Below are positions 1-43,835 of a DNA stretch of 43,835 nucleotides, one piece after another. The notes under the pieces are model-generated. The model was not told the DNA's origin. It did no database searches and was given only the letters and a program-made list of their open reading frames with translations. The stretch is from positions 1 to 43,835 of the forward strand of contig JABWCQ010000004.1 of NCBI GenBank assembly GCA_013360195.1, read 5' to 3'. The translations under genes and the position numbers were made by a program. Numbering within the stretch: position 1 is the stretch's first letter; each line of letters begins with the position of its first letter. The stretch is from a bacterium. GTDB taxonomy: Bacteria; Electryoneota; RPQS01.

Positions 1-177
1 CAGTCGGGCTTTGGTCGGTTAGCTGTGCATAATATACATATGTATTGAACGTTTGTCAAGTGTTTGTGGTAAAAAATACAATTTTCTATAAACATTTGTT
101 CAGTATTGGATTAGGGGAAATTGGCATTGGACTTACGAGCCGGGAGGGAAAGTTCGAGAGGCATGGGGGGAGGCGGG

Positions 178-210
178 AAATTGGAAATTAGAAATGAGAA
201 ATTAGAAAGG
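178..210. repeat. A-rich short repeat (GAAATTAG-like units)
   Basis: Short imperfect direct repeats of GAAATTAG / GAAATGAG. The 13-mer GAAATTAGAAAGG at 198-210 recurs exactly at 2315-2327, so the same element lies on both sides of the two-gene block 343-2285. I see no mobile-element gene associated with it. Confidence 0.6.
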
Positions 211-261
211 GGGACGACGTGCGGGGGCGGGGCTGCTGACGGGGAAAGAAGAGTTGTTCTC

Positions 262-290
262 TTGACAATCCCCGTGGCAAACGCTATCTT
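262..290 (+). promoter_or_regulatory. Housekeeping promoter of the T9SS gene at 343
   Basis: TTGACA (262-267), 17-nt spacer, TATCTT (285-290). The expected start near 297 leaves a 46-nt leader containing GGAGG (330-334) before the ATG at 343. It also argues against translation starting at 121. Confidence 0.7.
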
Positions 291-342
291 GACAACAGGT
301 CTTGGGAAACTAGCCGGACAACGAACCTCGGAGGCCTTGAGT

Positions 343-1830
343 ATGACGCGAATTCTATCTGTATTCAATTTCTTGAAGCGGGTAGGGTTCGCGCTTTTAT
401 TGTTGTTAGGGGGGGCGGGCCAGACACTTGCACAGCCCGATACGATTTGGACTCGACAAATAGGAGCGGCGGCTTCAGATGAACAACTCTTCGGTATAGT
501 TGGAGACGCCTCAGCTGGTGCCCTACTTGTTGGGAGCATTCGCGATTCTTCGTTTGGGACTATTGATGGACTTATATGCAGAATTAGCACCCAAGGTGAT
601 ATTAATTGGACTCGTAGATTTGGTGGTGGGGAAAACGAAGAATTTCGAGCATGTGATATGGGAAATAGCGGGGCAATTGTTGCAGTGGGATACTCAGATT
701 CATATGGATCCGGTGGTCGCCGATCATATGTTGTATCAATCGAAAACAACGGAGACTCGCTTTGGTCCTGGATAGATGAAACAACTGAGACATCTGAACT
801 CAACGATGTTGGCTTCTTGAACGATATTCTGGTTTGTGGAAACAGGACTGATGGATTTGGAAGATCCTTCTTTGCCGCCAAACTCACCTCTTTGGGCGAT
901 ACTCTGTGGGCAAAGAACTACTCACGCTATGAAAATGGAGCAATTGATGCTGCTCTTGTGCTCGAACCCCTCACCTCTGGGGGCTATTTGCTTGCGGGTT
1001 ATAGGAGTGACTTGCCTACATTTCCGAACAGACGGCAAGACGATATTTACATAATTAGAACTAACGAAATAGGCGATACTGTGTGGACCAAGTGGTTTGA
1101 AACGCCTGATGCTGACGAAAGAGCTTATTCTGTTGTGGAACTTGATCAAAACAACATTATGATCTTCGGCACAGTACAAAATATGGATGACAATGACCAC
1201 TTGATTGAAGTATCACTCGACGCTGACGGTAATGTGAACTTCTCTAGGCAGATATCATTGTTCGAGTATGACCACTCTTTAACAGACTGTTTCATGGGGA
1301 ACGAATTGGAGTACATGATCACAGGAAGCTGCTATGATCTCGCTGCAGACTCCGCGTATCCATATATTGCCAGCCGCAACTATGATGGTAGCTTGAACTG
1401 GATTGCAACTTATGACGTACACCAGCCATATGGTGAAACCGCAAGCTGCCTCTCAAGTTCTGGTAGCCTATATCTTGGGGGGAACGTATTGAGAATCCCT
1501 GAACTTACTTCAGATGCCCACGTGCTCTTCACAGATCAAGTTCTCAGCTTTGCAGATTCCAGGAATCACAATAGTGAAACGCTTCGTGATATTCAATGTT
1601 ATCCTAACCCGTCAAATGGATCGATGAACCTCAGGCTCAATGGATATACGCACGGGAATCTGACCATTCGTGTCTATGACGTTACAGGCAGACTGGTGCT
1701 GCAAGAAGACAACTTCACCATAGGTTCATCTCTTATTGATGTTAGTCATCTATCAACAGGCAAGTATTTTCTTCAAACGCAAGTCACCGTAGGAGCAAGC
1801 GCATCTACAGCTTTCTTAATCATAAGGTAG
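343..1830 (+). CDS. Secreted repeat protein with T9SS type A sorting domain
   Basis: A 495-residue exported protein of unknown function. The ATG at 343 is chosen because GGAGG lies 8 nt upstream, a good promoter sits at 262-290, and translation then begins with a signal peptide ending near LAQ. The body holds roughly 50-residue repeats with a recurring Gly-Asp-(Ser/Thr)-(Leu/Ile/Val)-Trp motif, probably blades of a beta-propeller. The last ~80 residues (YPNPSNG, then VYDVTGRLV, ending FLIIR) match the type IX secretion C-terminal domain. It is a likely paralogue of the N-terminal half of the protein at 9330. It appears more AT-rich than the minus-strand genes that follow. The next gene starts 32 nt downstream and may share its transcript. 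The substrate is unknown. Confidence 0.85.
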   Translation: MTRILSVFNFLKRVGFALLLLLGGAGQTLAQPDTIWTRQIGAAASDEQLFGIVGDASAGALLVGSIRDSSFGTIDGLICRISTQGDINWTRRFGGGENEEFRACDMGNSGAIVAVGYSDSYGSGGRRSYVVSIENNGDSLWSWIDETTETSELNDVGFLNDILVCGNRTDGFGRSFFAAKLTSLGDTLWAKNYSRYENGAIDAALVLEPLTSGGYLLAGYRSDLPTFPNRRQDDIYIIRTNEIGDTVWTKWFETPDADERAYSVVELDQNNIMIFGTVQNMDDNDHLIEVSLDADGNVNFSRQISLFEYDHSLTDCFMGNELEYMITGSCYDLAADSAYPYIASRNYDGSLNWIATYDVHQPYGETASCLSSSGSLYLGGNVLRIPELTSDAHVLFTDQVLSFADSRNHNSETLRDIQCYPNPSNGSMNLRLNGYTHGNLTIRVYDVTGRLVLQEDNFTIGSSLIDVSHLSTGKYFLQTQVTVGASASTAFLIIR

Positions 1831-1862
1831 AGTCCCGGACAATCAATAAAAGGGAAGCAACA

Positions 1863-2285
1863 ATGTTACGAAGATTCAAGGAACTAGCTTTGTTTGTAGT
1901 TATCGCTTTTACTCTTACTGCCTTTGCAGAAATGGAAAGTGGAACGAAAACACTTGCATATTATTCGGTAAATCTTGCATCAACCGATTCAGCAACAAGG
2001 GCGGCATCATATCTATCAGCACTGTATGATGCCTACCCAGAATTGACCGGAAGCATGAAAGTGAAAGCTGAGCGTGTTGACTCGCTGCTGGGCGGGCTTG
2101 TCACATTCACTCAAGACTTCAATGGGATTCAACTTTTCAAATCAAAAATGTGGATTAGAGTTCTCCCCAATGGAACGGTCAACTATGTTGGAGGAAATTT
2201 TCACAAAAATATTGGCCTTCATGTTGGTCGTCAGAAGAAATGGGACACTTTTAGAGTTCAGTTAATGGAGGGATTTGGTTCGTAA
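1863..2285 (+). pseudogene. Truncated FTP-type (metalloprotease propeptide) protein
   Basis: A 140-residue product with a signal peptide (cleavage after FAEM-like sequence near residue 22) and AAGGGAAG just upstream of the ATG. Residues ~75-120 (GLVTFTQDFNGIQLF, then IRVLPNGTVNYVGG) resemble the FTP domain found in propeptides of thermolysin- and fungalysin-type metalloproteases. In those proteins a PepSY segment and the HExxH catalytic domain follow. Here the frame ends at TAA after about 25 unrelated-looking residues, and non-coding repeats follow. I infer a gene cut short by rearrangement. A stand-alone inhibitor-like FTP protein is possible. The FTP match is by eye. Confidence 0.55.
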
Positions 2286-2353
2286 GTTACGTTTCCTTCG
2301 TGGTTTTTGGTTAGGAAATTAGAAAGGCGGGGCCCCCTTGTCGCCCCCCTTAA

Positions 2354-2385
2354 TCCCCCCAAAACTGCGGCAGATTTGGGGGGGA
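2354..2385. repeat. Inverted repeat (TCCCCCCAAA / TTTGGGGGGGA)
   Basis: Arms at 2354-2364 and 2374-2385 pair across a 9-base loop. It is a dispersed-repeat type palindrome with no T-tract, so not a typical terminator. Confidence 0.6.
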
Positions 2386-2397
2386 GACCAGAGCGAA

Positions 2398-2414
2398 GAC
2401 GGCCGGAGGCCGTC
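2398..2414. repeat. Inverted repeat GACGGCC-GGA-GGCCGTC
   Basis: A perfect 7-bp stem with a 3-base loop, 12 bases after the previous palindrome. Confidence 0.55.
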
Positions 2415-2470
2415 GGAAGTATGATTTTGAGATTTGCGTGGTGCGTATGGCAAGGTTCTTCACTCTCGGA

Positions 2471-2490
2471 GTCGAGCCTGGAGGCTCGAC
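2471..2490. repeat. Inverted repeat GTCGAGCCT-GG-AGGCTCGAC
   Basis: Perfect 9-base arms around GG. It resembles short palindromic elements that spread in intergenic DNA. No gene is attached. Confidence 0.55.
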
Positions 2491-2532
2491 CTAGTAATGG
2501 TTTGTGTTGCGCTTTGTATCTCGACTCTGTTT

Positions 2533-2560
2533 AGAGAGATCCTTCCAGGATGACAAGGTG
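2533..2560. repeat. Dispersed GATCCTT...GGATGACA element, copy 1
   Basis: Reads GAGATCCTTCCAGGATGACA on the plus strand (TGTCATCCTGGAAGGATCTC on the other). A diverged second copy lies at 2599-2630. The pattern resembles an intergenic repeat that is often mistranslated as short hypothetical proteins in metagenomic genomes. Confidence 0.5.
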
Positions 2561-2598
2561 TGCTACATCGTGAATGCGCTTGGGATTTTCGTGGAGAT

Positions 2599-2630
2599 TG
2601 AGTAGGTCCTTACAGAGGATGACAGAGAAA
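2599..2630. repeat. Dispersed GGTCCTT...GGATGACA element, copy 2
   Basis: A diverged copy of the element at 2533-2560, sharing TCCTT and AGGATGACA. It abuts the flgB terminator. Confidence 0.45.
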
Positions 2631-2659
2631 AAAGCGGCGAGCTTAACGCTCGCCGCTTT
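2625..2659 (-). terminator. Rho-independent terminator of flgB
   Basis: A perfect 12-bp stem, AAAGCGGCGAGC (2631-2642) with GCTCGCCGCTTT (2648-2659), and a 5-base loop. Read on the minus strand it ends in a T-run. It lies 24 nt past the flgB stop. Confidence 0.9.
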
Positions 2660-2683
2660 CGAATTCATTTTGTAATTTAAGGG

Positions 2684-3115
2684 TTAGCGAACTTGTCCGG
2701 TAATGGCTTCCTTCATGCCGTTGTAACGCCGGCGCAGGAGTTCAAGCGCGGCAAGATAGCGAATTTGTGTTTCGGCCATTTCTGCCATTTCCTCTTCAAT
2801 GTTGACGCCATTCACTCCCGTGGCATCGTCCGGGATTGGCTCACGCATGACCTTTGCCTGCAATCCTTCCAGGTCGTTGGCAGGCGGGATATGGCGTTCA
2901 TCACCGCGTGCGAGAGACTGGTTCTCGCCGTCCAGCCGGTCGCGCAACAGCTCCTCAAATTCAACGCGCACTCTCTGATAGCCGGGAGTCTCCGCATTGG
3001 CAATATTCTGCGCATGCGCGCGCTGGCGCATCGCCTGCGCATCCAGCATGGCCCGCAGCGTGGTGGCGGGAGTATTCTGATTAATCAGAAAGTTTTGGAT
3101 GAGATTGTCTGCCAT
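2684..3115 (-). CDS. flgB: Flagellar basal-body rod protein FlgB
   Basis: FlgB forms the proximal rod of the flagellar basal body in the periplasm, next to the MS ring and FliE. The 143-residue length fits the family. Residues ~33-44 (AQNIANAETPGY) are the conserved N-terminal rod/hook signature, and the C-terminal helix (YLAALELLRRRYNGMKEAI) matches the FlgB end. The ATG at 3115 has AAGGAG 9-10 nt upstream. An upstream in-frame ATG at 3148 would precede the predicted transcription start (3133), so it is excluded. flgB normally leads a flgB-flgC-fliE operon. Here it is alone, with its own sigma-54 promoter and a strong terminator. Confidence 0.93.
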   Translation of the reverse strand: MADNLIQNFLINQNTPATTLRAMLDAQAMRQRAHAQNIANAETPGYQRVRVEFEELLRDRLDGENQSLARGDERHIPPANDLEGLQAKVMREPIPDDATGVNGVNIEEEMAEMAETQIRYLAALELLRRRYNGMKEAITGQVR

Positions 3116-3143
3116 AGGGGTATTCTCCTTCGAGCACACAATA

Positions 3144-3159
3144 AGCAATCCTTGTGCCG
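3144..3159 (-). promoter_or_regulatory. Sigma-54 promoter of flgB
   Basis: On the minus strand this reads CGGCACAAGGATTGCT against the consensus TGGCACRNNNNTTGCW. Only the first base differs, and the -24 GG and -12 GC are separated by exactly 10 nt. The predicted start is near 3133, giving an ~18-nt leader that holds the AAGGAG site before the ATG at 3115. Confidence 0.85.
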
Positions 3160-3208
3160 GGGCTTGACCATGTTATAGCATGCTCGCTAAGTCTTGAGAA
3201 TGCAAACA

Positions 3209-3243
3209 GAAACGGCCTACCCTTCTGCGGGGCAGGCCGTTTC
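3209..3243 (-). terminator. Terminator-like hairpin after the lamin-tail protein gene
   Basis: Stem GAAACGGCCT (3209-3218) with AGGCCGTTTC (3234-3243), extended by CCC/GGG inside. On the minus strand TTTCTGTTTG follows. It lies 20 nt beyond the stop codon at 3264. Confidence 0.75.
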
Positions 3244-3263
3244 TTATGGGGCAGATTCAGCCG

Positions 3264-6200
3264 TTACGGGCAGGTAACGCCGGTCACGACATAGAAGCGT
3301 TTGGAGTCCACACCGCCGATGGTGTCGTCATCAAAGACAAGCGTCGAAATGGGAGTCGGTGTCAAGAGAGTATAGTCATCGGGGAAGACCGGTGAAGACG
3401 TCGTCGCATACCAGACATTGTAGCAGCCGCAATTGTTCTCCGCGGCAGGGTCCCAACGAAGCTGTACGAAGTTCGTGCCCGCCAAACGATAGGCGGTAAC
3501 TTCAAGGGGTACACCGCACTCGGCTGTCACGAAGGAGGCAACGCGACCGGTCAACAGTTGATAGTCCTGACACCAGCACGCGCCGGAGGTATCGAATTGT
3601 GCAAGCACACCGGTGACATTCAGAGCTCCTTGCGGAATCGGCTGACCGACGAGTGTGTCGCAAGTGTTTACACGGAATTGAATCGTATCGCTGCCGCTAA
3701 TGAGGAGATAGTTGGTATTTGCGGCGAACGTGTCCACACCTGCAGTGTCGAAGGTGACATTGTTGACGGTGACGTGACGGGATTCATTGGCTTCCGGAGC
3801 GCAGGAGGCAGCATTTTGTGAAATCGTGTTAGCCGCGATAACGGTCGGCGCGGGAACAGGATTCCCGGATGAGATGAAGGTCACGGTGACGGCCTGCAAA
3901 GCGAATTGCGAGAATTCAGACACGCCGGAGAAGAAATCGAGCGCGCCTTCGAGACGCACGGAGTCACCGGGAAGGGCCAAGCGAGTGGCACCGATCATAT
4001 TGGTTTGTGCGGCGGTACCGAAGACAAGGATTGCGCAGCCATTGGACTCGACGTACATATTGCGGCGGCAGGAATCGTTGTGGGTGACAATTCCGTAGGT
4101 GACGAGCAGGGAGTCATTCCAATCAGGAACGCCACACGAATCCTGTGCACGAATCTGGCAAATCGTGAGCGTATCGGGAATCGCCGGAGCGCCGCAGATG
4201 TTCGCCGCGCCGGGAGTTCCCAGGTCGCCGTTATTGGCACCACTCCATGCCGTGGAGGCGATGCACCAGTTAACGGGGTTGGAGGGGTCGAGGTTGGTGG
4301 CGGAGAGCTGAGCGCTCGCACCTGCGGCGAAAGGCAGGCCACTGTAGGAAAGCGCGGTCACGGTCACATTTGCAGCATCCCGCAAAGTCATCAGCTCGCC
4401 GGAATTATTGAGAGCGAGTCCCCAGCCGGTTGTGCCGAAGCGATAGGCGTAGTTTTCAGGCACACCGCCGTTTGTGGCACTGTCACCGTTCGAACAGAAG
4501 ACGAAGTATCCGCCCGCGGGAATCGTGGGGTTGCCTTCGAGAGTATCGGAGCCATTGGCATCGGAAATAATCCAGCCGCTCATGTTAACGGCATTTGCTC
4601 CGCGATTGTAGATTTCAAACCATTCACCCAAACTGTCGGCATTGCCGCCGAAGTTGGGGTTGGGCATGAACTCGGTGAAGATGATGTCGTAGGCCGAGGG
4701 AACGATGGTAAATTGCGCAGTGCTGTTTGCCGCCACGGGGTTGCCGGCCACATCGGTGACGTTATTAACCGTCAATGTGTACGTGTTAGCGGGGAGTGAC
4801 GCCGCGAAGGTGAGGCGAACTGTGTTGCCGTCGCCTTGAAGGACGGCCGTAGTCGGAGTGCCGATACCATTGTCAACGGAGTAGTTTGCAACAGTCTCGG
4901 CGGAGACTTCAGCAAGGTTTTCGTCAAAGACGGCGTCAATCTGACTGTTGGTCACGACGTTTGCGGAGAGCAAGACAGGCGCAGTGACATCGGGAACGCA
5001 GGGTGACGGCGCAGCGCCGGGAGTGCAATGACGGTAACGACCAGCGGCAGCGAAGACGTTTGCAGATTCGTACCAATTGACGTTTTCCCATTGAAGGCCG
5101 ACATCAGCGAGGCAGACTTCGATGGAGTTGCCCGCATTTCCTCCCGCCAAGTCGGGATAGGCGACGGTCAACGAGCCGTGGACCAGAGTACCGCCTGAGA
5201 ACGAGGTAAAGAGCGAAAGATTGTCGCCGCTGTTATTCAAACCGAACGCGCCCAGGGAATCAAAGCAGACGACTTCATTGGTGAATTCGGCAATGGCAGT
5301 GTCACATAGGACGAGATATTGACCGGCATTAATGGTTGTTGCGGAGGGAACTATCCATGCCCCTTCTGTCGTCGGAGGGTAGGCTGGTCCGTCCAGCAGA
5401 ACATAGCCGCTGATGTTTATGGGGCTTGCGGTGGTATTGTAGATTTCCACCCATTCGATATCCGCGCCGGCAGTGTCGTCATACATGACTTCGGTGATGA
5501 CGATGGCGTTGGATGCTGCGCCGGTGATAACGAAGTTGCCGGTCAGATTGTTGGCCGCGTTATTGTTGAGGTCTTCAACAGTAAGAACAGTTAACACATA
5601 GCTGTTGGGTGACATGGCCGAAAAGGTCAGATGCACGAGAGCGGGATTGGTACCGTCACGAAGAGCGGACAGCGGGGCTCCGACGCCATTGTCTACAGAA
5701 TAATTGGCTTCAGTTTCAGCGACGGTCTGGTTAACGCTTTCGCTGAATAAAACATCCAATTGAGTATTTGAGATGACGGTGACGCTGGTGAGGCTGGGCG
5801 GAGTGATGTCCCCTCCACCGCAATCGGAATTGGGAGCACCGGGAGTGCAATTGCGATAGCGACCTGTTGCAGCGAAGACGGTCGTGGATTGAATCCACGC
5901 GGTTGTGTCGCTTGTCCAGGTGGAATTTTCGTCACACTTCTCGATGGAGTTGCCGGCGGTCGTTGTTTCGTCGGGATATTGCGCAGAGAGTGAGCCGTCA
6001 ATGAGCGTGCCACCAGTAGCGGCGGTATAGAGCCAGAGGTTATCGCCCGTGTTTCCGAGAGTCCATGACCCTGCGCCGGTGCAGACGATTTCGCCGGTAA
6101 TTTCGGGCAGGGCGACACGACTTAGGACAAGATAGGCGTCGGGTGCGATGGTGGTAGCTGCAGGAATGGTGATGACACCTTCGCTGCCGGGCCCGGGATA

Positions 6201-6404
6201 AACACTTGCATCACCGACGACCCATCCGGAGATGTCAATGGTGCTTGCGGTAGTGTTGTGAATTTCAACCCATTCTGCATCGGTGCCAGCAGTGTCATCG
6301 TACATGACTTCGGTGAATACGACATCACCAAAGGATTGAGCCAGTGCGGGCAGTGCCACCCAACAGAGTGCTGAGAGCAGGAAAAGTCCACGCCAAATTC
6401 GCAT
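3264..6404 (-). CDS. Large exported protein with three lamin-tail domains
   Basis: A 1046-residue secreted or surface protein of unknown role. It starts at the ATG at 6404, with AAAGG 8 nt upstream. A GTG 9 nt earlier is possible. The signal peptide ends at LPALAQ. Approximate order: lamin-tail domain (24-190, FTEVMYDD, EWVEIHN), SbsA-like Ig domain (195-295, DITPPSLTSV), a second lamin-tail domain (297-465) and second Ig domain (470-570) that are close copies of the first pair, a third, diverged lamin-tail domain (572-730), an OB-fold-like segment (735-950) of the kind seen in extracellular nuclease-associated proteins, and a fibronectin-like end. It has no T9SS sorting domain, unlike the other large exported proteins here, and no nuclease motif that I can see. 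It is monocistronic, with its own promoter and terminator. Confidence 0.85.
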   Translation of the reverse strand: MRIWRGLFLLSALCWVALPALAQSFGDVVFTEVMYDDTAGTDAEWVEIHNTTASTIDISGWVVGDASVYPGPGSEGVITIPAATTIAPDAYLVLSRVALPEITGEIVCTGAGSWTLGNTGDNLWLYTAATGGTLIDGSLSAQYPDETTTAGNSIEKCDENSTWTSDTTAWIQSTTVFAATGRYRNCTPGAPNSDCGGGDITPPSLTSVTVISNTQLDVLFSESVNQTVAETEANYSVDNGVGAPLSALRDGTNPALVHLTFSAMSPNSYVLTVLTVEDLNNNAANNLTGNFVITGAASNAIVITEVMYDDTAGADIEWVEIYNTTASPINISGYVLLDGPAYPPTTEGAWIVPSATTINAGQYLVLCDTAIAEFTNEVVCFDSLGAFGLNNSGDNLSLFTSFSGGTLVHGSLTVAYPDLAGGNAGNSIEVCLADVGLQWENVNWYESANVFAAAGRYRHCTPGAAPSPCVPDVTAPVLLSANVVTNSQIDAVFDENLAEVSAETVANYSVDNGIGTPTTAVLQGDGNTVRLTFAASLPANTYTLTVNNVTDVAGNPVAANSTAQFTIVPSAYDIIFTEFMPNPNFGGNADSLGEWFEIYNRGANAVNMSGWIISDANGSDTLEGNPTIPAGGYFVFCSNGDSATNGGVPENYAYRFGTTGWGLALNNSGELMTLRDAANVTVTALSYSGLPFAAGASAQLSATNLDPSNPVNWCIASTAWSGANNGDLGTPGAANICGAPAIPDTLTICQIRAQDSCGVPDWNDSLLVTYGIVTHNDSCRRNMYVESNGCAILVFGTAAQTNMIGATRLALPGDSVRLEGALDFFSGVSEFSQFALQAVTVTFISSGNPVPAPTVIAANTISQNAASCAPEANESRHVTVNNVTFDTAGVDTFAANTNYLLISGSDTIQFRVNTCDTLVGQPIPQGALNVTGVLAQFDTSGACWCQDYQLLTGRVASFVTAECGVPLEVTAYRLAGTNFVQLRWDPAAENNCGCYNVWYATTSSPVFPDDYTLLTPTPISTLVFDDDTIGGVDSKRFYVVTGVTCP

Positions 6405-6486
6405 CGTCTTCACCTTTCAAATAAATACTGAAAAAACACAGTTCAAGAGTAAATCGCGTATCACGTCCAAGTATGCAACAGCACTA

Positions 6487-6515
6487 AAGATACGGAGAAA
6501 AGCGGGGGAAATCAA
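6487..6515 (-). promoter_or_regulatory. Housekeeping promoter of the lamin-tail protein gene
   Basis: TTGATT (6515-6510), 17-nt spacer, TATCTT (6492-6487) followed by TAG. The leader is about 75 nt. The -10 belongs to the TAYCTTT type seen elsewhere in the window. Confidence 0.6.
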
Positions 6516-6663
6516 GTTAATGAATTCACAAAGAGGGTCAGAGAAGCTCATGTTGATATGTTAAGTTAGTGTTTAAGTTTTTGAGAATTGCGATCGGGAA
6601 AGCGGCGAGGTGCTGAAGATGCACGGTCAAGAATAACGTGCGCAATATCTGCGAGAGGCAATG

Positions 6664-6697
6664 AATAAAAACGACGAGCCCTGCCAGAGGCAGGGCT
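6664..6697 (-). terminator. Terminator of the PAS/receiver gene
   Basis: A perfect 9-bp stem, AGCCCTGCC/GGCAGGGCT (6677-6697), with a 3-base loop. On the minus strand CGTCGTTTTTATT follows. It sits 23 nt past the stop. Confidence 0.8.
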
Positions 6698-6720
6698 TAG
6701 AATTTTACAATCGGGAATGT

Positions 6721-9123
6721 TCAGTTCTCGTTGACAGCAATTTCGAGTTCAAGGCTGTGCAGGCTGTTTGCGATGTCTTCGAGTTCAAAGGGTTTGGAAA
6801 GGAGAGCATTCGGTCCGTCGGGAAGGTCATCGGCATTTGAATCGGCCAGTCCGACACAGGGGACGCTGCCGCAGCGCGCGCGCAGCATTTCGATCCATTC
6901 GCTGGGTTGATCAAAATCACCCATGTCGATCATAACGAATTCCGGACGCATATCGGAGCGCACCAAGTAAACGGTGGCGTCGTCGAGATTCGTGAAGACT
7001 TCACAGGAGTGACCGAGGCGTTCGAGCATCTTGCGTGCGACATCGCGCACGGTCGGGTTGGTGACCACGAGCATACCCGGCCCGACGGGAATTTGCGGCG
7101 GGTGCTGTGTTTCGGGTTCCTGCTGAAGCGAACCGTTAATCTGTTCCGCGACGGATTGTGCAAAGTCGGCAAGTCCGTGTGCTGTTGCAAGCGGAGCTTC
7201 AGGGAGCTGTGCAACGACAACGAGGAGAGTAGGTTCACCTTCGACTTTGATCAGGTCCTGTTCGAAGGAGCAGGAAATGCATTGTCCATCTGCGCGGGTG
7301 ACTTGTACAGCGGCACGCAGGTTATCTTCATTCCACGGCCAGTCCGCGAATTCATCCATTTGCTTGCCGATGAGTCCGGGGTGCACGGCACCGAAGAGAT
7401 CGGACGCGGCGAGATTGGCTTCTTGAATTTGATGAGTTCGCGGGTCAACGAGCAAGACGGCTTCACTGCACAGGCCGCAAAGTGAGTTGAAATTCTCCTG
7501 TGCCTGATGAAGAGCGATTTGCAGACTTTGCGCATCGGACTTCTTGACGCCGTAGAGCAGCATTCCGCTCGCCGAGGGGACCGGGTAGAATTCATACATG
7601 CGAGCGCCGAAGAGACTTTCAAAGCGCTCGGTGCGAACGGGGTCCACAATCGCGGCGACATTGGAGAGTTCGAGAGTTGGAAGAACTTCGTGCAGCCATG
7701 GCGAATTAGCCAGTTTGGAATTGATTTCGAGCGCGGCCTGATTGCATTCGATTACGCGACCTTGATCGTCAAGAAGCATAACGGGCTGCGGATTGAAGGC
7801 ATCCACGCTGGTTACAATTTGTGAGAATTTGGTTCTGTCCGCAGCGGCAACATTGCGATTTTCGATGAATTCAAGAACAATCGGACCTTTTCCTGCGGCG
7901 GAAGCGGAGAGTCGGGTGCCGACGATTTCACCATCGAAGTAATGCTTATCATTCTCACAAATCAGCCAGCATCCGGAGACGGAGTCCGCCTCGGACTCTG
8001 CCGCGCGCACGAGAAACTCTTTCATGGTGCCGCGAAAGTCAGTGCCAATCAGAGTGATATTGTCGTTTGGTTGTCCGTTTTTTGAAAGATGCAGGAGCTC
8101 GCGAGCGGCCGCATTTACGCGGATGATACGTCCGGTTTCGTCAGCCACACACATGGGCGTCCGGACAGCTTGAAAAATTTGACGGAACGTGACGGTTTCG
8201 CGGGTGGCTTTCAATTCATCGGGATCGGACGAATCAAGAGGCGCGCTGGACTTGGCAGGTTCGGCCTTTCGTCTGGGGCGAAGTGCGAACACAAGAAATG
8301 CGGTTCCCGAAGTCAGGAGGACAAGTGCACCGATGGTGCTGCCTGCATTTGAAGGTGAATTGATTTCCGATACCAGCAGCAACGGCTGCATTCCGGGGAC
8401 ATGGATTCTGCAGAATGCGAGGGGGGTGCCGGCGTCCATGTTCACCATTCCGGCGGACTGCGAGAGGAGAATACTCCAGGTACCCGCACCAATAGGCGGT
8501 TTGGGCTGCCGGTTAGATGCGAGAAATGCTTCCGTGGGTCCGTTCATCAGAACCCAGTCAGCCGGGGGGTCGTTGGGAATTTTGAACAATTCATTGGGAT
8601 TCACAAGGGCAACGAGCCGTCCGGGAGTCGGATTCTGCAAGTCTGCCGGAGGGGCGTATTGCAAGGCGAGACTCCGTGCTGGACCATGGCGGTCAACGAG
8701 CATGATGTCCGGGGCGTCATTCTGGGCAAATTTCTCCAGCGCGAGGGACAGCCCGGTGCTATCTCCAGACACAGCATGGGTTTCGCCGTTGCTGCGGAGC
8801 AACACCCACGCGCGGGGCTTGGCGACACCTGTCGGCCATTCAGCCATCATTTGGACAAACTTGTTCTCAACTCGCCATCCTGCCCATTCGGCCGGGTGGT
8901 CGACGGCGCTCGTAACGCTATGTCTAAGCACAAGATCGCGAAAGGCGGAGCGGACAGACAGGAGCTGTGTCTCCCATGAGGCGGCGAGATTCTTAAGCCG
9001 GGCCAATTCCAGCTCTCTGAAGTCACCTTCAGCGGTTTTTAGATGCCCCATGGACATGAGTGCCCCGCCGAGGAGGCCGGTCAAACCTACTGCAATTCCG
9101 ATGATTTTGACGAATGCGCGCAT
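6721..9123 (-). CDS. Membrane sensor: three PAS domains and a degenerate receiver
   Basis: An 800-residue inner-membrane signalling protein. The start at 9123 puts a membrane segment at residues ~5-23, preceded by a weak AGG site. Longer starts upstream lie before the predicted transcription start. Order: TM1, a periplasmic sensor region (~26-260), TM2 (~264-281), PAS-like domains at ~310-420, ~450-545 and ~565-680, and a receiver-like domain at ~682-795. The receiver keeps the phosphoacceptor Asp733 (FVMIDMG) and Lys777 (LLSKPF). The N-terminal acidic pair that binds Mg is replaced (VVTNPT, ~685-690). No histidine kinase, GGDEF, EAL or output domain is present. It probably senses a signal and passes it on by protein contact. 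A sigma-54 promoter lies just upstream. It could be a former hybrid kinase that lost its kinase core. Confidence 0.85.
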   Translation of the reverse strand: MRAFVKIIGIAVGLTGLLGGALMSMGHLKTAEGDFRELELARLKNLAASWETQLLSVRSAFRDLVLRHSVTSAVDHPAEWAGWRVENKFVQMMAEWPTGVAKPRAWVLLRSNGETHAVSGDSTGLSLALEKFAQNDAPDIMLVDRHGPARSLALQYAPPADLQNPTPGRLVALVNPNELFKIPNDPPADWVLMNGPTEAFLASNRQPKPPIGAGTWSILLSQSAGMVNMDAGTPLAFCRIHVPGMQPLLLVSEINSPSNAGSTIGALVLLTSGTAFLVFALRPRRKAEPAKSSAPLDSSDPDELKATRETVTFRQIFQAVRTPMCVADETGRIIRVNAAARELLHLSKNGQPNDNITLIGTDFRGTMKEFLVRAAESEADSVSGCWLICENDKHYFDGEIVGTRLSASAAGKGPIVLEFIENRNVAAADRTKFSQIVTSVDAFNPQPVMLLDDQGRVIECNQAALEINSKLANSPWLHEVLPTLELSNVAAIVDPVRTERFESLFGARMYEFYPVPSASGMLLYGVKKSDAQSLQIALHQAQENFNSLCGLCSEAVLLVDPRTHQIQEANLAASDLFGAVHPGLIGKQMDEFADWPWNEDNLRAAVQVTRADGQCISCSFEQDLIKVEGEPTLLVVVAQLPEAPLATAHGLADFAQSVAEQINGSLQQEPETQHPPQIPVGPGMLVVTNPTVRDVARKMLERLGHSCEVFTNLDDATVYLVRSDMRPEFVMIDMGDFDQPSEWIEMLRARCGSVPCVGLADSNADDLPDGPNALLSKPFELEDIANSLHSLELEIAVNEN

Positions 9124-9174
9124 GCAATGAAACCTGTTGCAAAGCTGTGAGGGTATGATAATTGGCAGGAGAGC

Positions 9175-9189
9175 GCAAAATTGGTGCCT
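9175..9189 (-). promoter_or_regulatory. Sigma-54 promoter of the PAS/receiver gene
   Basis: The minus strand reads AGGCACCAATTTTGC. GGCAC and TTGC match the consensus, with exactly 10 nt between GG and GC. The predicted start is near 9163, leaving a 40-nt leader before the ATG at 9123. Confidence 0.75.
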
Positions 9190-9201
9190 CGGTGAGTTGC
9201 C

Positions 9202-9230
9202 TTGACACTCACGGGCAAAATCGGTAACTT
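9202..9230 (+). promoter_or_regulatory. Housekeeping promoter of the T9SS gene at 9330
   Basis: TTGACA (9202-9207), 17-nt spacer, TAACTT (9225-9230) followed by TTG. The leader is ~93 nt. It lies back to back with the sigma-54 promoter at 9175-9189. Confidence 0.7.
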
Positions 9231-9329
9231 TTGTGTTTACAGAAGGTGGGAGATGAGCAACGTCCGTCGGGGAGGCGGAGGTGGTGCAATATGCATAGAC
9301 TGTTAGGATGAAACGCAAGGGAGAGGGAC

Positions 9330-11408
9330 ATGGGAGGAAAGTTCACGAGTCTGTTGGGTCTGCTGAGTTTGTGTGCCTTGTTGGCTCACGCGGATCCGCC
9401 GACCGTGCTAATCAACGAGACGTACACAGACCGCGGGGAGTTTTACCACATCACATTAATCGAACAGGACACTTCAGCGAATGGGGTGTATCTTTCGGGT
9501 ATCGGATTGCAGCAGCTTTTTCAAGCCTATGTGGTAAAGGTTGACACAGCGGGCGATCCTATTTGGTCACGTCAGTGGGGGACAACAAATTTCATTTATG
9601 ACTGCATATGGCGCGGCTCGAGCGGCAAGCTGGTCGGTTACACGACGGAGAACAGCACGCCGGATTACAAGATCGTGCAGTTCAACTCGAGCGGAACGCT
9701 TGAGGATCAATGGGACTTTGGCGGAAATACGCGAGCAGACAGGGGCAGCTCGGCAGCTTATTATGACAGCAGTTACGTGATGGTTGCGGGCTCGGTGACT
9801 CCGGGGGATTCGAGTGCCACGGATGGCAGCCTTGTTCTCATTGACAATTCTGGTGCAGTGGAATGGTCAAGAACCTATCACGAGTCGGCTTCGATCCGGC
9901 GGGTGATTCGCCATGAAGACGGCGACATTGTGCTTTACGGGACTGCGGACAGCGTCGCAGGGCGCAACAGAGATTTCTGGTTTGGAGTGGCGGATTCAGC
10001 CGGAGCGGTACATATATCGCGCCGATTCGGCGGAAGTCATGTGGAGGAGTTATTTGACGCCGCGCGTCTGAACAGCTCACTGACGCTGCTAATTGGTTTG
10101 ACAAGGTCTTTTGGAGACAGCACGAAGACAGACATTTTTGTGCTGGCGACTAATGATAACGGGGATAGTCTGTGGTCTGACGTTCTCGGCGGCAGTGAGA
10201 ACGATGCCGGGCTTTGTGTTCGTCCTGTCGCGGACAGGGATAGCGGATTTGTCATCGGGGGATATTGGTCGGAAGAGCTATTGGGGACACGCAATGCCTT
10301 TCTGATGAAGTACGGTCAGGATTTTGACAGTCTTTGGACTATTACTCAATACGACACGGCGAATGCGTCAGAGTTCAGGGATGTTGAAGTAGACAGTTTG
10401 TACCGCTATCACGCGGCGGGTATTCGCAATACGGGTTTGCCTCACGGGTATTATGTTGTAACCAGTGTTGATCCGTCTGCGCCGCTGCAGCATTATCCAA
10501 ATCCATTTTCATTGTTGACGCCGGAGGATAACAGCTTCTTCACGGTGGATACGATCCGGTTTCGCTGGGAGACAACGACCGACCCTGATCCGGGCGACCA
10601 GATCGCTTACGCGCTCTTGCTGGACACGGATACGTTGTTTGACAATCCACAGGCAATCGGGCCGCTGCAGCAACCGACGACTTTGATAACGCGGCCTGAC
10701 GACATCTTTGATCGCTATTGGCGAGTGGTGGCGCAGGATCAGCACGGGAATTTGACGGTTTGTACAGACAGGCATCGCCATGTGCGGAAGATCAGACCGG
10801 ACTCGACCCGGGCGTTTGACTTGCTTGCACCACCGAATGGTGAACCAATTCCGACTCCTGCGGCGACGTTCATGTGGGAGCAGGCCATTGATCCGGACAG
10901 CGCGGACGAGCAGGTGCTATATTGCCTGTTTTTCCAAGTGGGTGACTCCGTATCCCTGATAGACACGCTGTATGACACCACGGCAACGGTGAACTTCACG
11001 GATCATCCGTTTATTCATCAAAGCGATACGGTTCAGTGGTGGGTTGTGGCGGACAGCGACTATCCTCAAATGACTCGCAATTCAACGCAGACGTGGACGT
11101 TCGTGAATTGGAACACATCGGTGGACGGGCATGATTTGACTGCGACTGAGTTTGCGCTTTTGCCCGCGTATCCCAATCCGTTCAACGCAACGGTGAACTT
11201 GAGGTTCGCGCTGGCGCGCGGCGGGGATTCAGAGCTGCGAGTTTACGATGTAACCGGAAGGGAAACGGCAACGCTGGTCAGCGGCTACTACGAGCCGGGT
11301 GAGCATGTCGTGCAATGGGACGGCAGCGGCGCAGCTTCGGGAGTATACTTTGCGAGGTTAGTTCAGGGTGGGAACGTGGCGATGCAGAAATTGTTGATGA
11401 TAAAGTGA
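9330..11408 (+). CDS. Secreted propeller/fibronectin protein with T9SS domain
   Basis: A 692-residue exported protein of unknown function. The ATG at 9330 follows GGGAGAGG closely and gives a signal peptide ending near LLAHA. Residues ~20-385 contain repeated blades with D(S/P)(L/I)W motifs (GDPIWSRQW, GDSLWSDVLG, FDSLWTI), like the protein at 343. Two Ig/fibronectin-like domains follow at ~388-490 and ~500-600, each with a DPD calcium-site-like turn. The last ~80 residues (YPNPFNATVNLRF, VYDVTGRE, KLLMIK) are a T9SS type A sorting domain, which should carry it across the outer membrane and often to the cell surface. The next gene begins 36 nt downstream, so the two probably form one transcript. 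Confidence 0.87.
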   Translation: MGGKFTSLLGLLSLCALLAHADPPTVLINETYTDRGEFYHITLIEQDTSANGVYLSGIGLQQLFQAYVVKVDTAGDPIWSRQWGTTNFIYDCIWRGSSGKLVGYTTENSTPDYKIVQFNSSGTLEDQWDFGGNTRADRGSSAAYYDSSYVMVAGSVTPGDSSATDGSLVLIDNSGAVEWSRTYHESASIRRVIRHEDGDIVLYGTADSVAGRNRDFWFGVADSAGAVHISRRFGGSHVEELFDAARLNSSLTLLIGLTRSFGDSTKTDIFVLATNDNGDSLWSDVLGGSENDAGLCVRPVADRDSGFVIGGYWSEELLGTRNAFLMKYGQDFDSLWTITQYDTANASEFRDVEVDSLYRYHAAGIRNTGLPHGYYVVTSVDPSAPLQHYPNPFSLLTPEDNSFFTVDTIRFRWETTTDPDPGDQIAYALLLDTDTLFDNPQAIGPLQQPTTLITRPDDIFDRYWRVVAQDQHGNLTVCTDRHRHVRKIRPDSTRAFDLLAPPNGEPIPTPAATFMWEQAIDPDSADEQVLYCLFFQVGDSVSLIDTLYDTTATVNFTDHPFIHQSDTVQWWVVADSDYPQMTRNSTQTWTFVNWNTSVDGHDLTATEFALLPAYPNPFNATVNLRFALARGGDSELRVYDVTGRETATLVSGYYEPGEHVVQWDGSGAASGVYFARLVQGGNVAMQKLLMIK

Positions 11409-11444
11409 TGTAGGTGATTGTCCCCGAAAGAGGAGGCTGGTGTC

Positions 11445-13421
11445 TTGGTTCCGCAACTTATGTTTTTGCTACTGATACTCTTCGCGGGGGTAACCGCGCA
11501 TGGGCAGAATTTCTCGGCGCGCGTGCTGGCACGAGATATGGGTCAAGCGATAGACGTTTCCGCGCACGATTACGATTACGACGGGGATATTGACCTTACA
11601 GTTTCGACATTGAGTCCGGGTAATGTTTTCTACTTTGACCGGAGACCTGACAGCCTTGTTCGGTATGAGGCGTATATCGCGGGAGGATCGGGAAGACAGA
11701 TTACATCGGGTGATTTTGACAGTGACGGAGACCTTGACGTTGCCTTTGCTTCGCATGGAGAAGACCGGTTGATACTGCTGCGAAACAGTCCTCAGAATCC
11801 TCCGGCGAGCCGGTTTCAGTTGTCAGTGCTGGTCGAAGAGTCGGGAGGGCCATTTGCTGTGCTGGCGGGTGATTTTTCCGATGACGGCGTAACGGATTTG
11901 ATTGCCACGGAAGTTGGAACAGAGCGTGTACGACTTTTCAGGCAAATTGCAGGGAATCTGGAAGATATCTGGCAGAACGCGTTCCCGGGATCGTTTGATC
12001 CGCTTGGGGTGGCGCTTTCAGATCTTGAGAATGACGGTGTAAAGGAGATTCTTGTCGCGGTGGGGTCGAATGACGGTGGATTGTACTCGATGAGGCGAAC
12101 GCAAATCGGGACATACACACTGACTGAAGAGATAGAGGATGTCTATCTTGCGGCAATCGCCGCGGGCGACCTTGACAACGATGGGAATGTGGACGTTGTG
12201 GGATGCGATTTTTCGAGCGATATACTTCGGCGATGGGAAAAGACGGCGACCGGATGGACACGGACACAATTGCCGAGCGGTATGAACAATCCTCGTGACG
12301 TCGTCATTGAAGACTTTGACTCAGACGGTTTGGCAGACGTTGCGGCGACTGGACAGGGGATTCAAGGCGCGGGCGGCGGTGTAACGTGGTGGCGTCAGAC
12401 ATCGACCGGGACATTTGTCGCACAAGTGTTAAATTCCGAGTCGGGATTTTACGGACTTGAGCCGGTGGATTACGACCGGGATGGTGATATTGACTTACTG
12501 GCTGCGAACGCGGAACTCGAGCAGATTATCATGTTTGAGAACCGCATGGGTACTCCGACGCGAATCATCGGTCATGTTACCGCGGAGCGCAGCGGCGAGC
12601 CTGTTGCAGGAGTTCGTGTGACCGCGGAGGAAACAGGTGTCTCTGACTTGACTGACGAGAACGGCCGCTTTGAACTGGGCATGATAGAGGGCGTTTTCAC
12701 GCTATTGTTCGAGCATTCATGTTGGGCAACGACAGTTGTGCAATCGGTACCAACGTTCGCGGATGACACAACGACGACTGACGCAACCATGCGCCGTCCG
12801 GTGATAGAGCTTCCGGTGACATCGCTGAATTTGTTCGTGCAGAACGAACAGCCGTCGACGTATGAATTGCTGATCGGCAACTCAGGCGACGCGCCGCTGA
12901 CGGTTTCGGCGGAAGTAACCGACGCTCGTCCTAACATCTCCTGGGTGACGGTGGCACCGTCGCAGCTCGAAATTGCCGCCGGCGGAGATGGCGTGTTCGA
13001 AGTGACATTTACTCCGGACACAAGCAACGACCGCGACTACGAAATACTCGGCACACTTCGGCTGCACACCAATTCCTGTCCTGACACGCTGGTGGAAATG
13101 GCACTATCCATAGTCGTGCTTGACGCACCCGACGCGACGGGCAATTTACTTCCCAATGAGACTCGGTTAGCGGCGGCCTATCCGAATCCTTTCAATCCGA
13201 GCGTGACTCTGCCAATTGAGATCGCAAATGCAGGGAGCTACTCGCTGCGAATCTATGACATGCTGGGGCGGGAAGCGGCGCGATTGTATGAGGGAAGATT
13301 TGAGCCGGGCAGGTTTGCGGTGGAGTGGCACGCGAACGGCGCGGCGAGCGGGAAATATGTTGCCGTGCTGCAATCGGACGGCGGCATACGCTATGAGACT
13401 TCGTTGATATTGATCAAGTAA
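11445..13421 (+). CDS. Secreted FG-GAP/VCBS repeat protein with T9SS domain
   Basis: A 658-residue exported protein. I take the TTG at 11445 because AGGAGG (11431-11436) is 8 nt upstream and translation then opens directly into a signal peptide (ending TAHGQ). Residues ~20-375 carry about seven FG-GAP/VCBS-type repeats with calcium-loop motifs ([40 protein letters not shown]), typical of integrin-like propellers. A carboxypeptidase-regulatory-like domain (~375-450, [15 protein letters not shown]), an Ig-like domain (~455-560) and a T9SS type A sorting domain ([24 protein letters not shown]) follow. A role in surface adhesion or polymer binding is typical for such architecture but not shown. 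pdxS starts 26 nt downstream. Confidence 0.88.
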
Positions 13422-13447
13422 ACATATTTGAAGCGAGGCAGTTAGAT

Positions 13448-14332
13448 ATGAGTGCAACGGGGACATTTGCAACAAAGGTTGGGCTAGCCGAGATGCTCAA
13501 GGGCGGCGTCATCATGGATGTCACAAATGCCGAGCAGGCGCGGATAGCCGAGAAGGCGGGAGCATGCGCGGTGATGGCACTGGAGCGCGTTCCGGCAGAC
13601 ATTCGCCGAGACGGCGGAGTTGCGCGGATGTCAGACGTGGCAGTAATACGTGAGATCCAGGATGCGGTGTCGATTCCGGTGATGGCGAAGTGCCGAATAG
13701 GCCATTTCGCTGAAGCACAGGTTTTGGAAGCGCTGGAGATAGATTTTATCGATGAGAGCGAAGTATTGACACCTGCTGACGAGCAGTTTCACGTGGACAA
13801 GCACAAGTTCAAGGCTCCGTTTGTGTGCGGCTGCCGGAATTTGGGTGAGGCCCTGAGACGAATTGCGGAAGGTGCGGCAATGATTCGGACAAAAGGTGAG
13901 GCGGGCACGGGCAATATCGTGGAAGCGGTGCGGCATATGCGCTCGGTGATGAGCGATATTCGCAAAGTGAAGCTGATGGGCAATGAGGAGCTTGTCAATT
14001 TCGGCAAGGAGATCGGCGCGCCGTTTGAGCTATTGAAGCAGGTGAGAGAGCTTGGCAAGTTGCCGGTACCGAATTTTGCGGCAGGCGGAATTGCCACTCC
14101 GGCAGACGCATCACTGATGATGCAACTCGGTGCGGAAGCGGTGTTTGTGGGATCAGGAATCTTCAAGAGCGACGATCCGGCGGCGCGCGCTGAGGCGATT
14201 GTCATTGCGACGACGCACTATATGGATCCGCAAGTACTGGTCAGAGTCTCGACGGGGTTGCGGGGCGCAATGAGCGGTATGGACGTGCGTTCGATGCCGG
14301 AATCGGAATTGCTATCGACTCGCGGATGGTAG
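13448..14332 (+). CDS. pdxS: Pyridoxal 5'-phosphate synthase, lyase subunit PdxS
   Basis: PdxS joins ribose 5-phosphate, glyceraldehyde 3-phosphate and ammonia into PLP (DXP-independent pathway) and forms a dodecamer fed by PdxT. The full-length 294 residues match the family. Active-site residues fall at the usual numbers: Asp24 (IMDV), Lys81 ([10 protein letters not shown]) and Lys149 ([11 protein letters not shown]). The phosphate-binding glycine motif is at [16 protein letters not shown] site precedes the ATG. pdxT begins 11 nt downstream. No dedicated promoter is obvious in the 26-nt gap from the T9SS gene upstream, so read-through or an internal promoter is likely. Confidence 0.97.
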
Positions 14333-14343
14333 AGGGTTTAGTG

Positions 14344-14955
14344 ATGGCGCGGGTGGGAGTGCTGGCACTGCAGGGGGATTTCCCGATGCATGAGAAGCGG
14401 TTGCGTGAGCTGGGTTGTGAGGTCAGGCAGGTGCGCAACGCGGCGGACTTGACGGGGTTGGAGGCTCTGGTTTGGCCGGGAGGGGAGAGCACGACGATGA
14501 CTCGTGTCATGAGCGACGAATTGCGTACAGCATTGCTGAGCTTCTGTTCGGCACATCCGGTGTGGGGCACCTGCGCGGGAATGATCATGCTTTCGCATAC
14601 GGACGTCGATCCCCGGGTGAAGACGCTTGGAATTGCAGACGTTCATGTAAATCGCAACGGTTGGGGCAGGCAGGTGCACTCGTTTGAAGGTGAATTGAGA
14701 TTGGTACCCGAATTGACCGAGAAAAAGCCTTGTGTCGGAATGTTTATACGCGCACCGAGAATTACGTCGGTGGGCAATGAAGTCCGGGTATTAGCATGGT
14801 ATCGAGACGAGCCTGTCGCAGTGTCGCAAGGCAACATTTTATTAACAACATTTCATCCTGAACTGACGGATGACGACCGGTTTCACAGGTTGTTATTGTC
14901 ATGGATTATAGAACCTCACAAGAATCGCACCGCAAGCACGGGAGACCGAAATTGA
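14344..14955 (+). CDS. pdxT: Pyridoxal 5'-phosphate synthase, glutaminase subunit PdxT
   Basis: A class I glutamine amidotransferase that releases ammonia from glutamine and channels it to PdxS. It has 203 residues from the ATG at 14344, which has AGAGGG 7 nt upstream. The GTG at 14341 or the codon at 14326 would overlap that site. The catalytic triad is visible: Cys77 (GTCAGM), His171 and Glu173 (FHPELT). PGGEST (45-50) and the oxyanion-region glycines are also present. The stop codon overlaps the TTG start of the lipoprotein gene (TTGA), so translation of the two is probably coupled. Confidence 0.96.
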   Translation: MARVGVLALQGDFPMHEKRLRELGCEVRQVRNAADLTGLEALVWPGGESTTMTRVMSDELRTALLSFCSAHPVWGTCAGMIMLSHTDVDPRVKTLGIADVHVNRNGWGRQVHSFEGELRLVPELTEKKPCVGMFIRAPRITSVGNEVRVLAWYRDEPVAVSQGNILLTTFHPELTDDDRFHRLLLSWIIEPHKNRTASTGDRN

Positions 14956-15980
14956 TTTATCGCAAGAATGTTCGCGCCATTTTAAGCGCGATAATTATTG
15001 TTGGCATGGGTTTGTTGATCGGCTGTGACGAGCGCAATGAGCCGGAGCTGCCCGCAATCGTATATACTTTGAAAAAGAACATTGTCACGCCGGGCGTAGC
15101 GTTAAGTGTTGACGCGGAAGAGAATTTGCTTGCCGTGGCGGCAAGCTCGGCGGGGACGTTTGTGTACGACATAACCAATGTGTCAGTACCAGTAGAAATG
15201 TTTCATTATGAGCCACCAGGCAGGCTTTTTTCATCAGAAGTCGAAGTTGATGCAATCAATGGATTGGTAGTTACGTCTTCAGGACCCTTAAGTGAAGCCG
15301 GGGATAAGTACCCAGTTCATGTTATAGAAACAGGGCAACGAATTGGCGGACTTGCGTTTACGTCTCCAGAAGAGATGGAATTGCGGTCGTTTGAAGGAAT
15401 ACTGAATGTTTGGCGCACCGACAATTCAGATGGATTAGCGTTTGACTCGTATTGTTACAACGCTGATTCGGCTCGCTGGCGACCTGATTACTGCACGGAC
15501 TTCTATGTTGGCATACCGAACGCTTCATATCGTTTGCGCGGATTCGGCATAAGAGACACTTTGGTTGCAGTTGCACAAGCCAATTTTGAAATTCGATTGC
15601 ACAATATTTCAAGCGGGCTAATCAATACTCGGTTCTCAACTACCGGTGACCCACAAGACGTCGCTTGGTACGGTGACTTCTTGCTCGTTGCAGACAACGT
15701 ACATTTCACTGTTGTAAATGTTGCAAACTTAGATTCACCATCTGTTGTGAAGACACTGACAATTCCCGGTGCGGACCGGTTGCAGAGAGTCGTTACTGAA
15801 GGCAATTACGCGATTCTGCTTGACGATGCCGACGGCCTCTACGTTGTTGATGTTTCAACGCCAACGGATCCAAAGCATGTGCAGACAATCAGCTTGCCGG
15901 AAGTATCTTCAGTCACGGCGGCCAACGGTAGGGTAATAGCTTCGGACGAACAGTTGGGTGTGCTGATTTACGAGCGCTAA
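14952..15980 (+). CDS. LVIVD-repeat beta-propeller lipoprotein
   Basis: A 342-residue predicted lipoprotein. The TTG at 14952 is chosen because it overlaps the pdxT stop, has GGGAG 7 nt upstream and leads straight into a lipoprotein signal (LLIGC, Cys at about residue 24). An ATG at 14901 would add a hydrophilic stretch before the signal. The body shows repeated blade motifs such as LYVVDVSTPTDPKHVQTI and FVYDITNVSVPVEM, typical of the LVIVD family of surface beta-propellers. It is more AT-rich than pdxST, especially 15180-15720, which could mean later acquisition. Coupling to PLP synthesis genes has no obvious functional reason. It may simply share the transcript. Confidence 0.8.
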   Translation: MIYRKNVRAILSAIIIVGMGLLIGCDERNEPELPAIVYTLKKNIVTPGVALSVDAEENLLAVAASSAGTFVYDITNVSVPVEMFHYEPPGRLFSSEVEVDAINGLVVTSSGPLSEAGDKYPVHVIETGQRIGGLAFTSPEEMELRSFEGILNVWRTDNSDGLAFDSYCYNADSARWRPDYCTDFYVGIPNASYRLRGFGIRDTLVAVAQANFEIRLHNISSGLINTRFSTTGDPQDVAWYGDFLLVADNVHFTVVNVANLDSPSVVKTLTIPGADRLQRVVTEGNYAILLDDADGLYVVDVSTPTDPKHVQTISLPEVSSVTAANGRVIASDEQLGVLIYER

Positions 15981-16000
15981 ACGGTGCCATAGACAAAATA

Positions 16001-16026
16001 AAAGCCCCGGCGAGAACCGGGGCTTT
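16001..16026. terminator. Bidirectional terminator between lipoprotein gene and engB
   Basis: Stem AAAGCCCCGG/CCGGGGCTTT with a 6-base loop, T-rich on both strands, placed between convergent genes ending at 15980 (plus) and 16048 (minus). Confidence 0.9.
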
Positions 16027-16047
16027 TTGTTTCTCTGAAACAAGAAA

Positions 16048-16647
16048 TTATTGCACAGCTTCGGCAATTACGTCCCAAAGCGCATCGCGTCCTTCATGAG
16101 TCACGCTGGAGTACAGAATGACATGAGAAGCTCCGAGCGAGAGTGCAGGTCCGCGGATACCGGTGAGGCTCTTTTCACGTTCCTGCCTGTTCAACTTGTC
16201 GATTTTCGTCACCGCGACGACAAAGGCGCGGCGGTAGATTTGCAGCGCCTGAATCATCTGCATGTCAAGGTCGGTAAGGCCACGACGGGAGTCAACTATC
16301 AATACGGCGAGTTTTAGTCGTGCAGAATCGGCGAGATAGTCTTCGAGGAAGCCCGACCACTCCTCTTGCAGTGATTTTGAGACCTTGGCAAAGCCATAAC
16401 CGGGCAAATCCACGAAGTAGCAAATACTCTCACCGATCTTGAAGTAGTTAAGCAGGCGTGTCTTGCCGGGTGTGGCGCTTGCGAGTGCGAGTCCTTTACG
16501 ATTCAGCAGCGAGTTAATCAAAGAGGACTTGCCCACATTGCTGCGGCCAATGAACGCTACTTCGGGCAGCGCAGGTTTTGGCGCCTGTCTTAAGTCAGTA
16601 CAGGACTTCGAGAACTCGGCGGCAGGGATGGAAAAAGCCTTGGCCAC
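16048..16647 (-). CDS. engB: Ribosome-biogenesis GTPase EngB (YihA/YsxC)
   Basis: A small TRAFAC GTPase needed for assembly of the large ribosomal subunit. It has 199 residues, normal for the family. GTPase motifs are all present: G1 GRSNVGKSS (~34-42), the G2 Thr in TPGKTR, G3 DLPGYG and G4 TKID. The start is a GTG at 16647, three nt after the lon stop, so lon and engB form one unit. It is the last gene of the minus-strand run and ends at the shared terminator at 16001-16026. Confidence 0.96.
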   Translation of the reverse strand: MAKAFSIPAAEFSKSCTDLRQAPKPALPEVAFIGRSNVGKSSLINSLLNRKGLALASATPGKTRLLNYFKIGESICYFVDLPGYGFAKVSKSLQEEWSGFLEDYLADSARLKLAVLIVDSRRGLTDLDMQMIQALQIYRRAFVVAVTKIDKLNRQEREKSLTGIRGPALSLGASHVILYSSVTHEGRDALWDVIAEAVQ

Positions 16648-16650
16648 GCG

Positions 16651-19038
16651 TCAGTGCGATGCGGTATCCTGAGCAGAAGGGGCGGCAATTGCCCGAGTGG
16701 ATTTCTTAACGGGGAAAAGTTCGCGCCATACATCGACAATGTTCTCGGCATAGGTGACTTCCAGTCCCTGCCGCAGCGCCTTATCCAACTCAAGCCAATC
16801 CGGTTCATTCTCGGCAGGAATGATAACTTTCCGGATGCCGGCACGCTTAGCGGCCATTGTCTTTTCAGCAAGCCCGCCGATAGGGAGCACGTGGCCGCGC
16901 AGGGTTATCTCACCCGTCATTGCAATGTCAGCCGGCACGGGTGTCGTGGTAAGAGCTGATAGCAGCGCCGTAGCAAGCGTAATGCCCGCCGAGGGACCGT
17001 CCTTCGGAGTAGCCGCCTCGGGGATATGAAAATGCACGTCACACTTCTGCACAAAGTCCGCATGCACTCCCCATTCGGCGCCGTAGGCACGAATGAATGA
17101 TACGGCGGCGTGCGCGGATTCCTTCATCACGTCGCCTAAACGACCTGTCAATTGAATAGAACCTTTGCCCTTCATCACGCTAGCCTGAATGTTCAAAATC
17201 TCACCGCCCAAGGATGTCCACGCCAAACCGACGGCAGTGCCGATGCGGTCGCCTTTTTCGATCTGATTATCCTTGTAGGGCGGGACTCCGAGCATTTTGT
17301 CCAGCTTGTTGGGCTGCAGAGTAAAGGTCTTGCTGGAACTGCCGGCATTTTCTTTGGCGACTTTGCGGCAGACTCTGGCCATAAGTCTCTCAAGTTCACG
17401 GACACCGGATTCGCGGGTGTATGACGAGATGATTCTGTCCATTGCAGTTGGTGCAATGCTCAATTCGCCCTCTCTCAAGCCGTGGTCTCGCATCTGCTTG
17501 GGGAGCAGGAACTCGCGGGCGATGTGCATTTTTTCGTGGTGCAGATAACCATGAAGGTCAATAATCTCCATACGGTCCTGCAGCGGCAATGGAATGTCGT
17601 GCTTGATATTTGCAGTGGTGATAAATAGAATCTGCGAGAGATCAAAATCCACTTCGAGGTAGTGATCGGAAAAGGTCGAGTTTTGCTCCGGATCCAGCAC
17701 TTCGAGCAAAGCAGACGCAGGATCGCCGCGAAAGTCAGAAGACATCTTGTCAATTTCATCGAGGAGAAACACTGGATTCATCGAGCCTGCGCGCTTCATG
17801 CCCTGAATGATGCGGCCGGGCATTGAGCCGATGTAGGTTCTGCGATGACCGCGAATCTCCGCTTCATCACGCACGCCTCCCAAGGAAATTCTGACGAAAT
17901 TCCGTCCCATAGCGCGGGCGATTGAGCGACCGAGCGAGGTCTTGCCGACGCCGGGAGGTCCAACCAGACAGAGTATGGGTCCGCGGATTCTCTCAACACG
18001 CGCAAGGACTGCAAGATGCTCAAGGATTCTCTCCTTGGGTTTGCGCAGCCCGAAATGGTCTTCATCGAGAATCCGCTCTGCTTCGGTGAGATCCAGCCTG
18101 TCCGTAGTCGTCACGCCCCACGGCATGGCGAAGAGCCAGTCGAGGTAGTTTTTCAGGACGGTGGCTTCGGGTGACATCATCGGCATGCCGCGCAACTTGT
18201 CCATTTCCTCTTCCGCGCGCGTCCGCACTTCTTTAGGCATACGCAGTTTGCGCAGCTTCTTGCGATAGGCGATGACGTCCGAAAACTCTTCGTCACCTTC
18301 TTCACCCAGCTCCTTCTTGATAATCTTCATCTGTTCCTGGAGGAAGAAGTTGCGCTGCGTGCGGGAGATTTTTTCGCGAACTTGTCCTTCGATATTGCGC
18401 TCTATCTTGAGCAGTTCGATTTCCTCATCAAGGACGCGATTGATGTGTGAGTATTGCTCGGGAATATAGGACTGTTCGAGAATCTCTTGTTTGCGAACAG
18501 CCACCATTGGCAGGTGGGCGGCGATGAAATCGGCAACTGCGATGGGTTCATTCAGATTGTTCAGTGTCAGAAGAATTTCGTCGGGAAGCTGGCGGTTCAG
18601 ACTGACATAATCGCGGAAAGCGCGCAATGCCACTTTCATGTGCGCCCGTGCTTCGGCACCTTCGGCGCCACGCATCTCCAACGGCTCAATTGTCGCGTAG
18701 AGGCAATCGGATTCGGGCGACCACGCCGCGATTTTAGCCCTTCGGACACCTTCCACCAATACCTTGACAAGTCCATTGGGAAGCTTGAGAGTCTGCAACA
18801 CATTGGCGACAACACCGACTTCAAAGAGGTCCTTCGGGGCGATGTCTTCGGTGCCGGGGTCACGCTGAGTGACAAGGAGAATCCGCCGCTCTTGCAGCAT
18901 GGCTTTTTCTATGGCGACCAGAGTGGCTGCTCGTCCGATAAGGAGCGGGAATATCATCGAGGGGAAGACAACCACATCCCGCAGAGGCAGCACAGGGAGG
19001 AGGTCGGGTTCGCGGGTCTCGAAGGTTTCGATGGACAT
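16651..19038 (-). CDS. lon: ATP-dependent protease Lon
   Basis: A cytoplasmic AAA+ serine protease that degrades misfolded and regulatory proteins. It has 795 residues in the bacterial LonA arrangement: an N-terminal substrate domain (PVLPLRDVVVFPSM), a coiled-coil region, the AAA+ module (Walker A GPPGVGKTS, Walker B FLLDEIDKM) and the C-terminal protease domain with the catalytic Ser in KDGPSAGIT and a Lys in the region after TGEITLRG. The ATG at 19038 has no clear Shine-Dalgarno sequence. A hairpin with a T-run lies 29-61 nt upstream of it, between rpoN and lon. Confidence 0.97.
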   Translation of the reverse strand: MSIETFETREPDLLPVLPLRDVVVFPSMIFPLLIGRAATLVAIEKAMLQERRILLVTQRDPGTEDIAPKDLFEVGVVANVLQTLKLPNGLVKVLVEGVRRAKIAAWSPESDCLYATIEPLEMRGAEGAEARAHMKVALRAFRDYVSLNRQLPDEILLTLNNLNEPIAVADFIAAHLPMVAVRKQEILEQSYIPEQYSHINRVLDEEIELLKIERNIEGQVREKISRTQRNFFLQEQMKIIKKELGEEGDEEFSDVIAYRKKLRKLRMPKEVRTRAEEEMDKLRGMPMMSPEATVLKNYLDWLFAMPWGVTTTDRLDLTEAERILDEDHFGLRKPKERILEHLAVLARVERIRGPILCLVGPPGVGKTSLGRSIARAMGRNFVRISLGGVRDEAEIRGHRRTYIGSMPGRIIQGMKRAGSMNPVFLLDEIDKMSSDFRGDPASALLEVLDPEQNSTFSDHYLEVDFDLSQILFITTANIKHDIPLPLQDRMEIIDLHGYLHHEKMHIAREFLLPKQMRDHGLREGELSIAPTAMDRIISSYTRESGVRELERLMARVCRKVAKENAGSSSKTFTLQPNKLDKMLGVPPYKDNQIEKGDRIGTAVGLAWTSLGGEILNIQASVMKGKGSIQLTGRLGDVMKESAHAAVSFIRAYGAEWGVHADFVQKCDVHFHIPEAATPKDGPSAGITLATALLSALTTTPVPADIAMTGEITLRGHVLPIGGLAEKTMAAKRAGIRKVIIPAENEPDWLELDKALRQGLEVTYAENIVDVWRELFPVKKSTRAIAAPSAQDTASH

Positions 19039-19066
19039 GTTAATTCAGGGAATTTTGTGACATGGA

Positions 19067-19110
19067 AAACAAAACCGGCTGACCGAAGCGGTCAACCGGC
19101 TATCAAGATA
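19067..19110 (-). terminator. rpoN-lon intergenic hairpin, terminator or lon leader element
   Basis: Arms at 19075-19084 and 19090-19099 form a 10-bp stem (with a T-G pair on the minus strand), followed by TTTTGTTTT. This looks like an rpoN terminator. However, TATCTT, the -10 form used in this window, sits just upstream on the minus strand (19110-19105), though without a good -35. If that promoter is used, the hairpin lies in the lon leader and could act as an attenuator. Confidence 0.65.
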
Positions 19111-19143
19111 CGAAAGTTTTGGCAGAAAAGCTAAGGTTCGGGC

Positions 19144-20631
19144 TCAGATTTCTCGACGGAGGCGCTTCACCGGAATGCTGAGCTGTTCACGATATTTTTG
19201 AACGGTTCGGCGAGCAATTGGGAAACCTTCTTCGGCCAACATTTCAGCGATGGCTTGATCACTCAGCGGGTCACCTTTATCCTCGGCATCGATGATTTCC
19301 TGCAGGCGGGACTTAATGACCTTCGTGGAGATTTCTTCACCGTCGGAGGTTTCCATCCGTTCGCTGAAGAAGTACTTGAGTTCGAAAACGCCCCATTCCG
19401 TTTGCACGTACTTACCGTTCGTAACGCGGGAGATTGTGGAGATGTCCATCCCGATGTCTTCTGCGATATCCTGCAGAATCATCGGTTTCAAGTGCTCGCG
19501 GCCTTTCATGAAGAAATCCTTTTGACGCTCCACAATCGCCCTCATTGTCCGCAGAATCGTGGCACGGCGCTGATGAATTGCATTGATAAACCAGCGCGCG
19601 CTTTCAAGTTTGCGTGTGACGAACTCCTTGACCTTCTTGTCCGTGTTTCCGGACAGGAACATTTCCTTGTAGGCGGTGTTGACGTGAAAGTTGGGAGTAT
19701 TTCCGTCATTCAGGAAGACGGCGAACTCACCCTCGTCATTAACTCGTGCCACAACGAGATCAGGAACAATGTAGTTCTGTTTTTCATCAAAGTAACCTTC
19801 ACCGGGCTTTGGATTCAGCCGGCGAATATCCTCGTAGGCGGACTTGACTTCATCCAAAGATACGGCGAGCTTGCGCGCGACAATTTCGAAACGTTTATTC
19901 ATGAAATCGTCATACGTTTCGGTCAGCATGCGAATGGCTGTGCGGAACTTGTGCGGGTCGTCTTTCTGCCGCAATTGAATCAACAGGCATTCGCGGAGGT
20001 CGCGGGCTGCAATCCCGGGCGGGTCGAGTTCCTGAACGATGTGAAGAACTTTTACGGCCAGCGGCACGTCCACATTCAGTTCGCGAGCGATTTCTTCGAC
20101 GGGATAGCTTAAGAAGCCATCGCGATTAACAGAGCCGATGATGTATTGCCCGACCCTGTACTCTTCGTCGGACAGTCTTTGCAACCTAAGCTGGTCTTCC
20201 AGATATTCTGCAAGCGATTGGACGAAGGGGCGCGGCAATTCGCCAAGTTCTTCGCCGGTACCGGTGAATCGAGAGGCCTTATAAAAGGACTGGTCTTCAT
20301 CGTTGAGGAAACTGTCCCAATCCACATCCTCTTCCGTACGGGATTCGCGACTATCGAGTTCATCCCTTTCGCTTCGGACGGGCGGCTCATATCCGCTGTC
20401 TTCGTTGTCATCGAGCGCAGCGGCGGAGGAGTCCGTTTCGACTTCGGACACAGATTTGTCTACAACCGCTTCATCTTCGGCCACCTCTTCGAGGAACGGA
20501 TTCTCCTGCAGCTCAGCACGGACGCGGAGTTCGAGCTCGAGCATGGGGAGTTGAATAAGTTCACTCCGCAGGATTTGCTGCGGCTGAAGATATTGCTGAA
20601 GATCGGGTTTAAGGACTTGTCTTAATTCCAT
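19144..20631 (-). CDS. rpoN: RNA polymerase sigma-54 factor
   Basis: Alternative sigma factor that binds -24/-12 promoters and needs an ATP-driven enhancer-binding activator. It has 495 residues. Region I (1-50) is Gln/Leu-rich (LQQYLQPQQILRSELIQLP). An acidic linker (~50-110) follows, then the core-binding and HTH domains, then the RpoN box ARRTVQKYRE (473-482) near the C-terminus. GAGGG lies 7 nt before the ATG. It follows lptB as in the enterobacterial lpt-rpoN cluster, but with a 292-nt gap that holds a near-perfect sigma-54 promoter of its own. No enhancer-binding activator is encoded in this window. Confidence 0.97.
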   Translation of the reverse strand: MELRQVLKPDLQQYLQPQQILRSELIQLPMLELELRVRAELQENPFLEEVAEDEAVVDKSVSEVETDSSAAALDDNEDSGYEPPVRSERDELDSRESRTEEDVDWDSFLNDEDQSFYKASRFTGTGEELGELPRPFVQSLAEYLEDQLRLQRLSDEEYRVGQYIIGSVNRDGFLSYPVEEIARELNVDVPLAVKVLHIVQELDPPGIAARDLRECLLIQLRQKDDPHKFRTAIRMLTETYDDFMNKRFEIVARKLAVSLDEVKSAYEDIRRLNPKPGEGYFDEKQNYIVPDLVVARVNDEGEFAVFLNDGNTPNFHVNTAYKEMFLSGNTDKKVKEFVTRKLESARWFINAIHQRRATILRTMRAIVERQKDFFMKGREHLKPMILQDIAEDIGMDISTISRVTNGKYVQTEWGVFELKYFFSERMETSDGEEISTKVIKSRLQEIIDAEDKGDPLSDQAIAEMLAEEGFPIARRTVQKYREQLSIPVKRLRREI

Positions 20632-20663
20632 CGGATACCCTCATGGTCCAGTCGGTGGGGAGG

Positions 20664-20709
20664 CTTAGGCGGCGGGAACAGGATTGGGTGGGGAATCCGG
20701 TCGCCTAAG
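20664..20709 (-). promoter_or_regulatory. Structured rpoN leader (inverted repeat)
   Basis: CTTAGGCG (20664-20671) pairs with CGCCTAAG (20702-20709). GGATT/AATCC forms a smaller stem inside. Both lie between the predicted sigma-54 start (~20721) and the rpoN ATG, so the transcript would begin with this fold. Confidence 0.45.
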
Positions 20710-20731
20710 TCATGGCAGATACATCGGAAAA

Positions 20732-20747
20732 AGCAAAGTATGTGCCA
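20732..20747 (-). promoter_or_regulatory. Sigma-54 promoter upstream of rpoN
   Basis: The minus strand reads TGGCACATACTTTGCT, which matches TGGCACRNNNNTTGCW at every defined position. The predicted start is near 20721, ~90 nt before the rpoN ATG. Confidence 0.85.
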
Positions 20748-20923
20748 TCGAGAAAATCCACCAAAAGTCATGGTTTCGAAGCGGGACGTTTAAGAAACGA
20801 ACCTCATTCAACCTAAAATAAACAAATACTTAAGAAGGGGCGAACAAACCCTGACACAGGCGAAGTGTGAATCGGAATGTATTGCGCCTGCCCCATGCGG
20901 CAAAGCAGGTTCTATAACATTCA

Positions 20924-21703
20924 TCAGAGCCGGAAAGAATCGCCGAGGTAGATGCGGCGTGCTTCCTCGCTGCTGGCGAGAAATTCCGCGGTACCTTCCA
21001 TGAGGAGCCTGCCGCTGTAAATCAAGTATGCCCGGTCAGTTATCGCAAGAGTTTCCCGGACGTTATGGTCGGTTATTAACACGCCTATGCCACGATCTTT
21101 TAATGATCGAACAATAGTTTGAATGTCGGCAACGGCAATCGGGTCAATTCCGGCGAATGGTTCATCGAGCAGCATGAATTTCGGCCGGGTGACAAGAGAC
21201 CGAGCGATCTCAACGCGACGGCGTTCTCCGCCGGAAAGTTGAAATCCCTTGTTGTTTACAACGTGCTCGAGTCGGAACTCAGCTATCAGCTCATCCGCAC
21301 GAAGTTTGCGTTCTGCCCGGGAAATGGGAAGCAACTCAAGGATTGCCATCAAATTCTGGCGCACAGTCAGTTTTCTGAAGACTGACGGTTCTTGCGAGAG
21401 GTAGCCCATGCCGAGCCTCGCCCGCTTATACATCGGCCAATGAGTGACTTCTGCATTTCCGAGATACACATGACCGGACTTTGGCCGGATCATGCCGGTC
21501 ATCATGTAGAAAGAAGTCGTCTTGCCGGCTCCGTTCGGACCGAGCAACCCCACGATTTCCCCAGTATTCACATACACGGAGACGCCGTCCACGACCTTTC
21601 GTTTGCCATAGAATTTCACGAGTTCCTGACCACGCAGCGTCGTGGAGAATTCCGGAGCCGTAAGGGACACAGCCGATGCGTGTGAATCTACTAAATCATT
21701 CAC
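20924..21703 (-). CDS. lptB: LPS export ABC transporter ATPase LptB
   Basis: The cytoplasmic ATPase that powers LPS extraction from the inner membrane with LptFG, feeding the LptC-LptA bridge. It has 259 residues: Walker A GPNGAGKT (55-62), Q-loop near SQEPSVF, signature LSGGE, Walker [13 protein letters not shown] and the switch His in ITDHNVRE. These are hallmarks of LptB. The start is a GTG whose GTGA overlaps the yfhO-like stop, so it is coupled to the gene upstream. The ~22-residue N-terminal extension is slightly longer than usual. lptF and lptG are not in the window. Confidence 0.96.
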
Positions 21704-24198
21704 TCCGCTGTCTCACGTTTACGATTTACGAACCAGAAACCTGCGCCCACCAGGAGCAGCACGATAAAGTGAGATATCGTGGCGAGGTTTGCGCCGAGCG
21801 CTTCGCGGCTGCCAAGATACTCGAACTTCACATTGTGTTTTCCCGCAGGCAGATATACGCCGCGCGAGAATCCGTTGACAAGATAGATTTCCGCAATTTG
21901 CCCGTCCACCGTCGCTTGCCACTCTGGCTTGTAATAGGCATCCGCGAGCACCAAAAGTCCGGGTTCGTTGTTTTCAGTCGCAATTTCGACCCGATGGGCC
22001 TCATGCAGAGTTACGCGAGCTGCCGCCAACGAATCGGCACCAATTCTGCCGGGCAAGTCGGTGTTGAGCACAGCGACTTGTGTGAACGGAAAGCCGGGTC
22101 TGCGCATGGTTTCAAAAGCATTAGTTCTGTCCTTGATAACCAGCACGGAGTCGATGAAATAGGCGCGGTCTTTGACGTTCGGGACGCGGTAAGCGGCCAT
22201 CCTTGCTGAACCATCTTCATAAGCCTTCGCATATCCGAGTTCAGGGGGCAATAAGCCCTCAGTGATGATATAGCGACAATTCAAGGAAGCAAGGAGCTCG
22301 TTGTTCAGCGGGAAATTCTTATTGGTTCCGTTGTAAAACAGATTGTCCGCCATGTCCTGCCAACTTCTCATTTTCGCGCCATGGTATCCGCCAAGCGATT
22401 CGACTCCCCACGCCGCCCAGCGATTATCCTGATTCAGCCGACCGACGGGGAATACTCTGAACACGCCATCTTCAGCCTGTAGTGCAGTGACGACGCGATT
22501 GGGCTGAAGGGAGGTCAACTGCTGGCCCTTGGGCTGCGGAGTGAAGAAGTTCTGATTGAAGACACCAAGGTCAATGACCGTCAGCAGCAGCAGGCAGCCA
22601 ATCAGCAAATTGCGCGACAATTTTTTCATCATGAACATCAGAATCGCGCCGAAGGCAACTACCAGCAGAAACAAACGCACGGTCAGGTCTTTGGCGAACA
22701 TTGAAGCGCGTTCATTCACAAGCTGAGTGATCTGTCCGGGCTGATACCGCTGTGCTTCACCTTCCTTCGTCAAACTTGCAAGACTCTTCGCAAGACCGTC
22801 ACCACCGACCAGCGCAATCACCAGCAGAACTCCGCAGGCAATTACGGCATAACGAACGGCCTTCTGCCACTTCGCGTTGTCCTGATTCTCCTCGAGTTTG
22901 CGAAACCCGAAAGCAGCGAGGATTGCAGCCGCGATGATAACGAGCAGCAGGATGAGCGACGGAGTTCTGAATTTGTCGAAGAAAGGAACGTAGTTGAAAA
23001 AGATACTGTAGAAGCTTTGAAAGTGCTTGCCGAATGAAAGCAAAATCGAGAAGACAGACAGGCTCAGCAGTCCCCACACGAGCCGGGACTTCCTGCCAAT
23101 CAGAGCAAAGACCGCCAGCAGCAGCGGAACAATTCCGAAGTAGAAGCTGGACGAGGTAAACAGCATGTCACCCCAATAGGTCGGTGACTTCAAACCGTAC
23201 CACGAGGGGAAGATGAGTGTAATGAGCTCAGCCGGTGCCATACTCCACGAGGTAGCGTCCTCGATTGTATAGCCCTTGCTTCCGGCAGCACCGATGGCCG
23301 GACCCATACCGCGAATAGAGGAGTCAACATACTCGAACAACGGCACGTACCAAAGCGCTCCGACGCATGCTGCCAATGCAACCGCCACTCCCAATTGACC
23401 TCCGGCAGTGAGGACTCTCGCCATTCCGCCTTCCCGCAGTTCGTGGATGGCCCACGTGATGAACAGAATGCCGACGGACAGTCCGGTATAGAATAGTACC
23501 TGAGTGTGTCCGCCGTGCTGAATCTGCCATCCAAAAACCATCGCAAAAAGAGCAAGGTCAAGCAGCCTTCGTTTTTCGAAGACCTGCCAGCCCAGAAACA
23601 GCAGGATTGGAATGTAGATAAAAGTCGCGAGCTTGCCGCCGTGCGAAGCGGTCACAAGCGATATGAAGTATGGGTTCCATGCAAGGACTAATCCGCACAG
23701 GACAGCAAGCACAACTCCGAATCCAAGGCGGCGAACAACATAGTAAACGAACAGGCCGGCGTATAATAAGAGAGCGACAAGCCATTTCTCTCCCCGGGTC
23801 GGACCAGAGTAGTCGCCCAGGAGCAGCACGTAGTTAGTGAACATGTCCGCCCAGTAGCGCGGATTGACCCATCTATAGGCCAGCGAATATGCACCGCCCA
23901 CGTATTCATAATTCGAGTAGGCTCCGGCCGCGAACGAAGGGAAACCGCCGTACAATTCCGGGCACCAGAGCGGGTATTGACCTTTCTCTGCTTCGCGAAT
24001 CGCAAAGGTATTGAGAGCGACAGATGCTTCGGTATCGTCTCCCGCCGAAAAAACCTTGTTGCCGATAACGACCTGGTTGAACAACACGACAACAAGCAGG
24101 TAGATTGCCAACACTCCAAGAACGTCTGGCAGCCACGTGGGTAATTGTTTTGCGTTGGGGTTGACTGCTTGTACGGGCTTTGCCGGTTTAGCGCTCAC
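21700..24198 (-). CDS. YfhO-family multi-pass membrane protein (GT-C-like)
   Basis: An 832-residue integral membrane protein with about a dozen hydrophobic segments and a soluble C-terminal domain. Near the N-terminus a first TM is followed by KVFSAGDD and then [16 protein letters not shown], the motif typical of the YfhO family, which is thought to include GT-C-fold glycosyltransferases using lipid-linked sugars. The C-terminal part ([18 protein letters not shown]) also matches the family. I choose the GTG at 24198 because GGAG lies 7 nt upstream and it follows the lptA-like stop by 13 nt. A TTG at 24243 is possible. Its place between lptA- and lptB-type genes suggests it acts on LPS or another envelope glycan. 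The substrate is unknown. Confidence 0.85.
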
Positions 24199-24211
24199 AA
24201 TTGGACTCCGG

Positions 24212-25300
24212 TCACGGTTTGCTTGCCGCGGGTGACGCGACAAGAGATTCGGGGGTGTATTTCCCTTGCGTTCCGCCTTCCACTCGAATTTTCGAAATGC
24301 GGCGGTTTTCGAAAGTAATGAGAAGCTTGTCGCCGCTGGTCACATTCAGACCTTGGGCATCTTGTTTGTCGCGCACAAAATACGTGGCGGTTGCATTTTC
24401 TTCGACAAGCGCACGCGACAGCATGCTGTTGTCAATCCAAAGAGTCATTTGTTTACCCGTCAGAACTTGTCGAGGTGCCCCGGGTAGAGAATCAGAAGGA
24501 CTTGACGCGATAGCGCTTCCTTGTACTTCAACCATTTCCAACTCTTCCTCTTTGAAGTGAAGTCGCATCGTATCCCCGTAGATACTGTCCGCTCCGGAAA
24601 GTGCAAGCGGACTTCCGGACAGTTCAGCAAACATGGAGTCGGGATAGAACTCGAGCAGTTGACCGAAAGCTGTCAAGCTGTCACGCAGAATAATGACATT
24701 TCCGCGAGTTGTGGCAAGCGCACGTGATTCACTGTAAGAGATCGTGTCACCTGCAATTTCGGTATCGATGAAGCCGGTGCTATCCATACGGGTCAGGACA
24801 GGGTCACGCGACACCCACGCAGAGCGGTCACGATGGTCAAAGAATCCGATTCCTCCGGTGATCTTCAACCCGCGCGAATCGTATTTCACACGGACATTGT
24901 CATAGAGATATCCAATTCCCAGCCGTTCCCGGTACAGAGCCCGGTCACAGTAGATGGAAATCGTGTCCTGATATATCCGAACATCGCCGATAGCCTCGAC
25001 TTCTTCCGTCCAGTCATTGTAGATGACTTCCCGGGCGAACATGATTCGCTTGCCGTCTTGAAACTCCACATTTTGGCGGAAGATGAGCCGCCCCGAGTCG
25101 GGATAGTACAGCGCTTGTTCGCACGTGATGTTCAGGCTGTCCTTTACAATCAGAACATCACCAATCAATTCCTGAATCGTTTGACCCTGCTCCTGCAGAT
25201 AACGGAGGGTGTTTGCCCGCCGCAGCTCAACCGCGCCGCGGGGAGACTGTGCAATCGCACATGCGACAAGGAAAGCGAGTATCAGGAAAAGCCGAGTCAC
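24212..25300 (-). CDS. lptA: LptA/OstA-like periplasmic LPS-transport protein
   Basis: 362 residues with a signal peptide (LVACAIAQS). The body is a series of beta-strand repeats of the OstA/LptA type, such as VLIVKDSLNITCEQALYY, VRIYQDTISIYCDRALYR and GNVIILRDSLTAFGQLLEFY. LptA forms the periplasmic bridge that carries LPS to LptD at the outer membrane. Enterobacterial LptA has about 185 residues. This one is twice that, as in many FCB-group OstA-like proteins, so a longer bridge is likely. The GTG start overlaps the lptC stop by 4 nt (GTGA). The gene symbol is given on family and context. Confidence 0.85.
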   Translation of the reverse strand: MTRLFLILAFLVACAIAQSPRGAVELRRANTLRYLQEQGQTIQELIGDVLIVKDSLNITCEQALYYPDSGRLIFRQNVEFQDGKRIMFAREVIYNDWTEEVEAIGDVRIYQDTISIYCDRALYRERLGIGYLYDNVRVKYDSRGLKITGGIGFFDHRDRSAWVSRDPVLTRMDSTGFIDTEIAGDTISYSESRALATTRGNVIILRDSLTAFGQLLEFYPDSMFAELSGSPLALSGADSIYGDTMRLHFKEEELEMVEVQGSAIASSPSDSLPGAPRQVLTGKQMTLWIDNSMLSRALVEENATATYFVRDKQDAQGLNVTSGDKLLITFENRRISKIRVEGGTQGKYTPESLVASPAASKP

Positions 25301-25890
25301 GGAACGAGAGAATCATTTATCTGTACAGTATCAGGCGGAGCCGCAGGTGACGACTTGGATGGCCGGTCACGCAGAGTTACACCGGAAGGATCAAGTACTG
25401 TCCAATTCCGAAGGTTCTTGTCAGCTCGAAACCCCGTACCATATATTGTATCGGTGGGCGTCGAGATTTTGACAGGTCCGTCGGCGAATATCAGCCCCTG
25501 TGCATGGTCATACCGGAGCACATCTGTCTCAAGCCGTTCTCCGCTGTCCGAAACTGCAACAACGTGCCCGAAGGCATTGAGATTGCGGGATGTTTCCGAT
25601 GCAGTCCCCGAATCCGCCCAAATGCGCGTTCGTTGATTACCTTGCTCATCAAAAAAATCTGCGACAATGCCGCTATCGAGAATAATGAGATTCTGCTTTT
25701 CGAATTGCAGTACCCGTCCTGCGTCAATCAAGGTAGCGAGCCGGTCTTCTGTATAGAACGAAATGCGCGCACCAAAGAGTTCCTGCTCCGGATAAACCTC
25801 TTCTGCGGGAGTTTGCGGTGGCGGCGAAGGGGTGGAGCACCCGAAACAAAGAATCAGCGCGGTCCAGGCAAACAGCACCCGGAGAATCAT
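25297..25890 (-). CDS. lptC: LPS export protein LptC (lipoprotein-like)
   Basis: LptC couples the LptBFG transporter to the LptA bridge. It has 197 residues. The fold signature is visible: VYPEQELFGARISFYTED, ADSGTASETSRNLNAFGHV and ADGPVKISTPTDTIYGTGF, the last being the usual LptC motif. Instead of a single TM anchor, the N-terminus has a lipobox (LILCFGC), so it is probably lipid-anchored. The Pro-rich linker after the Cys supports that. ATGA overlap with kdsD upstream and GTGA overlap with lptA downstream. Confidence 0.88.
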   Translation of the reverse strand: MILRVLFAWTALILCFGCSTPSPPPQTPAEEVYPEQELFGARISFYTEDRLATLIDAGRVLQFEKQNLIILDSGIVADFFDEQGNQRTRIWADSGTASETSRNLNAFGHVVAVSDSGERLETDVLRYDHAQGLIFADGPVKISTPTDTIYGTGFRADKNLRNWTVLDPSGVTLRDRPSKSSPAAPPDTVQINDSLVP

Positions 25891-26873
25891 CTTCCGATAC
25901 CGGATTTAAGCAGGTCGTGCATGTGAACGATACCCACCAGTTTGCCGCTCTCTTCAACAACAGGAAGCACCATGATATTGAATTGTTCCATGATATTCAC
26001 TGCTCTGCTGACCAACAAGTCCGGTGAAACGGTTTTTGGGTTGCGCGTTGCCACTTCACCAATCTTTACACGCGACAAGTCAACATTTCGTTCAAGCGAC
26101 CGCCGCAGATCACCGTCGGTGAAAATCCCAAGCAGATTGCCTTGGTCGTCAACTACACAAACGGCGCCAAGTCTTTGCCTGGTCATGCACATGATTGAAG
26201 TCTTGAGGTCGTCCTTGCTGTTTACAATCGGCATCTCGTTTTCAGCATGCATGACATCCTGAATTGTGAGCGAGAGCCGTCTTCCCAGCGCACCGCCCGG
26301 GTGCAGGAACTTGAAGTCCTCGGCTTGAAATCCCTTCGCTTTCAGCAAAGCGACAGCCAAAGCGTCACCCAATGCCAATGCAGCGGTCGTGGAAGCAGTC
26401 GGCGCGAGGTTCATCGGGCAGCCTTCCTCCGACACGGAAGCATCGAGAACAACATCGCACTTTTCTGCCATTCCGCTGTTGACGTTTCCCAGCAGTCCGA
26501 TAATGGGAATACCAAGGATTTTCAAGTAAGGCAGTACAGCCCATAATTCATCCGTCTCGCCACTCTTGGAAATAACAATGGCAGCATCCTCCTTCGTTAC
26601 CATACCAAGGTCGCCGTGGACCGCTTCGGAAGGATGAAGGAAACTAGACGGGGTGCCTGTGGAGGCAAGAGTCGCGGAAATCTTTCTGCCAATATGCCCG
26701 CTCTTGCCCACTCCGGTTACAACGACATGTCCGCGGACATTCAAAAGAAGTCTGATGGCCTTCTCGAAGTCCCCGTTGATACGGTTTATCAGCCCGGTAA
26801 CGGCTGCAGCCTCAACTTCGAGCAAGTGCCGTGCTGCCTCAAGTGAAGCGGGAACGTTTTGCTGTGGGCTCAT
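25887..26873 (-). CDS. kdsD: D-arabinose 5-phosphate isomerase KdsD (KpsF/GutQ)
   Basis: Converts ribulose 5-phosphate to arabinose 5-phosphate, the first step in Kdo synthesis. It has 328 residues, as expected: an N-terminal SIS sugar-isomerase domain (VVVTGVGKSGHIGRKISAT, HPSEAVHGDLGM, SKSGETDEL) and two C-terminal CBS domains (IMCMTRQRLGAVCVVDDQGN; IMEQFNIMVLPVVEESG). The ATGA overlap with kdsC couples them. It sits first or second in the Kdo/Lpt operon, as in enterobacteria with the two kds genes swapped. Confidence 0.96.
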   Translation of the reverse strand: MSPQQNVPASLEAARHLLEVEAAAVTGLINRINGDFEKAIRLLLNVRGHVVVTGVGKSGHIGRKISATLASTGTPSSFLHPSEAVHGDLGMVTKEDAAIVISKSGETDELWAVLPYLKILGIPIIGLLGNVNSGMAEKCDVVLDASVSEEGCPMNLAPTASTTAALALGDALAVALLKAKGFQAEDFKFLHPGGALGRRLSLTIQDVMHAENEMPIVNSKDDLKTSIMCMTRQRLGAVCVVDDQGNLLGIFTDGDLRRSLERNVDLSRVKIGEVATRNPKTVSPDLLVSRAVNIMEQFNIMVLPVVEESGKLVGIVHMHDLLKSGIGR

Positions 26874-27451
26874 TTAGGCTCGGCCTCAAAGCTATTGACG
26901 AATTCTTGCCACTTGCCGTTGGCGATTAGCCAGTAGTCGCAGAACTCGCGCACACAACCACTCCCACCTCGGGTGTTCAGGACGATGTCAACTCCTGACA
27001 GCACAGCAGGATGTGCATCCATCGGTGCTACTGAAAGGCCGACTTTGGCCATTGCCGGCACATCCACCAGATCATCGCCAATAAACGCCGTCTCTTCTGG
27101 CCTCAATCCGCGAGCATGAATAACTTGTTCGGCGATCGGCCACTTTGCCAGATGTCCCAAATGAAGCTCATCAAACCGCAGCGAGCGCAGCCTCTCTTCG
27201 GTTGCCTTTGATTTGCGGCCGGATATGGCACAAGTCGACAAGCCCATCTTTGACATACGTCCGAGAATTAGCCCATCACGAGTGGAAAAGCCCTTAGATT
27301 CACTAAGTTCATCACTTAAATAAATAGTCCCATTGGTAAGGACACCGTCCACGTCCACTATCAATAGCCGGATTTTCCTGAGCCGGACAGCTATTTCAGC
27401 TGGCAGCTCAGGCTGGAAAGACAAGACGGCTGACTTCAAGCGATTGTTCAA
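26870..27451 (-). CDS. kdsC: Kdo 8-phosphate phosphatase KdsC
   Basis: A HAD-type phosphatase that dephosphorylates Kdo 8-phosphate. It has 193 residues. The nucleophile motif is DVDGVLTNG (Asp33, Asp35), the second motif is AISGRKS, and the metal-binding motif is FIGDDLVDVPAM. The first in-frame start compatible with the promoter at 27493-27521 is a TTG at 27451, which lacks a Shine-Dalgarno sequence, so the exact N-terminus is uncertain. It heads the operon kdsC-kdsD-lptC-lptA-yfhO-lptB. Confidence 0.93.
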   Translation of the reverse strand: MNNRLKSAVLSFQPELPAEIAVRLRKIRLLIVDVDGVLTNGTIYLSDELSESKGFSTRDGLILGRMSKMGLSTCAISGRKSKATEERLRSLRFDELHLGHLAKWPIAEQVIHARGLRPEETAFIGDDLVDVPAMAKVGLSVAPMDAHPAVLSGVDIVLNTRGGSGCVREFCDYWLIANGKWQEFVNSFEAEPK

Positions 27452-27492
27452 GAATATTTACGTTTGGGGTATAATTTTTGCTGTTATGGTGA

Positions 27493-27521
27493 AAGATAGG
27501 GCAATTTGCGAGAATTGTCAA
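27493..27521 (-). promoter_or_regulatory. Promoter of the kds-lpt operon
   Basis: TTGACA (27521-27516), 17-nt spacer, TATCTT (27498-27493) followed by TCA. The start is near 27486, ~35 nt before the kdsC TTG. Confidence 0.8.
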
Positions 27522-27586
27522 CTCTTTTTCGCACTCCACGCCACCTTCCGGTCAGTTTCTCCCTTTCCAAATGACCGTCCAAACAG

Positions 27587-27615
27587 TTGAATTTGTTAGG
27601 CGTTTGCCGTACCTT
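27587..27615 (+). promoter_or_regulatory. Probable promoter of the aminotransferase-protease pair
   Basis: TTGAAT (27587), 17-nt spacer, TACCTT (27610-27615) followed by TCT. Its -35 and -10 are weak by the Escherichia consensus, but it has the same TAYCTTT form and spacing as other promoters here. The leader is ~25 nt. Confidence 0.45.
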
Positions 27616-27646
27616 TCTACGTTGACTCCACCTCAATCGATTATTC

Positions 27647-28765
27647 ATGACCCTGCGTATCTCTGAGACCGAACGGACGCTGTGGACAGGCTCCGAACTT
27701 CAGGAATGGGCTAAGAGCAGATTGACTCTTCCCACGCCATCGCTATCTCGCAGTGCCGTACCAATGGTGAAGAGTTTGTCCGATATTCCGGGCGGCCCTT
27801 ACACTGTTCGGATTTCAGGCAGCCATTCTTGGTATGGCCACCCAGGGCTTAAGACCCGACTTGCCCAGCTTTACGACGCTTCACCCGATGAGGTGCTTGT
27901 GGCACAAGGAGCGAGCCAGGCGAATTTTCTAATCGCTGGAGCGCTCCTGCAGGAAGGTGGTACAGCCATCATCGAGTCGCCCGTCTACGAACCGGTTTTT
28001 CGTGGCATTGAAATGCTGGCGGAAAGGGTCCTGCGCCTCCCCAGGAGAATCGAGAATGGCTTCCTTCCCGATCCGGACGAACTGCGCCGACTTGTCACCT
28101 CTGATACGAAACTGGTTTGGCTTACCAATTTGCAGAATCCTACACAGGTCGAACTTGAGCCGGATTTGCTTCGCAGGTTGATTGAAGTTTGCAGCGACGT
28201 CGGGGCCTATCTGATTATTGATGAGGTGTACCTGAATTTTACGAAGCCGGATTTCCGTTCACACGGGTTCACTTACGGCGCGATTTCGGTCAACAGTCTG
28301 GACAAGACATGGGGGTTGGATCAGCTTCGGGTGGGTTGGGCGATCTGTCCTTCGGACATTGCCAGTAGGGCCTACAAATTCAATAATTTGATGGGAGTAG
28401 TCCAGCCGTACGTGACGGAAGACTTAGCTGATCAAATTCTGAGGAACGAAGCAGCACTCGCGTGGTTCAAGATGAGGATGCAGACGGCATGCGGACAGAT
28501 GGCGTTGCTGACAGGATTTCTGAAGTCAACACCGGAGTTAAAGATGGTGCCACCGAGCGGGGGTGTGAATGCGTGCCTGAAGTTACCGGAAAGGACAAAT
28601 GACCGTGCTTTTGTCGAGACGCTGTTCACAGCGAAGCGAGTATCGGTTTTTCCCTGTTCACTCTTTGAAATGCCGGGCTATATCCGCGTCAGTGTGGGCA
28701 ATGATCCGGTCGAAGTAAAACAGCATCTGGCGAAATTGGGCGAGCTTGTTCGCGAACTTGCGTGA
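27647..28765 (+). CDS. PLP-dependent aminotransferase, class I/II
   Basis: A 372-residue fold-type I enzyme. Cofactor and substrate residues are visible: Asn164 (LQNPT), Asp192 and Tyr195 (IDEVYLNF), Schiff-base Lys220 (SLDKTWG), the phosphate-binding Arg228 (QLRVGW), and a C-terminal Arg in GYIRVSVG that usually binds the substrate carboxylate. It could be a histidinol-phosphate- or aspartate-type aminotransferase. The sequence does not settle the substrate. No Shine-Dalgarno sequence precedes the ATG. The stop overlaps the GTG of the secreted protease gene by 4 nt. Confidence 0.88.
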   Translation: MTLRISETERTLWTGSELQEWAKSRLTLPTPSLSRSAVPMVKSLSDIPGGPYTVRISGSHSWYGHPGLKTRLAQLYDASPDEVLVAQGASQANFLIAGALLQEGGTAIIESPVYEPVFRGIEMLAERVLRLPRRIENGFLPDPDELRRLVTSDTKLVWLTNLQNPTQVELEPDLLRRLIEVCSDVGAYLIIDEVYLNFTKPDFRSHGFTYGAISVNSLDKTWGLDQLRVGWAICPSDIASRAYKFNNLMGVVQPYVTEDLADQILRNEAALAWFKMRMQTACGQMALLTGFLKSTPELKMVPPSGGVNACLKLPERTNDRAFVETLFTAKRVSVFPCSLFEMPGYIRVSVGNDPVEVKQHLAKLGELVRELA

Positions 28766-31506
28766 AGAGTGCACTAAAAACTCTCCTGATATTAACTGTT
28801 TCCGGGCAGTTGCATGCCACGTCACTGGAACATCCGGCGGCACGGGATGTCATTGTGAAGTTCTATGAAGTCCCGGAACGACTTGACGCAATCGAGCTTG
28901 CTGCTGCCGATGACGTCGAAAGAATTGTGCGGACATTTCCGGTCACCACTCGTCAGACCGGATTGTCAAAAATCGTAACGATAACTGCAAAGAGCCGCGG
29001 CGGTGCCGAAAATATCCTCCGGAGTCTTGAAGTTGATTCCCGGGTTGAATGGGCGGAACTGCGAGCGATCAGATATGCAGACCGACTGGAGTCCGTGCAG
29101 GAACGGGAAGGCAGGCTGGATTCACCGCCCAATGATCCGTTCTTCTCGCAGCAGTGGTGGATGAATCAGATTGAAGCGCCCTCGGCATGGCACGTGGTCT
29201 CAGCGGACTCCACTGCACTCATCGCAATCGTAGACGACGGAGTATATTTCGGTTTGCCCGACCTGCAAGCTGCTCGCTGGAACAATCTGGCTGAACTGAA
29301 TGGGATTTCCGGACTAGACGATGACGGCAACGGGTTCACGGATGATTTTCACGGGTATGATTTTTTGCAGTTTGACGGTGACCCGACCCCAGATCCTCTG
29401 GATGGATATAATTCGCATGGGACGCATGTTGCGGGCATTGCCGTCGCGACGCGGAACGACCGGATTGGCATTGCGGGCGTTGCCTCAGGGGCAAAAGTAA
29501 TCGGAGTTCGAGTTGGTCAAGGGGGGACAATTCCATATGGCTTTGAGGGAGTTTACTATGCGTGCGTGGCAGGTGCGAGGGTAATAAACTGCTCTTGGGG
29601 AGGCGGCACGGAATCAGCGCTTGAGCGCGAAGTGGTGAGTTATGTTCGATCGCAGGGGTGCGTTGTTGTTTGCTCCGCAGGGAACAACGGGAATTCTCTG
29701 CCGCGCTATCCGGCTGCGATCGAAGGAGTTCTAAGTGTAGCGGCAACCACGGAAGCGAATACGGCGGCAGCCTTTACAAACTATGGACCATGGATCAAGA
29801 TTGCAGCTCCCGGAGTTCACATCGTCTCGACGGTGGTGGATGGCACATACGGGGCATGGCAGGGGACAAGCATGTCGGCGCCAATCGTCTCAGCGGTTTG
29901 CGCACTGGTATTGCAACAGAATCCGGATTGGACCTCTGATCAGATTGTAACCGCGGTTTGCAACAGCGCAGACCCGATTGGTACCGTCAACGACTCGTTG
30001 GCAGGAAATCTTGGCTTGGGGCGCGTAAATGCGTTTCGTGCTGTCTCAACTGTTGAAGAGTCGCGCGGAGTTCGTCTGTCAGGGGTCAGGTTTCATGAAA
30101 CAATAGGGGACGGTGATAATCGGATTGAAGCCGGCGAGCAAGCATTTCTTGACGTGGAAGTTGCCAATGAACACGGGGAACTTTGGGGACTAACCGGCAC
30201 TGCAACCAGCCAATGGGATTCTATTCAAGTTTGGCCCACGGAACTAATTTATCCCGGAGTGGTTGACCAAGGCTTTTGGTGGTCTGATTTCGCTGAGCCC
30301 CGCATAAGAATGCCGGACGTTATCGAGCGTGGCGCGATACTGCCTCTTCAACTGGAGTGGCGTGCCGGAAACCATGTAGTTGGCCGCGCCACGACGACGA
30401 TCTTTCTCGATACGACATTCGCCGAAATCGAAACCGAGGATCTGAGATTTGCATTGGGTGAACAGGGTGCACTGGGATACTTCGATTATGTGCGGTCAAT
30501 TCCCGTTGGCCCAGGCTTAGCGTTGAAAAACGAGTTGAGTAACGCGCTGTTCCATGGATCCGTTTTTGTTGCGGCGGACGGGAAGGTCATTGACAACTAT
30601 CGCGGGGACTCCACGGGTAAGAGGTTTGACTGGAGCGCCCTTCCGGACGTCTACGCGGCGCAGAGTGAGACTCCAATCGCTCCAACAGCGATTCACAGCC
30701 GTTTTGATGACCGCAGAGTACCCGAAGATGAAAGACTTGGAGCTGAGGTGTCCGCGACCGTATTGTCTTGGCCCGATGTTCCGCGTGGATACGCCATTGA
30801 ATTGCTCGTCGTCAATAGAAGCACGCGGGAATGGCATCAAGGTGTATGCGGACTAATGATGGATTGGGACCTTGGTCCGGCGAGCAGGAATAGCGGTGAG
30901 TTTCTGGCAGATGGCGGAGTCCTTTGTGTCCGCAGCGATATTCCATCGCTGCCTCACGTTGGTATGGCCGGCATAACCGAATCGCTGACAACCGCCTACG
31001 AAATTGGAAATCGCGAGGAGTTTCAAATGGGTGGTATGACACAAAGTCGAGCCTTTGCGAGCTCTCCCCGCGACTTGAGCCATATTGCCGGAATCGCAAT
31101 GCCATCACTTTTGCCCGGGGATAGTGTGCTTAAGCGATTCGCGATTTTGGTTGGGGAAACGCCGGCTGAACTTACAACGATTCTTGAGTCTATTCGACAG
31201 AAACTCGGATTCCATTGGCATGGCAAGGAACCGGCTTTGGACAAGGTGCTGGCAAAAAAACCAACGGTGACTCCAAACCCGGTTCGCAAAGGACAGAAAA
31301 TCGAAATCTCCCAGCTTGAGCGTGGTACGGCTGCCTTTCAGCTTTATAACATTCTTGGGCAGGAAATTGCCCGTTACACTATGATTGTAGGTGATAACGG
31401 CCGATTTGTATTGCCAGAGCTTCCACCAGCTGCATCCGGACTCTTGTTCTATCGGCTTGACCACTCGGGCGGTCAATTCTCCGGAAAGCTCCTACTTCTT
31501 CCCTGA
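28762..31506 (+). CDS. Secreted subtilisin-like serine protease (S8), T9SS cargo
   Basis: A 914-residue exported protease. It starts at a GTG that overlaps the aminotransferase stop (GTGA). The signal peptide is short (KTLLILTVSG). A propeptide-like region covers ~27-120. The S8 catalytic triad is complete: Asp158 (IAIVDDGV), His219 (NSHGTHVAG) and Ser370 (GTSMSAP), with the oxyanion Asn308 (AGNNG). An acidic calcium-type loop (DDDGNGFTDD) lies at ~186-195. A long beta-rich region follows, and the last ~80 residues (VTPNPVRKG, YNILGQEIA, GKLLLLP) are a T9SS-type sorting domain with a slightly unusual PNP motif. It probably digests external protein or processes surface proteins. Confidence 0.9.
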   Translation: MKSALKTLLILTVSGQLHATSLEHPAARDVIVKFYEVPERLDAIELAAADDVERIVRTFPVTTRQTGLSKIVTITAKSRGGAENILRSLEVDSRVEWAELRAIRYADRLESVQEREGRLDSPPNDPFFSQQWWMNQIEAPSAWHVVSADSTALIAIVDDGVYFGLPDLQAARWNNLAELNGISGLDDDGNGFTDDFHGYDFLQFDGDPTPDPLDGYNSHGTHVAGIAVATRNDRIGIAGVASGAKVIGVRVGQGGTIPYGFEGVYYACVAGARVINCSWGGGTESALEREVVSYVRSQGCVVVCSAGNNGNSLPRYPAAIEGVLSVAATTEANTAAAFTNYGPWIKIAAPGVHIVSTVVDGTYGAWQGTSMSAPIVSAVCALVLQQNPDWTSDQIVTAVCNSADPIGTVNDSLAGNLGLGRVNAFRAVSTVEESRGVRLSGVRFHETIGDGDNRIEAGEQAFLDVEVANEHGELWGLTGTATSQWDSIQVWPTELIYPGVVDQGFWWSDFAEPRIRMPDVIERGAILPLQLEWRAGNHVVGRATTTIFLDTTFAEIETEDLRFALGEQGALGYFDYVRSIPVGPGLALKNELSNALFHGSVFVAADGKVIDNYRGDSTGKRFDWSALPDVYAAQSETPIAPTAIHSRFDDRRVPEDERLGAEVSATVLSWPDVPRGYAIELLVVNRSTREWHQGVCGLMMDWDLGPASRNSGEFLADGGVLCVRSDIPSLPHVGMAGITESLTTAYEIGNREEFQMGGMTQSRAFASSPRDLSHIAGIAMPSLLPGDSVLKRFAILVGETPAELTTILESIRQKLGFHWHGKEPALDKVLAKKPTVTPNPVRKGQKIEISQLERGTAAFQLYNILGQEIARYTMIVGDNGRFVLPELPPAASGLLFYRLDHSGGQFSGKLLLLP

Positions 31507-31538
31507 CCCGGCACGCGGGTTGCATGAATTACTAGTTT

Positions 31539-34500
31539 ATGATTCCTAAGAGTATGAAAATACGAATCGGCTGCCTTATTGCAGGGCTGTTCATGACGGT
31601 ACTAGCTGGAACAAGTCAGGCTCAATTTGTCATCAATGGCTTTGGCTTGTCAGGCAGTGCAACGGTACTGGATACGTCGGTCGCGCCCGGAGATCTCGTG
31701 CATGTTATACTGACAGTTTCCGTTCCGGAAGGATGGCAGATCAACGGTGTCGGCTTGGACGGTCGGCCGCGATTTGAACTCTCGGGGATTTTCTATTCGG
31801 AGGATGAGCCGGCAGGATTTCCTGAGGCCATCGAATCCATGGAAATCGACTCGATGGGGTTTACGGTAGATGATTCTCAAAATCCACAGGTAGTTACGTT
31901 CCTTGCACGAGTCCCCGATCCGTTGGGATTGAACTTGCGTTCGATGCAAATGAATGCCGTTGTTTTTGGAACGGACGATCTGGGCGGACTGCAATACTCT
32001 GCTGAAGTCGTCAGTTTTCTTGCCGTCGATGAGATTCCGCCCGTACTGAATCCTGTTGATATCCGGCACAAGCCGTGGCTGCATTTGGATCGTCCATCGG
32101 CAAATCGTCCGGTCTTTCATTCGCCAGATTCAAACTCAACGGTCGGCCGCAGCTTTCTTGTGCAATACGACCAGCCGATGGATGCGCGCGCGAATTCACT
32201 CATTCTGGAACTGCGAGAAGTACCTGAGTTTGGCGGGTTGATAGTCCACCGGCTATTTCTTAGTGACACTCTGCAAGGCGAAGCGAAGACCGTACAGGTC
32301 AACAGTCTGAATCTCACCCAATCTGGCGGCGTTGACTCTACGACCGGACCGGCGTCGTTGAATCATCTTTCCAGACTTTTCTTGCGCATGTACTACCGTG
32401 TGTCGGGAGGACTGGGCGAGCAATCGGACACCGCGTATGTGGATAATCTGACAGTGGATCTGCAGACATCGGCGCCAACACTGACGGAACCGAGGGTGGG
32501 ATCCGAGTCACCGGCTCCGGATATTCGCGTGATATACAGACTTCCGGAAATGGCGGACTCCGTTCAACTCATTTTTGAAGTTGATACGTCAAGCACGGTG
32601 AATGACGTGTTCAGCCCTCATGTCCTGACTCTGACACCGGAGCATAATGGCAGCGGGGAACACTATTTAATTCTGGACGGGACGAACATCGGCACAGGTG
32701 GACCTAATGTACTGCACAACAGCAACGGACTGGAAGACGCACTTGTCAGCCAGGCGATCTACAACGTCACGTTGACATACGGTGACCAGTATGGTAACCC
32801 TGCCGTGTCTGTAATGAACTCCGGCTACATTTGGCCGGAGGACTTAACCACCGTCCCGCCTCGCGTGATAGCGCCGATTACAGGACAGGTGGATAACAAC
32901 TCGTTCTGGGTTCAATTCGAACTTCCGGAGCGCCCGTTGATGGGAAGTGTGTACATCGAGTTCACCGGTGTGCCGACATATCCGGGTTCGCCACACATCA
33001 TTCACCTCGGAAACCTTGCATCCGGCGGCGTAACCGGCCTGTTCTTGAATTCACAGGCCTTGCATCTTAGCGGCGCACCAGTGACCAGCGTCGAAGGCGG
33101 CACAAGTTTCGTGCACAGTTCGCTGTATCTCTTGCGTGTTGGCTACCAGGATCATTACGGCAATGATGAAGCGGTTTCGACTGGACGCCTGGTCTCTTAC
33201 GATGGTGCGACCGAGATTCCTCAGATTCATTCTCCTGCACAAGGTGACTCATTTGCGTTTGCCGGAACGGAAATCGTTTATACTCAGCCTGAGCATGCTT
33301 CACCGGGCTCTTTGAAATTGATACTTGAGCAGACGGGCGGGCCGGAAGTGGACGTCCTGTCGCCTCACGTATTGTATTTGTCGGACGCTGATTCCGGGGA
33401 GTTGAAGACAGTACTGATTCATCCGGCGTTTCTTGCGCCGGGAGAAGGCATAGACTCGGTTGACAACGCTGGTTCACTTGTCGCGCGCGGAGTATATAAA
33501 GTGAGCGTTGTCTATCGCGATATTCTGCTGAATGAAGAAGCATCGGCTTTTGTTCGCGACGTGTACTTTCCGAGCGGTTCGTCCGTCACGATTCACGGCG
33601 GGGTGCTGAACACAGAGGTTTTCCCCGGCATTGAGAATGTTCCTTTGATGTATTTTGCGTTGAGCTCATCCGGCGAGAGCGCACTTCGCGGATTGACTCT
33701 GGGTGTCGAGGGTGGACTTGAAAGCACGGATATTTTCCCGAACGGCATGATTCTTTGGTCAAGCGTGGATTCATTGCTGCAGCCGGAGCTTGACGAACCA
33801 TTGGATTCGCTGGATTTTTGGTTCAGCGGCAGTATGACTTGGGACTCCATCAGTCACGCGATTGACGAGACCGATCGGCACGTAATTATCAGCGGTTCCT
33901 TCCGGCCTGGTGCCAATTCCGCGAATCAGATAAACCTTGTCCTCCTGAGCGGTGAAGATGTGGATTGCGGAGGAGACCCGGTTTCGTGCTTCGACTGTCC
34001 AATTGGCGTACCCGATATCGCTCTGCCAGTGCTGATTTCGCGCATGTATGTCGAGCAGGACACAACTTTCAGCGCGCTGGTCATCAACTGGATTGCGGAA
34101 GCAGAGTATGATGTACTCGGATTTCGTTTGTGGAGGTCGGATGATTCCGGCGGAGTCGCGCAGGTTGTCGCATCATACGCGACGAGTGGCGAGCTGTATG
34201 GCCGAGGCAATGCAGCCACCGGAAAACGTTACCGGTACGTTGACCGCGGCCTGTTGGGTGGAGCTACTTATACTTACACTTTGGAAGTTGTGAGTAACGA
34301 TGGAGTGACAGCTCACGATGTTGGTCTCAGCGCTTCCGGTACGCCGGCGTCGCCGCCGTCGAGCTTCAAACTTGGTAATATCTATCCTAACCCGTTCAAT
34401 CAGGAAGCCACAATTGAGTTCGTGGTTCCTTATACGGAAACGACGGAGCTGACGATATACAATGTCCTTGGGCAGCCGGTACGCACGTTGATAAATGCCC

Positions 34501-34640
34501 AACTGTCTCCGTCTGTTTACAGGGCACATTGGAACGGACAAAGCGACGATGGACTATCCCTGCCTTCGGGAGTTTATATTGTCCGACTCAAAGCCGCAGG
34601 CCGGTTTGATAGTGCACGCAAGCTGCTCCTAATTCGCTGA
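31539..34640 (+). CDS. Large T9SS-sorted protein with four internal repeats
   Basis: 1033 residues, function unknown. It has a signal peptide ending AGTSQAQ. The ATG at 31554 is an alternative start. Residues ~27-175 form a beta-sandwich with VAPGDLVHVILTVSVPEGW, loosely like the N-terminal fold of DsbD or cohesin-type domains. Then come four repeats of ~115 residues, each pairing a beta hairpin (FLVQYDQP, IRVIYRLPE, FWVQFELPE, TEIVYTQPE) with an HxLxL strand (HRLFLSD, HVLTLTP, HIIHLGN, HVLYLSD). A fibronectin-like domain and a T9SS type A domain (YPNPFNQEATIEF, IYNVLGQPV, KLLLIR) end it. It lies 32 nt after the protease gene and may share its transcript. Confidence 0.8.
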   Translation: MIPKSMKIRIGCLIAGLFMTVLAGTSQAQFVINGFGLSGSATVLDTSVAPGDLVHVILTVSVPEGWQINGVGLDGRPRFELSGIFYSEDEPAGFPEAIESMEIDSMGFTVDDSQNPQVVTFLARVPDPLGLNLRSMQMNAVVFGTDDLGGLQYSAEVVSFLAVDEIPPVLNPVDIRHKPWLHLDRPSANRPVFHSPDSNSTVGRSFLVQYDQPMDARANSLILELREVPEFGGLIVHRLFLSDTLQGEAKTVQVNSLNLTQSGGVDSTTGPASLNHLSRLFLRMYYRVSGGLGEQSDTAYVDNLTVDLQTSAPTLTEPRVGSESPAPDIRVIYRLPEMADSVQLIFEVDTSSTVNDVFSPHVLTLTPEHNGSGEHYLILDGTNIGTGGPNVLHNSNGLEDALVSQAIYNVTLTYGDQYGNPAVSVMNSGYIWPEDLTTVPPRVIAPITGQVDNNSFWVQFELPERPLMGSVYIEFTGVPTYPGSPHIIHLGNLASGGVTGLFLNSQALHLSGAPVTSVEGGTSFVHSSLYLLRVGYQDHYGNDEAVSTGRLVSYDGATEIPQIHSPAQGDSFAFAGTEIVYTQPEHASPGSLKLILEQTGGPEVDVLSPHVLYLSDADSGELKTVLIHPAFLAPGEGIDSVDNAGSLVARGVYKVSVVYRDILLNEEASAFVRDVYFPSGSSVTIHGGVLNTEVFPGIENVPLMYFALSSSGESALRGLTLGVEGGLESTDIFPNGMILWSSVDSLLQPELDEPLDSLDFWFSGSMTWDSISHAIDETDRHVIISGSFRPGANSANQINLVLLSGEDVDCGGDPVSCFDCPIGVPDIALPVLISRMYVEQDTTFSALVINWIAEAEYDVLGFRLWRSDDSGGVAQVVASYATSGELYGRGNAATGKRYRYVDRGLLGGATYTYTLEVVSNDGVTAHDVGLSASGTPASPPSSFKLGNIYPNPFNQEATIEFVVPYTETTELTIYNVLGQPVRTLINAQLSPSVYRAHWNGQSDDGLSLPSGVYIVRLKAAGRFDSARKLLLIR

Positions 34641-34679
34641 CACGTCAGAATCAAATCCTCCGATCCACGTTTTATTCTT

Positions 34680-36314
34680 TTGAGTGCACTTCCCCACACC
34701 GTTGACGTAATCATCGTTGGCAGCGGAGCGGCAGGTCTGTCAATGGCGCTGCATTGCTCGAAATTCGCCGATGTGTTACTCGTCACCAAAAAGGATTCTG
34801 CTCAATCCGCGACCAACTGGGCACAGGGAGGAATCGCCGCCGTCACCGCGACCGACGATGATTTCAAGCTCCACGCATCAGACACAATTAATGCCGGCTC
34901 AGGGCTCTGTAAAATGGATGTAGTGGATATGGTCGTCAGGAGTGCTCCTGCACGCATTCAAGAGCTGATTGACCGTGGGGTTCGTTTTACCAAGCGGGAC
35001 GGCGAGATTGAATTGGCACGCGAAGGGGGACACAGCCGGGCACGAATTCTCCATCATAAGGACCAAACGGGTCAGGAGATTGAAAGTGTTCTCCTTCAAA
35101 GAGTACGTGAACAGGGAAGTGTTCAGCTTCTCGAGCACCACGTAATGGTGGACCTGTTGGTTTCACCGCGACCCAAGTTGGCGGAAGCATTGAACGGCCA
35201 ACGCTGTTTTGGCGTGTACGTTTTGGATTCGCGCAATGGGGCCATATCCCCGGTCAGAGGCAAAGCTGTGGTCATGGCCACCGGTGGTTCCGGAATGGTG
35301 TACAAGCACACGACAAATCCGTCCATAGCGACGGGAGACGGCGTTGCCGCAGCCTATCGGGCCGGAGCAGTTATCTCGGATATGGAGTTCTTCCAGTTTC
35401 ACCCGACCACAATGTATGATCGGGACGATACTGTTCAGAACCATCTCATTACGGAAGCTCTTCGTGGGGCAGGCGCAATTCTTCGGACACTTGACGGTGA
35501 AGCGTTCATGCCGAAGTATGATAGTCGTGCCGACCTCGCTCCCCGCGATATAGTCGCCCGGGCGATAGACGCGGAATTGAAGCAGCGGGGAGATGCATAT
35601 GTGTTGCTGGATTGCACTCATTTAGAGCCGGAACTGCTTCGATCGAAATTCCCGTATATTGACCGGAGCTGCAGGGAAAAGGGTTTTGATTTCACACAAG
35701 AGCCGATCTGGGTCGTCCCGGCGGCGCATTACCAGTGCGGCGGCATCGAAACGGATATACAAGGACGAAGCACTGTCCAGGGACTGTATGCAATTGGTGA
35801 AGTGGCCTGCACCGGGCTGCACGGCGCGAACAGGCTCGCTTCAAACTCGCTTTTGGAGGCCATAGTCTTTGCCGCCAATGCCGCAGAGGATTGCGAACGT
35901 TGGTTGCACGAGTGTCCCGAACTGCCGCCGGCAGACGCCTGGTCTTCTGAAGGTACGCACACTGAACATGAAGCGGTTTTGCTCATACACAACCTTGAAG
36001 AAATCAGACGGACCATGTGGAATTATGTGGGAATCGTCCGTTCGACGCGCCGCCTTAAGCGTGCCCAAGCCCGACTCGAGCTCTTGACAAAAGAAATTGC
36101 GGACTTCTACCAAAGGACTCGTGTAAGTCCGGATTTGGTAGAACTCCGCAATCTTGTTCTTGTCGCCGAGCTGATTGTGCGTTCAGCCCTTGCACGAAAG
36201 GAGAGTCGAGGGCTGCATTACAGCACGGACTACCCCGTTATGGATACTTCACAGGCTCCGTCGCATAGTCGACTGTCTCGACTTTCGGTTTTGCCGCAGC
36301 CTTCTTTTCGTTGA
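34680..36314 (+). CDS. nadB: L-aspartate oxidase NadB
   Basis: A flavoprotein that oxidises L-aspartate to iminoaspartate, the first step of NAD synthesis, with NadA. It has 544 residues: FAD-binding IIVGSGAAGL (10-19), NWAQGGIAAV, EGGHSRARILHHKDQTG with the catalytic Arg region, HPTTMYD, RDIVARAID, and CGGIETDIQGRS followed by GLHGANRLASNSLLEA. The C-terminal helical domain is complete. The start is a TTG at 34680 without a clear Shine-Dalgarno site. Its 3' end overlaps the convergent gene at 36238 by 77 nt. nadA and nadC are not nearby. Confidence 0.95.
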   Translation: MSALPHTVDVIIVGSGAAGLSMALHCSKFADVLLVTKKDSAQSATNWAQGGIAAVTATDDDFKLHASDTINAGSGLCKMDVVDMVVRSAPARIQELIDRGVRFTKRDGEIELAREGGHSRARILHHKDQTGQEIESVLLQRVREQGSVQLLEHHVMVDLLVSPRPKLAEALNGQRCFGVYVLDSRNGAISPVRGKAVVMATGGSGMVYKHTTNPSIATGDGVAAAYRAGAVISDMEFFQFHPTTMYDRDDTVQNHLITEALRGAGAILRTLDGEAFMPKYDSRADLAPRDIVARAIDAELKQRGDAYVLLDCTHLEPELLRSKFPYIDRSCREKGFDFTQEPIWVVPAAHYQCGGIETDIQGRSTVQGLYAIGEVACTGLHGANRLASNSLLEAIVFAANAAEDCERWLHECPELPPADAWSSEGTHTEHEAVLLIHNLEEIRRTMWNYVGIVRSTRRLKRAQARLELLTKEIADFYQRTRVSPDLVELRNLVLVAELIVRSALARKESRGLHYSTDYPVMDTSQAPSHSRLSRLSVLPQPSFR

Positions 36315-36660
36315 GCCAGTCTCCGAGAATCAAGGCTAAACCTACGAACGTCGGAACCATAGCCATGCCTCCCAAGTCCGTGTCGCCATCGGCTGACATT
36401 GCGTACCAGCAGAGCATAGCGACTCCGATGCCCAGAAAAACGAGTCCTCTGACGTAGGGGCGCTTTTTGCGCGAGATGCCGTCCTGATAGTCCATGGGGA
36501 CCGGAAGTCCTTTTTCAAGTGCAATCATCCTCTCTTCATGGAGGAGCTTGACCCGCATACGGCGAGTCCGGTTATCCATGATGACAACGATGAGGATTAG
36601 GAGGAGGAGTCCACTTACGGTCACCAGACCAATCAGCGCTCCCATCACATCACTTAACAT
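36238..36660 (-). CDS. Small membrane protein (DUF6249-like)
   Basis: 140 residues from the ATG at 36660, which has AGGAG 8 nt upstream. One N-terminal TM (~6-27, rich in Leu/Ile/Val) is followed by a basic stretch (DNRTRRMRVKLLHEERMIALEKGLPVP), two further TM segments and a charged tail. The layout and the ERMIALEKG motif recall the DUF6249 family of unknown function. The last 77 nt overlap the end of nadB on the opposite strand. TATCTT at 36754-36749 is a possible -10, without a good -35. Confidence 0.75.
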   Translation of the reverse strand: MLSDVMGALIGLVTVSGLLLLILIVVIMDNRTRRMRVKLLHEERMIALEKGLPVPMDYQDGISRKKRPYVRGLVFLGIGVAMLCWYAMSADGDTDLGGMAMVPTFVGLALILGDWLNEKKAAAKPKVETVDYATEPVKYP

Positions 36661-36828
36661 TATAAATCTCCTAGGCTTATGCCGATACCTGAATCCCATG
36701 TGGGCATCGGCGAATGTGCAGCAATCCCTTTCAGCGGGCTCCATTCGAAAGATATGAGCGAGACTGACAGAAGAAAGTTGCAACCTTGAACAACAAACCC
36801 CCCTCAATCATTATAAAAAGGGGAACAG

Positions 36829-37413
36829 GTGTCAGCTCCGCCTACAGATGAACGGGACTTAATACTCGTTGAGCGGATTCGGGCGGGGGATCAACGGGCT
36901 TTTGCAGAACTTATTGACCAGTACAAAGGTATGGTCTTGAATTTAGTCGCGCGCATGTCGGGAAAAGTCGAGAGCGCGGAGGACTTGGCTCAGGAGGTAT
37001 TTGTACGAGTATGGCGGGGTTTGCATAATTTTCGGGGCGATTGTAAACTTTCGACGTGGATCTATCGGATTGCGTTGAATTTGGCCATCGCTGAAAGCAA
37101 GACCGCCCGGTCGCGGTCACAGTTTCTCGACATTGATGACCCAACGGTAGAGCGGGGCCCGCAGTTTGTAGAGGACGAAGACAATCCCTATGGGGAAGAA
37201 GTACGGCTGAAGGAGCAGATGATACGGCTGCTTCCTGAGATGCCGGATAAGCATCGCACCGCCGTGGTGCTGTTCTATTTGAAGCAACTGTCTTATAATG
37301 AGATATCGGATATTATGGACGTGCCGGTAGGAACGGTGAAGAGCTACTTGTTTCGGGGGAAAGCGTGGCTGCGCGAGCGGCTGTTTGGAGACAGTTTGGA
37401 GGACTTAGAATGA
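36829..37413 (+). CDS. ECF-type RNA polymerase sigma factor
   Basis: 194 residues with sigma region 2 (~22-90: AFAELIDQYKGMVLNLVAR, DLAQEVFVRVWRG, STWIYRIALNLA) and region 4 (~130-182: MPDKHRTAVVLFYLKQLSYNEIS, GTVKSYLFRGKAWLRE), joined by an acidic linker. It is an RpoE/SigW-type extracytoplasmic-function sigma. The start is a GTG with AAGGGG ~5 nt upstream. The stop overlaps the ATG of the membrane partner gene (ATGA). The target regulon and inducing signal are unknown. Confidence 0.94.
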   Translation: MSAPPTDERDLILVERIRAGDQRAFAELIDQYKGMVLNLVARMSGKVESAEDLAQEVFVRVWRGLHNFRGDCKLSTWIYRIALNLAIAESKTARSRSQFLDIDDPTVERGPQFVEDEDNPYGEEVRLKEQMIRLLPEMPDKHRTAVVLFYLKQLSYNEISDIMDVPVGTVKSYLFRGKAWLRERLFGDSLEDLE

Positions 37414-37916
37414 ACGAAATCAGATACGAACAGATGATTGAACGGGTTTGCCGCCGGATTCACGGCGAAATGGACCCGAATGAAACTGCGCAGTTTGAAC
37501 TTGAACTGAAGTCGAATGACAAGCTTGCCCGGTTGTACCGCCAGATGCAAAAGCTTGATACTGGCCTGAACCACTTGCCGGTTGAATGGCCGTCGGTAGA
37601 TTTCACGGCTCAAGTTATTCGCAAGACGCGTCCGCGCGTAATTGTCATGCCGGCGAGAGAGAAGGCAAACTGGCTGGATTGGGTTATGGGGCTGGCGCCT
37701 GCCTTTGGCCTTCTGATCATTGCCTTGATTTGGGGTGAGGATCTTTGGGGTAAAGCAGTCGGCGACTTGTCGCAAGGAGCGGGATGGCTGGACACTGCAT
37801 TGGGAACGCGAGTGTTTGCTGAGCAACCTTTTCTTCTGCTTGGTCTCCTGATTCCCGTTGCAATTCTGGGAGTCGCTTATGCCATTCTTCACGAAAATTG
37901 GGGAGCGGAAGCCTAA
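37410..37916 (+). CDS. Probable membrane anti-sigma factor
   Basis: 168 residues from the ATG at 37410 (GGAGG 8 nt upstream, ATGA overlap with the ECF sigma stop). Residues 1-70 are a soluble helical domain (IERVCRRIHGEMDPNETAQFELEL) resembling the anti-sigma fold but lacking the zinc HxxxCxxC motif. Two TM segments follow (~91-109 and ~140-160). Position and topology make it the likely inhibitor of the sigma factor upstream. The sequence alone does not prove this. Confidence 0.8.
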   Translation: MNEIRYEQMIERVCRRIHGEMDPNETAQFELELKSNDKLARLYRQMQKLDTGLNHLPVEWPSVDFTAQVIRKTRPRVIVMPAREKANWLDWVMGLAPAFGLLIIALIWGEDLWGKAVGDLSQGAGWLDTALGTRVFAEQPFLLLGLLIPVAILGVAYAILHENWGAEA

Positions 37917-37938
37917 TAATTCGCAGAATTTGCGATTT

Positions 37939-37966
37939 GAGGCGGCACTAGGCCGCCTCTTTTTTT
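37939..37966 (+). terminator. Terminator of the sigma/anti-sigma operon
   Basis: GAGGCGGC/GCCGCCTC stem, 5-base loop, then seven T. It lies 23 nt past the anti-sigma stop. Confidence 0.92.
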
Positions 37967-37978
37967 CTGCGCCAAGAT

Positions 37979-38007
37979 TTGACTTACTCTATACAAACCA
38001 GTATATT
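37979..38007 (+). promoter_or_regulatory. Promoter of the cysteine-motif protein gene
   Basis: TTGACT (37979-37984), 17-nt spacer, TATATT (38002-38007). The leader is ~70 nt, with AGGAG before the ATG at 38085. Confidence 0.8.
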
Positions 38008-38084
38008 ATTGTTTGCAAAGGAACTATCAAAGATGCTTGGCGCAAAAGTGATCAAGTTCCGGACATTCAAACAGGAGTAGTAGG

Positions 38085-38636
38085 ATGAAAAAGACATTAG
38101 GTTTGCTGCTTTTCCTCGGTCTGGCAGTCGTTTCTGCGCAGGCTGATGATCACGCATTGGTCAAGCCTGCCGCTGATGATGTTGAGCTGGGTACGCTGCA
38201 TACTATGAACAATGTTTTTGCGGTCAAGGAAGAGCACAAGTCAGCCCTTTGCACCTGCGGCAAGGAGTTCGAGGTGACTTCCGAATCCGCAAGTGTCGAT
38301 ATCCACGGACTAACTTTGTACTCGTGCAGTCAGCAATGCGCGGAGAAAATGAAGGGCTCAAGTGCGGAGGAGATGATCAAGGCCATCATGGACTGGGAAA
38401 GGTCTTTTGCCGCGAAGGAGATGGCCTCCAACTGCATCATGCAGGACGGCAAGAAAATGGCGACCTGCGCTTGCGGCGGTACCTTTGAAGTCGGGGCGAA
38501 AACCCCTTGCGTGGTCGAAAACGGCATGAAATTGAGCACCTGCTGCGAAGGTTGTGCAGAGCACGTCATGAAGTCCAGCCCTGAAGAACGGGCGGCCATG
38601 ATGAAGAAGGCCATGTACACGGCTGACAAGAAATAG
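38085..38636 (+). CDS. Exported protein with two CxC-x22-CxxxC domains
   Basis: 183 residues with a signal peptide ending VSAQA. Two tandem copies of one cysteine motif are present: Cys56-x-Cys58, 22 residues, Cys81-xxx-Cys85; then Cys128-x-Cys130, 22 residues, Cys153-xxx-Cys157, with an extra Cys at 154. Each copy also shares a (K/G)x(F)EV strand and a following Glu/Met-rich helix. The arrangement resembles TRASH/YHS-type metal-binding modules, so a periplasmic metal-binding or metal-sensing role is likely. The metal is unknown. AGGAG lies 7-8 nt before the ATG, and the gene has its own promoter and terminator. I know no named family with exactly this pattern. Confidence 0.75.
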   Translation: MKKTLGLLLFLGLAVVSAQADDHALVKPAADDVELGTLHTMNNVFAVKEEHKSALCTCGKEFEVTSESASVDIHGLTLYSCSQQCAEKMKGSSAEEMIKAIMDWERSFAAKEMASNCIMQDGKKMATCACGGTFEVGAKTPCVVENGMKLSTCCEGCAEHVMKSSPEERAAMMKKAMYTADKK

Positions 38637-38656
38637 ATTACGGAATCCGGGCCAGG

Positions 38657-38681
38657 GGGCTGCCGTTGGGCAGCCCTTTTT
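38657..38681 (+). terminator. Terminator of the cysteine-motif gene
   Basis: GGGCTGCC/GGCAGCCC stem with a GTTG loop and TTTTTG after it. Confidence 0.9.
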
Positions 38682-38693
38682 GTTTGGAAACTA

Positions 38694-38722
38694 TTGAGTT
38701 TTGGTGCGGGATTCGGTAGATT
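38694..38722 (+). promoter_or_regulatory. Probable promoter of the wzi-like operon (leaderless)
   Basis: TTGAGT (38694-38699), 17-nt spacer, TAGATT (38717-38722). The expected start falls at the ATG itself (38729), so the mRNA would have almost no leader. Confidence 0.5.
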
Positions 38723-38728
38723 GGAAAA

Positions 38729-40414
38729 ATGAGGCTTGCGTCAGCAATAGTCGTGTTATTCGTGATTTCAGTACCGGGGCTCGCCTTTACAGGCGAGTTC
38801 CCGTTGTTGAGTCATGGATGGAATGACTACATGGAACGGTTCGAGACTTCAACAAAGTATAGATTGAACCACGGAGCGAGGCCAAATCTCGTCAATCGGC
38901 GGCCTGTTCGACACACGGATTACTTTGATTTCACGGAGAACGAAGTCAGTGAAATGCAAAGAATCACGGCCAAAGAGTGGAACCGATATTTTGGGGAGTA
39001 TGCCAGTCGCCATCTAGTAATGAGCGGTTTACGAATAGGCGGACCCTCTGAGCACGGTATGAAGTACCGTAATGCCGGATGGCCGACGATTCTAAGGAAG
39101 TTTTATGCAGACGGCTACCATTTCTATACATACGGTTCGGACGACGACAACTTTGCCTTCTCCGTCCAACCCGTTTACGGGCTTCGAGTAATCGAGACCG
39201 ACGACGAGCGCGGGAAAATAACTCAGTTCACGGGCGGGTTTCGTGTTGAGGCAGGATATGATTCGCGTCTCTACGGGATGGTGGACTTTCGGGACATCAC
39301 GGAGGCAGGGAACGGGCCTTACAGCAGTCGTGCTGCACTCTATGAAGACAATGTTGCGAGTGCCGAGTTGAAAGGGGATGGGGGGACATCCTACGACATC
39401 TCTGAATCCATTCTACAATACTACGGAAGAAACCTTGCGATTTCAGCAGGTCGCGGCCGGCACAAATGGGGACCGGGTTATTTTGGCGGACTTCTCTTGA
39501 ACAGTTATGCGCCGCCGTTCGACTATGCACGATTCGACGCGAATTTCAACCGAGTCAGTTATACATTTCTGCACGGATTTCTGGAGTCAATAATACCGGC
39601 AGACACACTCTACACCAATCCGGATGGCCGTCCTCGTACAATCAATGCTCAGAAGTATCTGTCGGCTCAACGGCTCGAAATTTCTCCCCGGGACAATGTG
39701 CTGCTTGCCTTTTCGCAGGCTGTTGTTTATGGTGACCGAGGGCTGCAGTTAGGTTATTTGACGCCGCTGAATTTCTTGTACAGTGTTCAGCATTCTAACG
39801 ACGACAAAGACAATCTTTTGATCTCGCTGGACGGCAAGTGGCGGCCGATACAGGGATTGAAGATTTATGGCGAACTATTGCTTGATGACGTGCTGGTAAG
39901 CGACCTGTTTCGAGGTACAGGCAACAGCAAGAATGCCTTTACGGTGGGAGCTCATGGAATCATTCCGAAACCCGTCTGGGAGAAGTTTGACGCGCGAATT
40001 GAATACACCAAGATACGTCCATTTGTCTATTCGCACTTCTTTGAGGTGAATACCTTCTCGCATTGGACATCGCCTCTGGGATATACACGCGAACCAAACA
40101 GTGAGTTTATCAATTTCCGGTTGGGGGCTTCATTTTATCCGCTGTATCTATCTGTCGGATATGAAAGACAAAATCACGGGGCGAACACTGAAACTGAGAA
40201 TGTCGGCGGCTCTATCTACGAGACGAACTTCGAAGGCAACAACGAAAGTTTTCCGTTCCTATCCGGTAGATTTGAGCAGACCTCCAAGATCAGATTTGGT
40301 GCGCGTTATGAGGTCTTGCCTAATCTCAATTTACGGCTTGAGATTGACGCAATCTCTGAAAGTCGTATGCAGGATCGGACAGAGTGGAAGGCGGGATTCG
40401 GGTGGAATCTTTAG
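38729..40414 (+). CDS. Wzi-like capsule-assembly outer-membrane protein
   Basis: A 561-residue predicted outer-membrane beta-barrel. Signal peptide ~1-19 (ending LAFTG-like). A helical N-terminal region (~25-110) precedes the strands. Residues ~240-270 (SAGRGRHKWGPGYFGGLLL then NSYAPPFDYARF) match the most conserved segment of the Wzi capsule-assembly family. The C-terminal strands end in WKAGFGWNL, as in barrel proteins recognised by the BAM complex. Wzi in Escherichia binds capsule at the surface. A similar role in polysaccharide attachment or export is inferred. The SDR gene overlaps its 3' end, and the selenoprotein gene follows. Confidence 0.85.
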   Translation: MRLASAIVVLFVISVPGLAFTGEFPLLSHGWNDYMERFETSTKYRLNHGARPNLVNRRPVRHTDYFDFTENEVSEMQRITAKEWNRYFGEYASRHLVMSGLRIGGPSEHGMKYRNAGWPTILRKFYADGYHFYTYGSDDDNFAFSVQPVYGLRVIETDDERGKITQFTGGFRVEAGYDSRLYGMVDFRDITEAGNGPYSSRAALYEDNVASAELKGDGGTSYDISESILQYYGRNLAISAGRGRHKWGPGYFGGLLLNSYAPPFDYARFDANFNRVSYTFLHGFLESIIPADTLYTNPDGRPRTINAQKYLSAQRLEISPRDNVLLAFSQAVVYGDRGLQLGYLTPLNFLYSVQHSNDDKDNLLISLDGKWRPIQGLKIYGELLLDDVLVSDLFRGTGNSKNAFTVGAHGIIPKPVWEKFDARIEYTKIRPFVYSHFFEVNTFSHWTSPLGYTREPNSEFINFRLGASFYPLYLSVGYERQNHGANTETENVGGSIYETNFEGNNESFPFLSGRFEQTSKIRFGARYEVLPNLNLRLEIDAISESRMQDRTEWKAGFGWNL

Positions 40415-41085
40415 AAAAGGAAGCTGCTGCCACACTAATCGTTGGTGTTTCAGGTGACCTGATTGAAGTCGCGAGGGCACTTGGCCGGAACGGAGAAAAG
40501 ATCGGACTGGTCTCGAAGAACTCGGATTTGCTGTATCGTTACAAGGACAGACTCGAGGAATATGGAGTCGGCTGTTCGGCTTTCGTTGCGGATGTCACGG
40601 ACTCGCAAAGTGTCTTGAATATGCTGACCAAATTCAGCGCGTGGTCGCCGCGACTTGACAGATTGATTTACAACGTCGGTGTGATGTCTAATGAACGAGC
40701 TGGTCAAGTTTCCGAAGGCGAGCTTGCCACGGCGATGAGCGCGAATTTCTACGGATTTGTGAACTGCTTTCAATTGGTGCAGACGATGTTTTCGAGGCTT
40801 GGCAGGGGTCATGCAGTGGTGATGTCGAGTGCCGCCGCACTGTCACCGGACGAACATCCGGTCGCGAATTCTACCAGCAAGGCTTCACTGCGGATCTTTA
40901 TCAAGGCTCTGCGCAAGGAACTGGATAGCAAGGAGATTATCATATCTGAAGTTTTTCTCGGAAGTATGCGAACAAGTGCCGGCCAGAGAGAATTGACGTG
41001 CGAGGAGATCGTCCACGGACTAATGCACGTTCTTCGTGAGCAGCCGGATGAATATCTGATAGGTCAAAGCGAGATTCACACATAG
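40402..41085 (+). CDS. SDR-family protein with altered catalytic motifs
   Basis: 227 residues in the short-chain dehydrogenase/reductase fold. The GTG at 40402 overlaps the wzi-like stop by 13 nt. A GTG at 40384 is also possible. The usual TGxxxGIG nucleotide loop reads VGVSGDLI and NNAG reads NVG. The catalytic Ser is kept (VMSSAAAL). The Tyr of YxxxK is replaced by Asn while the Lys stays (NSTSKASL). NAD(P) binding may persist, but standard Tyr-dependent catalysis should not. The rest of the fold (ADVTDSQSV, MSANFYG, ISEVFLGSMRT) is intact, which argues for a functional but altered protein rather than a pseudogene. The selW-like gene starts 8 nt downstream. Confidence 0.8.
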   Translation: MESLEKEAAATLIVGVSGDLIEVARALGRNGEKIGLVSKNSDLLYRYKDRLEEYGVGCSAFVADVTDSQSVLNMLTKFSAWSPRLDRLIYNVGVMSNERAGQVSEGELATAMSANFYGFVNCFQLVQTMFSRLGRGHAVVMSSAAALSPDEHPVANSTSKASLRIFIKALRKELDSKEIIISEVFLGSMRTSAGQRELTCEEIVHGLMHVLREQPDEYLIGQSEIHT

Positions 41086-41093
41086 GTGCCTGA

Positions 41094-41315
41094 ATGAAAT
41101 GGTCAATTGAATACTGCGTTCAGTGAAACTACGGCCCCAGGGCAGCCAGTTTGGCTGAATCTATGAAAAAACAAGGATTTGCGGATCCTGAACTTGTTCG
41201 CTCGGGTGGTGGTGCATTTGAGATTCGCAAGAATGGTATCCTCCTTTTCTCAAAACTGCAGGAGCACAGATTTCCCACAGACTCAGAAGTTATTGAATTA
41301 TTGAAAGATAAATAG
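41094..41315 (+). CDS. Selenoprotein W-like (Rdx family) with in-frame TGA as Sec
   Basis: A 73-residue small redox protein of the SelT/SelW/SelH (Rdx) family with a thioredoxin-like fold. Reading ATG at 41094 through TGA at 41124-41126 to TAG at 41313-41315 gives IEYCVQ-U-NYGPRAASLAE near the N-terminus. This lines up with the Rdx active-site motif EYC-x-x-(C/U)-NY-x-PRA, so the TGA falls exactly on the redox Cys/Sec position (Cys8, Sec11). The C-terminal part also fits: GGGAFEIRKNGILLFSK and RFPTDSEVIELLKD match the family's GGVFEI...G..I..K....FP pattern. AGGTG lies 5 nt upstream of the ATG, and the SDR stop is 8 nt away, so it is the last gene of the wzi-SDR operon. The closest substitute reading is a shorter frame from ATG 41163, which lacks the active site. 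Confidence 0.92.
41143..41157 (+). promoter_or_regulatory. Bacterial SECIS-like hairpin
   Basis: CAGCCA/TGGCTG, a perfect 6-bp stem, with loop GTT that begins with G. The loop starts 23 nt after the TGA, within the 16-37 nt window known for bacterial SECIS elements bound by SelB. Confidence 0.7.
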
Positions 41316-41318
41316 GTT

Positions 41319-41355
41319 TTCCTGTCACGAAATTAATTTGGATTTGTGTCAGGAA
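41319..41355. repeat. Inverted repeat before the promoter at 41359
   Basis: TTCCTGTCAC (41319-41328) pairs with GTGTCAGGAA (41346-41355) with one mismatch. The perfect palindrome AAATTAATTT sits between (41330-41339). There is no T-run, so it is more like an operator or activator site than a terminator. It ends 3 nt before the -35 box. Confidence 0.5.
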
Positions 41356-41358
41356 TAA

Positions 41359-41387
41359 TTGACAAAACACAAGTCCGACAGTATATT
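41359..41387 (+). promoter_or_regulatory. Promoter of the beta-helix T9SS gene
   Basis: TTGACA (41359-41364), 17-nt spacer, TATATT (41382-41387). The leader is ~125 nt. It shares the CAG-TATATT junction with the promoter at 37979-38007. Confidence 0.8.
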
Positions 41388-41519
41388 GTATCAGCAACCG
41401 TGTATTCGGCACGGGAGCTTGTTTATTTTGTATCGCCTCTGACGTCGTAGATCACCGAAGAACAGAAGGTTACACCACTTTTGCTGTAAAGGCAGCAGAA
41501 AACTGACAGGACATTCCCA

Positions 41520-43145
41520 ATGAGAATGAACTTCACGAAGTGGATTCTGATCTGCATGACCCTTGCCAGCGCTGCAGGGGCCGGGGTGATTAACGTCCCC
41601 GCAGGTCCTGTATGGGGTAAGTGGAATACTGGTGATTCTGTAATTGTTCAGCCGGGCGCATACGTGCCTGAGGGACAACTCCTGATTGTTGAAGGTGGCG
41701 CGCATATCTTTTTTGCGGGGTCCGGCCGTTTCGATGCAGAAGGTGTGTTGCGAATGGAGGGCTCAGTCTTGAGCCCTATTTACGTCTATTCGGTAGAGAA
41801 CTGGCGCGGTTTCAGATTGTCCGGATCGGTGTGGCACCTGTTCAACAGTGTTCACATCATGTCGGATGTCGGTTTGGCGCGTCAATGCGTTGAACTTGTT
41901 GACGGTGGTTTGGAGCTGAATGATTGTTCGTTTCGTGCATCTGAGAATTGCCTGAGAATTAGTTCCGGCCAGTTGCATGCCCGGCGCAACTCGTTCGTGA
42001 CTTCCGGTTTGTACTCGCGAGTCGTTGAACTGAACAATTTGGTTGGTTTTGCCTCGACGGACTGTAACGAAGCTCCGGGTAATATATTCCGTGACAATTT
42101 CCTGAAAGCTGAAGTCGGACCGCTCGGCCCCGGTGATCCCATAGATCCGTTTAACTCGACTGCCGGTCTCTGGGTTGAGAATAGCACGAACATATGTTTG
42201 AGTGCCAATAACATCATTGTCAGGGCACCGTTGAATGTGATTGGCGCACGTTTTGGCAATACGCCGGACTTCGGTGATCAGTCTTGGGACCTCGACTTCA
42301 CGATTGTTTATGCCGAAAGCTATTCTCAGATGGCACTAGGTGTACTGAACGAGGTGAACGGAAACCTTGACGTTTCCAAGATGACCATTACGGTGCGCGG
42401 CGCGGCAGGGTATACATCGAGCTGCTTCTTCGCTTCAAGGACGGCCTATATCCGCGTGAACTCCACGACTACCATTATGGGCAGCCCCGTGGACATATAT
42501 TTTAACACGAGTGGCACAGGCCGAATCGATGCCGACTACGTAGTAAAGTGGATGGAGCCAGGTTTGTCATTGGATTATGCGCCGGAGAATCCACTTTTCA
42601 ATTCCGCTGAAGTGATTTATGAGTCGTTTGATGAGTTAACAGTATTCTTGGGTGATTCGATTTGGGAAGACAACCCTGATTTCGCCATGGTTGGTAATTG
42701 GGGACATTGGAATTCCAATGAGGAATTGGCAGCGTTCTTCAGTTTGACTCCCACTTCGCCGTGCATAGATCGGGGCGATCCGGCATACGGTAATGACCCG
42801 GATGACACCAGACTTGATATCGGCAGGTTCTACTTCCATCAGGAACAGTCACCCGTACATGACCGACCCGGGATTGTTGGAAGTGCCGTAATGGAGGCTG
42901 CATATCCGAATCCGTTCAATCCGGCCACCGTACTGCCGATCGCGGTCAATGGTTCGGGTGTTCTTCACATTACGGTGTGGGATGTGCTTGGGCGGACTGT
43001 TTACGAGCTGTCCCGTCCAGTGTATTCTCCTGGCTTGCAAAATGTGCACTTCGATGCCTCTGGACTGTCTACAGGGCTGTATGTGGCTCAGGCAGAGTTT
43101 GGCGGTCGAGTCATCGGGTCCCAGCGCCTCTTATTCGTTAAGTAG
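41520..43145 (+). CDS. Secreted beta-helix-like protein with T9SS domain
   Basis: A 541-residue exported protein. The ATG at 41520 has AGGA 8 nt upstream, and a second ATG follows two codons later. Signal peptide ends near AAGAG. Residues ~25-400 show short repeated strands with regularly spaced hydrophobic and Asn/Gly residues (GGLELNDCSFRASENCLRI, SGQLHARRNSF), typical of right-handed parallel beta-helix proteins, which often bind or cleave polysaccharides. No catalytic motif is clear. The PCIDRGDP motif at ~415-422 is common at the end of such helices. The last ~80 residues (YPNPFNPATVLPI, VWDVLGRTV, RLLFVK) are a T9SS type A sorting domain. Confidence 0.85.
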   Translation: MRMNFTKWILICMTLASAAGAGVINVPAGPVWGKWNTGDSVIVQPGAYVPEGQLLIVEGGAHIFFAGSGRFDAEGVLRMEGSVLSPIYVYSVENWRGFRLSGSVWHLFNSVHIMSDVGLARQCVELVDGGLELNDCSFRASENCLRISSGQLHARRNSFVTSGLYSRVVELNNLVGFASTDCNEAPGNIFRDNFLKAEVGPLGPGDPIDPFNSTAGLWVENSTNICLSANNIIVRAPLNVIGARFGNTPDFGDQSWDLDFTIVYAESYSQMALGVLNEVNGNLDVSKMTITVRGAAGYTSSCFFASRTAYIRVNSTTTIMGSPVDIYFNTSGTGRIDADYVVKWMEPGLSLDYAPENPLFNSAEVIYESFDELTVFLGDSIWEDNPDFAMVGNWGHWNSNEELAAFFSLTPTSPCIDRGDPAYGNDPDDTRLDIGRFYFHQEQSPVHDRPGIVGSAVMEAAYPNPFNPATVLPIAVNGSGVLHITVWDVLGRTVYELSRPVYSPGLQNVHFDASGLSTGLYVAQAEFGGRVIGSQRLLFVK

Positions 43146-43166
43146 AGAAATTTTATGGTTTTGTGC

Positions 43167-43198
43167 GGGTCGCTTGGAGAACAGGCGACCCTTTTTTT
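43167..43198 (+). terminator. Terminator of the beta-helix gene
   Basis: GGGTCGC/GCGACCC stem, 11-base loop, then seven T (43192-43198). Confidence 0.88.
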
Positions 43199-43237
43199 AT
43201 TTAGTTTCTAAATAATGCACGAAGTGTGCACGGCGGC

Positions 43238-43266
43238 TTGACTTGCGCGCAAATTGTCAATACCTT
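43238..43266 (+). promoter_or_regulatory. Promoter of the 3'-truncated lipoprotein gene (leaderless)
   Basis: TTGACT (43238-43243), 17-nt spacer, TACCTT (43261-43266), then TCATGT and the ATG at 43273. Transcription should start at or within a base or two of the ATG. Confidence 0.6.
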
Positions 43267-43272
43267 TCATGT

Positions 43273-43835
43273 ATGAATGATCTGACAAAGGCCATATTCC
43301 TTACCTTGATCGCAGTTGGGTGCTCTTGGACACCGGAGCGGCTTAACCCGTACGATCCGAGCTCCCCCGTTTACGTGGACCCGCCAGTGCCAAACAGGTC
43401 CCCTTCTGTGGACACGCTGATTGTAAACACTAACTGCGTCAATTTTCCAACGGAAGACCAATGTGGAGTCGTGGTGTTGGCAAGGCTTTCTGATCCGGAC
43501 GAGAACCTGAATTTTGACAACGTTGTGGTGACGATCAACGGAAGAATGTTCGGACAAATGGTGTATGATGCACCGCAGGCAATGTGGGTTCTCACCAAAC
43601 AGGAGACAGAACTCGACTCTGCTGCAGAACGTTATGTTGGCAGCGTAATCACCGTGACGGTTGAGGATGACTCCGGCGCAACTGCTCAGCGTTCCGTGCT
43701 CTATCCGAACCTGTTTCGGGAGTATCCGACACCTCGATGGCCGTTGAACCCGGCGAATTGCATCTGTCCGGAGTACCGGTTTTTCAGCTGGGACAGATGG
43801 AACGGCGAAGGTCAGGCGACCGAGATGGAGATCCG
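43273..43835 (+). CDS. Lipoprotein with Ig-like region, cut by window end
   Basis: The open frame runs from the ATG at 43273 to the last base (187 complete codons), so the C-terminus is missing. The signal ends in a lipobox (LIAVGC, Cys17) followed by SWTPERLNPYDPSSP, typical of FCB-group lipoproteins. Residues ~40-135 (PSVDTLIVNT, ARLSDPDENLNFDNVVVTING, ITVTVEDDSGATAQ) look like an Ig/cadherin-like domain of surface proteins. There is no Shine-Dalgarno sequence, in line with the predicted leaderless mRNA. Function unknown. Confidence 0.75.
   Translation, partial: MNDLTKAIFLTLIAVGCSWTPERLNPYDPSSPVYVDPPVPNRSPSVDTLIVNTNCVNFPTEDQCGVVVLARLSDPDENLNFDNVVVTINGRMFGQMVYDAPQAMWVLTKQETELDSAAERYVGSVITVTVEDDSGATAQRSVLYPNLFREYPTPRWPLNPANCICPEYRFFSWDRWNGEGQATEMEI

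Follow-up and report, generated by a model that had tools for sequence, protein, structure and literature searches.

A SelW-like gene of a KSB1-related bacterium whose in-frame UGA is very probably read as selenocysteine

In the window, i.e., the 43,835-nucleotide stretch of DNA analysed here (contig C4 of genome G000, an assembly of 3.23 Mb in 46 contigs that is 95.8% complete), a TGA codon lies inside a frame that otherwise reads as one small protein, which raises the question of whether this codon ends a gene or encodes selenocysteine (Sec). The original prediction had proposed a single Rdx/SelW gene that continues across the TGA, with this codon at the redox-active position. The features in question are the following:

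41094..41315, + strand: selW, encoding a 73-residue Rdx/SelW selenoprotein with the CxxU motif C8-V-Q-U11
41124..41126, + strand: TGA codon read as selenocysteine (U11), kept in homologs
41084..41088, + strand: AGGTG ribosome-binding site of selW, from direct reading

Direct reading shows an ATG at 41094, nine more codons, the TGA at 41124-41126, then another 62 sense codons and a TAG at 41313-41315, with zero other in-frame stops between the ATG and the TAG, as had been claimed. When the TGA is read as U, the product begins with MKWSIEYCVQUNYGPRAASLAESMKK and ends with ELLKDK, so that residue 11 is indeed the U of CxxU. The AGGTG site expected before the start was found 5 nt upstream of the ATG, where it overlaps the stop of the preceding gene. 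The Pfam profile Rdx (PF10262) matches residues 4-72, that is, 69 of the 73 residues and straight through the TGA (E = 1.8 × 10−15, 57 bits, cut-off 22.6), and the product scores 56 bits against TIGR02174 (CXXU_selWTH, SelT/W/H; cut-off 34.2); the family search that the original prediction called for thus places the product above both cut-offs.

The fold agrees with this assignment. The AlphaFold model built from a nine-sequence alignment (pLDDT 92) has the order strand-helix-strand-strand-strand-helix and places CxxU between strand E3-8 and helix H14-26; C8 and U11 are invariant across the 9 orthologs. The best Foldseek matches of the model are all solved SelW-related proteins (2fa8, 2obk, 3dex, 2ojl and 2p0g; TM 0.81-0.89), followed by mouse SelW (TM 0.62), with thioredoxins weaker; the predicted structure is thus of the SelW-type thioredoxin-like kind. 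The product is a small thioredoxin-like Rdx protein lacking a signal peptide and would most likely act as a cytoplasmic thiol/selenol oxidoreductase.

Comparison with relatives shows how consistently the TGA is kept. In the family of the source genome, the gene is present in 9 of 11 genomes, including all 7 of high quality, each copy having a single TGA, always at this codon, and invariant residues flank the TGA on both sides in these nine orthologs. Across the phylum, 17 of 39 genomes, from 13 genera, carry the gene, and all 17 have TGA at that codon. A wider public scan identified 65 relatives, of which 62 have TGA and 3 have Cys at this position; these sequences, which were retrieved with an alignment query (a single-protein query of genome contigs gave none), come from Verrucomicrobia, Chloroflexi, Bacillaceae, Calditrichota and others, mostly from other phyla, with a few being the family-member contigs already counted above (e.g., L044, L049, L050 and L051). 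Judged from codon comparison, the part 3' of the TGA is under purifying selection: dN is 0.27-0.46 vs. dS above 1, and the frame is open in all 9 family members. Frameshifts in close relatives, which had been named as a possible sign of decay, were looked for, and none was found, the TGA being retained.

These frequencies bear directly on the possibility that UGA is a true stop, in which case the locus would be a Cys-type gene in decay, or would encode a peptide of 10 residues with translation resuming at TTG 41151. A mechanical ORF of 54 aa does start at this TTG, and a gene caller would report either this ORF or nothing, in line with the loss or truncation anticipated by the original prediction. 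However, the restart product would be devoid of CxxU and of the first strand of the fold, and a true stop is difficult to reconcile with the same TGA in every phylum homolog without frameshift, with the selection acting downstream or with the invariant residues on either side. We consider a true stop very improbable.

The element expected to direct Sec insertion is the following:

41143..41157, + strand: bacterial SECIS hairpin, with a 5-bp stem CAGCC/GGCUG, loop AGUUU, G in loop position 2, and covariation

The original prediction of a G-loop hairpin 23 nt past the TGA was exact in position, the loop G (41149) of CAGCC-AGUUU-GGCUG being the 23rd base after the TGA. Bacterial SECIS elements are described as having a small apical loop with a G as one of its first two bases, 16-37 nt 3' of the UGA (PMC13188914); here the loop has 5 nt (AGUUU) and lies 21 nt after the UGA. 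Taken alone, the hairpin in the window is no better than shuffles (z ~0 for folds of 40-52 nt), 230 of 5000 synonymous recodings (~5%) give an equally good stem-loop, and an Rfam scan of positions 40900-41520 returned only a chance match to isrA (E = 0.19). Since the window hairpin by itself does not exceed chance, the case for its reality rests on comparison. In the nine family members, 45 of 45 stem cells pair, and A-U alternates with G-C through changes at two synonymous third bases (GCA occurs with GCT, and GCG with GCC), and RNAalifold recovers the same stem unprompted. When 39 distinct sequences drawn from several phyla are compared, the five stem pairs form in 95.9% of cells; these sequences are related, such that the covariation counts are not independent events. 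When synonymous codons were permuted between sequences, preserving every protein sequence, pairing was 82.4 ± 1.6%, and the observed value was reached in 0 of 2000 permutations; pairing was 71.6% with random synonymous codons and 19-53% with slid partners. Loops elsewhere read AGUUU, AGUCU, GGUCU, AGGUU and similar, with G at position 1-2 even in distant phyla. The Cys homologs, a sample of only three of which one (L108) is doubtful, each lose two of the five pairs. The SECIS element is thus supported by covariation among relatives, and this comparison of stem and loop is the strongest evidence for UGA decoding.

The same comparison weighs on the explanation that the hairpin is no SECIS but arises only from the conserved coding of AASLAE, another signal being used to decode the UGA. 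The protein motif alone does yield 72-82% pairing in the controls, but the observed pairing lies above all of the protein-preserving permutations, third-base changes are matched, the loop G is kept in distant phyla and the Cys forms (only three) lose pairs; the probability left to a by-product hairpin is accordingly very small.

The genome encodes the machinery that Sec insertion calls for. We identified one copy of tRNA-Sec (C2:176084-176178; 57 bits, above the Rfam cut-off), which ARAGORN likewise calls tRNA-Sec with anticodon UCA, SelA at C2:160066 and SelB at C2:165772, both within 16 kb of the tRNA-Sec, and SelD at G000:C4:129453-130367 (L018:1501-2415), which has an in-frame TGA of its own in the motif RCAGUASK. 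The original prediction had named missing selA, selB, selC and selD genes as grounds for doubt; as tRNA-Sec, SelA, SelB and SelD are all encoded, these grounds fall away. Among the phylum genomes with a Sec-SelW, SelA occurs together with tRNA-Sec in 16 of 17; the remaining genome, G010, is 88% complete. A comparison for further conserved in-frame-TGA genes in the window, in four 20-kb stretches of its own genome and in the stretches of relatives mostly returned shadow frames of ordinary genes, and only SelW and SelD were convincing. That UGA is generally reassigned or suppressed, with insertion of, e.g., Trp or Gly in place of Sec, has a practically negligible probability: an in-frame UGA by itself leaves the inserted residue unspecified, but UGA is the terminal stop of selW in two orthologs (L020 and L027) and is therefore still a stop in the lineage, not reassigned throughout, residue 11 falls on the redox Cys/Sec position of the family, and the genome encodes tRNA-Sec(UCA), SelA, SelB and SelD together with a covarying SECIS.

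Taken together, the frame, the family, the predicted fold, the Sec machinery, the conserved UGA and the selected SECIS, each documented in this analysis, are best explained jointly by an intact selW gene, in which UGA is translated as Sec through SelB and the 3' hairpin to give an Rdx-type product, and we hold this explanation, which bears out the original prediction, with very high confidence. By analogy with the family, SelB carrying Sec-tRNA-Sec would bind the hairpin that closely follows the UGA, Sec would be inserted at the redox position of CxxU, and the ribosome would then read on to the TAG at 41313. By the same analogy, the Cys8 thiol and the selenol would cycle with a selenenyl-sulphide, and oxidised SelW may be reduced by a small thiol or by thioredoxin.

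The occurrence of tRNA-Sec in this phylum also touches on a published statement. KSB1 has been reported to have selA, selB and selD but to lack selC (PMC9012183). Of the 39 genomes examined from the KSB1-related phylum of the window, 32 carry tRNA-Sec, so that the published absence of selC is probably a matter of annotation, with the reservation that the two genome sets may differ; at least for the genomes examined here, the statement is corrected. Separately, all six genomes of f4, a sister family in the same phylum (G020-G025; L128-L136 and L139-L143) have two SelA and two tRNA-Sec, and five of the six have two full-length SelB. In G020, both tRNA-Sec have the anticodon UCA by ARAGORN, and the two SelA are 48% identical; the SelB of the family form two clades with ~33-39% identity between them and 46-56% and 67-74% within them. 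Judging from these sequences, family f4 looks like a case of two parallel Sec systems in one cell, the most interesting by-product of the selW analysis.

The neighbourhood of selW contains the following features:

38654..38679, + strand: terminator-like hairpin of 11 bp immediately ahead of the Wzi gene, from a consensus scan only
38729..40414, + strand: outer-membrane beta-barrel of Wzi-like type, whose gene opens the Wzi-SDR-SelW group, from PF14052 and synteny
40384..41085, + strand: SDR-family protein whose catalytic residues are degenerate (Asn in place of Tyr), encoded immediately ahead of selW, from PF00106, a 7-ortholog alignment and synteny
41359..41387, + strand: sigma-70-like promoter (11/12) after selW, from a consensus scan only

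Both neighbours described in the original prediction were recovered, the Wzi-like barrel with PF14052 (E = 3.3 × 10−10) and the altered SDR with PF00106 (E = 6.5 × 10−25) and its catalytic Tyr replaced by Asn. The terminator-like hairpin is the probable upstream limit of the operon, and since the promoter-like site after selW probably serves the next gene (41520), selW is probably the last gene; the two sites, which are consensus matches only, are consistent with selW closing a three-gene operon. Only two of the seven SDR orthologs retain Tyr and Lys as catalytic residues, the other five having lost one or both, and an invariant Cys is found in an NCF motif; by its residues, the SDR of the window is likely a pseudo-enzyme. 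Most f1 and f2 genomes examined show the order Wzi-like barrel, SDR, SelW, T9SS-tailed secreted protein and a further protein. In L045 (family f2), SelW lies ~2.4 kb after the SDR; no SDR was found between barrel and SelW in L114, L049 and L034, and where Sec-SelW genes further afield were tested (family f5, other phyla), they lay outside the Wzi-SDR context. A tentative idea, which we regard as unlikely, is that the barrel, the degenerate SDR and SelW act together as a single functional module, in which SelW would serve the pseudo-SDR as a dedicated redox partner while a cell-surface component is made or exported. Also in the window, positions 38085-38636 encode a protein of 183 aa whose N terminus resembles a signal sequence and which contains C-x-C ... 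C-x3-C-type motifs in two repeats; it has no Pfam match, is conserved in G002 and G003 and perhaps binds metal.

SelW-like bacterial selenoproteins were first described in 2005-2006 (PMC1088965, PMC1794560). They are the most numerous selenoprotein family in ocean samples (427; PMC2398784) and a survey covering more than 5200 organisms recorded 35 of them (PMC5029168), both papers marking the family as frequent in bacteria; a CxxU pfam10262 selenoprotein is also listed in PMC9312934. That annotation overlooks this long-known and frequent family is itself established (PMC1794560, PMC2398784, PMC4607533), the genes having been completely missed in epsilonproteobacteria (PMC4607533). The window gene shares with the family (PF10262, TIGR02174) the N-terminal CxxU, the thioredoxin-like fold, the SGGAFE and FP motifs, and the in-frame UGA with a downstream bSECIS; it differs in its operon partners, which are the degenerate SDR and the Wzi-like barrel. 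Campylobacter jejuni SelW (CJnc60), for which UGA readthrough was demonstrated by Ribo-seq and proteomics (PMC11955535), is likewise encoded by a small unannotated selW, whereas the window protein stays under the cut-off of the SelTWH_Campy equivalog NF041051 (77.2 bits vs. 88). Agrobacterium Atu0228 (2fa8) and the other solved bacterial SelW-related proteins have their fold in common with the window SelW (TM 0.84-0.89), with about 28-31% identity, but 2fa8 has Cys (CTQC) at the position of the UGA.

The window selW thus adds one member to the known SelW/Rdx selenoprotein family and gives an uncultured KSB1-related lineage a selenoprotein with firm support; this lineage was not named with SelW in the published bacterial selenoprotein surveys that we compared. 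The gene is a further illustration that annotation with the standard code loses such genes. The recurrent Wzi-SDR-SelW order offers a testable lead on the role of bacterial SelW, and the module, if true, would be the first specific pathway for this protein in bacteria.
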